Assembly (NCBI RefSeq): GCF_026391055.1
Contig: NZ_JAPLET010000025.1
Location: 1-64,000 of the forward strand
Direction of reading: 5' to 3'
Source: Spirosoma sp.
GTDB lineage: Bacteria; Bacteroidota; Bacteroidia; Cytophagales; Spirosomataceae
DNA: 64,000 bases
Shown here piece by piece: positions 1-64,000 of the stretch (position 1 is the first letter of the stretch; each line of letters opens with the position of its first letter). The notes beneath the pieces were generated by a model. It did no database searches. It was not told the DNA's origin and saw only the letters and a program-made list of their open reading frames with translations. Position numbers and translations under genes: made by a program.

Positions 1-2722
1 AACCAGGCACTGTCGGGTCGTATGCCCGGGGTGCAGGTCAACACCAACTCGGGACGACCCGGCGGACGCACCACCGTCCGCATCCGGGGATTCAGCTCCA
101 TCAACTCCTCCAACAACCCCCTCTACGTCGTTGATGGCGTCATGCTCCCACAAGGAACCGGCGACCAGTTCAGCAACCCCATCGATTACATCAACCCCAA
201 CGACATCGTTAACGTGGAGGTCCTCAAGGATGCCTCCTCCACCGCCATCTACGGAGCTCGCGGTGCCAACGGCGTTATCTTGGTACAAACCCGTAAAGGA
301 AAAGCTGGCGAGAGCCGGGTCACCTACGACGGTCAGTTCAGCGTCAACACCATCGGGCCCAACAAACCCAAGGTCCTCAATGCCAAAGAGTATCTGGCCA
401 CCGAAGACCTGGCCTACGCCAACATGGCCAAGTATGACCCCGTCGGCTGGCAAGTGGTCCTACCTCGACCCCAAAGTGCGCCGGGCGGCTTTCAGTGCGG
501 CTCACCCCGGTGTGTTCGATGCCAACCTGAATCCTTTGTATGACACCGACTGGTTCAAAGAGTCGGCTCAGAACAAACTTTCTCAGAACCACCAGTTAGG
601 CTTCAGTGGCGGTAACGAGCGCACCCAGTACTCGCTCTCGCTCAACTACCGCGATGATCAGGGCTTGATCAAGACCTCCTACATGAAGCGCTACTCGGGT
701 CGTTTCTCCATCGATGACCAGGTCAAGAGCTGGCTCAAGATCGGCGGTACGATGAGTTACAACTACCAGACAGAAAACCTGGTAGATATCAACGATGCGG
801 TAGCCCGTCAGATCGTGGAGGACTTTCCCTTCCTGCCCGTACGCTACCCTGATACGGGTGTCTTTGCCGAGAACCGGGATTACCCCTATGCGGAAGGTAC
901 CATGAGTTCGGTTCACCGGCTGCTGGACCGCAAGTACATCCAGAACACCCAGACCATTTTGGGCAGCCTGTTCACCAACATCACCTTTGGTAAAGGCCTG
1001 GAGATGCGTACGGTATTGGGGACCAACATTCAGACTCAGGAGATCAACCAGTCGCAGACCCGTACGCTCAACATCGGCAACAACGGTAACGCATCAGCCA
1101 ACAATAACCGGCAGAATTTCTGGTCGTTGGAGAACTATCTGACCTATAACAAGCAGTTTGGTCAGGATCACTCTTTCACCGGTCTGTTGGGTCTGTCGTG
1201 GCAGGAAACCAACACCTTTGGCATTGGCGCCAGCGTGAGCGGTTTCGCTACTGACTATTTCGGTTTTAACAATTTAGGAGCTGGTGCAATTAACCCAGGG
1301 GTCAGTTCGGGCGCTTCGCGCTTTGCCTTTAACTCGTACTTTGGTCGGATCAACTACGGCTACAAGAATAAGTACCTCTTCACGGCTACGGGCCGGGCCG
1401 ACGGCTCCTCCAAGTTCGGAGAAAACCACAAGTTTGCCTTCTTCCCCTCGGCGGCTCTGGCCTGGCGGGTATCGGAAGAAGACTTCCTCAAAGGCAACTC
1501 TGTTATCTCGAATATGAAGATCCGTACCAGCTACGGCCTGACCGGTAACTCTGAAATCCCCCCTTACTCTTCGCTGTCATTACTCAGCTCGAACTATTCG
1601 ACCATCTACAACGATACCAGAGTAAGTGGAACAGGTATCAACCGTCTGGCTAACCCTGACCTTCGCTGGGAGAAAACGGCTCAGACCGATGTAGGTTTGG
1701 AAGTTGGTTTCCTCAAAGGGCGTATCACCCTGGAAGCTGATTACTACTACCGCCTGACGACCGACATGCTGCTGGATGCCCCCGTACCCCAGTCGAGCGG
1801 CTACGCGACAATCCGGCGCAACGTAGGGTCGATGGAGAACAAAGGTTTTGAGTTTGGCATCAACACGGTGAACATCAACCGGGGTACCTTCAGTTGGAAC
1901 ACCTCCTTCAACATCTCGCTCAACAAAAACAAAGTACTCTCCCTGGCTACCCCGTCTGATATCTTCAACGTAGGTGGTCCTAACTTCACCAACCCCACCA
2001 ACGTCATTCGGGTGGGCGAACCAGTAGGCTCTTTCTGGGGACTGACCCGGGTAGGCGTGTGGAGTGAAGCCGAGCGGGAAGAAGCCGCCAAGTTCACCAG
2101 CTACCGTAACGGGTTGACCATTCTGCCCGGCGACATCAAGTACCTGGACGTGAACGGTGACAAAGCCATCACCGATGCGGACCGCAGCATCATTGGCAAC
2201 GGTAGCCCAAAAGGCTGGGGAGCTATGACCAACAACATTCGCTTTGGCAACTTCGATGCCACGCTGGAATTGCAGTACATGTTTGGCAACCAAGTGATGA
2301 TGATGAACCTTCACGCCAGTGAAGACCGTCAGGCGCTGGCCAACAGCTATTCGTCGGTGCTCAACGCCTGGACGCCAACCAATCAGGGTAGCCAGATTGC
2401 CGAAGTTCGGGACACACGGGCCGGCTACGTGACCAACGTAGATAGCCACTGGATCAAGGATGGCTCGTTCCTGCGGGGCCGCAACCTCCTGTTTGGCTAT
2501 ACGCTGCCAGCTAACGTAACGTCTAAATTGAAGATGAACCGGTTACGGGTATACGTTTCCGCTCAGAACTTCTTCCTGTTGCTGAAAGATCCGATCGTTG
2601 GTGATCCGGAAGTTACACCTACCAACCAGGGCACGGGTAACAGCGCTTTTTCGCAGGGCATGATCTGGCACAACTATCCTAAGCCAACTACATATCTCTT
2701 AGGCCTGCAAATTGGCTTGTAG
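1..2722 (+). CDS. SusC/RagA-family TonB-linked outer-membrane transporter, 5' end off window, one frameshift
   Basis: Outer-membrane barrel that imports glycans or other large nutrients with a SusD lipoprotein and TonB energy. The reading frame enters from the left edge inside the plug domain (NQALSGRMPGV, YVVDGVMLP, VEVLKDASSTAIYGARGANG), so the signal peptide and carboxypeptidase-like domain, roughly 100 residues or more, are missing. Frame 1 is coding to about base 450 (KYDPVGW). Coding then continues in frame 2 from about base 452 (WSYLDPKVRR, then NPLYDTDWF) to the stop at 2722. One extra base near 451 would explain this. The barrel runs to a typical C-terminus (TYLLGLQIGL). SusD follows after 36 bases. 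The plug region is richer in C-ending codons than the barrel. Family assignment is firm; the substrate is unknown. The frameshift may be real or a sequencing error. Confidence 0.93.
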   Translation, partial: TRHCRVVCPGCRSTPTRDDPADAPPSASGDSAPSTPPTTPSTSLMASCSHKEPATSSATPSITSTPTTSLTWRSSRMPPPPPSTELAVPTALSWYKPVKEKLARAGSPTTVSSASTPSGPTNPRSSMPKSIWPPKTWPTPTWPSMTPSAGKWSYLDPKVRRAAFSAAHPGVFDANLNPLYDTDWFKESAQNKLSQNHQLGFSGGNERTQYSLSLNYRDDQGLIKTSYMKRYSGRFSIDDQVKSWLKIGGTMSYNYQTENLVDINDAVARQIVEDFPFLPVRYPDTGVFAENRDYPYAEGTMSSVHRLLDRKYIQNTQTILGSLFTNITFGKGLEMRTVLGTNIQTQEINQSQTRTLNIGNNGNASANNNRQNFWSLENYLTYNKQFGQDHSFTGLLGLSWQETNTFGIGASVSGFATDYFGFNNLGAGAINPGVSSGASRFAFNSYFGRINYGYKNKYLFTATGRADGSSKFGENHKFAFFPSAALAWRVSEEDFLKGNSVISNMKIRTSYGLTGNSEIPPYSSLSLLSSNYSTIYNDTRVSGTGINRLANPDLRWEKTAQTDVGLEVGFLKGRITLEADYYYRLTTDMLLDAPVPQSSGYATIRRNVGSMENKGFEFGINTVNINRGTFSWNTSFNISLNKNKVLSLATPSDIFNVGGPNFTNPTNVIRVGEPVGSFWGLTRVGVWSEAEREEAAKFTSYRNGLTILPGDIKYLDVNGDKAITDADRSIIGNGSPKGWGAMTNNIRFGNFDATLELQYMFGNQVMMMNLHASEDRQALANSYSSVLNAWTPTNQGSQIAEVRDTRAGYVTNVDSHWIKDGSFLRGRNLLFGYTLPANVTSKLKMNRLRVYVSAQNFFLLLKDPIVGDPEVTPTNQGTGNSAFSQGMIWHNYPKPTTYLLGLQIGL

Positions 2723-2758
2723 TTCGCAAATGCATTTAATTAACTGACATTTTCTTGT

Positions 2759-4324
2759 ATGAGACATACCCTAGTAAAAAATATAAGTAGAGTTTTGCTG
2801 TGCGGTGCAGCCCTGATGGGTCCGGCCGGTTGTACTGAATTCCTGAAGGAACAAGCGCCTTCAAATTTGACAACAAGCAACTTCTATACTATTCCTGACC
2901 ATGCCGAAGCCGGTTTGGCATCGGTCTACGCCAGTCTGCGCTTTATGGGCGATGGTGCTGGTATCTTCTCCAGCAACTGGCAGTTGCTCGAAGCCCTGAC
3001 GGGAACCTCCACCACCGAGACCGCTCAGAACTCCGACCTCAATAACCTGTATAGTCTGGTGCATGACGGTAACACGGCACATGTGGTCAACTACTGGAAC
3101 GGTCTTTACCGGGTTATCGCCAATGCCAATCAGGTACTGGATCGGGTTCCCGCCATCACACCGATGGATGCTGCGCAGAAAACCAAGATTCTGGGTGAAA
3201 CCCGGTTCCTGCGGGCTTCGGCTTACTTTACGGCTGTTCAATTGTGGGGTGATATCCCGCTGATTACGACGCCCCAGACGGCAGCATCGACGGATTTCCT
3301 TCCCGCACGGGCCTCTAAAGAAGATGTCTACAAACTGATTGTCGATGACCTGTTAGCCGCTGAAGCTTCGGGACTGGCCTGGATGGATGCGAGTGGTCGG
3401 GTTAACCTGGCAGCGGTGAAAACCCAGCTCGCCAAGGTGTACCTCACCATGGCCGGCTTCCCCCTCAGCAAAGGAGCCTCCCACTACAAACTGGCCGCCG
3501 ACAAGGCCCTGGAGGTCATCACCTACGCCAACGCAAACCCCTCGGTGATCAACCTCTTCACCACCTACGAGGACGTTCACCGGGAAAGCACCAAGAACCG
3601 CGTCGAGCACCTCTTCATGCTTCAGTACAATACGCTGGTAGCGGGTAACCCGATGGACAACTTCTACCCCAACTTCAAACCCGTTACCTACAACGGGCCC
3701 GGAGGAACTGGTAGCTCGGTACCGACAACCGCTTTCTACAACTCTTACGAGCCAGGTGACTTGCGGGCAAAAGATCAGGCGGGGTACTTCTACACCACCT
3801 ACTACACCAACGGCAACGGAGCGCCCTTCTCACTGGGCGCACCTTACGTCTTCAAGCACTTCAACCGCACCGCCAACGGGACGGCAGGGGTGGCTGGCTC
3901 GCGTCAGAACAACCTCAACGTGCCTCAGATCCGCTTTGCCGAAACGCTGTTGATCTACGCCGAAGCCCAGAACGAAGTAGGCGGGCCTACCCAGGCGGCT
4001 TATGATGCCTTCAAGCGGATTCGGGACCGGGCCACCCTAACCACCCCGGCTCTGGGCACCTACACCCAGGCTTCTTTCCGGGAAGCGGTTTGGCGCGAAC
4101 GCTGGCATGAACTGTGTTACGAACAGATCACCTGGTTCGACATGGTTCGGTTACGGAAAGTCTACAACGAGACCACCAATGGCTTCGACAACTTTGTGGG
4201 CCACGTGAATAAAAGTTCGAATCAGGCTTTGCAGGAGAAGCATCTGCTGTTGCCCATTCCGAAGCAGGAGCTGTTGAACAACCCCAACCTGAAGACCCAG
4301 AACCCAGGGTATCCAGGCGTTTAA
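2759..4324 (+). CDS. SusD/RagB-family nutrient-binding outer-membrane lipoprotein
   Basis: Surface lipoprotein that closes over the SusC barrel and binds its substrate. The N-terminus is a short lipoprotein signal with the lipidation Cys at residue 25 (MGPAGC). TPR-like SusD helices follow (TRFLRASAYFTAVQLWGDIP is the conserved block near residue 155), and the C-terminal RagB domain includes IRFAETLLIYAEA, WRERWHELCYE and the ending LPIPKQELLNNPNL. Its 521 residues are normal for the family. It lies 36 bases after the SusC gene and ends at a clear hairpin terminator, so the two form one operon. No glycoside hydrolase or anti-sigma factor is visible on the right, so the substrate cannot be named. 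A stretch around 3420-3620 is strongly C/G-ending in codon use compared with the rest. Confidence 0.95.
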   Translation: MRHTLVKNISRVLLCGAALMGPAGCTEFLKEQAPSNLTTSNFYTIPDHAEAGLASVYASLRFMGDGAGIFSSNWQLLEALTGTSTTETAQNSDLNNLYSLVHDGNTAHVVNYWNGLYRVIANANQVLDRVPAITPMDAAQKTKILGETRFLRASAYFTAVQLWGDIPLITTPQTAASTDFLPARASKEDVYKLIVDDLLAAEASGLAWMDASGRVNLAAVKTQLAKVYLTMAGFPLSKGASHYKLAADKALEVITYANANPSVINLFTTYEDVHRESTKNRVEHLFMLQYNTLVAGNPMDNFYPNFKPVTYNGPGGTGSSVPTTAFYNSYEPGDLRAKDQAGYFYTTYYTNGNGAPFSLGAPYVFKHFNRTANGTAGVAGSRQNNLNVPQIRFAETLLIYAEAQNEVGGPTQAAYDAFKRIRDRATLTTPALGTYTQASFREAVWRERWHELCYEQITWFDMVRLRKVYNETTNGFDNFVGHVNKSSNQALQEKHLLLPIPKQELLNNPNLKTQNPGYPGV

Positions 4325-4347
4325 GGGCTAACTGATTTATAAGTAGA

Positions 4348-4382
4348 AGCCGATAGGGTCGTCATGACCTTATCGGCTTTCT
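4348..4382 (+). terminator. Rho-independent terminator of the susCD operon
   Basis: Arms 4348-4360 and 4366-4378 pair over 13 positions (AGCCGATAGGGTC with GACCTTATCGGCT, one G-T pair), with a five-base loop and a short T-rich tail. It lies 24 bases after the SusD stop. Confidence 0.85.
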
Positions 4383-4398
4383 TATTGTAAACGTATTG

Positions 4399-4463
4399 TT
4401 ACACAGAGATACACTAATAAGGAATTACAAAAACTCAATGTATCTCTGCGAATCTCTATGTAA
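4399..4463. repeat. Imperfect inverted repeat of the CACAGAGAT type
   Basis: Arms 4399-4414 (TTACACAGAGATACAC) and 4448-4463 (GCGAATCTCTATGTAA) match at 12 of 16 positions as an inverted repeat. Within the right half the word TCTCT recurs after 10 bases. The same words form the larger element at 17850-17940 and the half element near 20761. It fills the space between the susCD terminator and msrA and is not itself followed by a T-run. Confidence 0.6.
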
Positions 4464-4533
4464 CGATTTTGCCAACGAAACCGGAACTCATTTTCAAACG
4501 TTTATACAGCAACACAATACTTCACTAAACAAC

Positions 4534-5196
4534 ATGAAAGGAATTCATTTATTGGCATTAAGTCTGCTATTGCTGGCAGGGTGTGCACAGGGCCAATCGA
4601 AAGACTACGCACCTGCTAAACTTCCTGCCCTGAAACCGGGCGAAGCGGTGGCAACCTTCGCAGGAGGATGCTTCTGGGCGCTTGAAGAAGGGATGAACCA
4701 GTTGAAAGGAGTTCGGGAAGTAATCTCGGGTTATGCTGGCGGCAATGTTAAGAATCCAACGTATGAGCAGGTAGGTACCGACGAAACGGGCCATGCTGAA
4801 TCTGTTCAGGTTTATTACGACCCGAAGGTGATCAGCTACTCGCAGTTACTCGACGCTTTTTTTGCTGGACACGACCCCACGACGCTGAACCGACAGGGGC
4901 CTGATGTTGGTCGTGATTACCGATCTGTAGCTTTTTACCGGACACCGGATGAAAAAGCGGAGATCTTAGCCGCTATCAAACGGACTAATGACTCGAAGCA
5001 TTACGCAAACCCTGTCGTTACGGAGGTGACGCCCCTCACGGCGTTCTATCCGGCCGAAAATTATCACCAGAATTACTTTTCGCTTCACCCCGACCAGCCT
5101 TACATCCAGCGGGTGTCTTTACCCAAAGTTGAAAAACTCCGGAAAGCAATGGCGGGTCACCTGAAAAACAATACGTCGTTAACGATGAATAACTAG
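4534..5196 (+). CDS. msrA: Peptide-methionine (S)-S-oxide reductase, lipoprotein form
   Basis: Reduces methionine-S-sulfoxide in oxidised proteins. The catalytic block GGCFWALE is at residues 44-51 with the nucleophile Cys46. Further family blocks are GYAGG, NPTYEQVGTDETGHAE, DPTTLNRQGPDVGRDYRS and the C-terminal YHQNYF. The start at 4534 (MKGIHLLALS) gives a clean lipoprotein signal with lipidation Cys17 (LLAGC), so the enzyme should act outside the cytoplasm, anchored in a membrane. A start at 4396 is possible on paper, but it would translate the upstream inverted repeat and bury the signal peptide, so I reject it. The mature part, about 200 residues, is the usual MsrA length. No MsrB is adjacent. 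The electron donor outside the cytoplasm is not evident here. Confidence 0.93.
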   Translation: MKGIHLLALSLLLLAGCAQGQSKDYAPAKLPALKPGEAVATFAGGCFWALEEGMNQLKGVREVISGYAGGNVKNPTYEQVGTDETGHAESVQVYYDPKVISYSQLLDAFFAGHDPTTLNRQGPDVGRDYRSVAFYRTPDEKAEILAAIKRTNDSKHYANPVVTEVTPLTAFYPAENYHQNYFSLHPDQPYIQRVSLPKVEKLRKAMAGHLKNNTSLTMNN

Positions 5197-5248
5197 TAAG
5201 CGGTTCGATACCCTTAGCCAGGTATCGGTAACAGAAAATAGATTATTT

Positions 5249-5278
5249 AAAATAGCCGGTTTAAACCGGCTATTTTTG
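5249..5278 (+). terminator. msrA: Perfect palindromic terminator of msrA
   Basis: Bases 5249-5276 form a perfect 28-base palindrome (AAAATAGCCGGTTT and its complement) ending in a T-run, which fits an intrinsic terminator for msrA. A weaker hairpin (CGATACC at 5206, GGTATCG at 5221) precedes it. The T-rich right edge is also the -7 promoter word of the next gene. Confidence 0.8.
5271..5278 (+). promoter_or_regulatory. -7 promoter word embedded in the terminator palindrome
   Basis: TATTTTTG matches the Bacteroidota -7 consensus TAnnTTTG. Its last base is only four bases before the ATG at 5283, so a transcript starting at the usual distance would have almost no leader. No clear -33 TTG was found at the expected spacing. 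Confidence 0.5.
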
Positions 5279-5282
5279 TAGT

Positions 5283-6491
5283 ATGAATACAACAGCCTCT
5301 CTGAATAAACCAAATCGAAATCTATTCATTCAAAACCTGCTGACATTCTTCCTGAACCAGCAGGCGCTGGCCGTTGGGCTGGTCTTTGCTTCCGATAGTG
5401 TTCTGTTCGGCAGCTGGGTGGCCCACATTCCATTTGTCAAAGCCAAACTCCATCTTTCAGATGCCGAACTGGGATTAACGCTGTTTGCCATGCCCATTGG
5501 TTTACTGGTCATGAATCCACTAACCGGCTGGATTATTTCCCGACTTGGTGAAGCCCGCGCCTGTTTCTGGTCGGCGGTAGGGTTGACATTAGCCGTTTGC
5601 ATCCCGCTCAACGCGCCAAATCCGATAATTCTTTGCCTTGGTTTATTCCTGATGGGATTGAATGCGGCCCTCCTCAACGTGGCCATGAACACCACCGCTA
5701 CAAATCTGGAACGGGCACAGGGTATTGTCATCATGTCCTCGTGCCATGGCATGTGGAGTCTGGGCGGACTGTTTGGCTCTGGTATTGCAGGGGCTGTTAT
5801 TGCGTTGCATGTATCGCCCCCCATCCATATCATGATCATGGCGGGCTTAATTCTGCTCATGACCTTTATTTTGCAACCGATTCTGGCAAAAGTCCCTTCG
5901 AGCAGCCGAACAGAAACGGGCGAGAAAGCCGGGTCGTCATTCGTTCGGCCTAATCTGGACTTGTTATTAATGATTTTGATCGGCTTGTCGCTGGCCATGG
6001 GCGAAGGGGCCGCTTTCGACTGGAGTGCCGTGTATTTGCGTGAGACACTTGGGGCCAGCAGCCAGATTGCTGCGCTGGGCTTTGGCGCGTTCTCGCTTAC
6101 AATGACCGGTTTCCGTTTCCTGGGCGACGCGATCATTCCCAAAATAGGTGCCAAACGCTGGTTACAGATTGGCGGTGTGGTGGGTGCAGGCGGCTTGTTA
6201 TTCGCCATGGCTCTCCCCTACCCGGCAACGGCACTGATCGGCTTTGGCGTGCTGGGAGCAGGTTGCTCGTTGGGTGCACCGGTGCTGTATGCGGCCTCTA
6301 TGCGCGTAGAGGGTATTCCACCGGCGGCCGGTCTGGCCACGTTTGCGACGTTTAGTTTTATTGGATTTCTGGCGGGTCCGCCCATCATCGGATTTGTTGC
6401 CGAAGCTTTTGGACTGGTGTACGGATTAGGCTTCGTGGCCATCATGCTGTTGATTTCGGCCGGTTTGGCCAAATTGGTAAAGCTGTTTTGA
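5283..6491 (+). CDS. MFS transporter, YbjJ/FucP-like
   Basis: Inner-membrane carrier of the major facilitator superfamily, 402 residues with about twelve hydrophobic segments. The first loop after TM2 has the MFS-type GWIISRLGEAR, and the second half has a related FRFLGDAIIPKIGAKR. The block LFLMGLNAALLNVAMNTTA followed by SSCHGMWSLGGLFGSG resembles the YbjJ group, whose substrates are poorly known. The start at 5283 sits directly behind the terminator/promoter palindrome and has no visible ribosome-binding site. It converges with the SMR gene 12 bases downstream. The exact substrate cannot be told from sequence. Confidence 0.85.
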   Translation: MNTTASLNKPNRNLFIQNLLTFFLNQQALAVGLVFASDSVLFGSWVAHIPFVKAKLHLSDAELGLTLFAMPIGLLVMNPLTGWIISRLGEARACFWSAVGLTLAVCIPLNAPNPIILCLGLFLMGLNAALLNVAMNTTATNLERAQGIVIMSSCHGMWSLGGLFGSGIAGAVIALHVSPPIHIMIMAGLILLMTFILQPILAKVPSSSRTETGEKAGSSFVRPNLDLLLMILIGLSLAMGEGAAFDWSAVYLRETLGASSQIAALGFGAFSLTMTGFRFLGDAIIPKIGAKRWLQIGGVVGAGGLLFAMALPYPATALIGFGVLGAGCSLGAPVLYAASMRVEGIPPAAGLATFATFSFIGFLAGPPIIGFVAEAFGLVYGLGFVAIMLLISAGLAKLVKLF

Positions 6492-6503
6492 CCATTGACT
6501 GGT

Positions 6504-6824
6504 TTAATGGGCCGACACGGCTTTCAGGCCAATCACTGAGCCAACCAGGAGTACAATGAAGAAAAGCCGCCAGAAATCGCTCGGTTCCCGAAAGAAAATC
6601 ATACCCGTTACAACTGTTCCGGCGGCTCCAATTCCCGTCCAGACGGCATAAGCCGTGCCCAGTGGAATGTCCTGCGCGGCTTTGTTAAGGCAGTAAAAAC
6701 TAAGTGCGGCACAGACAAGAAAGCCTGCCGCCCAGCCTACGTTTCGAAAATTGTCTGACAGCTTGAGACAAGTTGTAAAACCAACTTCAAACAAGCCCGC
6801 CAGAATAAGAATAAGCCACGCCAT
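6504..6824 (-). CDS. sugE: SMR-family exporter, Gdx/SugE type (guanidinium exporter)
   Basis: Small four-helix exporter of 106 residues. Glu13 in AGLFEVGF is the conserved membrane carboxylate that couples substrate and proton. The block GTAYAVWTGIGAAGTVVTG is diagnostic for SMR proteins, and the WTGIGA form together with SVIGLK near the end points to the SugE/Gdx branch rather than EmrE. Known members of that branch export guanidinium, often under a guanidine riboswitch. I saw no such riboswitch in the short upstream stretch 6825-6891. It is a single gene; no partner SMR subunit is next to it, which suits the homodimeric Gdx type. Confidence 0.88.
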   Translation of the reverse strand: MAWLILILAGLFEVGFTTCLKLSDNFRNVGWAAGFLVCAALSFYCLNKAAQDIPLGTAYAVWTGIGAAGTVVTGMIFFREPSDFWRLFFIVLLVGSVIGLKAVSAH

Positions 6825-6891
6825 TTCAGAATAGAGAAAAGTGTTTCAGTTATAACCCCATTGTCGGCACATTGTCTTTCTATCCGGCAAA

Positions 6892-7530
6892 ATGCGTAGT
6901 ACTGTTAACGAAACCGCAATCAACTCAACTCATGACTTAGCCGTTGCCTCCATCCCAAGAACGCGCAAAAAATCAGGGGTTCCCGCCTATATGATCTATG
7001 AAACGCTCAACGGTTGTGCGCTCTATTACCGTGGTTACCGGGATGTAACGACCGAAAAAAAACACCCGCCGAAATTATGGGGAGCAGTTCATTACAGGCT
7101 ACGTTGGTCATGTTTTTAGGACGGGTTATTAGCTGAAAGAGATATCTGGTCGTCACCAACGGATCGGGTGTTCATTTCGATAAAGACAATAACCTTTCCA
7201 ACGACATCGCCATCTACGATAAGTCGGTTGGTTTGACACTAACGGATAAGTATTTCGACATTCCCCCGAAAATCGCGATTGAAGTAGACGTTCGTATTGA
7301 ACCAGGCCAATTCGAAGGGAAGGAGTCGGCTATATGTATGTGAAAACCGAGCGGCTGCTTGCTTTTGGCGTTGAGCAGGTAATCTGGGTTACTACCCAAC
7401 CAAAAAAATATTCGTGGCAACCCGCACCGCCCCCTGACTAACCCAGAACCGGGACGCGACCGTACCCGTTCTGGACGATATAGTGCTGAATCTGGCTGAT
7501 TTACTAACCAAAGAAGGGATTGAGTTTTAG
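6892..7530 (+). pseudogene. Decayed Uma2-family (PD-(D/E)XK nuclease-like) gene
   Basis: Pieces of one protein can be read across several frames. About 75 residues from 6892 include PAYMIYETLNGCALYYRGYR, the Uma2 N-terminal pattern. Near 7190-7340 another frame gives LSNDIAIYDK, then DIPPKIAIEVDVRI, the nuclease-like core. From about 7330 a third frame gives VKTERLLAFGVEQVIWVTT and ends with LADLLTKEGIEF before the stop at 7528-7530. The order and spacing are those of an intact Uma2 protein of about 210 residues, but stops and frameshifts interrupt it. The first open stretch alone is not a working gene. Uma2 proteins are often present in many copies in some bacteria and their role is unclear. 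Confidence 0.75.
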
Positions 7531-7576
7531 AGCGTCTAACTACTTATATCCCACTACTGGATAATCGAACGTACGC

Positions 7577-9106
7577 CTAGCGAAGGAGAGTAAGTGCCCC
7601 CTGCTTCTGGCCGGATGTTGATTTCCCCCGTTGATTCAGCTGATACTGAATACTCCAGGCATACACCCCCACCTCACAAAGTTCACCACGATACTGTCCA
7701 TCCCACTGAAACGGTGCGTTTGACGTCTGGAAAATTATTTCACCCCACCGGTCGAACACCGCCAGGGATGTAATCGTGATATCGCCACAACCGTAGGCCA
7801 GAAACAGATCATTCAGGCCATCCCCATTTGGTGTAAAGCTGGATGGCGCATACAGAATACACTCGCAGGCTTCGTAATCAATCAGGACCGAGTCCAGTAC
7901 TGTTGCACAATCATTTTGAACACTGGCCCTGTACACGCCCGAACTGCTTACCGTTCGTTCGATACCCGTTACCTGGTCCAGCCAGGAAAAATTACCTTCG
8001 GACAGGGTTGGTTGTATGGTAAAAAGCTGCGCTCCACATAAGGACTGGTCCGGCCCCAAATCCAGCTCGGGGGGCCGAACGTACCGTACATAAATACTAT
8101 CGGAAGCCACACAACTGGCCTGTGTGACCTGAATGAGGTACTGACCCTCTTTTTGAACGGTCAGCGTACTTTGCCGGGAACCATCCTGCCAGCGATAGGT
8201 TGATCCGGCTGCTGCCGGGACCTTCAGGGTAAGCGTCTTGCCATTACAGAGCGTGGTATCAGCCCCCAGGTCAAAGTCCAGTGCGTAATCAATCGTAATA
8301 CTATCCCGTAGGGTCTTACAGTTCGTTACGGCGGTTACAGAGTACTTACCGGGCCGGGTAACTAGCAATGTGGGGGCTGTACTACCGTCATTCCAACGAT
8401 AATAGGATGCACCCGGCGTGGTGGCATCCAGCAGCAGGGTACTTTTGCGACCACAGAGCGTAGAGTCCTTCCCCAACTCAAGTTTGGTGGGAACTAACGA
8501 AACATCGTCGACGAATAGGTAATAAAACCCCAGGAAAGGGGGCGTTTTTGTAAAGCTCCCAATGGTAACATATTGCTCTCCCCCTTTGGCGGTCAGAAAC
8601 CCAGCTATACGATGCCATTGCAGACGAGCGATACTAGCTTGGGGACTATTGTCCAGAATTTGCGGCTGAAGGGTGAATCGATCTGTTGATGCTGGATTCT
8701 TGACCAGGTCGGTCGAAAAATAAGCTCCAAGTGTTTCGGTCTGATATTTAGTAGGCGTATCCGTAGCTACGTACATCTCGAAGTAATAACACTCGTTGGC
8801 ATCGAGTGGCTTTGTAAGACGTACGCCCAGGTACTCTGCCCACCCCTGATCAAAGAATAAACGCCCTACCCCCTGGCCCGAATGAGGTGGCAAAGACATT
8901 TGCCCGGTCTGATAACAGGTGTTATAGAAGTCGGGTGTGGCACGGTTGGGGTTATACCAGGGTATAGCTTCAATGAGCAGGTTATCCTGCCGAGGGCAAT
9001 TACTGTAAGTTTCAAAGCTGCCGTTAGGAACAAGATTTTGCCCCGCTACCCGTTCAGACAGGATCATGGCAAGCCAAGCCAACAGCCAACAATATACTTT
9101 ACACAC
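7577..9106 (-). CDS. Secreted protein with Ig-like repeats and a type B T9SS C-terminal domain
   Basis: Predicted surface or secreted protein of 509 residues. It has an N-terminal signal (ending near VAGQ) followed by an N-terminal domain beginning NLVPNGSFETYSNCP, of the kind that resembles carbohydrate-binding jelly rolls. Three related repeats follow, each opening LGKDSTLCG, LGADTTLCN or LGPDQSLCG and containing a short YRW or FSW strand; these look like PKD/Ig-like modules. The C-terminus has the gliding-associated sorting domain (PSSFTPNGDGLND, then FDRWGEIIFQT and WDG), which directs export by the type IX system. The ligand is not evident. It stands alone on the minus strand, with the decayed Uma2 gene beyond its end. 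Confidence 0.85.
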   Translation of the reverse strand: MCKVYCWLLAWLAMILSERVAGQNLVPNGSFETYSNCPRQDNLLIEAIPWYNPNRATPDFYNTCYQTGQMSLPPHSGQGVGRLFFDQGWAEYLGVRLTKPLDANECYYFEMYVATDTPTKYQTETLGAYFSTDLVKNPASTDRFTLQPQILDNSPQASIARLQWHRIAGFLTAKGGEQYVTIGSFTKTPPFLGFYYLFVDDVSLVPTKLELGKDSTLCGRKSTLLLDATTPGASYYRWNDGSTAPTLLVTRPGKYSVTAVTNCKTLRDSITIDYALDFDLGADTTLCNGKTLTLKVPAAAGSTYRWQDGSRQSTLTVQKEGQYLIQVTQASCVASDSIYVRYVRPPELDLGPDQSLCGAQLFTIQPTLSEGNFSWLDQVTGIERTVSSSGVYRASVQNDCATVLDSVLIDYEACECILYAPSSFTPNGDGLNDLFLAYGCGDITITSLAVFDRWGEIIFQTSNAPFQWDGQYRGELCEVGVYAWSIQYQLNQRGKSTSGQKQGALTLLR

Positions 9107-9232
9107 AGCCTTTTCAAGCGTTACATTGAGTAAATCCGATTACTAGAACTACAAAATAGATAGCCTCTAATATACACTATTTTACTCGCCTGATATCGTT
9201 TAGTTGCGGACTACTTATTTAGTAGCCATACT

Positions 9233-9271
9233 AAAAAACCCTCGATCATTCTACTGTAGAAGAGTCGAGGG
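9233..9271 (-). terminator. Rho-independent terminator, minus strand
   Basis: Arms 9239-9245 (CCCTCGA) and 9265-9271 (TCGAGGG) enclose a second short stem (TTCTAC/GTAGAA). On the minus strand the hairpin is followed by six Ts (9233-9238). It would end transcripts coming from the LytTR gene about 270 bases upstream. Confidence 0.7.
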
Positions 9272-9317
9272 CAATGAGTTGACTAATGAGCACCTGCAAC
9301 AGGCTTTTCTAATTGGT

Positions 9318-9355
9318 GCCGAACCGGGTTTCCATTTCTAAAAACCCGGTTCGGC
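9318..9355. repeat. 13-bp perfect hairpin of unknown role
   Basis: Arms 9318-9330 (GCCGAACCGGGTT) and 9343-9355 (AACCCGGTTCGGC) are perfectly complementary around a 12-base loop. No T-run follows on either strand, so it is not a standard terminator. It could stabilise the long 3' end of the LytTR message. Confidence 0.55.
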
Positions 9356-9538
9356 GAGAGGAAGGTAGAACTAATGATATGATAAAGATACCCAATTCCT
9401 AATGAAGTAATATAGAATGGTTGTAAGTATCTAAAAATTGTAAGTGAGTAACCAGATTTGGGATGTAAATACGCGTTTTGCCTGTCTCTGATCAAGATCT
9501 GATCGGACAAGTAGGGTCGACAGGGGGTACTCTGTTTG

Positions 9539-10309
9539 TCAATAATGATTAAATCGCTGTAAAAATTCCTCTTTATAACTTCTGCTTAGAGGCAATAACT
9601 GCGTACCAATGCTCAATTCTGTATCGTTGAACGAATCGACTTTGTGAATATTGACCGCATAGGATCGATGAATTCGCACAAGAGACGGCAAATTCATCCG
9701 TTCTAATATCCCGCTTAATGTCAACCTAATTACGTATTTCCGATTACCTGTAATTAAAGTCGTGTACACATTGTCGGCCTCCAGATACAGTAGGTCATCG
9801 ACGTTAATTTTAACAAACTGATAATTTTGTTTTACAAACAGATGATCGTTGATGTGCAGGATTGTCTCCCGATCACGCGTACCTTTTTCAAGTGGGGCCG
9901 CCACCGCCGAAACAGGCTTACTCCGCTGGTTGAAATTATGAATAGCCAATTCAATGGCGGTTCGAAGACTGGCCAGTTGATAAGGCTTGTTGACATACGC
10001 GGCCGGATAGGTCTGCTTAGCCCTTTCCAGGGTTTCTCGGTCTGTAAGAGCGGTCAGGTAGATAACAGGAATGGGCCGTTCGGCGGTTAACCGTCGAACT
10101 GTTTCAATACCGTCCCAATCGCCTTTTATGGTAATATCGCAGAGGAGTAGATCAACTCGCTGCCGCTGGAATAAGTCAAGTGCTTTGCGGCCATTATTCG
10201 CAATACCCACTATGAAATAGCCGTCTGCTTCCAGACTGTCGCTCAACTCCATAGCTAAAATACCTTCATCTTCAACCAGTAGAATATGTATGCGCTCGTC
10301 ACTAATCAT
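9539..10309 (-). CDS. LytTR-family response regulator
   Basis: DNA-binding response regulator of 256 residues. The receiver domain spans about residues 7-125, with acidic residues VEDE, the phosphorylation site Asp58 (LLLCDITI), the conserved Thr (YLTAL) and Lys (NKPY). A linker follows, then a LytTR DNA-binding domain from about 155 to 255 (ILYLEADNVYTTLI-like pattern, VRIHRSYAVN and LPLSRSYKEEF). The upstream gene on the same strand is a TPR histidine kinase whose C-terminus is a HisKA_2-type kinase, so this is its likely partner, although 313 bases separate them. It probably has its own promoter at 10416. Targets are unknown. Confidence 0.92.
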   Translation of the reverse strand: MISDERIHILLVEDEGILAMELSDSLEADGYFIVGIANNGRKALDLFQRQRVDLLLCDITIKGDWDGIETVRRLTAERPIPVIYLTALTDRETLERAKQTYPAAYVNKPYQLASLRTAIELAIHNFNQRSKPVSAVAAPLEKGTRDRETILHINDHLFVKQNYQFVKINVDDLLYLEADNVYTTLITGNRKYVIRLTLSGILERMNLPSLVRIHRSYAVNIHKVDSFNDTELSIGTQLLPLSRSYKEEFLQRFNHY

Positions 10310-10622
10310 TAAAGGTGGCGTTTTACGAATTTCTATGACTAGGCGTAGATGTAAGCATTCATCCCTGAAAATAAAAACAATTCTCTACATCCACGTCGAT
10401 TTACCTGTTATAGAGCAAAGATATATACCTATTTGGGCTTTATACAGCATTTAAGTTAACTCAATGGCTATAACAAACAGTTAGCTATCCTGAAAACAGA
10501 GTACTATAATTATAACCCATATATTCATTTGTTGTTAAAAAGAAGTCAAACAGGATTTTTCGAACAGAAAGGAAGCCCTAAACAGCATTTGACGAGCTTC
10601 TGTCCAGATTTGGTATAATCCA
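10310..10622. other. 313-base gap: promoter and leader of the LytTR regulator
   Basis: The gap holds the -7 word at 10416-10423 and, in the leader, an inverted repeat of CGTAGATGTA (10344-10353) with TACATCCACG (10386-10395), matching at 9 of 10 positions. That repeat could be a regulator-binding site or a leader hairpin. The rest, 10440-10622, is AT-rich without a gene I can support. Confidence 0.45.
10416..10423 (-). promoter_or_regulatory. -7 promoter word for the LytTR regulator
   Basis: On the minus strand this reads TATCTTTG, a perfect TAnnTTTG. The start codon is about 107 bases downstream. A TTG at the expected -33 distance is not apparent. Confidence 0.5.
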
Positions 10623-12704
10623 TTAGGCTGCCAGCCGGGTTTGTGGAATGTGTAATCGGAACAAGGTTCCGTTTTGGGATACCAGTTCAAAGTTGCCTTC
10701 CAGTTGTTCGGCAAGCGAGGTGACCAAACGTCGGCCAAATGATTTTCGGCTACCCGATTTCTGCCAGTCATCCGCTTTTATGCCAGGGCCATTATCTTGT
10801 ACTTCCAGCGTAATACCGGGTTGTAGAGAGCCATCCGTATAATCCAGCTTGATCCGCAGCAAAGGCCGTTCCTGGTGGATAAAAGCATATTTAAAGGAGT
10901 TTGTGATAAGTTCGTTGACAATCAATCCCAATGGCATCGCAACATCGACATCCAACTCCTGTAGAACAACATCTACCTGTAGGTCGAAGTTGGACGACTC
11001 ATACCCATACGCCTGCATCAGACTTTCAGCCAGATCGGTCAGATACTCCCGTATGTTAACGATGGTCACCCGGTCCGACTGGTATAACCGCTGATGTATC
11101 AACGACATTGCCTGCACCCGCTGCTGGCCTTTTCGTAGCGCCTGAATTGCTTTTTCATCGGTCAGACCATTGGCCTGCAAAGTGAGTAGGCTCGATACAA
11201 TGGCTAGGTTGTTTTTTACCCGGTGGTGTAATTCCTTCATCAACGTACGAAGCTGATCCGACTGGCTGATGAGTTGCTGACTGTTGCTGGTAATGATTTC
11301 GTTCTGGGCAGATAAGCGCACATTCGCCCGGCGAATTGCCCAATACTGACCTACCAGCATACTAAGCAAGAGAAAAAGTAAACCCAGCCCGCCCGCCATG
11401 TACTGCATTTGACGGGTAGTCTGATGATTTTGCTGATCGAGTGCCGTAATTTGATTTATCCGCCTTTGGGTCTCGTATTTTGCCTGAACTTCGGCAACGG
11501 CCCGCGTTTTTTCGACCTCAGCAGCCGCCTGAATCTGTGCAATTCTACGGTCTTTCTCTGCCTGAATAGCCGCTATTTCTTTCGCCTTTACCGATTCTAT
11601 CCGGGCAATCTCCCGCGCTTTGGCCAGGACCAGGTTAGCTTGGATTGTAGCCAGATCATTAGCTTTCTTAACCGCAAACTGCTCTTCCAGACTTGCTACC
11701 GTTCGGGTCTTTTCGAGCGTCATTAACGAATCTTCTATTCGCTTGTTCTGCACGGCATAGTAATAGGCTTTATCATATTTCCCCGTACTGGCATACATCT
11801 GCGACATCATCTTGTATACCGACCGGCTTAACGGAGCATCTTTACTTTGTTCAACCAGCTTTATAGCTTTTTCACCATAATACTCAGCCTCTTCATTTTT
11901 CTTTAACGCCTGATAGGCAGTGGATAAATTTCGATAATTGTGTACCAGACTGGTAGTTCTGTTCACTTCCAGATTAATAGCCAGCGCCTTGTTAAGATAC
12001 CCGATAGCTTCTTCGTACCGGCCCTGTACATTCGAATTCTTACCCAGGTTGTTATAAATGACCCGGTAAGCTTCCGGCTTAGAATGAATGGCATCGTTGA
12101 TGGCTATCGCCCTGAGAAAACATTCTCGACCACGTTCGAACTCATTCAGGTCTTCATAGATAATTCCAAGATTCACATAATTATCGGCCAGATTACGGCT
12201 AGCCTTGATGTTTTGGTTGATAGCAATGGCCTGCTGCATATAGTATATTCCTTTTTCAAGGTGATTGCGCACCCGCTGATTTTCACCCATGGTTTTATAC
12301 AGTAGTCCCATCGTATGGTACACCCGGGCAACAGAACCGGGCTTGCGGCTGCGGGTGAAACAGTTTATGGCCGACTGAGCATTCAATAAAGATTCGTCGA
12401 ACAGGCCCTGATGCAGCCGAATGGTAGCCGTCAATAAATGATATTCGCCTAACGCAGCGACGTTGTTTGTGCGCCTGGAGAGTGCCAGCATTGGCTTCAG
12501 GTACTGATTGGCCGAATCGAGCTGACTTTGTTTGTAAAAATTATTCGCAATATCGTAGTAAGTGTTTGCCCGGGTAGTGTCGGGCTGCCTGTTATGCAGC
12601 GTTGCTTTCAGACTATCGATTAATTGACGCTGTGCCTGTGCATCATTTGAGGTGATTATCTCGATCACAAGAAAGCCAAACAAAGCCCAGAAATGACTTT
12701 TCAT
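10623..12704 (-). CDS. TPR-containing histidine kinase of the HisKA_2 type
   Basis: Sensor kinase of 693 residues. From the start at 12704 (MKSHFWALFG) there is a hydrophobic signal. TPR repeats follow from about 45 to 350 (YVNLGIIYEDLNEFERGREC, IYNNLGKNSNVQGRYEEAIG and similar), which should face the periplasm. A charged coiled coil of about 85 residues carries an imperfect repeat (AREIARIES, AKEIAAIQAE, RRIAQIQAA). One transmembrane helix (GGLGLLFLLLSMLVGQYW) comes next. The kinase has the His in LMKELHHRVKNNL near residue 490, the N box NELITNSFKYAF and the G box DNGPGI. Longer starts at 12722 and 12776 exist but spoil the signal. The LytTR regulator downstream is the likely partner. The stimulus is unknown. 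Confidence 0.9.
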   Translation of the reverse strand: MKSHFWALFGFLVIEIITSNDAQAQRQLIDSLKATLHNRQPDTTRANTYYDIANNFYKQSQLDSANQYLKPMLALSRRTNNVAALGEYHLLTATIRLHQGLFDESLLNAQSAINCFTRSRKPGSVARVYHTMGLLYKTMGENQRVRNHLEKGIYYMQQAIAINQNIKASRNLADNYVNLGIIYEDLNEFERGRECFLRAIAINDAIHSKPEAYRVIYNNLGKNSNVQGRYEEAIGYLNKALAINLEVNRTTSLVHNYRNLSTAYQALKKNEEAEYYGEKAIKLVEQSKDAPLSRSVYKMMSQMYASTGKYDKAYYYAVQNKRIEDSLMTLEKTRTVASLEEQFAVKKANDLATIQANLVLAKAREIARIESVKAKEIAAIQAEKDRRIAQIQAAAEVEKTRAVAEVQAKYETQRRINQITALDQQNHQTTRQMQYMAGGLGLLFLLLSMLVGQYWAIRRANVRLSAQNEIITSNSQQLISQSDQLRTLMKELHHRVKNNLAIVSSLLTLQANGLTDEKAIQALRKGQQRVQAMSLIHQRLYQSDRVTIVNIREYLTDLAESLMQAYGYESSNFDLQVDVVLQELDVDVAMPLGLIVNELITNSFKYAFIHQERPLLRIKLDYTDGSLQPGITLEVQDNGPGIKADDWQKSGSRKSFGRRLVTSLAEQLEGNFELVSQNGTLFRLHIPQTRLAA

Positions 12705-12906
12705 GCGTATTGAGCGTACCATTTTGGATAAAGGGAAGTAGCTGTGACAATTGCAATAACTAAAGGAAAGATACAATAAAATTCAAGTTCAATGTAAACC
12801 GGATGGCTCTTACATGTTCAGAAGCTGTTTAATTGCCCCCGGCATCGACTAAAGAAACGACAGGGCACCAACGATTTTTCCCGGCAATCAATAAATCAAT
12901 CAATAA

Positions 12907-12937
12907 TTTGACTTTATCTTTTCTTATTCTACATTTG
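12907..12937 (+). promoter_or_regulatory. Promoter of the BlaI/M56 operon
   Basis: A -33 TTTG (12907-12910) is followed after 19 bases by TACATTTG (12930-12937), a perfect fit to the Bacteroidota pattern TTG-N19-TAnnTTTG. The start codon is at 12963, giving a leader of about 20 bases. Confidence 0.75.
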
Positions 12938-12943
12938 TAGAAT
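12926..12943. promoter_or_regulatory. BlaI/MecI-type operator overlapping the -7 word
   Basis: ATTCTACA and TGTAGAAT form 8-bp inverted arms around a two-base centre. The core TACA-TT-TGTA is the half-site pattern recognised by BlaI and MecI. It covers the whole -7 promoter word, so bound repressor would block its own promoter. The assignment rests on the known operator pattern and the BlaI gene 20 bases downstream. Confidence 0.75.
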
Positions 12944-12962
12944 AATCTCTATAACCATAGAA

Positions 12963-13334
12963 ATGAAGCTATCTGCTGCCGAAGAAATCCTGATGCAACA
13001 CCTGTGGAAACGGGAAAGAGCATTCATGAAGGATCTTCTTGATGCTTACGACGATCCCAAACCAGCCGTCACAACAGTGGCCACGTTACTCAAGCGGGTT
13101 ATTGATAAAGGGTTTGTCAGCTATCGGGAATTTGGAAATTCAAGAGAGTATTATCCGCTAATTGCCCGGAACGATTATTTCTCTACTCATGTGAATGGGC
13201 TCATCAAGAATTTCTTCAATAATTCGGCGGCCCAGTTTGCTTCGTTTTTTACTACCGAAACACACTTATCAGCGTCTGAACTCGAAGCGCTTAAAGACAT
13301 TATTGATCAGGAAATTCAAAAACGGAAATCATGA
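12963..13334 (+). CDS. BlaI/MecI-family repressor
   Basis: Winged-helix repressor of 123 residues. It has the family opening LSAAEEILMQHLW, the recognition region (KPAVTTVATLLKRVIDKGFV) and the wing with YREFGNSREYYPL. The C-terminal dimerisation part carries FFNNSAAQFASFF and LEALKDIIDQ. In the known systems a membrane M56 protease senses a ligand and triggers cleavage of the repressor. Here the M56 gene overlaps this stop codon by four bases, so the two are translated together. The operator in its own promoter points to autoregulation. No beta-lactamase or penicillin-binding protein lies beside it, so the inducing signal is probably different from that of classical bla operons. Confidence 0.93.
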   Translation: MKLSAAEEILMQHLWKRERAFMKDLLDAYDDPKPAVTTVATLLKRVIDKGFVSYREFGNSREYYPLIARNDYFSTHVNGLIKNFFNNSAAQFASFFTTETHLSASELEALKDIIDQEIQKRKS

Positions 13335-14674
13335 TAGCTTATGTTCTTAAATCCATCCTATGCCTGTTGATCTTGTTCGGCTTTTATAAACTATTGCTGG
13401 AAGGCGAAAAACTCCACTGGTTCAATCGGTTCTACTTATTGTTCAGCCTCATCTTTTCGTTGGTCATCCCCCTGCTGACGATCAATGTTCAACCTGAACT
13501 GGTTCCTATTTTAGAACCTCAGCCCAACTACCAGGCCGAGCGCTATCTGACAAATCTGGCTGAACAAAACTATAGATCGGCTCAACCAGTATACGACTTT
13601 TTGGCCATTGCCGAGCTACTTTACGGCCTTGTGGCATCGATCCTGCTCATTCGATTTGGCCGAAATATTTTCTCCCTGATTCAGCGCATCAGACAGCACC
13701 GGAAAGTTCGGTACCAGGATGCTACCCTTGTCCTTCTGCCTGAAGATGGCCTGCCTCATACGTTTCTACATTACCTTTTTGTTGGCAAATCCGCCTTCGA
13801 GTCACAGGCCATTGAGCCGGAATTGTTCACGCACGAACTGGCACACATCCGGCAGAGGCACACCTACGATATTCTTTTTATTGAGCTGCTTTCCTGCTTC
13901 TATTGGTTTAATCCCTTGCTTTTGCTGATCAAACGCGCCATCCGGCTCAATCACGAATTTCTGGCCGATTCGGCAGTCCTTAATCAACACAAGCACGTCA
14001 TTGAATACCAGCGTTTACTACTGAGCAAGTTAACCCTTACCACACCCGTTTATTTAGCCAGTCAACTAACGTTTCACGCAACCAAACAACGATTTTTTAT
14101 GATGACCAAACACACATCCAGAACCCGGGTTTTAATTGTCAGTACGCTGGCATTAAGCTTAATTATGCTAGTTGGAGCTATTTTTAGCACCAAATTGGTT
14201 GCTCAAGTGCCCGCAGCAATCCCACAAAAATCGCAACCCGAAACAGTCCGGAAGCCTCTTCCGGTGGAGTCAAATAAATACCAAGAGCAGTACAAAGACA
14301 AGCTGGTTGTGACTGCATTTAGAGGTCGACAGAAGTTTGCAAATCTGTCTGAAGAAGAGAAGAAGAATGTTATTTTAATTGCGCCTATACCTCCAAAAAC
14401 ACCCACCGACGCTCAGTTTTCGGACTGGAAGAACCCCAAGTTATTTGGCATCTGGATCGACGATAAGCGGGTAAAAAATGAAGTACTTGATAAATATAAG
14501 CCTATTGATATTGCGTCGTTTTCGGGCAGCTTTGTCCATAAGAACGCCCGTCAGCCCGAAGGCTATTTGTACCAACTGGACTTAATGACCCATGCGGCCT
14601 ACGAACGCTACCTGAAAGAGCAAAAAGAGAATCCGTTTTTAGTGGTAGAGCAGCGATTTTCCAAACGGAAATAG
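13331..14674 (+). CDS. M56-family membrane metallopeptidase (BlaR1-like sensor)
   Basis: Polytopic membrane protease of 447 residues. Hydrophobic helices at the N-terminus (SILCLLILFGFYKLL, LLFSLIFSLVIPLL) lead to a cytoplasmic zinc site HELAH at 168-172, with the later acidic ligand in NHEFLADSAVL. A further membrane helix (ALSLIMLVGAIFSTKLV, around 275) precedes a C-terminal part of about 150 residues that should lie outside the cytoplasm. That part lacks the penicillin-binding sensor domain of true BlaR1 and has no SxxK motif that I can see, so it likely senses something else. It overlaps the BlaI gene by four bases (ATGA). The expected role is cleavage or inactivation of the BlaI repressor on signal. 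Confidence 0.9.
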   Translation: MIAYVLKSILCLLILFGFYKLLLEGEKLHWFNRFYLLFSLIFSLVIPLLTINVQPELVPILEPQPNYQAERYLTNLAEQNYRSAQPVYDFLAIAELLYGLVASILLIRFGRNIFSLIQRIRQHRKVRYQDATLVLLPEDGLPHTFLHYLFVGKSAFESQAIEPELFTHELAHIRQRHTYDILFIELLSCFYWFNPLLLLIKRAIRLNHEFLADSAVLNQHKHVIEYQRLLLSKLTLTTPVYLASQLTFHATKQRFFMMTKHTSRTRVLIVSTLALSLIMLVGAIFSTKLVAQVPAAIPQKSQPETVRKPLPVESNKYQEQYKDKLVVTAFRGRQKFANLSEEEKKNVILIAPIPPKTPTDAQFSDWKNPKLFGIWIDDKRVKNEVLDKYKPIDIASFSGSFVHKNARQPEGYLYQLDLMTHAAYERYLKEQKENPFLVVEQRFSKRK

Positions 14675-14682
14675 GCCAATAA

Positions 14683-14886
14683 CTAATTAGACGGATTATA
14701 CCGGGCAGCATCGATAATGGACCACAGATGAATGATCCACCCCATCAGGATAAACCAGAGTCCACCGGCCAGCACAAATTGCAGAATAGCCATCAACAGA
14801 CGACCTTGTAGAAGTTGCCCTAACCCCGGAATGAAGAAGCTACAAAGAGCAGCAAGCACATTGCCACCCGAACCCTGACCTGCCAT
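14683..14886 (-). CDS. Small membrane protein, TM2-like
   Basis: 67 residues with two hydrophobic segments (ALCSFFIPGLGQLLQG and LAGGLWFILMGWIIHLWSII). The PGLGQLLQGR turn and the polar C-terminal DAARYNP resemble TM2-domain and related small membrane proteins. No function is established for this group. It converges with the M56 gene, with only eight bases between the stops, and starts with a Gly/Ser-rich MAGQGSGG. Confidence 0.75.
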   Translation of the reverse strand: MAGQGSGGNVLAALCSFFIPGLGQLLQGRLLMAILQFVLAGGLWFILMGWIIHLWSIIDAARYNPSN

Positions 14887-14925
14887 GGTATTCGTCGTTT
14901 GCGGTAAATATAGTCAGTCTGAAAA

Positions 14926-14957
14926 CAAAAAAAGTGTCGGGTCTGAGGACCCGACAC
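14926..14957 (-). terminator. Terminator of the sugar/toxin-antitoxin operon
   Basis: Arms 14934-14943 and 14948-14957 (GTGTCGGGTC and its complement) form a perfect 10-bp stem with a TGAG loop. On the minus strand it runs into seven Ts (14927-14933). It lies 26 bases past the isomerase stop. Confidence 0.88.
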
Positions 14958-14983
14958 CACAAAAACATACAAATACGAAACGT

Positions 14984-16036
14984 TTATAGCCCCAACACTT
15001 TCTTATTGAAGGCATCATCGGCACCGGTGCCGGCGAAGTCGTCAAAAGCGCGTTCGGTCACACGGATGATGTGATCCGAAATGAATGGAGCACCTTCGGC
15101 AGCCCCTTGTTCAGGGTGTTTGATGGCGCACTCCCACTCCAATACCGCCCAGCGGTCGTAGTCGTACTGGGCCAGTTTCGAGAAGATACCCGCAAAATCA
15201 ACCTGACCATCGCCCAGTGAACGGAACCGTCCGGCTCGCTCTACCCATCCCTGATACCCGCCATACACGCCCTGCTTACCCGTTGGGTTAAACTCAGCAT
15301 CTTTCACATGGTACGCATAAATACGATCGTGGTAGAAGTCAATGAAGTGTAGATAATCCAGTTGTTGCAGCACAAAGTGGCTTGGGTCGTAGTTGATACC
15401 GGCGCGGGGGTGGTTGCCCACTTTTTCCAGGAACATCTCGAACGTGATGCCATCGTGCAGGTCTTCGCCAGGGTGCAGTTCATAGGCCAGATCAACACCA
15501 GCTTCGTCATACGCATTCAGGATGGGCAACCAGCGGTCGGCAAGTTCTTTGAAACCCGTTTCGACCAGACCCGCCGGACGCTGTGGCCAGGGGTACACAA
15601 ATGGCCACAGCAGCGCGCCCGAAAAAGTAGGACTGGCCACCAGACCCAGATTCTTGCTGGCTTTGGCGGTCATTAGTAGCTGATCCACCGCCCATGCCTG
15701 CTGTTCTTTGGGTTTGCCTGCCAATTCGGCCGGACCGAAGCCATCGAACATGGGACCATAGGCTGGATGCACAGCTACCAGTTGCCCTTGCAGGTGGGTG
15801 GCGAGTTCAGTGATCTCAACGCCGATATCCTTCAGCTTCCCTTTTAGCTCATCGCAGTAGGTAAGGCTTTCCGAAGCCTGCTTCAGGTCGATCAGACGTG
15901 GGTCCCAGGTTGGGATCTGGATACCTTTGTAGCCTAGATCGGCCATGTATTTGGCAATCGTATCGAGCGAATTAAATGGGGCCGTATCACCCAGAAATTG
16001 GGCAAGAAAAATGCCCGGACCTTTCATCGTTTTCAT
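14984..16036 (-). CDS. Sugar phosphate isomerase/epimerase-like TIM-barrel protein
   Basis: Xylose-isomerase-like TIM barrel of 350 residues. Typical features are DLGYKGIQIPTWD near the N-terminus, YELHPGEDLHDG with a metal-ligand Glu, NYDPSHFVLQQLD, the YAYHVKDAEF strand, and WAVLEWECAIKHPEQG near the end. Family members isomerise or epimerise sugars and their keto derivatives using a divalent metal. Two Gfo/Idh/MocA oxidoreductases lie upstream on the same strand, a pairing seen in inositol and 3-keto-sugar pathways. The start at 16036 overlaps the stop of the DUF5615 gene by four bases; an ATG nine bases later (MKGPG) is a second choice. The substrate is not known. Confidence 0.88.
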   Translation of the reverse strand: MKTMKGPGIFLAQFLGDTAPFNSLDTIAKYMADLGYKGIQIPTWDPRLIDLKQASESLTYCDELKGKLKDIGVEITELATHLQGQLVAVHPAYGPMFDGFGPAELAGKPKEQQAWAVDQLLMTAKASKNLGLVASPTFSGALLWPFVYPWPQRPAGLVETGFKELADRWLPILNAYDEAGVDLAYELHPGEDLHDGITFEMFLEKVGNHPRAGINYDPSHFVLQQLDYLHFIDFYHDRIYAYHVKDAEFNPTGKQGVYGGYQGWVERAGRFRSLGDGQVDFAGIFSKLAQYDYDRWAVLEWECAIKHPEQGAAEGAPFISDHIIRVTERAFDDFAGTGADDAFNKKVLGL

Positions 16037-16401
16037 TCTTCTGTGATTTGGTTATTAAGGGCTGAATTTGGATAAATCATTAGGCACCCTTTTTTTTCAT
16101 TAGCAATAAATGCAGCAAACTGCTCGGAATAGTCCAGAAACAGGGTAAGGATAGCTTGATTACTCATATTTCCTGTTCGTAGCCAAATAATTTTTGGCGG
16201 AAATCCTTTTACAGAACCTATGTCGGGAATATCCTTATCGAACGTGACAACAGTGTAGTTGTTTTGCCGCGCATATTCCCATATTTTATAATCATCAACA
16301 TTAACTAAACCACATTCCCGAACGCCTATCACCTCCGGGAATGTAGTCTTCAATTGCTTTACTACTCGAAAGGAAATATTTTGATCGAACAATAGTTGCA
16401 T
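16033..16401 (-). CDS. DUF5615 PIN-like protein, probable toxin
   Basis: 122-residue PIN-like protein of the Mut7-C/DUF5615 group. It shows MQLLFDQNIS with the first acidic site, VIGVRECGL, DDYKIWEYARQN, VVTFDKDIPDI with the second acidic pair, and PPKIIWLRTGN. These match the usual order, and the conserved Asp residues are present, so nuclease activity is plausible. It directly follows the DUF433 gene, sharing one base, which is the standard antitoxin-toxin arrangement for this family. Its stop overlaps the isomerase start. Toxicity is inferred from family context, not shown here. Confidence 0.88.
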   Translation of the reverse strand: MQLLFDQNISFRVVKQLKTTFPEVIGVRECGLVNVDDYKIWEYARQNNYTVVTFDKDIPDIGSVKGFPPKIIWLRTGNMSNQAILTLFLDYSEQFAAFIANEKKGCLMIYPNSALNNQITEE

Positions 16402-16637
16402 CAGGCAGCCATCAACAGTGTACCATTATCGCGGTCAGCAGCGAAAAGTAAAGCCGCCTGGATATCTTCGCGGGTTAACTCAGGAAAGTCATCAATTATT
16501 TCCTCAACGGTCTTTCCTGCACCTAACCACCCTAAAATATCACCGACCGTAATTCGCATTCCTCGTATACAGGGTTTACCACCCCGTTTGCCAGGTTCAA
16601 TCGTAATAATGTTTGTGTACTTCCCTTGATACTGCAT
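16401..16637 (-). CDS. DUF433 antitoxin-like protein
   Basis: 78 residues with the full DUF433 pattern: IITIEPGKRGGKPCIRGMRI, then VGDILGWLGAGKTVEEII, DFPELTREDIQAALLFAAD. The domain is a small helix-turn-helix protein that partners DUF5615 PIN-like proteins. The two genes share one base and must be co-translated. It starts 44 bases after the end of the first Gfo/Idh/MocA gene on the same strand, so it may be read through from the sugar genes or use a promoter in that short gap. Confidence 0.88.
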   Translation of the reverse strand: MQYQGKYTNIITIEPGKRGGKPCIRGMRITVGDILGWLGAGKTVEEIIDDFPELTREDIQAALLFAADRDNGTLLMAA

Positions 16638-16681
16638 GACCTTAGTGCTTATATCTGAATCACTAAATTACGCTTTCACCA

Positions 16682-17827
16682 TTAAATTTCCACCCAGGCC
16701 TGCTTCCGGTTCGATTCCAGGATTTTTTCGCAGATGAGCAACTCGCGGTAGCCATCGGCGAAGGTCGGGTAGGTTGGATTTTCGGGTTGTTTTCCGGCGG
16801 CAATCGCGTCGTATACTTCTTTGAACAACTGCTTCGACGTATCGGGAAAACCTTCGTTGTGGCCACCGGGGAAACTGATCACCGAGCGAGCTTCGGGGTG
16901 AGCCAGTGATGGATCGCGCATCAATGCCTCATTGGCACCGTCGCGGTTACCAATCCACATTTCGTTGGGCGCTTCGGAGTTCCAGGCAAACGTTTTCTTC
17001 GAACCGGCAATCTCCAGCTTCATCTGGTTCTTGCGACCCGCCGATACCTGCGACACCGTAATAACACCCCGATTCCCATTATCGAAACGAAGCAATACGT
17101 TGGCGTGATCTTCGGTATTGATGGGGACGTCAGCGTAATCTTCGGGTTGCAGCATTTTGCCCGAATAGGTCTCAACCGGCTTCAGTGGCTTTTTTCGCAC
17201 TTTATGCACCGTGTTGAAATCGGCCATAACGGCCACCGTTTTCAGGCCCGTAATGTATTCGAGGCTGTCCATCAAGTGAGAACCGATATCGGCAATGGCA
17301 CGCGAATCGCCCGACTTGTCGGGTTCCAGACGCCAGTTGTAATCAGTGTCGTAGAAAAGCCAATCCTGCAAATAGGAGCCGATAACCGAGTACACATCAC
17401 CCAGGGCGTCCTGCTCACGCATCACCTTCATCTGGCGAACGAGCGGGTAATAGCGTAGGTTGAAATGCACGGCATTGACCAGGCCGGTTTGCTCAGCCAG
17501 TTCAACGAGTTCTTTGGCTTCGTGTAAATCTTTGGCCAGCGGCTTCTCACAAACAACGTGCTTGCCAGCCAGCAAAGCAGCTTTTGACTGCGAGTAATGC
17601 AGGAAGTTCGGCGTACAGATGTGTACAACCTTTATATCGTCCATAGCCAGAAGCTCCTCGAACGTGCAGGATCGCTCAATACCGAGCTGATCGGCTTTCT
17701 GACGAGCCAGTTCAGGAGTCACCTCACACAGGGCGAGGACGTTTGTGTTTGGAAGGCGACGCAGGGCTTCGATGTGCGCGGGTCCGATGAATCCGGTGCC
17801 AACAACACCGATGTTGATTTTTTGCAT
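16682..17827 (-). CDS. Gfo/Idh/MocA-family oxidoreductase
   Basis: NAD(P)-dependent sugar or polyol dehydrogenase of 381 residues. The start at 17827 (MQKINIGVVGTGFIG) puts the Rossmann GxGxxG at the N-terminus; a longer frame to 17863 runs into the inverted repeat and is not supported. The cofactor domain contains VVHICTPNFLHY and the catalytic CEKPLAKD. The C-terminal sheet domain includes RAIADIGSHLMD with the conserved Asp/His pair, and HNEGFPDTSKQLF. Members oxidise glucose-6-phosphate, inositol, 3-keto sugars and related substrates. A second member lies upstream across the repeat, and an isomerase lies downstream. Confidence 0.92.
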   Translation of the reverse strand: MQKINIGVVGTGFIGPAHIEALRRLPNTNVLALCEVTPELARQKADQLGIERSCTFEELLAMDDIKVVHICTPNFLHYSQSKAALLAGKHVVCEKPLAKDLHEAKELVELAEQTGLVNAVHFNLRYYPLVRQMKVMREQDALGDVYSVIGSYLQDWLFYDTDYNWRLEPDKSGDSRAIADIGSHLMDSLEYITGLKTVAVMADFNTVHKVRKKPLKPVETYSGKMLQPEDYADVPINTEDHANVLLRFDNGNRGVITVSQVSAGRKNQMKLEIAGSKKTFAWNSEAPNEMWIGNRDGANEALMRDPSLAHPEARSVISFPGGHNEGFPDTSKQLFKEVYDAIAAGKQPENPTYPTFADGYRELLICEKILESNRKQAWVEI

Positions 17828-17849
17828 TGATGTAGGGTTAAAGGGTATG

Positions 17850-17940
17850 CCACAGAGATTCACAAAGGCACACGGAGCTGCACGGAGTTTTTATAATTTA
17901 TTCTTTGTGTATCTCTGTGTGTCTGCGTGCATCTCTGTGG
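17850..17940. repeat. Large inverted repeat of the CACAGAGAT type
   Basis: Arms 17850-17882 and 17908-17940 match at 26 of 33 positions as an inverted repeat. Each arm is itself quasi-periodic: in the right arm TCTCTGTG, TCTGCGTG and TCTCTGTG follow at 10-base steps. It almost fills the gap between the two oxidoreductase genes. There is no T-run at either end of the stem, so it is not a standard terminator. Smaller relatives are at 4399-4463 and near 20761. Confidence 0.8.
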
Positions 17941-17950
17941 CCCAATTTCA

Positions 17951-19105
17951 TTACTGTACAAACTTAGTCCACTTTGTGGAATCATCCTGACTCGACGAAA
18001 TGACCGTGTCGATAAAGGCTAATCCGCGAACACCGTCCGATGCTTTGGGAAAATCATAAAGAGGATCAGCTTCGCGCCCTTCCATATGCGCTTTCACGGC
18101 ATAGGCGAAGTTGCGATATAGATTGGCAAACGCTTCGAAGAACCCTTCGGGATGACCCGCCGGTAATCGCCAATGCGCCGAGGCCGAGGCAGACAAGGTA
18201 CCCACATTGGGACGAATGATCCGTTGTCCTTCCTGCGTTTTGTATTTCAGGGTATTGGGTTCCATCTGGTGCCACTCCAGGCCACCAAGCTCACCCCAAA
18301 CGTAAATTTTGAGCGAGTTTTCCTCGCCATTAGCCACCTGACTAGCGTGCAGAACACCTTTGGCTCCGTTGTCGAATCGCAAGAGCACATTACCATCGTC
18401 GTCCAGTTGACGACCGGGAACAAAGGCAGTCAGGTCGGCGCAGAGTTCGCTAATTTGCAGCCCTGTGACATACTCGGCTAAGTTTTCGGCATGGGTGCCA
18501 ATGTCGCCCATGCAACCGGCTGCTCCAGACCGGGCCGGGTCGGTACGCCAGATGGCCTGCTTGTAGTCATTATGCTCTTCATCTTTAGAAAGCCAGCCTT
18601 GTGGGTATTCGACGACAACTTTACGGATCTTGCCCAGTTTGCCATTACGAACCATATCCCGGGCTTCTTTCACCATCGGGTAGCCCGTGTAGTTGTGCGT
18701 CAGGCCAAACACCAGCCCTGATTTTTCAACAATGGCCGCCAGTTCTTTGGCTTCAGCCAGATTCAGTGTCATGGGCTTGTCGCACATCACATGGAACCCA
18801 TTTTCGAGCGCCATCTTGGCGGGCGGGAAGTGCATGTGGTTGGGTGTTACGATAGACAAAAAGTCCATGCGTTCGCCTTCGGGCAATGTCTTTTCCCGTT
18901 CAATCATCTCCTGAAACGAAGCGTAAACCCGATCTTCGGGCAAATACAGGGCGTGGCCGGTTGCTTTTGATTTATCAGGCGATGAACTAAAGCAGCCACA
19001 AACTAATTCGATTTCGCCATCGAAACCGGCAGCCCGGCGATGTACGGCACCAATGAAGGCATCGAGGCCTCCGCCAACCATACCCATTCGCAATTTTCTA
19101 TGCAT
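17951..19105 (-). CDS. Gfo/Idh/MocA-family oxidoreductase (second)
   Basis: 384-residue oxidoreductase distinct from its neighbour. It has an N-terminal dinucleotide fold [18 protein letters not shown], the strand [16 protein letters not shown] and the catalytic CDKPMTLN, with Asp where many members have Glu. The C-terminal domain has [19 protein letters not shown], with the conserved Asp and His, and [13 protein letters not shown]. The group resembles predicted dehydrogenases placed with xylose-isomerase-like barrels. It is the first minus-strand gene of the block and is divergent from the MFS gene at 19425. The exact sugar is unknown. Confidence 0.92.
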
Positions 19106-19424
19106 TGGTATTCGAGTTGAGTGTAAACAGGTTAGGAAAAGTAAACTACGAGGGTTGGTTTACTGTACACATTTTGTCGATTGTAATTTTCGATTTTAGG
19201 ATTGCCGATTCTGGAAACTCAATTGGCAGCTACCCCTTAATTCCGAAAGCGTAAAATGGACACATTAAACCTTAATCCTTTTTTTTACGGCCGAAAATTA
19301 GCTGTTTTCTCTTATTTTTCGGAAAATTTGAATAAAAACGGCTCGTTAGCGGGGAGTTTGTTCTACCCGATGCCTTTTAATTTTTAATGAAACCAGTTAA
19401 CCACTAAATCCCCCTTTATCGAAA
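19106..19424. other. 319-base divergent regulatory gap
   Basis: Separates the oxidoreductase (minus) from the MFS gene (plus). It holds an inverted pair CCGAAAAT (19291-19298) and ATTTTTCGG (19314-19322) that could be an operator, and several T-rich runs. I see no gene. A TActTTTC on the minus strand is a weak -7 candidate for the oxidoreductase. Confidence 0.4.
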
Positions 19425-20675
19425 ATGAACCAAACCGTTAATCCTTCGCGGCTCTTTCTTGCCAGCTGCCTTGCCATTATTACCACGGCTTTTTCCTTTA
19501 GCATCCGGGCGGGTATCCTGCCTCAGTTAGCCAAAGATTTTGGACTTACTGCCGAGCAATTGGGCTTTATTAACTCGATGTTCTTTTTTGGCTTTCCTAT
19601 CTCGATGGTCATCGGTGGGCTGGTGTATCACACGGTAGGGCCAAAAATAATTATGCAGGTTGCCGTTGTTGCTCACACACTAGGTATTCTGCTAACTATC
19701 TATGCCGGAGGGTACACGGGTCTTTTGTTCTCTACCTTCTTCATCGGCTTTGGTAATGGTTGCACGGAAGCGGCCTGTAACCCAATGATTGCCGATATGT
19801 ATAACAGCAACAAGTTGAACAAAATGCTGGGCCGTTTTCACATGTGGTTCCCCGGTGGAATCGTGATTGGCAGCTTGATATCCAAATTTATGACTGACGC
19901 AGGTTTTACCTGGCAAGCTCAAATCTGGGTTCTTATGCTCCCAACCATAGTTTATGCGTTCCTGTTTTTCGGTCAGGCTTTTCCAAGGCCAAAAGTGGAA
20001 GGGGTTACATCTCTGGCGAAAAATTTCCAAGCCATGCTAAGCCCTCTGTACATTGCTTTATTCTGCTGCATGGCGCTGACAGCTATTACCGAATTTGGTC
20101 CTAATCAGTGGGTAGCCGTTGTTCTGAGCAGCAGCGGAGCCGATGCCATGCTGGTCTTAGCCTTAACATTTGGCGTAATGACGGTTGGCAGACTTTTCAC
20201 CGGCCCGGTTGTCGCACAATTTGGTCAGACGGGTGTTTTACTGGGCGGTGCCATTTTAGCCACCATCGGTATTTATATGTTTAGTACGGTTACTGGCCCA
20301 ATAGCTTATTTGGCCGCTGTTATCTTTGGTCTTGGCGTATGTTTTAACTGGCCAACCATGATTGGCTTTGTGGCTCAGCGCGTTCCAGTAAGTGGCGCAC
20401 TGGGCATGTCAATTATTGGTGGTGTCGGTATGCTGTCGACATCTATCTTCCAGCCTATTATTGGAGGTTGGATCGATTCAAATCACGCCGAAAAAGCAGC
20501 GGCCGGCCTCACTGGACCAGCCTTGGAATTGGCAACCGGACAAGCTACGCTGTCTACTATGATGACATTCCCGATCATCCTGATTGTTGCCTTCACGCTG
20601 CTGTGGTTCTGGATGCGCAATCGCAAAGCAGGCCCTGTAGACGAAAGCGTTGTGCTGGAACAACCCCAGTTATAA
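19425..20675 (+). CDS. MFS sugar/nucleoside-type transporter
   Basis: Major facilitator of 416 residues with about twelve membrane segments. It opens LFLASCLAIITTAFSFSIRAG and has GFGNGCTEAACNPMIADMY in the region of helix 4, a pattern shared with FucP/NHS-like carriers. FNWPTMIGFVAQRVPVSG and GGVGMLSTSIFQPIIGG lie in the second half. Position next to two oxidoreductases and an isomerase suggests it imports the sugar or polyol they use, but it is transcribed divergently. It ends at a strong hairpin terminator. Confidence 0.88.
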   Translation: MNQTVNPSRLFLASCLAIITTAFSFSIRAGILPQLAKDFGLTAEQLGFINSMFFFGFPISMVIGGLVYHTVGPKIIMQVAVVAHTLGILLTIYAGGYTGLLFSTFFIGFGNGCTEAACNPMIADMYNSNKLNKMLGRFHMWFPGGIVIGSLISKFMTDAGFTWQAQIWVLMLPTIVYAFLFFGQAFPRPKVEGVTSLAKNFQAMLSPLYIALFCCMALTAITEFGPNQWVAVVLSSSGADAMLVLALTFGVMTVGRLFTGPVVAQFGQTGVLLGGAILATIGIYMFSTVTGPIAYLAAVIFGLGVCFNWPTMIGFVAQRVPVSGALGMSIIGGVGMLSTSIFQPIIGGWIDSNHAEKAAAGLTGPALELATGQATLSTMMTFPIILIVAFTLLWFWMRNRKAGPVDESVVLEQPQL

Positions 20676-20692
20676 TCTATTAGCATCTTTGT

Positions 20693-20729
20693 AAAAAGGC
20701 CGCGAATCAAGGGATTCGCGGCCTTTTTT
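20693..20729. terminator. Strong bidirectional-looking terminator after the MFS gene
   Basis: Arms 20693-20708 and 20713-20728 pair perfectly (AAAAAGGCCGCGAATC), with an AAGG loop; the plus strand ends in six Ts and the minus strand in five. It can serve both the MFS gene and the convergent WHy-domain gene. Confidence 0.9.
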
Positions 20730-20760
20730 ATACGCCCGCTATGCGGAGAACACCAGGAAG

Positions 20761-20802
20761 TCCTTTGTGCATCTCTGTGTCACAATGCGAATCTCAGTGA
20801 CC
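20761..20802. repeat. Half element of the CACAGAGAT repeat type
   Basis: Reads CTTTGTGCATCTCTGTGT and then GCGAATCTCAGTGACC, which aligns with the right half of the element at 17850-17940. The matching left arm is absent or too degenerate to recognise. It lies between the terminator at 20693 and the end of the WHy-domain gene. Confidence 0.5.
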
Positions 20803-20815
20803 TAAACTAAATACT

Positions 20816-21730
20816 TCACTTCTTCAGCTTCTTAAAATCGTCCAGCGTCCCGGTGATCGTCGATACAAATTTGCTGTTGGCAAACGACGAGTTATTTTCC
20901 TTGTCGATGAGTTTACACCGGAAGTTAACCCGATAGGGCGTGTCTTTTTTGTCGAACAGCATCTTCGGCAATACACTAAGCGTTTTACCGGGCCGGGCCG
21001 TTACCGGAAATACAACGGGCGTCGTTGCCTGTGCTTTAATGCGGATTGGCTCAGTTTGTTCACCATCGGCAATCTCTTTTCCGTCAATGAAAACCGTATA
21101 GTGCGCGTCGGTTATGCTGAACGGCATCTTATTCTTGTTAGTAATACTCACTTTTGCGGCTACATCGGTTCGTTTTAGCCCTAGTTTGCCAAAATCAATG
21201 TCATCAATCTTAACCTCTGGCAGATAGAAGGTAGGCATCCGTTTGTCGATAGTCGTTTCAAATGTTTTCTGACCAAGGATCGGAATGTCGAGCGCAAATT
21301 TGGCCCGCATCTTATAGTTCGTGCTGTCGATGTCCTTCTGGTCGAGAGTCTTCAGTACGTTTGTCAGCTTTTTGTAGGCCAGCTTAGCGGGCAGCACAAC
21401 CAGCGTACTATCGCCGGACTTCACCTCGATTGGCTTCTTATACGCGTCGGCCATGACCGGCGTGTTGGCGATGTAAAACGTGTAATCCAGGCTGGGTGAT
21501 TTGAAACCAACGGGCAGCGGGTTATCGATCAGCATGTACAGATTCATGGAAATAACGTCTTCGCTAATATCGGTTATAGCCATACGAGTCATTTCCAGTC
21601 GGGGTTTCAGGGTATCGTCATAGGGCTTTCCTTCCGCCGTACGTTCATCTTTTACATTACGATACCAGACATAGGCACCAATACAGCCAATCAGTAATAG
21701 CCCGAGTGCAATCAACCATCCCTTTTTCAT
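20816..21730 (-). CDS. LEA type 2 / WHy-domain protein, membrane-anchored
   Basis: 304 residues: one N-terminal membrane anchor (GWLIALGLLLIGCIGAYVWY), then two copies of a beta-sandwich of about 110 residues. Copy one contains MAITDISEDVISMNLYMLIDNPLPVGFK. Copy two contains IDDIDFGKLGLKR and VAAKVSITNKNKMPFSITDA. Both have the asymmetric 'NP' or 'NKNKMPF' turn after a long strand that marks the WHy/LEA_2 fold. Such proteins are linked to desiccation or general stress protection in some organisms; the bacterial role is mostly unproven. It is a single minus-strand gene with a divergent lipoprotein gene upstream. Confidence 0.82.
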   Translation of the reverse strand: MKKGWLIALGLLLIGCIGAYVWYRNVKDERTAEGKPYDDTLKPRLEMTRMAITDISEDVISMNLYMLIDNPLPVGFKSPSLDYTFYIANTPVMADAYKKPIEVKSGDSTLVVLPAKLAYKKLTNVLKTLDQKDIDSTNYKMRAKFALDIPILGQKTFETTIDKRMPTFYLPEVKIDDIDFGKLGLKRTDVAAKVSITNKNKMPFSITDAHYTVFIDGKEIADGEQTEPIRIKAQATTPVVFPVTARPGKTLSVLPKMLFDKKDTPYRVNFRCKLIDKENNSSFANSKFVSTITGTLDDFKKLKK

Positions 21731-21875
21731 AACGTACCGTTGTTTGTTAAAAAGGGGTAACTAAGGCTGGAAGTGGACTGTTTAGATTCTGCCCGGATTG
21801 TTCCATTCCCGTACCCGGCTTAAACTTTTCGACACACAACAGGTCTTATCAACAGAACTCACCTATTAGAATACC

Positions 21876-22652
21876 ATGCGTACTACTTTGCTTGGTCTGT
21901 TATTGCTGACCGCTGCCTGCCGCCGTCCATCGACCCAATTTGCTGCCATGCTTACCCCTGCCAATCAGGTGTCTGTTACAGATTACAGCCAACACCTGAA
22001 AGCGGGCGACGAGGCTATTGCCATGGGCAATGACCCGGCATGGTCATTGACACTGAACCCATCGAAAAACACGCTTCGTTTTAAAGCCCTCGACGGTGAT
22101 AGCCTAACGACCACTATTCCCGAACGCCAGATGGACTCGGACGGCGTTTTCCGGTATAATACCGGTGTAGGACTGGACCGTATAACTAGTTTATTCAGAC
22201 CCGATAGCTGTGTCAATAAATTATCGGGCCAGCGATTGGATTACAGAGTAGAAGTTAACTTTCGGGGAAAAAGTTATGTCGGCTGTGGGGCGTCCTTGCA
22301 GCAACTTGCTTTGCTAAACGACATTTGGGTGCTCACCGATTTTCGGGGAACGGCAATAAATGCCAATGGGCCACGTAACGAAGCCCCCCGCCTTGAGATT
22401 TCGCTGGCCGAAAATCGGGTAACAGGAACAACCGGTTGCAACCGGCTCAGTGGCTCAATAAAGGCCGACACCCGGCAACTTTTGGTTGGCCCGTTAGTGA
22501 CCACAAAAATGGCTTGTCAGGAAGATGCAAACAAATTGGAAAGTAAACTTCTGAATGAGTTAAGTTATCCACTAACCTACAGGATAGGTGAGCGACAATT
22601 GACGCTCCTTCGAAATAATAAGCCGGTGATGACCTTCAAGAAGGTAGATTAA
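21876..22652 (+). CDS. Lipoprotein with a C-terminal META (HslJ-like) domain
   Basis: 258-residue lipoprotein: signal MRTTLLGLLLLTAAC with lipidation Cys15. The first half (about 45-145) contains GNDPAWSLTLNP and FRYNTGVGLD with a SCVNKLSG segment, resembling the small COG3650-type domain often found beside META. The second half (about 150-255) is the META domain: NDIWVLTDFRG, RLEISLAENRVTGTTGCNRL, and KMACQEDANKLESKLLNEL. META proteins are heat- or stress-associated in E. coli (HslJ) but their biochemical role is unclear. It ends at a hairpin terminator. Confidence 0.87.
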   Translation: MRTTLLGLLLLTAACRRPSTQFAAMLTPANQVSVTDYSQHLKAGDEAIAMGNDPAWSLTLNPSKNTLRFKALDGDSLTTTIPERQMDSDGVFRYNTGVGLDRITSLFRPDSCVNKLSGQRLDYRVEVNFRGKSYVGCGASLQQLALLNDIWVLTDFRGTAINANGPRNEAPRLEISLAENRVTGTTGCNRLSGSIKADTRQLLVGPLVTTKMACQEDANKLESKLLNELSYPLTYRIGERQLTLLRNNKPVMTFKKVD

Positions 22653-22670
22653 TTGGCTTTTAACGCATAA

Positions 22671-22706
22671 TTTGAGCGAACGAATACACTAAGGCGTTCG
22701 CTTTTT
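22671..22706 (+). terminator. Terminator of the META lipoprotein gene
   Basis: AGCGAACG (from about 22676) pairs with CGTTCGCT (from about 22695) around a loop of about 11 bases, followed by TTTTTC. It lies about 20 bases after the stop. Confidence 0.75.
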
Positions 22707-22709
22707 CTT

Positions 22710-22717
22710 TACTTTTG
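22710..22717 (+). promoter_or_regulatory. Possible -7 promoter word for the ThuA fusion gene
   Basis: TACTTTTG fits TAnnTTTG and lies about 98 bases before the start at 22815. It sits at the tail of the preceding terminator. No clear -33 word, so this is tentative. Confidence 0.35.
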
Positions 22718-22814
22718 TTTCCCAATAAAAGTCAATCGAATCATTAAATAAGTTAACCTCTTTTGTTGAACTTTTATTGATTTCCCTAAGCAATCTGCAT
22801 AAATCAAAAACTCT

Positions 22815-25800
22815 ATGAAAAACTCACGGCTTCCCTCCCGCGCCTTGCTGCTGGCGGGTTTGCTGGCAGCGGCTGTACCGAGCATAACGGCCGAGGCTCA
22901 AACGGCTGCCAAACGTACCGCAGTTGCCAAACCCGCTACGAAAGCGTCAGAAAGTGCTGTAGCCTTAAACCGAGTGCTGGTCTTCTCAAGGACAAAAGGC
23001 TATCGCCACGGCTCTATCCCCGCTGGTAAACTGGCCATCATGAAGCTGGGTAAGGAAAACGGATTTGCGGTCGATACAACCGAAGATGCCAGCAAGTTTA
23101 CGGAATCGAACCTTAAACAGTACAGTGCTGTCATCTGGCTCAGTACCACCGGCGATGTTCTAGACGATGCCCAGCAGGCGGCTTTTGAACGCTACATTCA
23201 GGCGGGTGGCGGTTATGTAGGTATCCACGCAGCGGCCGACACGGAGTATGACTGGCCGTGGTATAACCAATTGGCTGGTGCTTACTTTTTGCAGCACCCC
23301 AAACAGCAGAACGCAGAAATCGAAATTGTCGACAAAAACCACCCATCTACCAAAATGCTGCCCGATCGCTGGAAGCGCTGGGATGAGTGGTACAGCTACA
23401 AGAGCATCCAGCCTGACCTTAAAGTCTTGGGTAAGCTCGACGAAAAAACGTATGAAGGTGGCAAAAACGGCGATAATCACCCGTTTATCTGGCACCATGA
23501 CTTCGACGGTGGTAAAGCGTTTTACACCGGTGGTGGTCATACAGATGAATCGTACGTTGATCCTTTGTTTTTACAGCACATTCTGGGCGGCATCAAATCG
23601 GTTATGGCAACTAGCCTGAAATTCGGTCAGGTGAAAACACAGCCCTTCCCTGAAGAGAATCGATTCGACCGGGAGGTATTAACCGCTAATCTGGATGAAC
23701 CAACAGAATTAGTTGTTCTTGACAACGGAAAGGTTCTATTTGCCGAACGGAAAGGTGCCCTGAAACTCTACGATCCCAAGAAAAAGTCGGTGAAGGTAGT
23801 AGCCAACTTCCCGGTATTCACCAAATTTGAATACGGTTTGATGGGCCTGAACATCGATCCAAATTTCAAAGAGAACAAATGGGTATATGCCTATTATTCG
23901 CCTATAACGGGCAAGACGGTAGCCGATACGGCTCAGCACCTATCTCGCTTCGTGTATGATGATGTTCGGGATACCTTGTTGATGAACACCGAAAAGGTTC
24001 TGCTGACGATTCCCGTTAAGCGCGACGGTTGCTGCCACACGGGCGGCTCCATTGCCTGGGATCGCAAAGGAAATCTGTATCTCTCGGCGGGTGACGATAC
24101 AAACCCGTTCAACTCTCAAGGATTTGCCCCCATTGATGAGCGGCCAGGCCGCAGTGGCTGGGATGCCCGTTTAACATCGAGCAACACCAACGACCTGCGC
24201 GGCAAGATCATGCGTATTCATCCCGAAGCCGATGGAACGTATACTATTCCAGAGGGAAATCTGTTTCCAAAAGGCACGGCTAAAACCCGCCCTGAAATTT
24301 ATGTGATGGGTAACCGGAATCCATACCGGATCTCGGTCGATCAACGCACCGGTTTCCTGTACTGGGGCGAAGTAGGACCAGATGCAGGCGAGAACAGCCC
24401 CAAATACGGCCCTCGTGGTCATGACGAAATGAATCAGGCCCGGAAGGCAGGCTATTTCGGTTGGCCGCTGTTCGTAGCGGATAACCGCCCGTACAATGCT
24501 CGTACGTTCGCTGATAGCACTACCGGCGCTTTATTTGATCCGCAAAAGCCAATCAATAACTCCCCGCACAACACAGGTCTGACTGAGCTCCCCCCGGCGC
24601 AGAAAGCCTTTATCTACTACCCTTATGCCGACTCACCGGAATTTGGTCCTATTGTGGGTAAGGGTGGCCGGAATGCCATGGGTGGCCCGGTTTATTATTA
24701 CGACGATTATGCTGAATCGTCCGTTAAATTCCCCCGTCATTACGATGGTAAGTTCTTTGCTTATGACTGGATGCGCGACTGGATTCACCCGGTTACGATG
24801 AAAGAGAACGGCGATTTCGTGAAAATGGAGACGTTCATGCCCAGCACGAAATTTTCGCACGTGATCGACATGCAATTTGCCAATGATGGTTCGCTGTATA
24901 CCCTGGAATACGGTCAGCAATGGTTTGCCGCTAATGCCGATGCGCGTTTGTCACGCATTACCTACAACGCTGGCAATCGGAAGCCGATTGCGATGGTAAA
25001 CGCCAGTAAAACCGTTGGTTCGGCACCCTTAACGGTGAAGTTTGACAGCAAAGGATCGATGGATTATGACGGCGACGCGTTGAAGTATTCGTGGTCGTTC
25101 GGTAATGGAATGCCTAAACAGACAACGGCTAACCCAACAGTTACTTTCAGCAAGCCAGGCACCTATCCGGCTACGCTGACCGTGACGGACGCAGCCGGTA
25201 ATGTCGCTACCAAAGCGATGGAAATTAAAGTTGGTAATGAAGAGCCTAAAGTAGACGTAGCGGTAACCGGAAACAAAACTTTCTATTTCCCAAACAAGCC
25301 GGTTAAGTATGCCGTAAATGTTGTCGATAAGGAAGATGGAACGTTGAAGAAAGGTATCAGCCCCGACGACGTAACGATGACCATCGACTACCTCGAAGGT
25401 TTCGACAAAACGATGCTGGCACAAGGCCACCAGGCTAACCTTGGTTTCTCGACCGGCAAACGTCTAATTGAGCTGAGCGATTGTAAGGCCTGCCATGCTA
25501 TTGACAAAAAGTCGATTGGACCTGCCTATATCGACGTGGCCAAGAAATACAAAGGTGCTTTCCAGATTGAAGGTAAACTGGCCCGCAAGGTTATCAATGG
25601 TGGTGGTGGTGTTTGGGGCGAACAGGCCATGAGCGCGCATCCGCAACTAAAAGAGAGCGAAGCGACCGACATGGTGCGTTATATTCTTTCGCTGGCCGAT
25701 GAAAAGAAAGTTAACCGTCAGCCACTGGCTGGTGATTACCTACCGGCACAGCAAAAGAAAGAGGGCTCATACATTCTTACGGCCAGTTACACCGACCGGG

Positions 25801-26246
25801 GCAATGGCGTAATTGGTCCCCTGACAGGTTCAACATCAATGGCCTTACGCTCTCCTCTGGTTAAAGCAGTTTCGGCCGATGGCAAACAGGATATTTTTCA
25901 ATATGATATCCCCAAATTAGGCCCAGCCGCTATCGGCACAAAATCGGGTAGCTATCTGGTGTTTAATGACATTGACCTAACGGGTATTCAAAGCATTTCG
26001 CCATCTGTATTTGCATCAAACGATCAGGTAGCGGGTGGTAAACTCGAAGCCCGACTCGATTCGCCAACCGGTACGCTGCTGGGTGAAGCCGAGGTTAAGC
26101 AAGGCACACAAGGAGCCGTTAATCTGCCTTTCCGCCAGCCGGTTTCTGGTATTCACAAACTTTACCTGGTTTTTGTCAATCCCGAAGCGAAACAGAAACC
26201 ACTGTTTGCAGTAGATCAGGTTCAGTTCTCGACGCAGGGGATGTAA
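22815..26246 (+). CDS. ThuA / PQQ-type sugar dehydrogenase / PKD / cytochrome c fusion
   Basis: 1143-residue exported protein combining five parts. After a Sec signal (to about 30), a ThuA-like domain spans about 53-260 (VLVFSRTKGYRHGSI, GGGYVGIHAAADTEYDW). A six-bladed PQQ/soluble glucose dehydrogenase-like propeller lies at about 285-715 (DEPTELVVLDNGKVLFAER, HTGGSIAWDRKGNLYLS, VMGNRNPYRISVD). A PKD domain follows at about 720-805 (FDSKGSMDYDGD). A class I cytochrome c occupies about 880-965, with haem site CKACH near 890 and the ligand Met in the AMSAHPQ region. A C-terminal beta domain resembling CBM6 ends the protein. The architecture suggests periplasmic oxidation of a sugar with electrons passed to its own haem. 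A GLPGLI gene converges downstream. Confidence 0.92.
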   Translation: MKNSRLPSRALLLAGLLAAAVPSITAEAQTAAKRTAVAKPATKASESAVALNRVLVFSRTKGYRHGSIPAGKLAIMKLGKENGFAVDTTEDASKFTESNLKQYSAVIWLSTTGDVLDDAQQAAFERYIQAGGGYVGIHAAADTEYDWPWYNQLAGAYFLQHPKQQNAEIEIVDKNHPSTKMLPDRWKRWDEWYSYKSIQPDLKVLGKLDEKTYEGGKNGDNHPFIWHHDFDGGKAFYTGGGHTDESYVDPLFLQHILGGIKSVMATSLKFGQVKTQPFPEENRFDREVLTANLDEPTELVVLDNGKVLFAERKGALKLYDPKKKSVKVVANFPVFTKFEYGLMGLNIDPNFKENKWVYAYYSPITGKTVADTAQHLSRFVYDDVRDTLLMNTEKVLLTIPVKRDGCCHTGGSIAWDRKGNLYLSAGDDTNPFNSQGFAPIDERPGRSGWDARLTSSNTNDLRGKIMRIHPEADGTYTIPEGNLFPKGTAKTRPEIYVMGNRNPYRISVDQRTGFLYWGEVGPDAGENSPKYGPRGHDEMNQARKAGYFGWPLFVADNRPYNARTFADSTTGALFDPQKPINNSPHNTGLTELPPAQKAFIYYPYADSPEFGPIVGKGGRNAMGGPVYYYDDYAESSVKFPRHYDGKFFAYDWMRDWIHPVTMKENGDFVKMETFMPSTKFSHVIDMQFANDGSLYTLEYGQQWFAANADARLSRITYNAGNRKPIAMVNASKTVGSAPLTVKFDSKGSMDYDGDALKYSWSFGNGMPKQTTANPTVTFSKPGTYPATLTVTDAAGNVATKAMEIKVGNEEPKVDVAVTGNKTFYFPNKPVKYAVNVVDKEDGTLKKGISPDDVTMTIDYLEGFDKTMLAQGHQANLGFSTGKRLIELSDCKACHAIDKKSIGPAYIDVAKKYKGAFQIEGKLARKVINGGGGVWGEQAMSAHPQLKESEATDMVRYILSLADEKKVNRQPLAGDYLPAQQKKEGSYILTASYTDRGNGVIGPLTGSTSMALRSPLVKAVSADGKQDIFQYDIPKLGPAAIGTKSGSYLVFNDIDLTGIQSISPSVFASNDQVAGGKLEARLDSPTGTLLGEAEVKQGTQGAVNLPFRQPVSGIHKLYLVFVNPEAKQKPLFAVDQVQFSTQGM

Positions 26247-26251
26247 CACTG

Positions 26252-26310
26252 CGGCATTTACAAAAAAACGCCCCGGCTCTCGTAGTCGGGGCGTTTTTTT
26301 GTAAATGCCG
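26252..26310. terminator. Long perfect bidirectional terminator hairpin
   Basis: Arms 26252-26275 and 26287-26310 are perfectly complementary over 24 bp with an 11-base loop. Each arm contains a GC-rich top (CGCCCCG/CGGGGCG) and a seven-base A or T run, so the stem can work as a terminator in both directions. It lies between the convergent ThuA fusion and GLPGLI genes. Confidence 0.9.
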
Positions 26311-26327
26311 TCAATAGATCTGCCTCC

Positions 26328-27080
26328 TCAGTACCGTATTCCAGCCCAGCCGTATGGCGTTTGCCGGGCGCCTATCCGATCACTGATATGTTGCTTAATC
26401 AGCGCATCATAAGCCGCATCGGTCAACTTCTTGCCTTTCTGCTTCGGCAGTTTCATATCTTCTGGTGTAAGTGCACGAAATGCGACATTAACAGCTTCGA
26501 TCGTTACGTCACCATCATTAACGTCCAGTTCCAGAATAAGCCCGGGGAGGCCGTTCATCCGCTCAGGACCCGCCGAAACGGGGATATCCTGCGCAAACCA
26601 AGCCGTAATTTTTTGTTTTTTGATCGGATCTTCGGTTTCGGCTTTCATGCAGATGTAGCCTGCCACTTCTTTGATCTGATTGCCGATTTTCCAGACGGGG
26701 GCGTGTAGCGAATCGTCAACGATGTAGGTCTTGCCAAGCATCTCGATAATATCCGTTTTTTTATCTTTATCGAAATTACGATATAGATAAAACTCCGATT
26801 TGCGCCACGAATACCCGCCCTCTTCGGGTTCATCACTATTGTAGGTATAAAGGCTTTCGTTCGGGCTAAAGGCCAGTTTCATCTTAATGCCCTTGTTGTC
26901 CTCCTCCCAGTTTTTCCAGGTTTGGGTTTCGCGGTCTTTTTGCTCCTGACTCAAAAACGTAAGCCGATTGGTGATTTTAAGCCAGTGTTCTTTCCGGACA
27001 TAGGTAACCACACCTTCCGATTTCTGGGCCATTGTTACCGAGCTGGTCAACAGGCACAAGAGTATCAATATATTTTTCAT
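26328..27080 (-). CDS. GLPGLI-family protein
   Basis: 250 residues with a signal peptide (MKNILILLCLLTSSVTMAQ) and the name-giving motif GLPGLILELDVNDG near residue 170. Other family blocks are GKTYIVDDSLHAPVWKIGNQ, AGYICMKAETEDP and TAWFAQDIPVSAGPERM. GLPGLI proteins are Bacteroidota-specific exported proteins of unknown biochemical role. They are often encoded next to a TonB-dependent or outer-membrane barrel gene, as here: the barrel gene ends 19 bases upstream on the same strand. The pair is probably one transcription unit and ends at the long hairpin at 26252. Confidence 0.93.
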   Translation of the reverse strand: MKNILILLCLLTSSVTMAQKSEGVVTYVRKEHWLKITNRLTFLSQEQKDRETQTWKNWEEDNKGIKMKLAFSPNESLYTYNSDEPEEGGYSWRKSEFYLYRNFDKDKKTDIIEMLGKTYIVDDSLHAPVWKIGNQIKEVAGYICMKAETEDPIKKQKITAWFAQDIPVSAGPERMNGLPGLILELDVNDGDVTIEAVNVAFRALTPEDMKLPKQKGKKLTDAAYDALIKQHISDRIGARQTPYGWAGIRY

Positions 27081-27099
27081 GATAGAGAGTTAATTAAGA

Positions 27100-29955
27100 T
27101 CAATAAAAGCCATCCCGGCGCACCTTACCCTGAACACCGCGCATGTTGTAGGTAATGCTCAACATGAAATAACGCGCCAGCGACTGTATCCGCTCGGTAC
27201 TGGTGTAGTTCTGTCCGGCATACTGCGATATAACAACGTTGCGGTTAAGCAGGTCATAGGCCGACAGCCGAATTTCAGCCTTTTTAGCTTTTCCCAGAAT
27301 GTGATAGATCGACGTGTTCAGAATTGGGATCTGCTGGTTGAAATTCAGCCGTTCGTTTTTATACGTTCGGTAGTTAAGAGAGGTGTTGAAGAAAATACTA
27401 CCCGGTAGCTGCAAATTCAGATCGCCCCGGAACGAGTTGTTATAGATAATCTGATTCTGCGCCGTATTGATCGAATACCGTGTATCTGTAACGTTGAAGT
27501 TAGCATTGGCATAAAAGGCAATCCATTCCTTCGGCGTCAGTGCCAGCTGGCCTCCAAACGAGTAGTTCTGGTTATTTGTCTCATTCAGCACCGTGTTGAT
27601 ACGCGTCAGATTATGTCCGAAGCTCAATTGCGTATTCAGATTTAGCGTGGCTTTTGTCTTCTTCAGCGGAAAGCCAAATCCAAGGTACGAACCCAGATTA
27701 CGACCTCCCGTCAGGTTTTCGGGCATGGTTGTTACAATGTTGGTTTGTGGGTCAACCGTTTGGCTGTACACGATCTGATTTACATAATAGGTTGTGTAGA
27801 CATTAGCCCAAAAATTGGTAAAGCTTCCCGGATTGAAATAGTTGAAGTAGCCGCTGATGTTATGGTTCAACTGAGGCAGCAGATTGGGGTTTCCGCGGGT
27901 TACGAACAAGGGGTTGCTGTTACTAGTAACCGGCTGCAAATCCCTCGACGACGGTATCTGGACACCTACATCGTAGCCCGCATAGAGGGAGCGGTTGTTT
28001 TTCATTGAGTAATTGAGCGACACATTCGGAATCACGGTTGTATACGTCCGCTGGATAGGCTGGAGTGGCTGATCCTCGTTCCGGGCATACTTCCCGTCGA
28101 GCCGGAATTGCTGACCGGCTACCCCCGCTGAAATATTAAATCCCTTGAACGAATACCGCAGGCTGCTACCAAGCCGGTTGAACAGGTAATTGTTTTTATA
28201 GTATAGGCTCAGCGAGTCTACTCGCCGACGACTGTCATTTAGGTTGGTAACATCCCGGTCTACTTCATCGTTTCGCAGGCTAAAGTTGTAAAACGTTTCC
28301 CAAGTGTACTTTTTGGCAAAGGGCTCCACATAGAGCAGGTTGGCTTTGTATTGATTACTTCGCGAGGTGGTACCCTGATCCTGATTCAGGACGCGCAGCA
28401 TATCGTTGACACTGGTGGCCTGAAAAAATTGATTCTGGGCTTTCAGTATCAGGTCGCCATCATTTGAATTGGTCTGAAAGGTACCGCTAGCGGCTAAACT
28501 ACGCCCTTTCTTCTTCAGCTTTAACCGATACAGAAAGGTGTTAGCCATAGCAAATTGATTGGCCGAGGTGTTGTTCAGTGTCTGGCTGTTGGTGGTTGGC
28601 ACCTCGCTGCCCGTTCCTGAGTTGAGGAATACCCGCTGTAAGCTTCGCAGATTGCTAGTACCATTACCGAACCGCCCGTTACTGATTACCACCAGCGTTT
28701 GCATGGAGTCGAGTTGTTTCTCAAAACGAAAACTGATCCGATGGTTTGTATTCAGGTTCGACTGATTACTGGTATCCGTAGTGCGGAGTGACGAAGTTCC
28801 AGGCAGATAGCGTTTATTTTCGCGAAGGGCATCCAGGTCGATACGCGTCTGGTTATAATAGTAGCTGGTACTCAGTTTGGTTTTCTTGGTATCGTAGTTG
28901 TAGTTGATACCACCGGCTGAATTTTTGGAGAAACCCCGTCCTTCGCCCCCGCCTACGGGCACTGTCAGGCTTTCATTATCGTCGCCAAAATAAATATACC
29001 GGTTTGCACCACTGAAGCCGAAATCGGCATTGTCGTTGAAACTGAATGCATTACTACCCCTGAAATCCTGATAGTCATTGAACGACAAGCCTTGCTGGTT
29101 CGTATTATTGCCCAGCAATATAGCCGAGAACTGCTGCTTGCTATCGAACTTATTGTACATTCCTTTCCCATCGAACCGGGCCGAAACATTGTTGGATGCC
29201 GGGCCGCCACCAGCCGTCACTTTCCCAAAGCCGCCCTTCTTGAATTCTTCTTTCAGCTCCAGATTAACCGTTTTTTCTTTTTTGCCATCGTTTATACCCG
29301 TCAATTTGGCCTGTTCTGTTTTATCGTCAAAGACCTGCACTTTGGTAATGGCTTCGGCCTGTAGGTTTTTGGTAGCTGCCTTGGGATCATTCCCAAAAAA
29401 GCTCTTGCCATCTACGGTCACTTTTTTCACTTCCTGTCCCTGCGCCCGGATATTGCCGTCCTGGTCGATCTGCACACCGGGCAGCTTTCGGAGTAGGTCC
29501 TCAACCGTTGAGCCGGGTGGTACTTTAAACGAACTGGCGTTATACTCGATCGTATCGCCTTTAATCGTTAGCGGTGCTTTGGCAGTTCTGACTACAACCT
29601 CCATCAGCTCCCGTGTAATAGGCTTTAATTTCAATGCACCAAGGTCAATCAGTGCGTCACCGGTTGGTTTTATCACCTGGTTGTAAGGAATGAAGCCAAC
29701 AAATGAAATTTTCAGGACATAGTTTGCTGCTTTCAGGTTTTTAAACGAAAAAGCACCGTTGTCGCCGGTGCGGGTAAAGTTTACCAAAGAAGAATCTTTG
29801 GCATTCAGCAGCATAACGGTAGAAGAAGCTAGTGGTGCTGACGTCGTATCGACGGCTCGGCCCTGTAACGTAAAGCGTGTGGGCGCAGTTGGACTCTGCG
29901 CATAAAGCATAGCCGACAGCAGACACAATACGGCCAGCAGGAAAAGGTTTTTCAT
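27100..29955 (-). CDS. TonB-dependent-receptor-like outer-membrane barrel with carboxypeptidase-like domain
   Basis: 951-residue outer-membrane protein. A signal peptide is followed by a carboxypeptidase-regulatory-like domain (about 25-115: FTLQGRAVDTTSAPLASST, YVLKISFVGFIPYNQ). A plug domain follows (DLLRKLPGVQIDQDGNIRAQG, KVTVDGKSFFGNDPKAATKN). The large C-terminal barrel is of the OMP_b-brl_3 type. TonB-box sequence is not obvious. The barrel group is usually paired with a GLPGLI protein, as seen 19 bases downstream. Cargo is unknown. The start at 29955 (MKNLFLLAVLCLLS) gives a normal signal, and a -7 word lies about 40 bases upstream. Confidence 0.92.
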   Translation of the reverse strand: MKNLFLLAVLCLLSAMLYAQSPTAPTRFTLQGRAVDTTSAPLASSTVMLLNAKDSSLVNFTRTGDNGAFSFKNLKAANYVLKISFVGFIPYNQVIKPTGDALIDLGALKLKPITRELMEVVVRTAKAPLTIKGDTIEYNASSFKVPPGSTVEDLLRKLPGVQIDQDGNIRAQGQEVKKVTVDGKSFFGNDPKAATKNLQAEAITKVQVFDDKTEQAKLTGINDGKKEKTVNLELKEEFKKGGFGKVTAGGGPASNNVSARFDGKGMYNKFDSKQQFSAILLGNNTNQQGLSFNDYQDFRGSNAFSFNDNADFGFSGANRYIYFGDDNESLTVPVGGGEGRGFSKNSAGGINYNYDTKKTKLSTSYYYNQTRIDLDALRENKRYLPGTSSLRTTDTSNQSNLNTNHRISFRFEKQLDSMQTLVVISNGRFGNGTSNLRSLQRVFLNSGTGSEVPTTNSQTLNNTSANQFAMANTFLYRLKLKKKGRSLAASGTFQTNSNDGDLILKAQNQFFQATSVNDMLRVLNQDQGTTSRSNQYKANLLYVEPFAKKYTWETFYNFSLRNDEVDRDVTNLNDSRRRVDSLSLYYKNNYLFNRLGSSLRYSFKGFNISAGVAGQQFRLDGKYARNEDQPLQPIQRTYTTVIPNVSLNYSMKNNRSLYAGYDVGVQIPSSRDLQPVTSNSNPLFVTRGNPNLLPQLNHNISGYFNYFNPGSFTNFWANVYTTYYVNQIVYSQTVDPQTNIVTTMPENLTGGRNLGSYLGFGFPLKKTKATLNLNTQLSFGHNLTRINTVLNETNNQNYSFGGQLALTPKEWIAFYANANFNVTDTRYSINTAQNQIIYNNSFRGDLNLQLPGSIFFNTSLNYRTYKNERLNFNQQIPILNTSIYHILGKAKKAEIRLSAYDLLNRNVVISQYAGQNYTSTERIQSLARYFMLSITYNMRGVQGKVRRDGFY

Positions 29956-29992
29956 ACGGGAAAAGGTAAAGGTTGAACAGGAGTGATAGAGG

Positions 29993-30000
29993 CAAAGCTA
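29993..30000 (-). promoter_or_regulatory. -7 promoter word for the barrel/GLPGLI operon
   Basis: Minus strand reads TAGCTTTG, a perfect TAnnTTTG, with the start codon about 38 bases downstream. No confident -33 word. Confidence 0.55.
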
Positions 30001-30201
30001 AGCGCAATACAATCAAATGATCATGCAGTTAACGATTTTTAACTAAATTTATAGTAGTTAATTTAGCAAACGGCTAACTACGCTCATAATGAGTCATTTT
30101 CCGGTCAAAGCGTTGCACTCACTAGCTCATATGAGAAAAAAAGAGGGGAAATTCCACACGCGGAGGCAAACAATTTAGGGAAAGGCACTACCCACTCTAG
30201 C

Positions 30202-31509
30202 TTATGACTCCAGAACCTGCCGGATAGCGCTTGCTTTCAGTAAGCATTCCTCCCATTCCTGCGCCGGATCGGCATCGTACGTTATAGCACTCCCAACCGA
30301 AAACGAAGCATACTGTTGCCGGGCGTCGTACAGTAATGTCCGGATCACCACATTAAAATCAAAATCACCTTCTGGTGTCACAAAACCTATCGCGCCTGAG
30401 TAAACTCCCCGCCTGCTCACTTCCAGTTCGTCAATAAGTTGCATGGCCCGAATCTTGGGGGCTCCCGTCATGCTGCCCATCGGAAATGCCTGACGCAGTG
30501 CATCGGCCCATGAAACGCTATCCCGCAGCGTGGCCGAAACGGTAGAAATCATCTGATACACTTGCCGAAATCCATAAATACCAAACAGTTCATCCACGCG
30601 GACACTACCCGTTACGGCACTTCGGGCCAGGTCGTTCCTGACCAGATCGACAATCATCAGATTTTCGGCCCGCTCCTTTTCTGAATTAATAAGCTGATTG
30701 CGCAGAAGAGCGTCTTCATCGGGCGTTTGTCCACGCCGGATGGTGCCCTTGATGGGCTGGGTCACAAGACGACTGGCCTCTTTTTTTAAAAACCGCTCGG
30801 GCGAGGCTCCTATAATGTACTTATCACCCAGCTTGATAAAGTTCGAAAAGGGCATTGGCGACCGCTCATTCAGCGCCTGATACGTTGCCAGCGGATTGAG
30901 TTGAGCCTGATCGGCAAAAAACTCTATGCAGTAATTTAATTCATACACATCACCTGCTACAATGTGCTCTTTGATTTGGCGAACGGCAGCTTGGTACTCC
31001 GTTGGCGTAACGCGGCACTGAACGGAAACGGGCGTTTTTTTGGGGGTGCTCAATGCCTGAGCGCTGTCATGAGCCGCTATTCCTTTGAGCAGTTGATCGA
31101 TGTTGCCCGCTCCGCGGACAACGACGGTATTGTCTGTCGTAAAGTCAATAACCCATTCCGGCTCCACAAAATAAACATCGGGCAACTCAAGTCGGGTAGA
31201 GTTACGGCTACTCAATACCTCTAGTTGGTTTTTTAGATCATAGCCGAAGTAGCCGACCATAAATGACGGCTCATCACGGTGCGCCTTCTCCAGCGTCCGA
31301 AAGGCGTCTATACCAGCCACATTTGAAAAAGAAACAACCCGTTTCGAACCAACAAACAGTCGGTTGGGAAACGGGCCATTAGGGTAAGTGGTCTCGTTGT
31401 TGTTCAGGAAGGCAACAAAGCCATTCGAATGTGCTTCCCGGCTGATAGCCCAGGCCAGGGCCTGCCAACGCCATATCAGCGGGTTTTCAATCGGCACACA
31501 GACAGCCAT
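30202..31509 (-). CDS. pabB: Aminodeoxychorismate synthase component I
   Basis: Chorismate-using enzyme of the p-aminobenzoate/folate pathway, about 435 residues. The C-terminal chorismate-binding domain has the PabB-type PIKGTIRRG, where Lys replaces the Ala of anthranilate synthases, plus DLVRNDLARSA, GSMTGAPKIRAMQLIDELE and RGVYSGAIGF. The glutaminase subunit (PabA) and lyase (PabC) are not adjacent. The ATG at 31509 is preferred; a GTG at 31515 overlaps the last base of the upstream NYN-CSD stop (TAGTG). Either way the two genes are tightly coupled. No Shine-Dalgarno sequence is visible. Confidence 0.9.
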   Translation of the reverse strand: MAVCVPIENPLIWRWQALAWAISREAHSNGFVAFLNNNETTYPNGPFPNRLFVGSKRVVSFSNVAGIDAFRTLEKAHRDEPSFMVGYFGYDLKNQLEVLSSRNSTRLELPDVYFVEPEWVIDFTTDNTVVVRGAGNIDQLLKGIAAHDSAQALSTPKKTPVSVQCRVTPTEYQAAVRQIKEHIVAGDVYELNYCIEFFADQAQLNPLATYQALNERSPMPFSNFIKLGDKYIIGASPERFLKKEASRLVTQPIKGTIRRGQTPDEDALLRNQLINSEKERAENLMIVDLVRNDLARSAVTGSVRVDELFGIYGFRQVYQMISTVSATLRDSVSWADALRQAFPMGSMTGAPKIRAMQLIDELEVSRRGVYSGAIGFVTPEGDFDFNVVIRTLLYDARQQYASFSVGSAITYDADPAQEWEECLLKASAIRQVLES

Positions 31510-31514
31510 TGACA

Positions 31515-32531
31515 CTAAGGATGCAACAGACGAACGTCGATGGCGATATCTTTTCCTTCAGCGTTTCGCCCTACCGTAAATTCCACCTCGTCGTCTACCT
31601 GTAATTCGTTAAAATCAGTGTCAATCAAACTTGTATAATGAAAGAACAGGTTGTTTGGCGGGTAGTTTACGAAGCCGTAGCCCGTTTTCAGACTGCGGAT
31701 CGTGCTGATTTTACGACCTTCAGAATCATCAAGTCCATCCGCCAAATTATAATTTGGCTCATCGGCGGGCAGGTAAGCTTCATCGTAGGCATCGGCCGCA
31801 TTGAGTCCGCCGAAGCTATTACCGTTACTATAACTACTGCCATTGGCAGGAACGGTGGTAAACGTTGGGCGGGTTTGCTGCTTCACGAACAGGTTTTGAA
31901 TAACCATATCGTTCCGGCGGCTCCGGTCGTCAATCAACCCGTGCATACCAACCGGATACGAAACTTCTTCCAATAAATCCTGGGAGGTACGCGTCACCTG
32001 CTTTTCACCCTGCTCATTGAGGAATTCAAAATCCCAGCTAAGTACCATAATTCGGGAGCCAAGCGTATTGAGTTTACGAATGAGTGGCACATAGTCTCCA
32101 TCAGAGGTAATCAATACGACAACATCAAATTTCTTGTACTGGGCCAACTCAAAAGCTTCGAGTGCCAGCCATACATCAATGCCTTTTTCCTGCCGGTAAC
32201 CCTGATACGTTTTTACGGGTAAATAGTGAGTAACTACCCCCTCCGACATCAGGATATCATCAAACAACCGATCGTAAAACAGCTGATTTCCACGCTGGTT
32301 AGCTTCGTGGGCATTAAGCCGCCCCCGGAAGTAGTGGGCGTCTACAATCTGGCATAAACGTTCATTTACACCTTCCTCTTCAGCTACCTGCCGGCGAATA
32401 AAGGCGTGCAAACCTGATATACTTATACGACTGCGACGTTCATGAGAATAGTTATAATAGTTGCTTACATGTAGAAAATAATTTCCGTCATAAAATACCC
32501 CGATGCGGGTTAATCTGGATGCTGTTGGCAT
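31515..32531 (-). CDS. NYN-domain (LabA-like PIN) protein fused to a cold-shock domain
   Basis: 338 residues. The N-terminal NYN/LabA-like domain (about 8-190) has the acidic sites of a PIN-like nuclease: GVFYDGNYFLH near 15, then the segment EKGIDVWLALEAFELAQ and VVVLITSDGDYVPLIRKL. After a low-complexity linker (NGSSYSNGNSFGG), a cold-shock domain occupies about 275-337, with RNP motifs in altered form (LKTGYGFVNYPP, NLFFHYTSL) and the ending VRLLHP. A nuclease fold plus a nucleic-acid-binding domain suggests action on RNA; this is inference. Upstream it is divergent from hisB; downstream it is coupled to pabB, though no metabolic link is evident. Confidence 0.88.
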   Translation of the reverse strand: MPTASRLTRIGVFYDGNYFLHVSNYYNYSHERRSRISISGLHAFIRRQVAEEEGVNERLCQIVDAHYFRGRLNAHEANQRGNQLFYDRLFDDILMSEGVVTHYLPVKTYQGYRQEKGIDVWLALEAFELAQYKKFDVVVLITSDGDYVPLIRKLNTLGSRIMVLSWDFEFLNEQGEKQVTRTSQDLLEEVSYPVGMHGLIDDRSRRNDMVIQNLFVKQQTRPTFTTVPANGSSYSNGNSFGGLNAADAYDEAYLPADEPNYNLADGLDDSEGRKISTIRSLKTGYGFVNYPPNNLFFHYTSLIDTDFNELQVDDEVEFTVGRNAEGKDIAIDVRLLHP

Positions 32532-32780
32532 GTTATTAACTAAGATTTGGTACGTGTAATGTTTTATAAGAACTTCTTGAAGAGAGGACTGTTTTTTCTA
32601 CTGTGCTTATGTGTCTATATGAACTATGTTTCCGTAATCAGCTAAACTTTATGGGTACTTAGTTAACAGAACAATCAAAAATATAATCAAAAAGATTACA
32701 TTAAATTTATGATATGGATATTGATAGAAACGGTAGAAACAGTTATACAAGAACTCTAATGCAAAAGTAGTATATTTTCG

Positions 32781-32808
32781 TTTGTAATACGCCCTGACTG
32801 TATCTTTG
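32781..32808 (+). promoter_or_regulatory. hisB: Promoter of hisB
   Basis: TTTG (32781-32784) then, after 16 bases, TATCTTTG (32801-32808), a perfect -7 word. Spacing is slightly shorter than the usual 19. The start codon at 32831 gives a leader of about 18 bases. The remainder of the gap 32532-32830 is AT-rich and without a gene. Confidence 0.65.
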
Positions 32809-32830
32809 TCGGATTTCTCTTATCCGTATT

Positions 32831-33979
32831 ATGCAAAAAATAGTATTTATTGACCGCGACGGGACGCTTATTGCCGAGCCACAACCCGATCAACAGGTTG
32901 ACTCACTCGCCAAACTGGATTTCATTCCAAAAGCTATTTCGGCCATGCGGAAAATTGCCGAAGATACTACGTATGAACTCGTTATGGTCACTAATCAGGA
33001 CGGACTGGGCACTGGCTCCTTTCCCGAAGATACGTTCTGGCCAGCTCATAATAAAATGATGTCCACGTTTGCCGGCGAAAACGTCAACTTTGCGGCTGTG
33101 CATATCGACCGTCATTTCCCGCACGATAATTCGTCTACCCGGAAACCCGGCGTTGGTATGTTAACGCAGTATTTCGAGGCTTCGTATGACCTGGCCAACA
33201 GTTTCGTTATTGGCGACCGGCTAACCGATGTTCAACTAGCTGTAAACCTGGGTGCTAAGGCTATCTTATTCATGCCTCCAAACGGATTAGCGGCCGTACA
33301 ATCCGCTGATGTCAGTGGCTTGACCGAAGCCATGAAACAGGCCATTGTACTCCAGACCGGCGACTGGGACGAGATTTACGAATTTTTGCGTTTACCCGCC
33401 CGCACTACCGTTGTGGAACGGAATACGAAAGAGACGCAAATTCGCGTAGAGTTGAATCTCGATGGACGCGGCCGGGCCGACATTCATACCGGACTTGGTT
33501 TTTTCGACCACATGCTCGATCAGGTAGCCAAACATTCGGGTGCCGACCTGGCGATCCATGTCAATGGCGATTTACACATTGATGAACACCACACGATAGA
33601 AGACACGGCTTTGGCGCTCGGCGAAGCTTATCGACGTGCCCTTGGCGATAAACGGGGCATCAGCCGTTATGGGTTCCTGTTGCCAATGGATGAAGCCCTA
33701 GCGCAGGTGGGTATTGATTTTTCAGGCCGTCCGTGGCTGGTTTGGGATGCCGAATTCAAGCGGGAGAAGATCGGCGACATGCCAACCGAGATGTTTTACC
33801 ATTTCTTTAAATCGTTTTCCGATACGGCGCTTTGCAACCTAAACATTAAAGTGGAAGGCGATAATGAACACCATAAAATAGAGGCCATTTTCAAAGCATT
33901 TGCCAAAGCCATAAAAATGGCCGTTCGGCGCAACATCAACGAATTAGACAACCTTCCCAGTACGAAGGGCGTTTTATAA
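32831..33979 (+). CDS. hisB: Bifunctional histidinol-phosphatase / imidazoleglycerol-phosphate dehydratase
   Basis: Two histidine-biosynthesis steps in one 382-residue protein. The N-terminal HAD phosphatase (about 1-170) starts [10 protein letters not shown], with the nucleophile Asp and the DGT motif, and has the later acidic loop [10 protein letters not shown]. The C-terminal dehydratase (about 190-382) carries the duplicated metal-binding motifs [14 protein letters not shown] and [14 protein letters not shown], plus [19 protein letters not shown]. The fusion is normal for Bacteroidota and enterobacteria. No other his gene is next to it, so here it is detached from a his operon and has its own promoter. 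Confidence 0.96.
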
Positions 33980-33983
33980 TCAA

Positions 33984-34016
33984 AAACCTGCAAGGTCTTT
34001 GGAATCGTATAGGTTT
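33984..34016. repeat. Degenerate AAACCTGCAAGG-type inverted repeat
   Basis: AAACCTGCAAGG (33985-33996) faces TCGTATAGGTTT (34005-34016); eight of 12 positions match as an inverted repeat. It follows hisB and precedes the small membrane peptide. A T-run is lacking, so a terminator role is uncertain. Confidence 0.4.
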
Positions 34017-34034
34017 AAAATCAAAAGCCTCTGT

Positions 34035-34042
34035 TATTTTTG
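34035..34042 (+). promoter_or_regulatory. -7 promoter word for the 33-residue ORF
   Basis: TATTTTTG is a perfect TAnnTTTG, 25 bases before the ATG at 34068. A -33 word at standard spacing is not obvious. Confidence 0.5.
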
Positions 34043-34067
34043 CACCGGAATTCAACTGAACATCGAT

Positions 34068-34169
34068 ATGGATTTATCAACACCTTTGACACTTCTGTTT
34101 TACGCAGTACTCTTAATCTCTGCGTTCATAACGGGTCGCTGGCTAGAGCGCAACGACCGGAAGTATTAA
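34068..34169 (+). CDS. 33-residue predicted membrane peptide
   Basis: Short ORF reading MDLSTPLTLLFYAVLLIS, continuing to GRWLERNDRKY. One hydrophobic helix (about residues 7-22) is followed by a strongly charged tail, as expected for a single-pass membrane peptide with its C-terminus in the cytoplasm. A -7 promoter word lies 25 bases upstream. I do not recognise a family. It could be a small regulatory or complex-assembly peptide, or a chance ORF; the clean membrane-plus-charged-tail layout and the promoter favour a real gene. Confidence 0.5.
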   Translation: MDLSTPLTLLFYAVLLISAFITGRWLERNDRKY

Positions 34170-34172
34170 TTC

Positions 34173-34263
34173 AGTAGTTAGTACTTAGTAGTTAGTGGCT
34201 AGTGACCTGTACACGTACAGCACCAGTCGCTAACGACTAAGCACTAACCACTAACTACACTAA
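34173..34263. repeat. Inverted repeat built of TTAGTnn heptamers
   Basis: The left part has TTAGT at 34178, 34185 and 34192 and CTAGT at 34199, that is, every seven bases. The right part (about 34217-34263) carries the complement (ACTAA words, also near every seven bases). Between them CTGTAC and GTACAG form a short central stem. The gap between the 33-residue ORF and the acyltransferase consists almost wholly of this element. Confidence 0.85.
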
Positions 34264-34265
34264 AC

Positions 34266-34832
34266 ATGCTCAGTGCCCTGACCCGTTGGTTATTTAAAGT
34301 ATGGGGTTGGCGGGTAACAGGACCTATCCCAACTGTACCAAAAGCCATTTGGGTAGTAGCCCCACATAGCACCAACTGGGACTTCCTGGTTGGCCTGGGC
34401 ATTCGCCCCACCATCCATATCTGGATTCAATACCTCGCCAAAAGTTCGTTATTTACCTGGTACTCAGGCTGGTTATTCCGCGTCTTGGGTGGTAAGCCCG
34501 TCTATCGCGACAAGTCACGCAACTTGGTCGATGCAACCGTGAATGTTTTCAATCAAAATGAGCGTCTTCATATCTGCATTGCACCGGAAGGCACACGTAG
34601 TAATGTCGACAAGCTGAAAACCGGTTTTTATTATATCGCCCTCAGTGCGAATGTTCCCCTTATTCTGGTTGGCTTCGATTGGCCCCGCCGACTGGCGATT
34701 TTGAGTGAGCCTCTCTACATCACGGGCGATTACGAAAAAGACATGCTTCCCTTCTACGAATTTTTCTCCCAGGTTCATGGCGTAAAGAAAGACTGGCTGA
34801 CGCGCTGGGAGAGAACGGGCGTAATTGCGTAA
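34266..34832 (+). CDS. Lysophospholipid acyltransferase-family protein
   Basis: 188-residue acyltransferase. The catalytic HX4D motif is HSTNWD (His34, Asp39), and the second motif is APEGTRS (Glu108-Arg111), both standard for glycerol-phosphate acyltransferases. Its small size matches the short Bacteroidota branch, which lacks N-terminal membrane helices beyond one amphipathic segment (LTRWLFKVWGW). It should act at the inner face of the membrane, acylating a lysolipid or lipid precursor; the exact acceptor is not determined. Next gene starts 33 bases later on the same strand. Confidence 0.88.
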   Translation: MLSALTRWLFKVWGWRVTGPIPTVPKAIWVVAPHSTNWDFLVGLGIRPTIHIWIQYLAKSSLFTWYSGWLFRVLGGKPVYRDKSRNLVDATVNVFNQNERLHICIAPEGTRSNVDKLKTGFYYIALSANVPLILVGFDWPRRLAILSEPLYITGDYEKDMLPFYEFFSQVHGVKKDWLTRWERTGVIA

Positions 34833-34865
34833 GTTTTCGTTACCCATTACTTGATAGCCTGCGTT

Positions 34866-35831
34866 ATGCAAAACCTTAAAGTAGCAACCGCCCAGTTTGA
34901 GAATGCCAGTGGCGATAAATCCTATAATCTTGGTATTATCGATACGCTCTCGGCCAGAGCAGCTCAGCAGGGCGCTCAGGTCATTGCTTTTCACGAATGC
35001 TCCATTACCGGCTATACCTTTGCGCGGCACTTATCCAGAGAGCAATTGCTGGAAGTTGCCGAGCGCATACCCAACGGCCACAGCATTCAGCAACTTATTC
35101 AGATAGCCCGTAAAAATGACATCGTCATCCTGGCGGGGCTTTTTGAAAAAGATGAGCAGGATAATCTTTTCAAAGCGTATGTATGCGTCAATAAAAACGG
35201 GTTGATCGCTAAATACCGAAAGCTGCACCCGTTTATCAACCCTCATCTGCTGCCTGGCAACGAATATGTCGTCTTTGATCTTTACGGATGGAAATGCGGC
35301 ATATTGATTTGCTACGATAACAACGTCATCGAAAATGTACGGGCAACGGCTTTGCTCGGGGCCGACATTATTTTCATGCCGCACGTTACCATGTTAACCC
35401 CTTCTACCCGACCAGGCGCAGGTTTCGCCGATCCTGCATTATGGTACAACCGGCACAACGACCCAACATCGGTACGACTCGAATTTGATGGTTTGAAAGG
35501 GCGGGCCTGGCTTATGAAGTGGCTTCCAGCACGAGCTTATGATAATGGTATTTATGCAGTTTTTGCCAACCCCATTGGCATGGACGACGATCAACTTAAG
35601 AACGGCTGCTCCATGATTCTCGACCCCTTTGGCGATATACTGGCCGAATGCCGGGAGTTAGGTGATGACATAGCCATGGCGACCTTTACGCCCGAAAAGC
35701 TGGAGAAAGCGGGCGGCTACAGATACCGAAAAGCCCGGCGACCGGATCTATATCGGGATATTATTAGTCAGGAGCACAGGCCCGAGCAAAAAGTTGTGTG
35801 GCTACACACCGACGACCAATCGCCAACCTAG
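34866..35831 (+). CDS. Nitrilase-superfamily C-N hydrolase
   Basis: 321-residue hydrolase with the full catalytic triad: Glu44 (AFHECSITGY), Lys119 (KYRKLHPF) and Cys149 (CGILICYDNNV). These proteins cleave amides or carbamoyl groups; N-carbamoylputrescine amidase and related enzymes are nearest in pattern. I chose the ATG at 34866 (MQNLKVATAQFEN) because the fold starts there; an ATG at 34851 adds five residues only. An insertion (TPSTRPGAGFADPALWYN) before the last third is longer than in small amidases. The substrate is not known. Confidence 0.88.
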   Translation: MQNLKVATAQFENASGDKSYNLGIIDTLSARAAQQGAQVIAFHECSITGYTFARHLSREQLLEVAERIPNGHSIQQLIQIARKNDIVILAGLFEKDEQDNLFKAYVCVNKNGLIAKYRKLHPFINPHLLPGNEYVVFDLYGWKCGILICYDNNVIENVRATALLGADIIFMPHVTMLTPSTRPGAGFADPALWYNRHNDPTSVRLEFDGLKGRAWLMKWLPARAYDNGIYAVFANPIGMDDDQLKNGCSMILDPFGDILAECRELGDDIAMATFTPEKLEKAGGYRYRKARRPDLYRDIISQEHRPEQKVVWLHTDDQSPT

Positions 35832-36962
35832 CTAGTTAATAGTCAACTCGGCTACCATGAGCTGCCCTGCCCGCTGGGATGCACCGGGACCGCCCATTTT
35901 TTGCTGCACCTCGGCATAGTCTGCCAACTGCGTATCTCGCCCGACTTCTCCGGGTAAAATACGCTGAAGTTCAGCCGTGATGCGTACGGGCGTCAGATCG
36001 TTTTGAATCAACTCTTTAACGACTTCCCGATTGGCAATCAGGTTTACGAGCGAAATAAACGGAACGGCAATCAAATTTTTGGCGATGGCGTAGCTTATCC
36101 CCGTTGTTTTGTAGCACACCACTTGGGGTATGTTCAACAGGGCCGTTTCGAGGGTAGCGGTGCCAGAGGTAACAAGCGCGGCTGTCGCTATATGCAGTAG
36201 ATCATAAGCAGCGTCGCTCACACAAATTACGTGTGGAAAATCGGCCAGCATACTCCTGTACAGACTATCCGGCAAGTTACTTACTGTGCCCAGCACAAAC
36301 TGATAGCCCGGAAACTGCCGGGTTGTTTCCAGCATGGCTGGCAGAATTGAGGTAATTTCCTGATGCCGACTTCCGGGCAGTAACGCAATAATAGGCTGAT
36401 CCTGTATCCCGTTTTCTACACGAAATGCCGGATTAGGGTGAAAGTCGGCGAGGGCGTCGAGAAGTGGGTTGCCTACATACTCAACTTCATAATCGTATTT
36501 GGCGAAAAATTCCGTTTCGAACGGTAGAATCGTAAACAGCTTGTCGACCGTCGCCTTTATTTTGAGGGCCCGTCGCTGATTCCAAGCCCACACTTTTGGT
36601 GATATATAATAAAATACCCGGATACCGTGCTTTTTGGCAAACCGAGCCATACGTAGATTAAACCCGGCATAATCGATCAAAATCAGGACATCAGGACGAT
36701 TAGCCAGCAGATCAGCCTGACACTCGCGCATAATCCGGCGAATGGTACCCAGGTTTTTTACAACCTCCAGAAACCCCATAAAGGCCATTTCGCGGTAATG
36801 ACGCACCAGAACCGCACCGGCGGCTTCCATCTGCTCACCACCATACGCCCGAAAAACGGGTTCATCACCGGGGGAGCCGCTATCGTACCGACGAATAGCT
36901 TTTATGAGATTGGCGCCGTGCAAATCGCCCGAGCGTTCACCGGCAATGAGGTAATAATTCAT
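35832..36962 (-). CDS. lpxB: Lipid-A-disaccharide synthase
   Basis: Glycosyltransferase that joins UDP-2,3-diacylglucosamine and lipid X to form the lipid A disaccharide. 376 residues. Diagnostic blocks are YYLIAGERSGDLHGANL at the N-terminus, MGFLEVVKNLG, YISPKVWAWNQRR, ILPFETEFFAKYDYEVEYVG, LLPGSRHQEI, and the C-terminal SGTATLETALLNIPQVV followed by VNLIANREVVKELIQ. It acts at the inner face of the cytoplasmic membrane. A queD gene lies upstream on the same strand, across the inverted repeat at 36976-37028. Confidence 0.96.
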   Translation of the reverse strand: MNYYLIAGERSGDLHGANLIKAIRRYDSGSPGDEPVFRAYGGEQMEAAGAVLVRHYREMAFMGFLEVVKNLGTIRRIMRECQADLLANRPDVLILIDYAGFNLRMARFAKKHGIRVFYYISPKVWAWNQRRALKIKATVDKLFTILPFETEFFAKYDYEVEYVGNPLLDALADFHPNPAFRVENGIQDQPIIALLPGSRHQEITSILPAMLETTRQFPGYQFVLGTVSNLPDSLYRSMLADFPHVICVSDAAYDLLHIATAALVTSGTATLETALLNIPQVVCYKTTGISYAIAKNLIAVPFISLVNLIANREVVKELIQNDLTPVRITAELQRILPGEVGRDTQLADYAEVQQKMGGPGASQRAGQLMVAELTIN

Positions 36963-36975
36963 GTATGCTATATGC

Positions 36976-37028
36976 TGTTTGATATAAGATGTATGTCTGA
37001 AGTAAGCCTATACATCCTATATCAAACA
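36976..37028. repeat. Inverted repeat of the TTTGATATAAGATG type
   Basis: Arms 36976-36995 and 37009-37028 match at 18 of 20 positions, with a 13-base loop. The arms use the words GTATG and GATAT repeatedly. It fills the gap between the queD stop and the lpxB start. No T-run follows. Confidence 0.8.
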
Positions 37029-37035
37029 TAAAATC

Positions 37036-37452
37036 TCATTCCCCAAAATAATCCACAAAATTTTTCGGGGTTTCGTAGAGCCGAAGCTGGTGCAGATGCG
37101 CATCGGTGACGGGTTCGAGCGCTCGTTCGAGAATTTTCCATATCTCCATAATGAAGATTTCGCAGCTGGCCATTTTGCCCTGCATGAAATCCACGTCAAG
37201 ATTCAGGTTTTTATGATCTACTTTTTCGATCACTTCCCGGCGGATAATATCACCCAGCACTTTCAAATCAATGACAAACCCGGTATTAGGATCAGGTTCC
37301 CCTTTTACCGTAACGATTAATTCAAAATTGTGCCCATGCCAGTTGATGTTTGCACAGGGTCCAAATACTTCCTTGTTACGCTCTTCTGACCAGGCTGGAT
37401 TATAGAGCCGGTGAGCCGCGTTAAAATGCTCAATTCTGTTAATGTATACCAT
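37036..37452 (-). CDS. queD: 6-carboxytetrahydropterin synthase / PTPS-family enzyme
   Basis: 138-residue member of the PTPS/QueD family. Zinc ligands are His14 (FNAAHRLYN), His39 and His41 (NWHGHNF), and the catalytic Cys33 is present in GPCANIN. DHKNLNLD and ending LYETPKNFVDYF fit. In bacteria this enzyme normally acts in queuosine or 7-deazaguanine synthesis, converting dihydroneopterin triphosphate to carboxytetrahydropterin. No other queuosine gene is adjacent, so a pterin role is possible too. A -7 word lies about 55 bases upstream. Confidence 0.9.
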   Translation of the reverse strand: MVYINRIEHFNAAHRLYNPAWSEERNKEVFGPCANINWHGHNFELIVTVKGEPDPNTGFVIDLKVLGDIIRREVIEKVDHKNLNLDVDFMQGKMASCEIFIMEIWKILERALEPVTDAHLHQLRLYETPKNFVDYFGE

Positions 37453-37506
37453 TTTTCTGGTTTAGATGGGGCGGTTGCCAGAAACGCCAATTTGAAAAAC
37501 AGGCCA

Positions 37507-37514
37507 CAAAGGTA
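37507..37514 (-). promoter_or_regulatory. queD: -7 promoter word for queD
   Basis: Minus strand reads TACCTTTG, a perfect TAnnTTTG, about 55 bases before the queD start. No confident -33 word. Confidence 0.5.
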
Positions 37515-37720
37515 CAAACAGTTCTGGCTTGATAAAAGCCCATACCTGTCAACGGTCAAGTTGTCCGGCAGTTTTTCTCAAATAAGAAAAATACAATTTA
37601 ATCAGGAAATTCGCTATTCATTTGTCCATCTAAAAACGCGTATCTTTACAGCCACTTTGGCTTCATTTACGCTGATACCTACCCTATTATCACCACGAAC
37701 ACGTTTACGACTACCACTTT

Positions 37721-38686
37721 ATGATTATTGTTACGGGAGCCGCCGGTTTTATTGGAAGCTGTTTGATCAGCAAGCTTAATCAGGAAAATTTCAATTTCAT
37801 CATTGCTGTTGATGATTTCTCATATCCTGATAAAGAAGCCAACTTAGCGGGGAAGCGGATTCAGGAACGAGTGGATCGGGAAGATTTTTTTGACTGGCTC
37901 GATCAGAATTACCACGAAGTAGAGTTCCTGTTCCACATCGGCGCCCGAACCGATACAACGGAGTTTGATCGCCAAATATTTGAGCATTTAAATGTCGAAT
38001 ACTCCAAGCAAATCTGGAATCGCTGTATTCAGTATCAGATACCACTCGTTTACGCTTCTTCGGCCGCTACTTATGGCCTGGGCGAATTAGGCTACGACGA
38101 CAACGAATCCCTAATTCCTCAGTTGAAGCCGTTAAATCCGTATGGAGACTCCAAAAATGAGTTCGACATCTGGGCTCTGGAACAGGAACGCAAACCATTT
38201 TTCTGGGCTGGACTGAAATTTTTCAATGTATACGGCCCCAACGAATACCATAAAGGCCGGATGGCTTCCGTGATTTTTCACACCTTTAAGCAAATCGAAG
38301 CGTCTGGCAGCATGAAGCTGTTCCGCTCGCATAACCCCGACTTTGCGGATGGCGAACAAATGCGTGACTTTGTGTACGTAAAAGACGTGGTGGAGGTATG
38401 CTCATTTTTGATGCACCACCGACGCAATTCAGGTATCTACAACCTCGGCAGCGGCAAGGCCCGTACCTTCCTCGATTTAGCCAAAAATACATTCCAGGCG
38501 CTCGATCTGGAGCCCAACATCAGTTTTGTTGATACCCCCGCCGACATTCGCGACAAGTACCAGTACTTCACGCAGGCCAACATGGCCAAGCTTCGCTCCA
38601 TTGGGTACGACCGTCCTTTCTCATCGCTCGAAGACGGCATCTCCGACTATGTAAAAAATTACCTGAGCAAAGGCGAATATATGTAA
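37721..38686 (+). CDS. hldD: ADP-L-glycero-D-manno-heptose 6-epimerase
   Basis: Last enzyme of the ADP-heptose pathway for lipopolysaccharide core. 321 residues, short-chain dehydrogenase fold: MIIVTGAAGFIGSCL with GxxGxxG, the FHIGARTDTTEFD loop, YASSAATYGLGE and the catalytic NPYGDSKNEFD (Tyr and Lys). The segment KFFNVYGPNEYHKGRMASVI is diagnostic for HldD. Only one other heptose gene is in this window, rfaE2 about 16 kb to the right. A TATCTTTA at 37641-37648 is a possible -7 word. Confidence 0.94.
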   Translation: MIIVTGAAGFIGSCLISKLNQENFNFIIAVDDFSYPDKEANLAGKRIQERVDREDFFDWLDQNYHEVEFLFHIGARTDTTEFDRQIFEHLNVEYSKQIWNRCIQYQIPLVYASSAATYGLGELGYDDNESLIPQLKPLNPYGDSKNEFDIWALEQERKPFFWAGLKFFNVYGPNEYHKGRMASVIFHTFKQIEASGSMKLFRSHNPDFADGEQMRDFVYVKDVVEVCSFLMHHRRNSGIYNLGSGKARTFLDLAKNTFQALDLEPNISFVDTPADIRDKYQYFTQANMAKLRSIGYDRPFSSLEDGISDYVKNYLSKGEYM

Positions 38687-38758
38687 GTAGTGCTGTCATC
38701 TGCGGCCGGGTCTGTTGTTATGACGTTGAGCGACGGCTCGCCTAGCTAACTTAAATAC

Positions 38759-39979
38759 TTATACAGGTTTTGTTTCCGGCACTAAGAACCATAAGACTGC
38801 AAGCGCCCCAATAGCAATGCTAGCCAACGTCAGAAAGGCCGTTTTATAGTCTGTATGCTGCACAATAGCTCCTGCAAAAGCATTGCTCATTGATGCACCT
38901 AATCCAACTGCCGTAGCTATTGCGCCCTGCGTGGTATTGAATAAACCACTCCCTTTTGTCAGGTCGGAGACGATCAAAATAGAGAGAACCCCAAAAATTC
39001 CGGCCCCTACCCCATCCAGAATCTGAATAGCTACCAGCAGTGTGGGGGCATCGGTCATGGTGTACAAAAGCCCCCGAATGGGTAACACTGCAAAGCCAAG
39101 CAGCAGTAAGCGTTTGCGTCCTTGGGGAGCCAGTCGGCCGGTTATGTAACTAACCGGAATCATAACAACCTGCGCAACGATGATGCACGCCGACATATAA
39201 GCCGACGATGCTCCGGCATTGATTCCCTTTGCCAGACGCTGCCCCAGCAAGGGTAGCATGGCCGCATTGGCGAAATGAAACAATACACAGGCCAGGGCAA
39301 AAAACAGAACAGGACGATTGCCCAGTATGGCCTTCCAGCCTGACTTTGTTTCGCGCCCTATTTCTGTCTGACCATCTCCCCGGGCCAGATCATGATCAAT
39401 ATCCTGTTCACGAATTTGCCAGACTGCCACACTACTGATGAGCGACATAACTGCCAGTAGCAGAAAAATACCTTCGCTACTAACATAGTAGCCGATCACC
39501 CCGGCCATAATAGCTGCGAATACATTACCGGCATGGTTAAAAGTTTCATTTCGACCAATACGTTTATCGAGCGGCTTATGCCCTACCAGTCCGAGTGTAA
39601 TAGCAGCAACAGCGGGCGTGAACCATGCAGCAGCTACGCCCATCATTACCTGTCCTACAATAACAACATCGAAAGTTGGTACCGTTACTGTCAGTAAAGC
39701 CGCTGTTGCTATCAAGAGCGAAGCCACAATGGAAAACAGGCGCTTCTTTCGGGTTCGATCAACGAGAATACCGGCGGGCGTCTGAGCAAAAACAGTGGCA
39801 ACGCCCATCACAGACATAGCCAGCCCAATGTTCTGCGCTTCCCAATGGCGGCTTGTCAATAGATAAATGGCCAGATAAGGACCAAGTCCGTCTCGAACAT
39901 CCGCTAGGAAGAAATTGGCCCAGTCGAGCGCTTTCAGGCTGGACCGGCCTGGCCGACGCGTTTCGGTTGACGCTACCAC
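38759..39979 (-). CDS. MFS transporter, drug-efflux-like
   Basis: 406-residue major facilitator with about twelve hydrophobic segments. It opens ALDWANFFLADVRDGLGPY and has an MFS-type loop GILVDRTRKKR after the second helix. In the second half LVTDLTKGSG-like (here IVSDLTKGSGLFNTTQGA) follows a helix, and LDGVGAGIFGVLSIL is typical. The layout resembles multidrug or tetracycline-type efflux carriers. The DUF486 gene upstream overlaps the start by seven bases, and a two-component system precedes that, so this may be the output of that system. Substrate unknown. Confidence 0.85.
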   Translation of the reverse strand: MVASTETRRPGRSSLKALDWANFFLADVRDGLGPYLAIYLLTSRHWEAQNIGLAMSVMGVATVFAQTPAGILVDRTRKKRLFSIVASLLIATAALLTVTVPTFDVVIVGQVMMGVAAAWFTPAVAAITLGLVGHKPLDKRIGRNETFNHAGNVFAAIMAGVIGYYVSSEGIFLLLAVMSLISSVAVWQIREQDIDHDLARGDGQTEIGRETKSGWKAILGNRPVLFFALACVLFHFANAAMLPLLGQRLAKGINAGASSAYMSACIIVAQVVMIPVSYITGRLAPQGRKRLLLLGFAVLPIRGLLYTMTDAPTLLVAIQILDGVGAGIFGVLSILIVSDLTKGSGLFNTTQGAIATAVGLGASMSNAFAGAIVQHTDYKTAFLTLASIAIGALAVLWFLVPETKPV

Positions 39980-40344
39980 TTCTTAAAGATGAAGAATACG
40001 GCAATGACGATAAAGACAAAGCCGACGAGGTGATTCCAGGCCAGTTTGTCGGTCTTGAAAACATAGACGGTAATCAGCGTAAACACAGTGAGCGAAACGG
40101 CCTCCTGAATGGTTTTTAATTGAAAAAGCGTGAAAGGTCCACCCGTTTCATCGGACCCAATACGGTTGGCGGGCACCTGAAAAATGTACTCAAAAAATGC
40201 CAACCCCCAACTCAGCATAATAATGCCGAAGAGCGATAGTTTCGCCAGCATCGGGTATTGTTTCAGTTGCAAATGGCCATACCAGGCCAGCGTCATAAAG
40301 ATGTTTGATAAAGCCAATAACAATACGCAATAAAGTCCTTTCAT
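39973..40344 (-). CDS. DUF486 (DMT-like) small membrane protein
   Basis: 123 residues with four predicted membrane helices: VLLLALSNIFMTLAWYGHL, LAKLSLFGIIMLSWGLAFFEY, LTVFTLITVYVFK and LVGFVFIVIAVFFIF. The central VPANRIGSDETGGPFTLFQLKTIQE motif region (key residues PANRIG and FTLFQLK) identifies DUF486. Function is unknown; the fold is related to drug/metabolite transporters. It overlaps the MFS gene by seven bases, and the kinase gene ends 14 bases upstream, so all lie in one minus-strand chain. Confidence 0.9.
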   Translation of the reverse strand: MKGLYCVLLLALSNIFMTLAWYGHLQLKQYPMLAKLSLFGIIMLSWGLAFFEYIFQVPANRIGSDETGGPFTLFQLKTIQEAVSLTVFTLITVYVFKTDKLAWNHLVGFVFIVIAVFFIFKKW

Positions 40345-40358
40345 GGAATGATTTGTAC

Positions 40359-41696
40359 TTATGAGAATGAATGCTGGTTTATAGTAATGGGCAGGCTAAG
40401 TTCACTGGTAAATGTAAAGGACTGCCACTCAAGACGTAACTTACCACCCAGCAACATTGTTAAGCGGTGGCTTATCCATAACCCCAAACCGTGGCCCTCT
40501 TTAAGCGGATCAGCCTGAAAATAAGGTTGCACCAAACCGAGGGTAGGTCCATCCGCACGAACCGTCTGATTCTGAATGCGAATTATCCAGTCATAATCAT
40601 ATGCTACGCTAACGTGGATGTAAGTACCAGATACTGCGTACTTTATCGCATTCTCTATCAAGTTCAGCAGCACATGTTCGAGCTTCACCGCATCCGTCAG
40701 GTAGGTTTCGGCTGTGGGCTCACCGAACTCAACCGTTATGTCTACGTCGTATTCAGCCGCTAAAATCACCAGTTGATTTAAGCACTTTTTAACCAGTTGC
40801 GGAATGTTCACTTCACTTAATCTGAGTGTCTGCGCGGTATCTTCCGGCCGACTCAGGGTTAAAAACTCATCCAGCAACCGCGACAACCGGCTTACTTCGT
40901 CCAGTTGACCTGCTAGAAAGGGCTTCAGCGATTCGTCGACCCGTTCATTGTCCAGCGTGACCTCAAGCCCCGTTTTCATGATTGTAAGGGGTGTGCGCAG
41001 TTCATGGGCAGCCGCCCCAAAAAAGTTACGCTGCAAGTCAATGTTTTCCCGAATCCTACTCAGCATACGATTCAGCGTATCAGTCAGTTGATATAGCTCG
41101 TCTTTGGTTTTCGGCAGAGCAATTCGACTGCTATCCGTGGCATTACTGATGGTATTGGCCTGATCAACGATCGACTGAATGGGGCGTAGCAGCCAGCCCG
41201 CCACGCCATAACCACCAATAAAAGCCAATCCCAGACTTAGCAGCCAGCCAATGCCAAACACTAGCCGAAGACGGGTTATGTCCTGCTGTAAATTGATGTC
41301 CGGCACTGCCAGCGTGAGAACAATACGTCCGTCGGGCGCCTGTTCAGTACTAACCTGACTGGTTATGGCCCGGTAGGAATACGGACGCTCCCCAACGTGA
41401 CGACGCCGATGAGTGGAAACGGGTTTGTTCGGAAAACCGGGACTTTTGAAGAGTTCGCGGGTTTGTCCGTACGCCTGGTACAACACCTGCATCCGCTCCC
41501 GATCGGTAGGCAGGGGCAGCACGACCGGGTCCGTACTGATTTGCGAGAGTAACCAGTCGGCCCGCGTCTGGGTGGTACGGTCAAACGCTATGCGCAGGCT
41601 TTTTTCGGCATGATCTAGCATTAGCCAGCCGGTAAACAGGCTTACAACCGCAAATACGGCCGTAACAGCCAGCACGATGCGGCTGCGGAGGCTCAT
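40359..41696 (-). CDS. HAMP-containing sensor histidine kinase
   Basis: Membrane kinase of 445 residues with one N-terminal helix (IVLAVTAVFAVVSLFTGWLM), a periplasmic part of about 120 residues, a second helix (LVFGIGWLLSLGLAFIGGYG) and a HAMP domain. The dimerisation domain holds the His in FFGAAAHELRTPLTIM near residue 230. The ATP-binding domain has the N box HVLLNLIENAIKYAV and a G2-like box GHGLGLWISHRL. The usual G1 box (DxGxG) is replaced by IQNQTVRADGPTLG, so nucleotide binding may differ from the standard. Start overlaps the response regulator stop by four bases. Signal not known. Confidence 0.92.
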   Translation of the reverse strand: MSLRSRIVLAVTAVFAVVSLFTGWLMLDHAEKSLRIAFDRTTQTRADWLLSQISTDPVVLPLPTDRERMQVLYQAYGQTRELFKSPGFPNKPVSTHRRRHVGERPYSYRAITSQVSTEQAPDGRIVLTLAVPDINLQQDITRLRLVFGIGWLLSLGLAFIGGYGVAGWLLRPIQSIVDQANTISNATDSSRIALPKTKDELYQLTDTLNRMLSRIRENIDLQRNFFGAAAHELRTPLTIMKTGLEVTLDNERVDESLKPFLAGQLDEVSRLSRLLDEFLTLSRPEDTAQTLRLSEVNIPQLVKKCLNQLVILAAEYDVDITVEFGEPTAETYLTDAVKLEHVLLNLIENAIKYAVSGTYIHVSVAYDYDWIIRIQNQTVRADGPTLGLVQPYFQADPLKEGHGLGLWISHRLTMLLGGKLRLEWQSFTFTSELSLPITINQHSFS

Positions 41697-42364
41697 GTCG
41701 TTTTGAGCCGATAGCCCCGGCCAATAAGCGTCTCGATCAGTCCAGGCATACCGTTGGTATCGAGTTTTTTACGCAATTGATAGATATGCACCTCAATAAC
41801 GTTACTGCCCATGTCAAAATCCATAGCCCAGACCTTTTCGGCAATTTCATTTTTTGTAACGAGTTGCCCGGCACGGCGCATCAACAGTTCGAGCAAGGCA
41901 AACTCCCGATTAGTCAGATCCAGATGTACGTCGTTCTTATGTACCTCGTGCGAAACGAGCCGCATTTCCAGATCGGCTACCCGAAGCACAACATCGTTGC
42001 CCGTTGTGGCCCGTCGCTGCAAAACCCGGATACGGGCCAGCAATTCATTGAAGTCGAACGGTTTGCGCAGGTAGTCTACGGCGCCCAGATCCAGCCCCTG
42101 CACTACTCTCTCGGGATCGCTCAGTGCGGATAAAATCATAACGGGCACCGTTAGGCCAAACGCACGCAGATTTTGCAGTACCTCAAACCCCGTTTGACCG
42201 GGAAGCATCAGATCGAGCAGCACCAGGTCATACAACCCACCGGCAATATGATCGAGACCTTCGGAACCCGAATACGTTAGGTCGGCTACATGCCCGTGCT
42301 GCTCCAGCCCCTGCTTAATAAACCGGGCCAGCTTACGCTCATCTTCGATAACCAGTATTTTCAC
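41693..42364 (-). CDS. OmpR/PhoB-family response regulator
   Basis: 223 residues. The receiver domain has VIEDERKLARF, phosphorylation site Asp51 (LVLLDLMLPG), the Ser/Thr position (MILSAL) and the Lys (YLRKPF). The C-terminal winged helix (about 125-220) has LTNREFALLELLMRRAG, GSNVIEVHIYQLRKKLD and IGRGYRL. It overlaps the kinase gene by four bases, making a standard pair. An inverted repeat at 42385-42440 lies just upstream. Targets are unknown; the DUF486 and MFS genes downstream are candidates. Confidence 0.95.
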   Translation of the reverse strand: MKILVIEDERKLARFIKQGLEQHGHVADLTYSGSEGLDHIAGGLYDLVLLDLMLPGQTGFEVLQNLRAFGLTVPVMILSALSDPERVVQGLDLGAVDYLRKPFDFNELLARIRVLQRRATTGNDVVLRVADLEMRLVSHEVHKNDVHLDLTNREFALLELLMRRAGQLVTKNEIAEKVWAMDFDMGSNVIEVHIYQLRKKLDTNGMPGLIETLIGRGYRLKTT

Positions 42365-42384
42365 AAGAATAATGAGTGCGTGTT

Positions 42385-42440
42385 TGAATGATAAAATGAG
42401 TGAATAGTGCCTATCATCTACTCGCTCATTTTATCATTCA
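42385..42440. repeat. Inverted repeat of the TGAATGATAAAATGAGTGA type
   Basis: Core arms 42385-42403 and 42422-42440 match at 18 of 19 positions. ATGA-like words recur inside the arms. It lies in the gap between the DUF5666 protein and the response regulator, with no T-run. Confidence 0.8.
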
Positions 42441-42455
42441 GCCATTCAAAATTAA

Positions 42456-43268
42456 TTACCGTACCAAATACTGTTGTCCGTTGATTGTCAGCACCGAAGC
42501 GCGTATCACATTCACTTTTTCCAGCTGAACCTGCCCGGCGTGAATCTGCTTTGGATAGCCCTGAACGGTAATGGTATTCCCTTTCTTGGCCAGATCAGTA
42601 AGTTGGTATGCAACGTGGGCCGGAATACTAACCACCGTTTTATTGTCGAGTACTAATGCATTGACACGTCCGCCCCGATCAAGTCGATAATCGGCTATTT
42701 TACCCGTTACGGTTGTTACTTCCAGTGGAGTTGGCGGTGTAACTGGATGAACCGGTGGCGCATCCATAACGGTTGTTTTTCCAATCGTCAGGCTATTCAT
42801 CCGAAAGAGTGATTCACCGGTGGGCGTCTTATCCGTGAAGCCACTTACGCTTACTGTGCTGCCCACCTTGACGGCTTTCTGCACCTGCTCACCCAAATGG
42901 GGTGGAAATTTAACGGTTGTGGCTTGCCCGGAACCCGTGTTGAGCGTGAAACCATCCAGGATAGCATCGTCATTTCCGAGCAATTGACCAACCGTTCCTG
43001 AAACTGTAGTTAGTGAGGTTAAGCCACCAGGATTGTGGTTCCAGCCGGGGCCTTGCCCGAAATTTCTTCCATCACGGCCAGCACCTGGTTTGCCGTGCTT
43101 GCGGCCGGGGCCGTCTGCCCGACGCTGGTCTCGATCCTGCCCCCTTATGGACATATCTCGATCTCCCGGTACAGGAAGTGGGCCGTCGGGATTTTGTGCA
43201 TGAGCCAATGGAGAGGCTGCGATTGTTAGACATAAGGCAAGGGCGATGAATTTTGCTTGGGTTTCCAT
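42456..43268 (-). CDS. Exported DUF5666-type protein
   Basis: 270 residues with a signal peptide (ALALCLTIAASPLAHA). A low-complexity, strongly charged and Gly-rich stretch follows (about 30-82: repeats of RGQDRDQRR, GPGRKHGKPG). Then come two beta domains of the DUF5666 type: VSGTVGQLLGNDDAILDGF at about 90, and VTGKIADYRLDRGGRVNAL at about 190. Each ends with a short VSVSGF or ITVQGYP turn, which suggests OB-fold-like modules. Function is unknown. It lies upstream of the two-component genes and may be sensed or controlled by them. A -7 word lies about 35 bases upstream. Confidence 0.8.
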   Translation of the reverse strand: METQAKFIALALCLTIAASPLAHAQNPDGPLPVPGDRDMSIRGQDRDQRRADGPGRKHGKPGAGRDGRNFGQGPGWNHNPGGLTSLTTVSGTVGQLLGNDDAILDGFTLNTGSGQATTVKFPPHLGEQVQKAVKVGSTVSVSGFTDKTPTGESLFRMNSLTIGKTTVMDAPPVHPVTPPTPLEVTTVTGKIADYRLDRGGRVNALVLDNKTVVSIPAHVAYQLTDLAKKGNTITVQGYPKQIHAGQVQLEKVNVIRASVLTINGQQYLVR

Positions 43269-43300
43269 GAGTAAATGTTGTTTACTGTTGATTACGGAAG

Positions 43301-43308
43301 CAAAACTA
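43301..43308 (-). promoter_or_regulatory. -7 promoter word for the DUF5666 gene chain
   Basis: Minus strand reads TAGTTTTG, a perfect TAnnTTTG, 33 bases before the DUF5666 start. No clear -33 word. Confidence 0.5.
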
Positions 43309-43364
43309 TCGATGCCATTTAAGCCCCATCTGAATTGGAAATTAATTTTTCTTCATACCGGGTT

Positions 43365-44912
43365 TTACTCCCAGATGATTTCAATCACTTCAGTTTTGAG
43401 GTCTACGGTTGTCTGTTTTTCATCTGCCGACCGACGCACGACAAGTTTGCCCGCATTTACTTTGGCGGCCTCCTGCTGCAACACATGGGTAGCATCTTTC
43501 TTGTGGAAAACAGAAACGGCCAGTTCGCTGGTGGCAATGGGCAGGGTTATGCTTTTGCCGGTCCCTTTAACTGACCGTGCAACAACGGGCAGCTCCTGAT
43601 TACGAAGCAGCGCCAGCGCCCGCGATGCCTGCGGAACGCCATAACCAACATAATTATTTCCGTAAGGATATAGGTGGGCCGATTTTTCGATAATTGACAT
43701 CACCTCTTTGTTAGTGAGTTTTGGGTTTGCCTGCATGATGCAAGCGGCAAAACCCGTAATGACCGGTGCGGATAACGACGTACCATACAGCGAGAAACAG
43801 GCCACATTAGGTTTCAGATACGCCAGACTCTCAGGCCCGATACTGCTGTACCCAATGCGGTTCCAGAGACGGGAGTTCGTGGCACCAATGGCCAGCACCC
43901 CCTGTGCGTCGGCCGGGGTACTGATGATACGCCAAGTTCGGTCTTCTCCTTCGTTACCTGCCGATACAATGATCAGCATTCCTTTTTTATCGGCGGCAAT
44001 CTGAGCGGCTTTACTAATAAGGCTGGTATGCCCATCCATCTGGCCAGGTTCGTAATTGTCTTTGGGGTTACTCATGCCTTTGGCATAACCAAGCGATGTA
44101 TTTATGAGCCGAACACCGAGACTGTCCATCCATTCCATAGCGGCCACCCAATTGTCTTCCTCACCCCGATACTCCCGATTTCCCTGATCCGTACGTGCCA
44201 GGTAAAAGGTTGCGTCGGTGGCCAGCCCGAACTGAATATTTTCGACCGGGTCGCTGCCCGCTATAGCGGCCAGCACTTCAGTCCCATGGAAATCGGCATT
44301 GGATTCCAACGTGCGAAACAACTCATTATGCGTTTTCTTTTCGTTGACATAGTCCCGGACCCGTTTCACTCCCTGACGGGCGAACACATGCCTGAGCGCA
44401 TTGGCGGAGTCGGCACCAAAAAAACCAGCGTCGATAACACCGATATTTACGAACCGCCCCGTCAGGCCCGCTTTTGTGAAATCAGGGGCCTGAATCTGCG
44501 ACATCACTGGTGCCAGTTGCGGATTTGCCGGTAGTTTGGTTGACGCAATAACAATTGCCGGATCAATAGCCTGAACCTCTTTTACGAAAGGAAGCTTCAC
44601 CACCTGTGCGTATTGCTGAGGGGTTAGCCGGACAGACACGGCGTTCAGCCAGCGTGATTGACAAATGGGTTGTACTCCTGCCCGTTTCAGCAGGGCCAGG
44701 TAGCTGGCCGATACGGGCTGATCGGTTTCGTCGAGCGGCAGGTTCTGTGTTTTCCGCTGCACAATTGCCGTTGGTGACAAGGCGGGTAAAGCATCCTGCT
44801 CTTTGTCGGTCAGCAGCAGCCAGTACTTGGCTACCTCAGGCCCGGCGGGGCGCGTTTGCCCCTGCACAAAAAGCACAGTCAGGCATAAAAACACAGAAAG
44901 TCGAAATGTCAT
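43365..44912 (-). CDS. S8-family subtilase
   Basis: Secreted serine protease of 515 residues. After a signal peptide (MTFRLSVFLCLTVLFVQGQT), an I9-like prosegment covers about 20-125 (LLTDKEQDALPALS, LPFVKEVQAID). The triad is visible: Asp in NIGVIDAGFFG, His in DFHGTEVLAAIAG, and Ser in GTSLSAPVITG. The oxyanion-hole Asn block is IIVSAGNEGEDRT. After the catalytic part there is a beta domain of about 90 residues without a recognisable T9SS sorting motif, so it may remain periplasmic or be secreted otherwise. Targets are unknown. Confidence 0.93.
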   Translation of the reverse strand: MTFRLSVFLCLTVLFVQGQTRPAGPEVAKYWLLLTDKEQDALPALSPTAIVQRKTQNLPLDETDQPVSASYLALLKRAGVQPICQSRWLNAVSVRLTPQQYAQVVKLPFVKEVQAIDPAIVIASTKLPANPQLAPVMSQIQAPDFTKAGLTGRFVNIGVIDAGFFGADSANALRHVFARQGVKRVRDYVNEKKTHNELFRTLESNADFHGTEVLAAIAGSDPVENIQFGLATDATFYLARTDQGNREYRGEEDNWVAAMEWMDSLGVRLINTSLGYAKGMSNPKDNYEPGQMDGHTSLISKAAQIAADKKGMLIIVSAGNEGEDRTWRIISTPADAQGVLAIGATNSRLWNRIGYSSIGPESLAYLKPNVACFSLYGTSLSAPVITGFAACIMQANPKLTNKEVMSIIEKSAHLYPYGNNYVGYGVPQASRALALLRNQELPVVARSVKGTGKSITLPIATSELAVSVFHKKDATHVLQQEAAKVNAGKLVVRRSADEKQTTVDLKTEVIEIIWE

Positions 44913-45050
44913 GATTAGTCTAGGCGAAGAAGTAAGCGATTCAATGAACTAAAACCCGGTTATTGCTAAACGGAAAAACACACCGAAACTCTTATCGCTT
45001 TTGAGTTTCTTTGCAAACTTAATCACAAACAGGCCCTCAACAGCTACGCT

Positions 45051-46343
45051 ATGCGTTATTTACCAATTGACAACCAGCTTTTCGTTCAAAATCGTCATCG
45101 GCTTGCACCCTTATTAAAATCTAAATCGATGGTCGTTGTGAACGCCAACGACATTATGCCAACCAATGCCGACGGCACGATGGTTTTCCGGCAAAACAAC
45201 GATCTATTTTACCTCACCGGTGTCGATCAGGAAGAAACGCGCCTGGTTCTTTTTCCGGAGCATCCCGATCCTAAATTTCGCGAGGTATTGTTTCTTCGGG
45301 AAACGAGCGAACTCATCGAAATCTGGGAAGGACATAAACTAACGAAAGCCGAAGCCGAGCAGGTAACGGGTATACCGCAGAAACAGATTTACTGGACGCA
45401 CCAGTTTGAGCAGATTTTTGGTCAGATGGTTTTCGAAGCGGAGTTTATCTACCTCAATACCAATGAGCATACCCGGGCCGGGGTGGAAGTTCAAACGCGT
45501 GATGCCCGGTACATCGATACGTTCCGGCAGAAATACCCGCTGCATCATCTGGAGCGGCTGGCTCCGCTCATGCACTATCTCCGGGCCATTAAACAGCCGC
45601 AGGAACTACCCCTCATCCAAACTGCTATCGACATTACGGACAAGATGTTCCGGCGGCTGCTGGGCTTTATAAAACCGGGAGTGTGGGAGTATGAAATCGA
45701 AGCCGAAATGATGCACGAATTCCTGCTTAACCGGTCGCGGGGGGCGGCTTACACGCCTATCATTGCATCGGGTGCCAACGCCTGCGTGCTTCATTATATC
45801 GACAACAGCCAACAATGTCAGGATGGCGACGTGATCCTGCTCGACATTGGGGCTGAGTACGCCAACTACAACGCCGACATGACCCGTTCGGTACCTGTTA
45901 ACGGCCGATTTACGGCTCGCCAGCGGGCAGTTTATAATGCGGTTCTGCGTGTGATGAAGGAAGCTACCCAAATGCTTCGCCCCGGCAACCTTTGGGATGA
46001 ATATCACCGCGAAGTAGGCAAAGTAATGGAATCGGAATTGATCGGTCTTGGCTTACTGGACCGCACCGAGGTAGCGAATCAGGACCCTGATGCTCCTTTA
46101 TACAAAAAGTATTTCATGCATGGCACCTCCCACTTCCTGGGCCTCGATGTCCACGATGTAGGCAACAAATACCGGAAAATGGAACCCGGTATGGTGTTTA
46201 CTGTTGAACCGGGCATATACATACGAGAGGAAAAGCTGGGAATTCGCCTTGAGAACAATGTACTCATCACCGAATCAGGCAACATTGACCTGATGGCGAA
46301 TATACCCCTCGAAGCTGACGAAATTGAAGCAATGATGAACTAG
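45051..46343 (+). CDS. pepP: Aminopeptidase P (Xaa-Pro aminopeptidase)
   Basis: Metallopeptidase that removes the N-terminal residue before a proline. 430 residues with an AMP_N domain (about 1-130, NNDLFYLTGVDQEETRLVL) and the pita-bread catalytic domain. Metal ligands are visible: the Asp pair in LLDIGAEYANYNADMTRS, His in MHGTSHFLGLDVHD, and two Glu in VFTVEPGIYI and GIRLENNVLI. Cytoplasmic; no signal. A clear terminator follows. The gene upstream is divergent. Confidence 0.93.
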   Translation: MRYLPIDNQLFVQNRHRLAPLLKSKSMVVVNANDIMPTNADGTMVFRQNNDLFYLTGVDQEETRLVLFPEHPDPKFREVLFLRETSELIEIWEGHKLTKAEAEQVTGIPQKQIYWTHQFEQIFGQMVFEAEFIYLNTNEHTRAGVEVQTRDARYIDTFRQKYPLHHLERLAPLMHYLRAIKQPQELPLIQTAIDITDKMFRRLLGFIKPGVWEYEIEAEMMHEFLLNRSRGAAYTPIIASGANACVLHYIDNSQQCQDGDVILLDIGAEYANYNADMTRSVPVNGRFTARQRAVYNAVLRVMKEATQMLRPGNLWDEYHREVGKVMESELIGLGLLDRTEVANQDPDAPLYKKYFMHGTSHFLGLDVHDVGNKYRKMEPGMVFTVEPGIYIREEKLGIRLENNVLITESGNIDLMANIPLEADEIEAMMN

Positions 46344-46350
46344 TTCGTAG

Positions 46351-46385
46351 CTGGTCCGCACAGCAACCGGGTGCGGACCAGTTTT
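46351..46385 (+). terminator. Terminator of the aminopeptidase P gene
   Basis: Perfect 11-bp stem (CTGGTCCGCAC at 46351, complement at 46371) with a nine-base loop and a TTTT tail. It also lies at the end of the convergent TetR gene. Confidence 0.85.
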
Positions 46386-46388
46386 GAA

Positions 46389-47030
46389 TTACTTAGTTTT
46401 AGCCTGCTCCCGTTCGAGCGCAATATTCAAGCTTGAGTAAATACGACGAATGGCCGTCTCCAGGCGCTCCCAACCGGCATCTGAGCGGAGATCGATATCG
46501 CCGATATGATCACGCTGGGTACTGGTGAGCACAATATTGGTAACAGCCGCAACCATCAGGCTGGTAATAGCAAGGGGATCAAAATCAGAGTATGGAGCCA
46601 GTTTAGCGACCATGTTCTTATACGACTGGTCCCGAAAGTCGGCCAGTCGACGGGCCAATTCGGTTTCGCCATTCGACATTTCCCAGCGGATCAGCTCCTG
46701 AGACGACTTGCGTGTTCTGAATTCCCGCATGAACTGAATCGTGTACTCAGACCAGGCTTTGCTTCGGGCTTCCGGCGCTACGTTGTCGGGCACAGAGTCC
46801 AGAAATTTATCGTTGAACATGGAGAGGAAGAAACCGCGATGCACGTAGGCTTCCAGCAAGCCGTTCCAACCGCCAAAATACCGATAGATAAGAACCTTAT
46901 TTACGCCAGCCCGGTCAGCAACGGCATTGATACCGGCTTTTTCAGTGCCACGTTCAGCCATTACTTCACCCATAGCCCGTAAGATACGCTCCATGGTCAT
47001 CTGGCGATTTCTTCGCTTGACTACTTTCAT
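46389..47030 (-). CDS. TetR/AcrR-family regulator
   Basis: 213-residue repressor-type protein. The N-terminal helix-turn-helix is typical: RILRAMGEVMAERGTEKAGI, then AVADRAGVNKVLIYRYFGGW near residue 50. The C-terminal ligand-binding part, all helical, contains FMREFRTRKSSQELIRWEMS and MVAAVTNIVLTSTQ. It faces a 448-base AT-rich gap, so it may control itself or the CotH gene at 47479. Ligand and targets unknown. Confidence 0.9.
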   Translation of the reverse strand: MKVVKRRNRQMTMERILRAMGEVMAERGTEKAGINAVADRAGVNKVLIYRYFGGWNGLLEAYVHRGFFLSMFNDKFLDSVPDNVAPEARSKAWSEYTIQFMREFRTRKSSQELIRWEMSNGETELARRLADFRDQSYKNMVAKLAPYSDFDPLAITSLMVAAVTNIVLTSTQRDHIGDIDLRSDAGWERLETAIRRIYSSLNIALEREQAKTK

Positions 47031-47478
47031 AAATTGATTGATTTGTTAAGAGGAGGAATGAATTACTACTTTATGGGTGCAAAATAGTAACCATTATTTA
47101 AAAGTCTGCAAATTTACTGTTGGCGCAAATATGATTGTTACAGATGATGTTTTCAAGTTACCAACTAATAAATATTGAGAAAATGAGGTTTCTATTTACT
47201 TATTGATAAACACTATTCTTGACTAACTATATACTCTTATTTTCTATCCAAAACTTATTAATAATTGCTAATCAAGCCCCTAGAGCGGCTTGTTAATATA
47301 CAAAAGTGCCAATGTTAATAACATTATTTATCAATACTTTCCATTGAAGTACACACATTAAGAGGTTACACTGACTGATCATTACATAACTTTATCAATT
47401 CACTCTTCCTGTCGGGCACTAGCTTAGTACAAAAAAAAAGTATTATTTTTATAAAATAAAAAACAAAAAATTTATCCT
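47031..47478. other. 448-base AT-rich intergenic gap
   Basis: Separates the TetR gene and the CotH gene. It is markedly more AT-rich than flanking genes. A 10-base inverted pair TATTGATAAA (47201-47210) and TTTATCAATA (47327-47336) lies 116 bases apart. A long A/T tract precedes the CotH start. I see no gene. Confidence 0.5.
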
Positions 47479-49116
47479 ATGCGTGATTCTTTTACGCTTT
47501 TGACTCTATTTGTTACACTTTTTTCGCTTCCAGCTTTCTCACAAACATTTACATCGACGAACTTGCCGATCATTATCATAAATACAAATGGTCAGATAAT
47601 TCCGGATGAGCCCAAAATTATTGCCACGCTTAGCATCATCGATAATGGAATTGGCAAGCAAAATCATCTTTCCGATAACCCTTCGTATGTGAGTAAAATT
47701 GGCATTGAGAAACGTGGAGCAACGTCGCAAACGCTTTTCCCCAAGAAACCTTATGGTTTTGAACTGCGCGACACATCAGGAGCAAATTCAGTCAATGCAT
47801 CGATATTAGGTATGCCAGCCGAATCTGACTGGGTTTTAAATGCTACCTACAACGACAAAACACTGATCCGGGAAGCATTAACATACGATTTAAACCGGCA
47901 GATGAGCGCGTTTTATACGCCACGCTACCGGTATTGCGAGGTCGTATTGAACGGTAGTTACGAAGGAATTTACCTTTTATTCGAGAAAATAAAACGGAAT
48001 AAGAACCGGGTAAATATCACCAGTCTGAAACCAACTGATGTATCGGGTGATGCGGTAACGGGCGGTTATATTTTCAAAATTGACAAGACAGAAGGCTCAC
48101 CTTCCCGAAGCTGGAATTCGCCTTATCGGGCGTCGACTGGGCAATTGATACCAATCCAGATTGACCGCCCCAAGCCGGAAGATTTAGCGGAAGAACAGTT
48201 TCAGTACGCAAAAAAATATATTACAGATTTCGAAAATATCCTCAAAGCAACTCAATATCAGGATTCAACGACCGGGTATCGAAAATACATTAACACCGAC
48301 TCCTTTGTCGATTATTTATTGCTCACTGAGGTCTGCAAAAATGTGGATGGGTATAGACTGAGCAGCTTTTTCTATAAAGATCGGGAAAGCAAAGGCGGCA
48401 AACTGGTAATGGGCCCCATTTGGGACTATAACCTGACGTATGGCAACGCTAATTATTGTGAGGGAAACACCTATGAGGGATGGGCTTATGGTTTTAATTC
48501 TGTTTGTAGAACCGATACATACCAAATTCCTTTCTGGTGGGACCGGCTACTCAGCGACAAAGCGTTTGCCAGTCAAGTACGCCTTAAATACCAGCGTTTA
48601 CGTAAAACAGTACTGCAGACAGAACGTATTCAGGCTTACGTGGATTCAGTCGCCACTCAACTCACCGAAGCCCGAACCCGTAATTTTCAGCGTTGGCCGG
48701 TTATCGGCGTTTACGTATGGCCAAACGGCTTTGTCGGGCAAACGTACCAGCAGGAAATTGATTACCTAAAAACGTGGGTAAAAAATCGCCTTGACTGGAT
48801 GGATAACGCAATTATGCCTTTCGGTACTGACATATTGGCTCTGGAGCCAACGACTGGTTTTGGTTTCACGGTCGGCCCAAATCCGTCGAGCGGCAATGTG
48901 ATTTTGACCTACCAGTTACGGCAACGGGCCGATATAGGGCTGATGGTAACAGACGCCACTGGCCGGACGATTTACAGCATTACCCGACCGGGTCAATCGC
49001 CCGGCGAACACCTCGAAACAATACCTGATCAATTACTGCCAACGGGGCGGGGAGTTTATTTTCTACAACTCACTGTTGATGGACAGTCTACGAGCAAAAA
49101 GATACTCCGGCATTAA
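47479..49116 (+). CDS. CotH-family protein with type A T9SS sorting domain
   Basis: 545-residue secreted protein. Signal peptide (TLFVTLFSLPAFSQ), then a CotH domain of about 400 residues: the region KRGATSQTLFPKKPYGFELR, SDWVLNATYNDKTLIREAL, NGSYEGIYLLFEKIKRNKNR and the metal-site block GPIWDYNLTYGNAN. CotH proteins are atypical kinases in spore-coat and secreted contexts. The C-terminus is a type A T9SS sorting domain (VGPNPSSGNVILTY, then GVYFLQLTVDG and KKILRH). So a kinase-like enzyme would be sent to the cell surface. Its first half is richer in A/T codons than neighbouring genes. Confidence 0.9.
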   Translation: MRDSFTLLTLFVTLFSLPAFSQTFTSTNLPIIIINTNGQIIPDEPKIIATLSIIDNGIGKQNHLSDNPSYVSKIGIEKRGATSQTLFPKKPYGFELRDTSGANSVNASILGMPAESDWVLNATYNDKTLIREALTYDLNRQMSAFYTPRYRYCEVVLNGSYEGIYLLFEKIKRNKNRVNITSLKPTDVSGDAVTGGYIFKIDKTEGSPSRSWNSPYRASTGQLIPIQIDRPKPEDLAEEQFQYAKKYITDFENILKATQYQDSTTGYRKYINTDSFVDYLLLTEVCKNVDGYRLSSFFYKDRESKGGKLVMGPIWDYNLTYGNANYCEGNTYEGWAYGFNSVCRTDTYQIPFWWDRLLSDKAFASQVRLKYQRLRKTVLQTERIQAYVDSVATQLTEARTRNFQRWPVIGVYVWPNGFVGQTYQQEIDYLKTWVKNRLDWMDNAIMPFGTDILALEPTTGFGFTVGPNPSSGNVILTYQLRQRADIGLMVTDATGRTIYSITRPGQSPGEHLETIPDQLLPTGRGVYFLQLTVDGQSTSKKILRH

Positions 49117-49202
49117 ATTAGCAGACTTGTGAGCCAGCGCTACTGCAATGTCAGTAAAAGCCATCAAATGATTACTGTACATTTTTAAGGAAACAGGTCA
49201 TT

Positions 49203-49979
49203 ATGAAAACAGACATTACGACCGAAACGCTGCCCCAACTTCTCAATCGATACCGGACCATAACGGAGATACTAACGAACTATGCGTTCAATAACCATAG
49301 CCTGCATACATATCATTCCATTGCCCTCGAAGGCTTCCAGGTATCGTTCCCACAAACGCAGGCGCTATTGACTGATAGCAAGTTACTTCCTGACCTACCC
49401 GCTGCCGATCAGTTTCTGATTATCGATCACCATAAGGCTTTTGAGGAGGTGTTAGCGATGGCTAGCCAGCAGGAGCCTATGAACCGGCTTTTCATCCAAC
49501 GAATAGCGTCAACTTTAATGCGCCAAACGGGCGGTCTGAAGCATTCGCTATTGAGCAGTTTTGACACGAGTAAAGGTGAGTTGCGCATCGATAGCGCTAT
49601 GGCAGGTAGACGGCAATTGGTGGAGGCTCATAAACTACCTGCCGCCCTGGACGCCCTACTCAGAGAAATCAATACCGCAATTGCCTTACTCAAAACTCCG
49701 CGTCAGCTCTATGATCTATCGTTTAAAGCGCACTTTGACCTGCTAACCCTGCATCCATTCGGAGCGGGCAATGGCCTTATGGCGCGGTTACTAATGAGTT
49801 ATATTCAGCATTACCATCAACTGCCGCTCAGCCTGGTTTACGCCGATAGCCGAACCGCTTACTTGAAGGCGCTGGATGCGAGCTGGCAACAGAAAGCACC
49901 CGTACCAATTATCAGTTTTATGCACAGCCAGCTCAGCCGTTTTCTACAGGAGGAAACTAGTAGTAGGAGCGAGAAGTGA
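49203..49979 (+). CDS. Fic-domain protein with an altered active-site motif
   Basis: 258-residue Fic-fold protein. The inhibitory-helix motif of class II Fic proteins is visible at 39-44 (SIALEG, fitting S/T-xxx-E-G/N). The Fic core motif at 184-195 reads HPFGAGNGLMAR. The catalytic His184, Gly and Asn and the last Arg195 are kept, but the metal-binding acidic residue (normally D/E at 188) is Ala and the first Arg is Leu192. Nucleotide-transfer activity may therefore be altered or lost. There is no antitoxin partner. The C-terminal tail TSSRSEK is encoded by repeat-like bases that continue into the downstream inverted repeat. A ribosome-binding-like AAGGAAAC lies before the start. Confidence 0.85.
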   Translation: MKTDITTETLPQLLNRYRTITEILTNYAFNNHSLHTYHSIALEGFQVSFPQTQALLTDSKLLPDLPAADQFLIIDHHKAFEEVLAMASQQEPMNRLFIQRIASTLMRQTGGLKHSLLSSFDTSKGELRIDSAMAGRRQLVEAHKLPAALDALLREINTAIALLKTPRQLYDLSFKAHFDLLTLHPFGAGNGLMARLLMSYIQHYHQLPLSLVYADSRTAYLKALDASWQQKAPVPIISFMHSQLSRFLQEETSSRSEK

Positions 49980-50080
49980 ATAGTTAGGAGGACTGACGCG
50001 TCAATAAAAAAGGAGTAGGGAGTTAGTTGGAAGTGAGTGCCGTAAAGGCCTCCTCGCTCCTAACTCCTTACTCCTATTAC
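49955..50080. repeat. Inverted repeat of GGAGTTAG words, reaching into the Fic gene end
   Basis: Core arms 50011-50026 (AGGAGTAGGGAGTTAG) and 50060-50075 pair at 15 of 16 positions plus one G-T. Related words (TAGTAGGAGCGAGAAG, TAGTTAGGAGGA) continue to the left through the last codons of the Fic gene. It is the gap between two convergent genes. Confidence 0.75.
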
Positions 50081-50086
50081 TTAAAA

Positions 50087-50968
50087 CTATACATCACAAA
50101 TCAACACGGCTTCTTTGAGGCTTTTGAGTGGGTCGCGTACGGGGATGAACTCCTGCGCCACATAGCCTTTAAAACCGGTATCGACAATTGCTTTCATGAT
50201 AGCCGGATAGTAAAGCTCCTGCGTTTCGTCGATTTCGTTCCGACCGGGGTTACCACCGGTATGGTAGTGCCCAATGTATTTGCTGGATTCCCGGATTGTA
50301 CGGATGATGTCCCCTTCCATGATTTGCATGTGGTAGATATCATACAGCAGTTTGAAGTTTTCTGAGCCAACTTTTTTGCAAAGATCTACACCCCAGGCGG
50401 TATGATCGCACATGTAATCTTTGTGGTTTACCTTGCTGTTCAGTAGCTCCATAATCATGGTGATACCGTATTTTTCAGCACTTGGCATCAGTCGTTTTAA
50501 CCCGACAGCACAGTTTTCCAAGCCTTTTTCATCGCTCATGCCCCGCCGGTTACCAGAAAAACAGATAACCGTAGTCAGACCTGCGGCTTTCAGTTTTGGA
50601 AAGATAGCCTCGTAACTGGCCACCAGTTCATCATGAAACTTAGGGTCGTTGAAACCATCGTTGATACCCTTACCAGCGCCTTGTGGCAAAGCACAGGTCA
50701 GACCGTATTTTTTCAGCACAGGCCACTCCTCAGGGCCGGTCAGGTCGATGGAGGTAATCCCCATTTCTTTGGCCGCCTTGCAAAGGTCATCAAGCGATAT
50801 TTTACTATAACACCACCGGCAAACCGAGTGATTTATGCGCCCCTTAAGCAGCGGAGCGGCTTGTTCAGATGTAGTCATGGAGCTGGCTAAAGATTCGGTC
50901 AGCACTGGTAATGTCAGGGCAGTACCTGTCAGGGTTTTCAGAGCCGTTCGGCGGGTATAGGATTTCAT
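50087..50968 (-). CDS. Tat-exported TIM-barrel isomerase-like protein
   Basis: 293-residue xylose-isomerase-like barrel. The start at 50968 (MKSYTRRTALKTLTG) gives a twin-arginine signal, so it would be folded before export. The barrel carries MGITSIDLTGPEEWPVL, TVICFSGNRRGMSDE, MIMELLNSKVNHKDYM with a metal-ligand Glu, FKLLYDIYHMQIMEGD, and YIGHYHTGGNPGRNEID. This is the hydroxypyruvate-isomerase-like branch. It runs with the DUF1080 hydrolase upstream, 78 bases away, a pairing fitting periplasmic keto-sugar metabolism. Longer frames to 51031 are translated repeat and are rejected. Confidence 0.88.
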   Translation of the reverse strand: MKSYTRRTALKTLTGTALTLPVLTESLASSMTTSEQAAPLLKGRINHSVCRWCYSKISLDDLCKAAKEMGITSIDLTGPEEWPVLKKYGLTCALPQGAGKGINDGFNDPKFHDELVASYEAIFPKLKAAGLTTVICFSGNRRGMSDEKGLENCAVGLKRLMPSAEKYGITMIMELLNSKVNHKDYMCDHTAWGVDLCKKVGSENFKLLYDIYHMQIMEGDIIRTIRESSKYIGHYHTGGNPGRNEIDETQELYYPAIMKAIVDTGFKGYVAQEFIPVRDPLKSLKEAVLICDV

Positions 50969-50972
50969 ACAG

Positions 50973-51045
50973 TTTTGAATGAGTGATTGAGTGAATGATT
51001 GAATAGTGAATTGGCAAATCAATTCAACCATTCACTCATCCAAAA
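50973..51045. repeat. Inverted repeat of GAATGAGTGA words
   Basis: Left part TTTTGAATGAGTGA then ATGATTGAAT, right part is the complement (TTGAACCATTCACTCATCC-like), with two extra copies of the word on the left. It fills nearly the whole gap between the Tat-exported barrel gene and the DUF1080 gene; its right end is one base before the DUF1080 stop. The word resembles that at 42385. Confidence 0.8.
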
Positions 51046-51831
51046 TTACAATTCGCGTATCCGGATGTTGCGATACCAAACCTTGTTACCATGATCCTGT
51101 AGGGCAATATGGCCGGTTGCATATTTACCAAAGCCTTCCCACCCCTTAAATTTACTCTCAGCTACCATTTTATCCCACTCAGGGCCACTGGTAGGATATT
51201 CAGCGGTTTTCTTGCCATTCAGGTACTGCTCTGCTTTTCCGTTGTTAATAACCAGACGAGCCTTGTTCCACTCGCCGGCAGGCTTGGCCGCACCGGGCGT
51301 AACGGGCTTCTGTAAATCATAGAGCGAACCCGCCGTGCGGTTACCGTCACGCCCTTGTTTGGCGTCCGGATGCCGTTCGTTGTCAAGCACCTGCATCTCC
51401 GGTCCAGTCTGGTAAGTAGTTTTGAATTTAGGATCTTCGTGAACGTGGAAAATAATGCCGCTGTTGCCCCCTTCGGCAATCTTCCATTCAACTTCGAGTT
51501 CAAAATTACCGTACTCTTTATCAGTCACCAGATCACCGGCACCACCCGAAGCCAGATGGATAGCCCCATCATCAATGGTCCACTTATCCGACACGGGCTG
51601 GCCTTCCTTTAGATAAATATGCCAGCCCTTTAGGGTCTTGCCATCGAAGAGGGTTTCCCATTTCCCTTTTTTCAGAAGGTTTTCGGGCTGTACCGCAGCT
51701 GGCTTATGAGGAGCAGGAACGGAAGCAGCACTAACCTGGTTGACGTTGAGCGTCAGTGTAAGCGCCAGAAAGCCAATCGCTAACGTTGGCCGAAGGACAG
51801 GAACATTTGCAGAAAAACGCAGATAGTTCAT
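51046..51831 (-). CDS. DUF1080 (3-keto-disaccharide hydrolase-type) protein
   Basis: 261-residue exported protein. The start at 51831 (MNYLRFSANV) gives a signal peptide ending near VSAAS; an ORF start at 51882 adds an unlikely extension. The DUF1080 domain covers almost the rest: WETLFDGKTLKGWHIYLK, GDLVTDKEYGNFELEVEW, GGNSGIIFHVHE, DPKFKTTYQTGPEMQVLDN and HIALQDHGNKVWYRNIRIR. The fold is a concanavalin-like jelly roll. Several family members cleave 3-keto glycosides. The TIM-barrel gene downstream could process the released keto sugar. Confidence 0.9.
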   Translation of the reverse strand: MNYLRFSANVPVLRPTLAIGFLALTLTLNVNQVSAASVPAPHKPAAVQPENLLKKGKWETLFDGKTLKGWHIYLKEGQPVSDKWTIDDGAIHLASGGAGDLVTDKEYGNFELEVEWKIAEGGNSGIIFHVHEDPKFKTTYQTGPEMQVLDNERHPDAKQGRDGNRTAGSLYDLQKPVTPGAAKPAGEWNKARLVINNGKAEQYLNGKKTAEYPTSGPEWDKMVAESKFKGWEGFGKYATGHIALQDHGNKVWYRNIRIREL

Positions 51832-51996
51832 AGGTAAGAAACATTTGGATTTTGTCGGGGCAATAGTACTAAAAAAACACACATCCCTAACGTTAAGAAA
51901 ATATTTACGTCAGCCTTTGTCTCTATGCAATTTTAAGGAGCCTAAATCTGTTGGATTAGTGCACCACGGACCCAGGATGCACATTATTTCAAAGTT

Positions 51997-53136
51997 ATGG
52001 AAGCAACGACCTTAGTACCGGCCGAAAAACAACGCTATCAAAAACACCTGAATTTACCCGAAATCAGTACCAAAGGTCAGTTACTGCTCAAAAATGCCCG
52101 TGTTCTGGTACTAGGCGCGGGTGGGCTGGGCTGCCCCGTTCTTCTGTACCTGACGGCAGCGGGCGTCGGCACCCTGGGCGTTATTGACCCCGATGTTATC
52201 GATCTGAGCAATTTGCAGCGACAAGTGCTCTACACAACCGACGAAGTAGGAAAGCCCAAAGCCAAGGTTGCAGTAAGCCATCTTAATCGGCTTAACCCGG
52301 AAATTACATTCGATACCTACACGATGGCGCTGGACATCAATAACGCCCGCGCGATCATTGAAGCGTACGATATTGTTGTCGACTGCACCGACAACTTCAA
52401 AGTACGCTATCTGGTCAACGACATATGTGTGATACTCGGCAAACCCTTCGTATACGGTGCCATTCACCGGTTTGAGGGTCAGGTGGCGGTACTCAATGCC
52501 GATCTGGGCGATGGTAAGCGAGGGCCAACGTACCGGTGTCTGTTCCCGGACTATCCGAGCGAAATCGAAATACCGAACTGTAGCATTACAGGGGTATTGG
52601 GCGTACTGCCGGGCGTCATTGGCACGTACCAGGCCAACGAGGTAATCAAACTTATAACAGGCATCGGACAGTCGCTCAATGAACATTTACTCATGATCGA
52701 CCTGCTGTCAATGAACCAGCAGAAAATTAAAACCAGACGGCTACCCAATGCCGTAGACCTGGCTCGGGAAGGACTGGCATCAGCAGGAGCGCGACCGGCT
52801 CCGGGCACGTCGGGACCGCAAAAAATATCCGTACAGGAGCTGTCGGACCGCATTGCACTTGGCGAGGATTTGTTTCTGCTGGATGTTCGCGAACGTCCGG
52901 AGTACGAACTGTGTCATCTGGAAGGTGCCGTACTGATTCCAGTTGGTATGATTCCCAACAACCGCAAACGAATTCCAACCGACCGCCCCGTTATTGTTTA
53001 TTGTCATCATGGCATTCGGTCGGCCAATGTTGTCCAATACCTCTACGCACAAGGTGGGCTAACAAACCTATACAATCTCGACGGCGGTATCAACGCCTGG
53101 GCGCGGGATATCGAACCGGAGATGGCCGTGTATTAG
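51997..53136 (+). CDS. moeB: ThiF/MoeB-type adenylyltransferase with C-terminal rhodanese domain
   Basis: 379 residues. The ThiF/E1-like domain (about 1-240) has the ATP-binding GAGGLGCPVLLYLTAAGVG, IDPDVIDLSNLQRQVLY, the VVDCTDNFKVRYLVND block and NCSITGVLGVLPG, where the Cys is the expected active-site position. The zinc-binding CxxC pairs of E. coli MoeB are not visible: only one Cys remains in YRCLFPDYP and no second pair. The rhodanese domain (about 275-375) has LDVRERPEYELCHLEGA and the active-site loop YCHHGIRS. Such proteins activate a sulfur-carrier protein for molybdopterin or thiamine. No carrier gene is adjacent. Confidence 0.9.
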   Translation: MEATTLVPAEKQRYQKHLNLPEISTKGQLLLKNARVLVLGAGGLGCPVLLYLTAAGVGTLGVIDPDVIDLSNLQRQVLYTTDEVGKPKAKVAVSHLNRLNPEITFDTYTMALDINNARAIIEAYDIVVDCTDNFKVRYLVNDICVILGKPFVYGAIHRFEGQVAVLNADLGDGKRGPTYRCLFPDYPSEIEIPNCSITGVLGVLPGVIGTYQANEVIKLITGIGQSLNEHLLMIDLLSMNQQKIKTRRLPNAVDLAREGLASAGARPAPGTSGPQKISVQELSDRIALGEDLFLLDVRERPEYELCHLEGAVLIPVGMIPNNRKRIPTDRPVIVYCHHGIRSANVVQYLYAQGGLTNLYNLDGGINAWARDIEPEMAVY

Positions 53137-53147
53137 TTCTTGCTTAG

Positions 53148-53225
53148 TTAGTTATTGAGTTAGTAGTAGCAAGCGTCTAGTAGCCAATAACGATTAACTA
53201 TCAACTACTGACCAACAACCAAACT
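53148..53225. repeat. Degenerate inverted repeat of TAGTTAG words
   Basis: The left half has TTAGTTAGTTATTGAG and TTAGTAGTAG; the right half has TAACTATCAACTACTGACC. Complementarity is partial, but the words and layout match the element at 34173-34263. It sits between moeB and panD. Confidence 0.55.
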
Positions 53226-53329
53226 CTGGGGGCACGCCAATCAGGAACCAACCCCGGTAAGCGGCTGTTTTGGGGTCGGTCCGAGGTAGTCCTCTATTGG
53301 CTGCTTCTGTATCCCATTACTCAATTCGC

Positions 53330-53683
53330 ATGTTTGTTACCGTCTTAAAATCGAAACTACACCGCGTCAAAGTCACGCAGGCCGAACTGAATTACGTTGG
53401 AAGTATTACCATTGATGAAGATCTTATGGATGCGGCCAACTTACTCGAAAACGAACAGGTTCATATTGTAAACAATAACAACGGCGAACGGCTCGTCACT
53501 TATGTTATTAAAGGTGAGCGTGGTTCGGGAATTATCTGTCTCAATGGGGCAGCTGCCCGAAAAGCACAGGTTGGCGACATTATTATCATCATTGCCTATG
53601 CCATGATGACAGCAGAAGAAGCCAAAGACTTTAAGCCAACCGTAGTTTTCCCGAATGATAACAATCGACTGGTAATTGGGTAA
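53330..53683 (+). CDS. panD: Aspartate 1-decarboxylase proenzyme
   Basis: Makes beta-alanine for pantothenate and CoA. The 117-residue chain starts at 53330 ([13 protein letters not shown]), the normal PanD N-terminus; an earlier ATG at 53270 adds 20 residues unlike any PanD. The self-cleavage site Gly24-Ser25 (YVGSITID), which makes the pyruvoyl group, is intact. Also present are Tyr58-like [13 protein letters not shown] and [21 protein letters not shown] strong hairpin terminator lies just after the stop, and the flippase-like and rfaE2 genes follow. Confidence 0.96.
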
Positions 53684-53716
53684 CCCTTTTGCGTACCATT
53701 CATATCCGTTTCAATG

Positions 53717-53747
53717 AAACTCCGTTACTTTGTAGCGGAGTTTTTTT
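53717..53747 (+). terminator. panD: Terminator of panD
   Basis: AAACTCCGTTAC (53717-53728) pairs with GTAGCGGAGTTT (53732-53743) at 11 of 12 positions, TTT loop, followed by a seven-base T-run. Confidence 0.88.
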
Positions 53748-53813
53748 GTAACCCGATCAAAAAGTCGTGGTTATTACCATTTCAGCTCGGCTTTCCGGCC
53801 GCGATACAGCCAC

Positions 53814-54866
53814 ATGAACATTAAAAATGTCATCAAGTACCTGGTCTCACTGGCTATTGCCGGGGGGTTACTCTGGTTCACATTCCAGCAAAGTCACCTC
53901 GATGCCGCCGATTTGTGGCAGAAAATAAAAGGGGCCGATTACCGATGGGTGTTACTATCAGCGGTGTTTACCATTATAGCGCACTGGAGCCGGGCCGAAC
54001 GCTGGCGCATTTTGCTGGAGCCGGTAATTGCCCAGCGCCCTACCTCACTCGATACAACCGCCAGCGTACTTACCGGGTATCTGGCCAATCTGGCGTTGCC
54101 CAGAGCAGGTGAGTTTGTTCGCTGCGGCACGCTCTATCGGTTGTCGAGCGTACCCGTCAACGTTAGTTTCGGTGCCGTAGTGGCCGAACGTCTCTTCGAC
54201 TTATTGATGCTAGTGCTGCTCCTGATTGCCACGTTTGTCCTTGAATTTGACCGAATCAGTCAGTTTTTCATTGAGTTTCTCGGCGGCAAATTACCTAAAG
54301 GGTCAAGTGGTTCGGGACTATTACTGTTGGCAGCAGTAGTTATTGCAGGTCTGGCGTTGCTAGCCTGGTTTCTGTTCAACCGTTACCGGGAAGCACTGGG
54401 CCGTCATCCACTGTATCAAAAAGTTAGTGCGTTTGTCAAGGGTCTGCTTGATGGTCTGTTGAGCGTCCGTAAAATACGGCGACCGGGAGCGTTCGTCTTT
54501 CATACCTTGCTGATCTGGACGATGTACTACCTTATGTCCTATACTCTTTTCTTTGCCATGCCTGCCACTGAAAATCTGGGACCACTGGCTGGCCTGACTA
54601 TCTTGATGGTAGGTACGCTTGGCATGGCGGCTCCAACACCGGGTGGGATCGGTTCTTTTCACCTGCTGGTGGGTCAGGTGGCCCTACTCTATGGTCTGAC
54701 AAGTCAGGATGGACAGGTATTAGCCACGTTTATTCACGGTGTTTCGACGCTTATGATTATCATTCTGGGCATTTTTGCCCTTTTAGTTGTGCTTCTCCGA
54801 CGAAACAAGGCAACCCAGGAGGTCGATGTTCTGGACGACCCGAAGGCCTTAAGGCTGGAGCCCTAG
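53814..54866 (+). CDS. Flippase-like / UPF0104 (LPG synthase TM-region) membrane protein
   Basis: 350 residues with about eight membrane helices: IKYLVSLAIAGGLLWFTFQ, WVLLSAVFTIIAHWSRAERW, then LLIWTMYYLMSYTLFFAM and later VLATFIHGVSTLMIIILGIFALL. The conserved first-loop RAERWRILLEP and the LANLALPRAGEFVRCGTLYR block are typical of the lysylphosphatidylglycerol synthase-like membrane domain without the soluble synthetase part. Such proteins are believed to move lipids or lipid-linked sugars. It sits between panD and rfaE2; the stop is 15 bases before rfaE2. Confidence 0.9.
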   Translation: MNIKNVIKYLVSLAIAGGLLWFTFQQSHLDAADLWQKIKGADYRWVLLSAVFTIIAHWSRAERWRILLEPVIAQRPTSLDTTASVLTGYLANLALPRAGEFVRCGTLYRLSSVPVNVSFGAVVAERLFDLLMLVLLLIATFVLEFDRISQFFIEFLGGKLPKGSSGSGLLLLAAVVIAGLALLAWFLFNRYREALGRHPLYQKVSAFVKGLLDGLLSVRKIRRPGAFVFHTLLIWTMYYLMSYTLFFAMPATENLGPLAGLTILMVGTLGMAAPTPGGIGSFHLLVGQVALLYGLTSQDGQVLATFIHGVSTLMIIILGIFALLVVLLRRNKATQEVDVLDDPKALRLEP

Positions 54867-54881
54867 TTCCCAATTTTTATT

Positions 54882-55361
54882 ATGACCGAATCCAAAATAC
54901 TTACCCGCCAGCAAGCCATTCAGCAAGCCAATGCATGGCGGGCTGAAGGCAAACAGATCGTTTTCACAAATGGCTGCTTCGACATTGTGCACCTGGGCCA
55001 CATTGACTACCTCGAAAAAGCCCGACAACTCGGCGACCGCTTGATTCTGGGCCTGAACACCGATGCCTCTGTCAGCTGCATAAAAGGGCCACTGCGTCCC
55101 GTCGTAAACGAATATGCGCGTGCCCGGCTTATGGCCGCACTCGAATTTGTCGACGCAGTCACACTCTTCGGTGAGCCAACCCCGCTCGAGCTGATTGAAG
55201 CAGTACAGCCCGATGTACTGGTAAAAGGTGATGACTATACGGTAGCCACCATTGTGGGAGCCGATTTTGTGCTGGCTCGGGGTGGACGCGTTGAAACCGT
55301 TGCCCTCGTGCCCGGCTATTCGACAACGAAGCTCATCGAACGAATAAAAGCAGGTTATTAA
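54882..55361 (+). CDS. rfaE2: D-glycero-beta-D-manno-heptose 1-phosphate adenylyltransferase
   Basis: 159-residue nucleotidyltransferase, equivalent to the C-terminal half of HldE. The HxGH motif HLGH is at 37-40 in FTNGCFDIVHLGH. Other blocks are LGDRLILGLNTDASV, KGDDYTVATIVGADFV and LVPGYSTTKLIERIK, where ISTT-like residues close the active site. It transfers AMP to heptose-1-phosphate to form ADP-heptose. The kinase half is not fused and not seen here, as is common in Bacteroidota. HldD lies at 37721. Confidence 0.94.
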   Translation: MTESKILTRQQAIQQANAWRAEGKQIVFTNGCFDIVHLGHIDYLEKARQLGDRLILGLNTDASVSCIKGPLRPVVNEYARARLMAALEFVDAVTLFGEPTPLELIEAVQPDVLVKGDDYTVATIVGADFVLARGGRVETVALVPGYSTTKLIERIKAGY

Positions 55362-55536
55362 GCCCTTTCCTGCCCTGTAAACAGGGCTAAAAACGACCCC
55401 TTCGCCTTGTCAAATGGCTTCCTGACTTGATAAATGGTTAGTAAGCCGGGATACTTTTTTCGCTGATTCGTTGTTTTACTATCGACGGCCCTATACATTG
55501 GCCGTCTGATTGAAACCACAAACCTGACTAACTGAG

Positions 55537-56217
55537 ATGATCTGGTTAATTATGATTGTACTCTTCGGCGCAAGCGCATTCGTGAGCTGGCGGTTACGAA
55601 GTAAGTTTAACGAGTACTCACAAATTGGCTTGAGCAATGGCCTGAGTGGGGCAGAAGTCGCCCAGCAGATGCTACGTGAAAATGGCATTTACGACGTTCG
55701 GGTGGTATCTGTAGAAGGAATGCTCACCGACCACTACAACCCACAGGACAAAACGGTTAACCTGAGTGCCGACGTTTATTATGGCCGTAGCGTGGCCGCA
55801 GCCGCCGTTGCCGCTCACGAATGCGGACACGCCGTTCAGCATCAGGTTGCTTATGCTCCTCTGAAGTTCCGTTCGGCCATGGTGCCCGTATTGACAGTTT
55901 CCTCGCAGTACATGCAGTGGATACTGCTGGGTGGTGTTTTGCTGCTCCGTACCACACCCATTCCGCTGGCTATCGGTGTTGCCCTGTTTGCGCTGACAAC
56001 ACTTTTCAGCTTTGTAACCCTGCCGGTAGAGTTCGATGCCAGTCGTCGGGCACTGGCCTGGATTCAAACCCGTGGGGTTGTCAACCAGCGTGAATATGGC
56101 TTTGCCAAAGACGCACTCTGGTGGGCAGCCATGACCTACGTCGTTGCAGCTCTGGGATCATTGGCAACATTGCTTTATTACGCCAGCCTATTGATGGGTG
56201 GACGCCGGAGCAACTAA
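55537..56217 (+). CDS. Membrane zinc metallopeptidase (YugP-like)
   Basis: 226-residue membrane peptidase. It begins with a hydrophobic helix (MIWLIMIVLFGASAFVSW), then the catalytic domain with HECGH at 94-98 (VAAHECGHAVQHQ). A further pair of helices in the second half (WILLGGVLLLRTTP, LAIGVALFALTTLFSFVTL) and EFDASRRALAW follow; the Glu there is the likely third zinc ligand. The family is broad (neutral zinc metallopeptidase) and its target is not known. The gene ends at a 48-base palindrome. Confidence 0.9.
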   Translation: MIWLIMIVLFGASAFVSWRLRSKFNEYSQIGLSNGLSGAEVAQQMLRENGIYDVRVVSVEGMLTDHYNPQDKTVNLSADVYYGRSVAAAAVAAHECGHAVQHQVAYAPLKFRSAMVPVLTVSSQYMQWILLGGVLLLRTTPIPLAIGVALFALTTLFSFVTLPVEFDASRRALAWIQTRGVVNQREYGFAKDALWWAAMTYVVAALGSLATLLYYASLLMGGRRSN

Positions 56218-56229
56218 CCAACTGCTTAA

Positions 56230-56277
56230 ACTAACTAAAAAAGCCGCTTCAGTACTGAAGCGGCTTTTTTAGTTAGT
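56230..56277. terminator. 48-base perfect palindromic terminator
   Basis: Bases 56230-56277 form a perfect palindrome centred between 56253 and 56254. The core is AAAAAAGCCGCTTCAGT with its complement, and the T-run is six bases. It works for the metallopeptidase (plus) and for the convergent holin-like gene (minus). Confidence 0.92.
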
Positions 56278-56295
56278 CAGTCTTGATATGCTCGC

Positions 56296-56694
56296 TTACC
56301 CAATTCGTAAGCTGGAGAGTAAACTAACCACATACCCAGAATCAACCATTTCCTGAGTTGGAGCCGAACGGTCGATTAATGTTCCGGCTACGGCTACAGC
56401 CAGTGCAATAACCAGCGCAGGCCAAAACCCGACAATGGTAAAACTGTCCATAAAGCTGTCGATAAGCTTTAGTATAAGAGCCGTAACAATAATTCGAACG
56501 ATACCAGTCAGCAGGAAAAACGTGACTAAATTGAGCGGAAATCGGATGATCCAGCCCAGAAAAAAATTGAGGAGTCCGAGCAGAACGGCAATTAAAATGG
56601 CCGTTCCAAAATTTTTCACATCGACCTGGGGCATCAGGTAGGCCAGACCGAAAATGACGGCCGCATCGAGCAGTAAATGTAGGATTAGATTCAT
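56296..56694 (-). CDS. Phage holin family 4_2-like membrane protein
   Basis: 132 residues with four hydrophobic segments: LHLLLDAAVIFGLAYLM, ILIAVLLGLLNFFLGWIIRF, LVTFFLLTGIVRIIVTALIL and FWPALVIALAVAVAGTLI. The LLNFFLGWIIRFPLNLVTFF region identifies the PF04020-type family that bears the holin name. Despite the name these proteins are chromosomal and not tied to phage; no phage gene is near. Function is unknown. It is a single gene on the minus strand. Confidence 0.88.
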   Translation of the reverse strand: MNLILHLLLDAAVIFGLAYLMPQVDVKNFGTAILIAVLLGLLNFFLGWIIRFPLNLVTFFLLTGIVRIIVTALILKLIDSFMDSFTIVGFWPALVIALAVAVAGTLIDRSAPTQEMVDSGYVVSLLSSLRIG

Positions 56695-56752
56695 AATCAG
56701 ATTGTAATTTGTTTTTTGAACAACTGTTTTAGAATAGGATGGTTTAGATACT

Positions 56753-57499
56753 ATGAACTCGTTTTTTATGCGCCACGTATCAGTTTTACTTTTTGTGTTT
56801 CTGCTAGCTTGCTGTCGGGGTGCTTCTCAGCAGCAGCCTGCCAGTACTTCCATTGCTGATTCAGCCGCTGTTTATCAGTTTAAGGACGCCAGCCGCGACG
56901 GCATTGGCAAACTGTATCAGGGGCGCGAAATAGCCCAAGTCATGGGCCACCTCGGCGCGTCGTGGCTCGAACGCCCCGAGCGCGAACGCGAAGAACGTAC
57001 CGATTTGTTACTCAAGGCCCTATCCCTAAGACCAACCGATGTGGTGGCTGATATTGGTGCCGGAACGGGGTTCTTCACCTTTCTGATGGCGCCTAAAGTG
57101 TCCAAAGGCAACGTTCTGGCGGTTGATATTCAACCCGAAATGATTGAGTACCTCAACGAAGGAAAAGCCAAACGTAAGGTAACCAACGTTCAGCCTCTAC
57201 TCGGCACCGAGTCGGACCCGAAGCTACCGGCCAACAGTATTGATCTGGCCATTTTGATCGACGCCTATCATGAATTCTCCTACCCCCGCGAAATGATGGG
57301 CCATATTGCGTCGGCCTTAAAGCCAGGTGGGCGGATTGTACTCGTTGAGTACCGGGCCGAAGACCCAAATGTGCCCATCAAAGAACTTCACAAACTCAGC
57401 GTAGCTCAGGCCACTAAAGAAATGAAAGCAGCCGGGCTAAAACTAATTAAAAACGACGACCGCTTACCCCAGCAGCATATTATGTTCTTTGGCAAGTGA
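56753..57499 (+). CDS. Class I methyltransferase-fold lipoprotein
   Basis: 248 residues. The N-terminus is a lipoprotein signal (MRHVSVLLFVFLLAC, lipidation Cys around 20; a start at 56768 is equally possible). After a Gln/Ser-rich linker the methyltransferase fold begins: VVADIGAGTGFFTFLM is the SAM-binding loop near residue 100, then AVDIQPEMIEYL, LAILIDAYHEFSYPREMM and LKPGGRIVLVEYR. A lipoprotein outside the cytoplasm would not meet S-adenosylmethionine in the usual way, so this localisation is surprising. Either the enzyme has another role or the signal reading is wrong. Confidence 0.85.
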   Translation: MNSFFMRHVSVLLFVFLLACCRGASQQQPASTSIADSAAVYQFKDASRDGIGKLYQGREIAQVMGHLGASWLERPEREREERTDLLLKALSLRPTDVVADIGAGTGFFTFLMAPKVSKGNVLAVDIQPEMIEYLNEGKAKRKVTNVQPLLGTESDPKLPANSIDLAILIDAYHEFSYPREMMGHIASALKPGGRIVLVEYRAEDPNVPIKELHKLSVAQATKEMKAAGLKLIKNDDRLPQQHIMFFGK

Positions 57500-57543
57500 T
57501 CCAACCTGCTGTCTACAAAATCGCCGGGTATTTTGCCCCGCTT

Positions 57544-59232
57544 TTAACCCTCAATCGCCTTCTCCTTAAGTCCTAGCTTGCTCTTTCTGAACCCGTACGA
57601 GAAATAGATAGCCAGCCCGATCAGCAACCAGATACCGAAGATCTGCCAGTTACTGGCGCCCAGTTCGGTCATTAGGTAAAGGTTGGTCAACACGCCGATA
57701 ACCGGTAACAGAGAGAAATTATAGCGGAATCCCTGTATGGCCAGAACGGCCCACACACCCCAAAAAACAACAAGCAGGGGTTTGTCCTCCAGCGTTTTCA
57801 ACACATTTATATCGGGCCTTGTCAACGCGTACGCCAGTACGGCCAGCAGTACCACACCGATTATGTATTTACCGTTAATATAAGGCACTTTAAACTTCGA
57901 TTGGGCTGTCAGCCCTTTGGCATCCAAGTACAAAATACCCGCGCAAACCAGAATGAACGCAAAAAAAGTGCCAACACTGGTAAGGTCCACGAAGAACTTG
58001 AGATCCATGAACAGCGAGGGTATCGCCACCAGAAAACCTGTAACAATAGTGGCAAAGGAAGGCGTCTTATAGACGGGGTGAATCCGGGAAAACCGTTTCC
58101 AAAGCAGACCATCCCGACTCATGGTCATCCAGATACGAGGCTGCCCTAACTGATACACCAATAGCGCGCTGGTAATGGCAACCACGGCACTCACCGAAAT
58201 GACGCCAGCCACAAAATCGAGGTTTACTTTCTGGAATACATAGGCCAGCGGATCACTAACGCCTAACTCCTTGTAATTTACCATACCGGTCAATACTAAC
58301 GTAATCAAGACGTAGAGAACCGTACAAATCCCCAGGCAATAGAGCATAGCACGGGGTAAATCGCGCTGGGGGTTCTTACACTCCTCGGCTGTTGTTGAAA
58401 TAGAGTCGAAGCCGATAAAGGCGAAAAACACCGATGCCACGCCACTCAGCACACCCGATATGCCATTTGGCGCGAACGGCGACCAGTTTGCCGGTTTCAC
58501 ATAGAAAGCTCCTACGCCAATCACCAAAGCGATTACCCCAAGCTTAAGAACAACCAGTATATTACTTGCCGTTCGTGATTCCTTAATGCCAATATATACC
58601 AGGGCGGTGATCAGAGCAGTTATGGCACCGGCAGGCAAATTAGCTATGATGTGAAGATTCCCCACAACAGGCGCATTGGCATAGGCGTCGGCCAGCAGAC
58701 GCGTATTTTCAGGTAAGGTGGTCAGGGCCGTACCCGCCTGTTTGGTTTGCTGCACAAGCGCAAAGGCGCGGGACGCCGAACCGTAGTCCGTCGCTAAATA
58801 CTTAGGAAACGTAATGCCGAACCCGCTGAGCATAGAAGTAAAATACTCCGACCAGGAGATGGCCACAACCATGTTGCTGACCGCATATTCGAGAATAAGT
58901 GCCCAACCGATTACCCACGCAAAAATTTCGCCAAATGCCACGTAGGCATACGTGTACGCACTGCCACTCACGGGCACCGTACTGGCAAATTGTGCATAAC
59001 TCAACGCGGTGAAAACGCAGGCAATGGCGGTGAAGACAAACAACAGCGATACCGCAGGCCCCCCATTATAACTCGCCAGCCCTATGGTGCTGAAAATACC
59101 GGCCCCGATGATTGCTGCAATGCCGAATGACGTTAAGTCGCGGACGCCCAGCGTCTTTACCAATTTGCTCGACTCACCTTCGGAGGCATCGCTCAGGATT
59201 TGGGTTACGGTCTTTTTGCGAAAAAGCGACAT
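57544..59232 (-). CDS. APC-superfamily amino acid permease (CAT-like)
   Basis: 562-residue transporter with twelve to fourteen membrane segments. The start at 59232 (MSLFRKKTVTQIL) precedes the first conserved block, LTSFGIAAIIGAGIFSTIG, which contains the substrate-binding unwound helix. A frame extending to 59436 has a non-conserved N-terminal stretch and is rejected. Other blocks are VPVSGSAYTYAYVAFGE, FFAFIGFDSISTTAEECKNP and RDLPRAMLY, typical of cationic amino acid transporters. It is convergent with the methyltransferase gene and divergent from gldA. Substrate probably a basic or neutral amino acid, not determined. Confidence 0.92.
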   Translation of the reverse strand: MSLFRKKTVTQILSDASEGESSKLVKTLGVRDLTSFGIAAIIGAGIFSTIGLASYNGGPAVSLLFVFTAIACVFTALSYAQFASTVPVSGSAYTYAYVAFGEIFAWVIGWALILEYAVSNMVVAISWSEYFTSMLSGFGITFPKYLATDYGSASRAFALVQQTKQAGTALTTLPENTRLLADAYANAPVVGNLHIIANLPAGAITALITALVYIGIKESRTASNILVVLKLGVIALVIGVGAFYVKPANWSPFAPNGISGVLSGVASVFFAFIGFDSISTTAEECKNPQRDLPRAMLYCLGICTVLYVLITLVLTGMVNYKELGVSDPLAYVFQKVNLDFVAGVISVSAVVAITSALLVYQLGQPRIWMTMSRDGLLWKRFSRIHPVYKTPSFATIVTGFLVAIPSLFMDLKFFVDLTSVGTFFAFILVCAGILYLDAKGLTAQSKFKVPYINGKYIIGVVLLAVLAYALTRPDINVLKTLEDKPLLVVFWGVWAVLAIQGFRYNFSLLPVIGVLTNLYLMTELGASNWQIFGIWLLIGLAIYFSYGFRKSKLGLKEKAIEG

Positions 59233-59376
59233 AGGCTGATGAAGAAAAACAGTGTCTATTGATGTTAAACCGATAAAAATAGAAATTCTTTCCGGTTTTT
59301 TGTACGTTACATGCACATAGCCGTTATGCCGACTGTGGGCAGTTCTTCGTTTATTGTTTGTCAGCTCTAGTTTACC

Positions 59377-60294
59377 ATGTCTATCCGGGTCCAGAATCTC
59401 ACTAAAGAATACAATCAGCAAAAGGCTGTAAATCAAATCTCGCTCTCGGTATCACCGGGTGAGATTGTCGGTTTTCTGGGGCCAAATGGCGCGGGTAAGT
59501 CAACGACCATGAAAATTGCAACGGGCTACCTCCCTCCCACCGCTGGTACGGTTGAGGTTAATGGGTTCGATGTTCTGACGCACCCAATGGAAGTTAGACG
59601 TAGTACTGGCTACCTGCCTGAGCATAACCCGCTTTACCTGGACCTATACGTGAAGGAATACCTGCGCTTCGCGGGATCACTTCACGGCATACGTGGAGTC
59701 GATCTAACCAGACGTATTACCGATATGATTGAGCTGGTTGGCCTTGGACGAGAGCAGCATAAGCGCATCAGTCAGCTTTCCAAAGGGTATCGGCAGCGGG
59801 TGGGGCTGGCACAGGCGTTGCTACATAATCCGCCGGTGTTGATCCTGGACGAACCCACAACAGGCCTTGACCCCAATCAATTAGCAGAAATCAGGCAAGT
59901 CATTCGGGAGGCCGGACGCAATAAAACAGTGCTATTTTCAACGCACATCATGCAGGAAGTTGAAGCTATTTGCGACCGGGTGATTATCATTAACCGGGGC
60001 CAGATTGTTACCGACCAGCCCCTCAGCCAACTTCGGTGGGCATCGGCGGGCGAAGGTGTTGTCGTTGTAGCCGAGTTTGAACGGGAACTGGAGGATGTAA
60101 ACCTACTGGCGTCTATTCCAGGAGTAGAGCGTGTAGAGCCGCTAACTACTGGACAGTACCGCATCACGGCCACCCCGAACACCGACTTGAGAGGGGCCAT
60201 TTTCCGCCTTGCCGCCGACCGGAACCTCACACTCGTTGGCCTTCGACAGCAGGAAAATTCGTTGGAAGGAATTTTCAAGGAGTTAACAAAATAG
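59377..60294 (+). CDS. gldA: GldA-type ABC transporter ATP-binding protein
   Basis: 305-residue ATPase. Walker A is GPNGAGKS, the signature is LSKGYRQRVGLAQAL, and Walker B is VLILDEPTTGLDP, followed by the H-loop LFSTHIMQEVE. The C-terminal extension of about 85 residues with a small alpha-beta domain is typical for the GldA group, which in gliding Bacteroidota works with GldF and GldG. Neither partner gene is next to it, so its assignment to gliding is by sequence family only; a general multidrug-type ATPase is the alternative. It ends just before the longest hairpin in the window. Confidence 0.88.
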   Translation: MSIRVQNLTKEYNQQKAVNQISLSVSPGEIVGFLGPNGAGKSTTMKIATGYLPPTAGTVEVNGFDVLTHPMEVRRSTGYLPEHNPLYLDLYVKEYLRFAGSLHGIRGVDLTRRITDMIELVGLGREQHKRISQLSKGYRQRVGLAQALLHNPPVLILDEPTTGLDPNQLAEIRQVIREAGRNKTVLFSTHIMQEVEAICDRVIIINRGQIVTDQPLSQLRWASAGEGVVVVAEFERELEDVNLLASIPGVERVEPLTTGQYRITATPNTDLRGAIFRLAADRNLTLVGLRQQENSLEGIFKELTK

Positions 60295-60312
60295 CTCGTA
60301 AGGTAGTGATAA

Positions 60313-60381
60313 GTAAACGAAAAGGCCCGTTTAAACGCCATACCTTTGAGGTATGGCGTTTAAACGGGCCTTTTCGTTTAC
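60313..60381. terminator. 32-bp perfect hairpin between convergent genes
   Basis: Arms 60313-60344 and 60350-60381 are complementary at all 32 positions, with a five-base loop (TTTGA). The arms include CCCGTTTAAACG and CTTTTCG-like ends. It has no long T-run outside the stem, but the internal A/T blocks and the place between gldA and the DUF4136 gene fit a bidirectional terminator. Confidence 0.8.
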
Positions 60382-60392
60382 GTTATTACCCT

Positions 60393-60926
60393 TTATCTGG
60401 CGGTAGCCATGAGTGGATACTGGTCGAAAATTGACCGGACTATCCCTTTAAAATAGTTGTTCTTAAAGTTCTGGTTGCGCATCATCTTGGATGCGTACCC
60501 TTTCCAGATAACCTGATAGGATTCCGCGTCGATGAGCGAAATCATCAGGGTTCCTTCGTCAAGATTGTAGTCGATACGTTTGTAGGTAGCATCGTCATCT
60601 TCCCGAACTACCCAGTCTTTAATAACCGGCTGCTGGTACCCCCGGAAACGCAGGTCAGAACGAAATATATTATACGAGATTAACAGGTTGGGGTTCCGGT
60701 TGCTGACGCGATACCCCCGTGCTTCCATCTGGTGACGAATAGCATCCTGGATGTCGGAACACAGAAGTGTCGAATCGACAAACTCGCATTCCAGAAAATT
60801 GAATGATTCGTAGTTTTTAAAATGGCCCTCGTAGCTATAATCATGCTCTACAAATAACCTACTTGGCGAACAACCCACCACAGCAATAACGGCCAGTGTA
60901 AATAAAATTCCGATGCACTTTTTCAT
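60393..60926 (-). CDS. DUF4136-type lipoprotein
   Basis: 177-residue lipoprotein: signal MKKCIGILFTLAVIAVVGC with lipidation Cys19. The mature part has SYEGHFKNYESFNFLE near the start, a central DIQDAIRHQMEARGYR, NPNLLISYNIF and the C-terminal TLMISLIDAESYQVIWKGYA. This pattern matches DUF4136, small outer-membrane or periplasmic lipoproteins of unknown function. Single gene; aroB lies upstream on the same strand but about 125 bases away. Confidence 0.88.
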   Translation of the reverse strand: MKKCIGILFTLAVIAVVGCSPSRLFVEHDYSYEGHFKNYESFNFLECEFVDSTLLCSDIQDAIRHQMEARGYRVSNRNPNLLISYNIFRSDLRFRGYQQPVIKDWVVREDDDATYKRIDYNLDEGTLMISLIDAESYQVIWKGYASKMMRNQNFKNNYFKGIVRSIFDQYPLMATAR

Positions 60927-61051
60927 ACTAAAGCTTGTAAAGAGTTTTCAATAGATAACTTGTGTTTAATAGAAAGTAGTGATAACTAAGGGTCGAACTC
61001 AAATATAATCGTAAATGTTTGGCAAACAATAGTCTACAGCCAAATAATACT

Positions 61052-62089
61052 TTATTTATTTAGACCTCGGTAGAACTCGATTGCCCTCCGCATCTCGGTG
61101 TTTGATACAAGGATATCGAAAGCACAACTCCCGGTTCCATCCAGTAATGACATCCGTACTTCACGCCCCCGATTTTTCTTATCCTGTAGGGTTAGGGCCA
61201 GAATTGGCTCGGTATCGTCGTCCGACAACCGCACATTACCATATACGGCAAATATGTATTCTTCGATTTGCGTGAGCAGCGATTCATCGATCATTTTTTT
61301 CTGGTAGGCAATATACGCTTCGGCAATCATACCCACGGCAATGGCTTCACCGTGCAGGAGCCGTTTCCGGGGCTGCGTCAGAAAATACGTTTCTACCGCA
61401 TGGCCCAGCGTATGGCCAAAGTTCAGAATCTTCCGCAATCCCTTCTCAGTTGGGTCCTGCTCAACGACGCGTTGTTTTACCGCTACGGAATGAGCCACCA
61501 GTGCGGCCCAGTCCTGCTCGTCGAGGTCACGCCGACGAATTTCGTCCCACATCGCGGCATCGGCAATGAGACAATGCTTAATGACTTCGGCGAACCCTGA
61601 GCGGAGTTCACGTTCGGGTAGTGTAGACAGAAACGTTGGGTCAATCAGTACCGTATTGGGTTGTTGAAATACGCCAATGTGATTTTTAAAGCCCCGGAAA
61701 TCAATCCCCAGTTTACCGCCTACACTGGCATCTACCTGCGAAAGTAAGGTAGTGGGCAGCTGAGCGAAGGCTATACCGCGCTTGTAAGTAGCTGCGCAAA
61801 AACCACCCATATCCCCAATGACGCCCCCACCAAGGTTGAGCACCAGCGCATGACGGTCAAAATTAGCCCGCGTGAGGGCATCCCAGATCATTTCGCAGGT
61901 AGCGATGTGCTTCTGCTCCTCCCCCGATTTGATCCGGACGAGGGTGTGCTTAGGCAAAAAGGTTTTCAGTTCGGGATAACAGAACCGAAACGTATAGTTA
62001 TCAGCAATAACAGCAATGGCTGAAAAATCGTAAGATTCAAGGAAAGCAGGCAGGCTTTCGGCAAGTGGGGCAATGGTTACGGTCGACAT
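61052..62089 (-). CDS. aroB: 3-Dehydroquinate synthase
   Basis: Second enzyme of the shikimate pathway, converting DAHP to dehydroquinate with NAD and a metal. 345 residues. Conserved blocks are GGGVIGDMGGFCAATYKRG, QVDASVGGKLGIDF, ELRSGFAEVIKHCLI and NFGHTLGHAVE, which carry the metal-ligand Glu and His residues. The protein is on the shorter side of the family but has all the catalytic blocks. No other aro gene is next to it. A TActTTTA only about five bases upstream of the ATG hints at a short or absent leader. Confidence 0.95.
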   Translation of the reverse strand: MSTVTIAPLAESLPAFLESYDFSAIAVIADNYTFRFCYPELKTFLPKHTLVRIKSGEEQKHIATCEMIWDALTRANFDRHALVLNLGGGVIGDMGGFCAATYKRGIAFAQLPTTLLSQVDASVGGKLGIDFRGFKNHIGVFQQPNTVLIDPTFLSTLPERELRSGFAEVIKHCLIADAAMWDEIRRRDLDEQDWAALVAHSVAVKQRVVEQDPTEKGLRKILNFGHTLGHAVETYFLTQPRKRLLHGEAIAVGMIAEAYIAYQKKMIDESLLTQIEEYIFAVYGNVRLSDDDTEPILALTLQDKKNRGREVRMSLLDGTGSCAFDILVSNTEMRRAIEFYRGLNK

Positions 62090-62252
62090 ACTGTAAAAGT
62101 ACGGCAGTCATTGGTTGTGATAACGGGAGAATGCCAAGATTTTTTTTGACAGACCATCAGGCTCTACAGTGTTTGCCAGGAACGTATATAATTTAGCACG
62201 CAACACTGGCAGAATATAATTGCGTCTTATTCCTGATCATCAATTACATCTG

Positions 62253-62282
62253 TTGTTTTTTCATCCACCGGGCCTATCTTTA
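62253..62282 (+). promoter_or_regulatory. Promoter of the ACS-type MFS gene
   Basis: TTG (62253-62255) is followed after 19 bases by TATCTTTA (62275-62282), close to TTG-N19-TAnnTTTG with A in place of the last G. The ATG is at 62319. Confidence 0.55.
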
Positions 62283-62318
62283 CCTTTCTCCTGTAGTCTT
62301 TTTCCTCATCAACGCCCT

Positions 62319-63560
62319 ATGAAGGTTCGTTACCGCGTGCTGGCGGGCTTGTTCCTGCTGTCTACCATTACCTATCTCGACCGCGTTTGCATGAACGTCG
62401 TCAGTAAATACGTCAAAGCCGACTTAAACCTTGATAACCAGCAATTTGGCTGGATTCTGGGTGCTTTTTCCTTGGCTTATGCCCTTTTTGAAATACCAAC
62501 CGGCTCCCTAGGCGACCGGATTGGCCCCCGGCGGGTACTGACGCGGGTGGTGGTGTGGTGGTCGGGGTTTACCATGTTGACTGGCACGGCCTTTAACTTC
62601 CTCTATCTGCTGATTGTCCGGTTTTTGTTTGGTGCTGGCGAGGCCGGGGCCTACCCCAACGCATCGATCGTTATTGCGCGCTGGTTTCCGGCCGTTGAAG
62701 TAGGTCGGGCGCAATCCGTTATCTGGGCAGCCGGACGACTGGGTGGTGCTCTGACTCCCCTGTTGGTTATTCCGCTTGTACACTGGGCTGGCTGGCGGTG
62801 GGCTTTTGTCCTGCTAGGGCTGCTGGGTGTGCTGTGGGCCTTAGGCTGGTACTTATCCTTCCGCGACGAACCAGCAGCACAGCCGGGCATCAGTCTGGAG
62901 GAAGTACGGGAGATTGAGCGGGGACGAAAGATACGGGATGCCGATCATCTCATTCCCTGGAAAACCATTATCAGCAACCCCGATCTGTGGGCGCTGATGT
63001 TGATGTGTCATTTGTTTTTTTACGGATCTTATTTTTTCACCAACTGGTCGTCGGTTTATTTTCAGGAGGGGCGCGGGATGACCGAAGACCAGACCAAAAA
63101 CTTCATTTCCCTCTCCTACTTTCTAGGCGCTATCGGCTGTCTGGTAGGTGGCATTCTGAGCGACGCCCTAACCAAGCGTTATGGGCTCAAAATTGGTCGC
63201 CGGGCTGTTGGCGTTGGCGGTCTGGGTTTATCGAGTTTGTTTTTCCTGCTGGCAGGCCTGACTACGGACAATCAGCTGGCGGGCTATTTTCTGGCCACCT
63301 GCGTTCTGATGAAAGATCTGGCCTTGCCGGTTGCGTTTGCCGTTTGTGTAGACATTGGTCAGCGGAATGCAGGTTCTGTAACGGGTGCTATGAATTTTGC
63401 AGGGCAACTGGGCGGTTTTTTCATCACCATTCTGTTCGGCACTATCGTTGAGAATACCCATAACTTCAACTATCCGCTCTTTATGATTGCCGGTTGTTTA
63501 CTGGTTAGTGCCTTACTCTGGCTACGAATTGATCCAACAAAGCCCGTGACGATAAAGTAG
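62319..63560 (+). CDS. MFS transporter, anion:cation symporter (ACS) type
   Basis: 413-residue major facilitator. The start at 62319 (MKVRYRVLAGLFLL) removes a non-conserved N-terminal stretch that a longer frame from 62220 would add. The first helix has the ACS-type TYLDRVCMNVV, with the conserved YxDR, and the loop GSLGDRIGPRRVL. GEAGAYPNASIVIARWFP is diagnostic of the glucarate/hexuronate branch. The substrate is probably a sugar acid or an anionic sugar derivative, not proven. A promoter match lies upstream. Confidence 0.9.
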   Translation: MKVRYRVLAGLFLLSTITYLDRVCMNVVSKYVKADLNLDNQQFGWILGAFSLAYALFEIPTGSLGDRIGPRRVLTRVVVWWSGFTMLTGTAFNFLYLLIVRFLFGAGEAGAYPNASIVIARWFPAVEVGRAQSVIWAAGRLGGALTPLLVIPLVHWAGWRWAFVLLGLLGVLWALGWYLSFRDEPAAQPGISLEEVREIERGRKIRDADHLIPWKTIISNPDLWALMLMCHLFFYGSYFFTNWSSVYFQEGRGMTEDQTKNFISLSYFLGAIGCLVGGILSDALTKRYGLKIGRRAVGVGGLGLSSLFFLLAGLTTDNQLAGYFLATCVLMKDLALPVAFAVCVDIGQRNAGSVTGAMNFAGQLGGFFITILFGTIVENTHNFNYPLFMIAGCLLVSALLWLRIDPTKPVTIK

Positions 63561-63629
63561 GCTTAAGCAATAGGTTTCAGTTTATCAACATAGCCAGGAC
63601 TATACAACAGAAGGGAGAGCAAAAAGACC

Positions 63630-64000
63630 TTGGAAACTTCTATCCAAACAATCGTTAAGCTAATTAGAAGTGCCCTACTAGCTTTTGCCGTACTTATTGG
63701 GATGATGGCATTAGCCTTTGCCATTTTCTTTTATGCTTATTCGATCCCTAGTACTGATTTTGACTTAACCAATGTAGATAAGGATACTACTTTTTATGTG
63801 AGGACCCAGCGAAGCAATGGCGAGGGAACCGGAAGACTCGCCATGTTAGCATCTGGTGCGCCAAACGACTCAACCGCTTCTATTTCTACTAAGTACGCTA
63901 ATCCAGCCGTCTTAATGGGTGAAACTCATTTACCAAAAGGCAAGATAAACCAGCTTTACCAACGTGACTTCTATAACAGTAGGGATAAAGTGAATTATCA
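63630..64000 (+). CDS. Membrane-anchored hypothetical protein, cut by window end
   Basis: An open frame of 123 codons continues past the right edge. It can begin at TTG 63630 with AAGGGAGAG about ten bases upstream as ribosome-binding site (LETSIQTIVKLIRS); the next ATGs fall inside the first membrane helix (LLAFAVLIGMMALAFAIFFY), so the TTG is more likely. After the helix comes an extracytoplasmic part rich in Thr and Ser (VRTQRSNGEGTGR, NDSTASISTKYANP). I do not recognise a family. No in-frame stop occurs from 63594 to the edge. Confidence 0.6.
   Translation, partial: METSIQTIVKLIRSALLAFAVLIGMMALAFAIFFYAYSIPSTDFDLTNVDKDTTFYVRTQRSNGEGTGRLAMLASGAPNDSTASISTKYANPAVLMGETHLPKGKINQLYQRDFYNSRDKVNY

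Follow-up and report, generated by a model that had tools for sequence, protein, structure and literature searches.

The window analyzed here is a 64,000-nt stretch of a Spirosoma genome of 8 Mb (NCBI RefSeq assembly GCF_026391055.1, contig NZ_JAPLET010000025.1, positions 1 to 64,000). It contains an acyltransferase gene (34266-34832), present in 35 of 36 Spirosoma genomes, and upstream of it a 33-codon open reading frame (ORF; 34068-34169) that ends in GRWLERNDRKY. A Pfam search with this ORF gave no match; it looks like a conserved membrane microprotein, and its end precedes a hairpin in many orthologous loci and at the Fibrella locus L062. Between the ORF stop codon (34169) and the acyltransferase ATG (34266) lies hairpin A, an inverted repeat on the forward strand (34174-34258; arms 34174-34206 and 34226-34258) in which the word TTAGTNN recurs every 7 bases. 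It begins directly past the ORF stop codon and ends eight bases short of the acyltransferase start codon.

An earlier note on this DNA had placed hairpin A among a group of intergenic inverted repeats with arms of imperfectly repeated short words. We read and folded all nine sites that it named, scoring each Watson-Crick pair +1 and any mismatch −1, with a cutoff of 12; this strand-symmetric scheme was chosen to keep RNA wobble from biasing the inverted-repeat test. In the source genome, six of the nine sites reach the cutoff (34173, 20.5; 17850, 21; 42385, 19; 36976, 17; 50973, 17.5; and 49955-50080, 15), and those at 53148, 4399-4463, and 20761 do not.

Hairpin D (reverse strand, 17849-17941; arms 17849-17883 and 17907-17941) carries the word CACAGAGANN about every 10 bases and is flanked by two co-directional GFO/IDH/MocA oxidoreductase genes; in genome G010 it is near-perfect, with 43 pairs. 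Also on the reverse strand, hairpin F (36976-37028; word TGTTTGATATAGGATGTAT) separates a PTPS-like gene (37036-37452) from lpxB (35832-36962), and hairpin G (42385-42440; arms 42385-42407 and 42418-42440), composed of GAATGA/GAGTGA words with a period of 4/8, has a response regulator gene downstream. Hairpin H (50977-51045, reverse strand; core arms 50988-51004 and 51022-51038) is made of GAATGA/GTGA words and scores 17.0 to 19.0 in the three closest genomes. Hairpin I (50011-50075, assigned to neither strand) lies between convergent genes, consists of GGAGTTAG words, and is preceded by an A-run. The claim that none of these elements has a T-run is correct in the usual sense, but the repeat at 49980-50086 starts with an A-run and falls in the class with a T/A run (the run class).

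Among the sites below the cutoff, hairpin B (forward strand, 53143-53220) is TTAGT-like and decayed in the source genome, where its score of 10.5 bears out its description as weaker; it nevertheless scores 26.5 in G010 and 18.5 in G007. Hairpin C (forward strand, 4399-4463; word CACAGAGA) is a shortened copy in the window, which lacks 21 nt present in G010, and scores 36.5 in G007; the best repeat of its gap in the window (14.5) is a different hairpin, closer to the upstream gene. The element near 20761 is indeed half a hairpin, with CTCTGTG words (forward strand, 20757-20801) adjoining a T-run terminator (arms 20693-20708 and 20713-20728). A long hairpin between convergent genes (60313-60381, assigned to neither strand) was not among the sites named. 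In the convergent gap at 57500-57543, G010 has ~107 extra bases, including an inverted repeat scoring 26, which are absent from the window and from G007; this difference is a recent gain or loss. No Rfam family matched at its gathering score anywhere in the window.

Frequency and position of the hairpins

Gaps of 40 to 350 nt on 344 kb of the window's contig were compared with dinucleotide shuffles, using gene calls from a simple ORF script, in which start positions and short genes are approximate. Strong inverted repeats were found in 34 of 112 co-directional gaps (1.4 expected), 17 of 28 convergent gaps (0.3 expected), and 1 of 32 divergent gaps (0.7 expected), and folding-energy z scores below −3 were found in 34, 19, and 0 of the same gaps, respectively. 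Five Spirosoma samples, amounting to 1.14 Mb, gave 119 of 419 co-directional (6.0 expected), 54 of 105 convergent (1.5 expected), and 18 of 94 divergent gaps (3.9 expected), with 5 of 750 coding chunks (2.7 expected). The gene-end hairpins are real and far above chance. The earlier note had said that its proposal would fall if shuffled sequence yielded as many of them, and it did not. The idea that divergent gaps are hairpin-free held in the window's contig and was contradicted by divergent-gap hairpins in G001 and G012.

We distinguished hairpins with and without a T/A run. Our main counts use a strict run rule; an older rule, which checked stem ends only and counted 12 hairpins with an inner T/A run as lacking one, underlies the strict-flank gap counts, the coding-flank stem starts, the hairpin-status concordance, and the samples from other Bacteroidota, and was also in use for the pooled lags, the close-pair comparison, the recurring words, and the downstream C-rich stretch. 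Under the strict rule, the five samples contained no-run hairpins in 92 of 419 co-directional, 36 of 105 convergent, and 16 of 94 divergent gaps, alongside 27 co-directional and 18 convergent run-class hairpins. No-run hairpins were more frequent in convergent gaps, in which the 3′ ends of two genes face each other, than in either other type (P = 0.011 and 0.006), as gene-end elements should be, and their frequencies in co-directional and divergent gaps did not differ significantly over all gaps (22% versus 17%; P = 0.33); with strictly called flanking genes, the difference was marginal (70 of 268 versus 8 of 59; P = 0.043, older run rule). The statement that most such hairpins take up almost their entire gap is only half right: in the five samples the median cover was 57%, and it was at least 60% in 43 of 92.

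Co-directional no-run stems began a median of 6.5 nt past the upstream stop codon (quartiles, 2 to 23), against a median of 16 nt for stems with a T/A run, and their spacing to the next start codon was wide (15 to 121); the stop codon was the closer of the two in 78 of the 92. When 45 nt of coding flank was included, 43 of 91 stems began at −3 to +10 and 20 of 91 extended into the coding end (older run rule). The stems of gaps A and F also end a few bases ahead of the next start codon. Starting so close to the stop codon ties the no-run stems to the upstream gene and suggests that they are 3′-untranslated-region (3′-UTR) elements.

The 5′ arms also have a polarity, with G exceeding C in 66 of the 82 co-directional no-run hairpins in which the two are unequal and C exceeding G in the other 16. 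Since an inverted repeat is identical when read on either strand, this is not a strand effect. Stop codons were rejected as its cause: TGA is enriched, but so are ATG, GAT, and AGT, and TAG is enriched only twofold and TAA not at all.

Conserved places and changing letters

Orthologous gaps were extracted with the neighboring gene as a synteny check. For gap A, presence and period were scored at all 34 syntenic loci and sequence grouping was done on 18 of them; the other sets comprised gaps of 40 to 300 nt, namely, 17 loci for D (leaving out 12 longer than 300 nt and 1 nonsyntenic), 20 for G (leaving out 2 shorter and 8 nonsyntenic), and 23 for F (leaving out 7 shorter). An inverted repeat scoring at least 12 was present at gap A in 33 of the 34 syntenic Spirosoma genomes, and inverted repeats were present at 19 of 20 G, 14 of 17 D, and 17 of 23 F loci, where shuffles predict 0.1 to 0.3 per set. 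At the Fibrella locus L062, a hairpin scoring 34 occupies the gap-A position; the nonsyntenic loci L060 and L064 have none. The element of gap F is absent at 7 of 30 loci, all with fewer than 40 nt between the genes, and is thus dispensable there.

Sorting the loci into groups that do not have three 11-mers in common gave 12 groups for A (18 loci), 7 for D, 10 for G, and 7 for F. A lack of conserved pairing in orthologous gaps, which the earlier note had named as refuting its proposal, is not what gap A shows, even though its 18 grouped loci represent 12 groups that share no sequence. When all window gaps were followed through seven genomes, hairpin-free gaps remained hairpin-free and held their length. 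Among five more distant genomes, 43 genome pairs both had a hairpin at the same gap, compared with 20.2 expected by permutation, and in co-directional gaps alone there were 31 such pairs versus 16.5 expected, a number reached in 0 of 2,000 permutations (older run rule). These hairpins do not align with each other and the stems sit at the stop codon, which favors the proposal that the fold matters more than the sequence.

Rhythm as well as place can be inherited. At P ≤ 0.05, periodicity was found in 34 of the 128 no-run 5′ arms that could be tested, versus 5 of 41 run-class arms; the best lags among the periodic no-run arms were 8 (14 arms) and 7 (10 arms), followed by 10 (3 arms), and in the pooled arms lags 4, 7, 8, and 12 exceeded shuffles and most other lags fell below them. 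Within the window, the periodicity attributed to these arms was confirmed at 34173 (lag 7) and 17850 (lag 10; P = 0.01) but not at 36976, 42385, or 50973 (P = 0.15, 0.63, and 0.19). Orthologues showed lag 7 at gap A (33 arms, match 0.54, z = 18.5; one arm per group, 0.53, z = 9.0), lag 8 at gap G (z = 11.2; 5.0 per group), and lag 10 at gap D (z = 5.3; 3.4 per group). Lag 7 at gap F (z = 5.9) stems from one inherited word and drops to 0.9 per group. The words of gap A vary across species (TTAGTNN, AGTCAAT, GTTTACN, CAGTTAT, and others) within a shared frame, AGTNWWY, whose phase was picked on GT. The rhythm is specific to each locus, with a period of 7 bases at 34173, 8/4 at 42385, and ~10 at 17850, and it outlasts the words. 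The single layout envisaged for all these elements thus does not extend to a common period. Word-sized indels were examined as a sign of slippage; a loose gap penalty gave the alignments many small indels that were spurious.

No second copy of hairpin A was found in its own 8-Mb genome, the next best match being 24 bases long (E = 0.099). Hairpin G has partial relatives, with a 77% match at 303813 (E = 6e-7) and weaker ones on other contigs. Some 10-mers, AATGATTGAA among them, are shared by as many as 8 hairpins, and some words are common to several gaps and species, so word families exist. Nonperiodic hairpins of the GTAGCCNGGACGGCCACGTCCGGGC and GTAGAGACGCAA...TTGCGTCTCTAC types recur at unrelated gaps and displace local hairpins (gaps D and F in L079, L092, L097, L133, and L153; G000 contig C8, 119661-119772), and in gap F of G007 the GTAGAGACGCAA...TTGCGTCTCTAC hairpin is present in tandem copies. 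Inverted repeats of GTGGCTGTTGCAAAAGTC, possibly insertion-sequence ends, recur in the G000, G001, G005, and G018 samples (e.g., L203).

Outside the genus, we sampled 80 kb from each of five other Bacteroidota picked for a matching heptad pattern. Co-directional no-run hairpins occurred in 8 of 25 (G201), 9 of 29 (G068), 8 of 30 (G326), 0 of 26 (G111), and 1 of 31 (G146) gaps (older run rule), and three of the nine in G068 are copies of one dispersed palindrome. In three of the five samples the layout recurs but is built from different words (CGTGAGN, GGATGAC, and GTGATTTA); the other two lack it. AGT was not shown to be a special word of the phylum: the pattern (AGTNNNN)x4AGT is present in 191 of the 296 Bacteroidota genomes examined, and its reversed control is frequent too. 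Many AGT arrays of other genera lie outside strong hairpins. Three loci from other Bacteroidota families (L269, L277, and L278) carry inverted CAGT heptad arrays in which the cores agree between arms and the variable linkers often do not.

How the stems change

Close relatives were compared pairwise in 36 disjoint pairs covering 762 Watson-Crick pairs. Of these, 640 were unchanged, 99 were broken, and 23 had become a different Watson-Crick pair through changes in both arms; in addition, 26 mismatches were repaired between close relatives. By our own arithmetic, ~2.3 two-sided switches would be expected if the sides changed independently (145 of 1,524 sides changed). Transversions made up 8 of the 23 concerted changes, a share like that in unpaired columns (267 transitions, 260 transversions), which favors copying over stepwise change via G-U. 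The gap at 60295-60392 contains several tracts in which G000 and G010 show multibase, compensated differences that affect the two arms together. Arms were perfect in 17 of 92 co-directional no-run hairpins. Between G000 and G010, by our own sorting of the gaps, identity was ~0.84 in hairpin gaps (median of 12) and ~0.94 in others (median of 26, some at 0.41 to 0.73). Three gaps (2723-2815, 16560-16681, and 27033-27099) have identities of 0.70 to 0.73 next to gaps of at least 0.95, and these are possible recombined tracts.

G-T mismatches do not significantly exceed A-C mismatches in no-run stems (103 versus 93; P = 0.52), whereas the T-run control stems showed a clear excess (26:7; P = 0.0013); the four sets of orthologues together have 86 G-T and 72 A-C mismatches. 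The mark of selection on RNA base pairs, greater tolerance of G-U than of A-C on the transcribed strand, was thus not found in the no-run stems, and nothing there shows selection acting on the RNA one base at a time. Such selection should make a stem look like those of the run class; the no-run stems therefore either drift, with some stem only loosely required, or are under no selection at all. That broken pairs outnumber compensated ones, 99 to 23, likewise implies that any upkeep is loose.

The earlier note had offered two causes, slippage with hairpin templating and a structural RNA constraint; both are partly supported and are compatible with each other. For the former, the templating part is upheld by the ~10-fold excess of two-arm changes, a third of them transversions, by the perfect arms, and by the G-T/A-C symmetry, and slippage may be read from the periodicity. 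Place and often rhythm are kept between species while the letters change, suggesting that the fold endures and that errors of DNA copying rewrite its letters.

Possible role and origin of the stems

The literature search found no description of such hairpins in Spirosoma, yet the statement that no named family fits was too strong. The closest known system is the short tandemly repeated repetitive (STRR) sequences of cyanobacteria, described as usually 7-bp, intergenic, hairpin-forming repeats, found between hupS and hupL and near a gene 3′ end, for which a role in transcript stability was suggested (PMC2670836). The Spirosoma elements are likewise intergenic and hairpin-forming; their period is 7 at gaps A and F but 8/4 at G and 10/8 at D. 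STRRs are, however, described as highly repetitive at numerous gaps (PMC2670836), whereas the Spirosoma words are diverse, hairpin A is unique, and, set against the published description of STRRs, position is conserved and sequence is not. In Escherichia coli, Rho-terminated, exonuclease-trimmed transcripts, including those with REP elements, are reported to end in a stable stem downstream of the gene without a strong U-tract (PMC13289151), as the Spirosoma stems would; the account given there describes no quasi-periodic arms, and no C-rich stretch was found downstream of the Spirosoma stems. Template switching is reported to create and maintain hairpins, the copying of one arm from the other explaining perfect stems and multibase compensatory changes (PMC8794818, Monttinen and Loytynoja 2022). 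The excess of concerted two-arm changes (23 of 762) resembles this, although the published cases concern rRNA and microRNA genes (PMC8794818) and the Spirosoma ones concern whole classes of gene ends, with periodic arms. The TAACTGA heptamer repeats of Beggiatoaceae, Cyanobacteria, and five Bacteroidetes are also intergenic, but they are described as one fixed direct word, mostly just upstream of starts and almost never inverted (PMC4679880).

With the E. coli and STRR hairpins as precedents, 3′-end stability is the likeliest role, and the stems probably protect or define mRNA 3′ ends. We consider it about an even call that these are U-less gene-end hairpins acting as a 3′-end barrier, with letters rewritten by slippage and fold-back template switching. 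The stem, transcribed first after the stop codon, would fold into a long, stable structure; termination would occur further downstream, through Rho, and 3′-to-5′ exonucleases would trim back to the stem, so that the upstream message would be protected, and between tandem genes the stem would also divide two cistrons. If its presence alone counted, its letters would be free to vary. Slippage would build arms out of short repeated words, and template switching by fold-back would copy arm onto arm, re-perfecting decayed stems and altering both arms in one event. More tentatively, what a gap inherits may be a fold together with a period of 7, 8/4, or 10 bases rather than a sequence, the hairpins being self-templating RNA elements whose arms template each other, so that the pattern is passed on as all its words are replaced while selection sees only the gene-end stem. 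A Rho gene is found in the genome. The C-rich, G-poor (rut-like) stretch that should follow Rho-trimmed ends was looked for and not found, which weakens the barrier reading, as do the dispensability of the gap F element, the nonsignificant difference between co-directional and divergent gaps, the divergent-gap hairpins of G001 and G012, and the lack of a G-T excess over A-C, unless the stems are too stable for single mismatches to matter. The barrier reading also gives no account of the constantly G-rich 5′ arms.

Several of these points suit the main rival, a purely mutational origin: slippage and template switching would generate periodic-armed palindromes and perfect them, and these would survive as neutral filler in any place downstream of a gene that can accommodate them. 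The equality of G-T and A-C mismatches, the predominance of broken pairs, the hairpins in some divergent gaps, and the dispensability at gap F are all compatible with it, and stems may begin at stop codons only because they are tolerated there. The stems, however, decay quickly, yet nearly every genome retains the gap-A stem, hairpin status is concordant gap by gap, and four neutral-looking hairpin-free gaps remain so across relatives; we therefore regard this rival as possible but the less probable reading. Mobile or dispersed repeats of an STRR, REP, or MITE type that had inserted at the ends of genes would explain the partial relative of hairpin G at 303813, the 10-mers shared among hairpins, and the dispersed nonperiodic hairpins that replace the local word at gaps D and F in some species. 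Near-identical copies, however, are lacking for hairpin A, and an informal look at the alignments revealed no transposase, fixed ends, or target duplications, making insertion unlikely as a general explanation.

Unrecognized U-less, "I-shaped" intrinsic terminators, at which the stem itself would halt RNA polymerase, would fit stems that lie just past stop codons and are commonest in convergent gaps. The no-run class by definition lacks the T-run of an intrinsic terminator, and canonical T-run terminators coexist with it and start further from the stop codon. The no-run stems also lack the G-T excess of T-run stems, and many, as at gaps A and F, lie a few bases ahead of the next tandem start, so we think this improbable. 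Still less credible are inverted arrays of protein-binding sites for a degenerate word such as AGTNWWY, with the hairpin a by-product of sites on two strands. The GT core of gap A is mismatched in 6 to 9% of cases and the linkers in 13 to 19%, although choosing the phase on GT biases the core test, and L269 and L277 have inverted CAGT arrays with differing linkers. In Geobacter metallireducens, tandem 7- to 8-mers paired on opposite strands have been predicted to be sites of a global regulator, their consensus TCTCCGTS[Y] resembling CACAGAGA on the other strand; those are described as fixed consensus families with tens of copies, read as regulator sites (PMC2700814). In Spirosoma, a single genome has different words at its different gaps, and a single gap has different words in different species; several stems of gap A (L007, L025, and L027) pair through the linkers too, and the reversed control is widespread in the phylum as well.

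If the barrier reading is true, position and fold persist at these gene ends while the letters turn over completely, and searches by sequence homology or fixed covariance models would miss this class of elements. The hairpins would then offer a natural bacterial case of the way in which long, perfect stems arise and withstand mutation, and hundreds of replicate loci, together with close relatives, would allow template switching to be measured. They would also be a candidate answer to how mRNA 3′ ends are marked in those Bacteroidota genes that have no T-run terminator.
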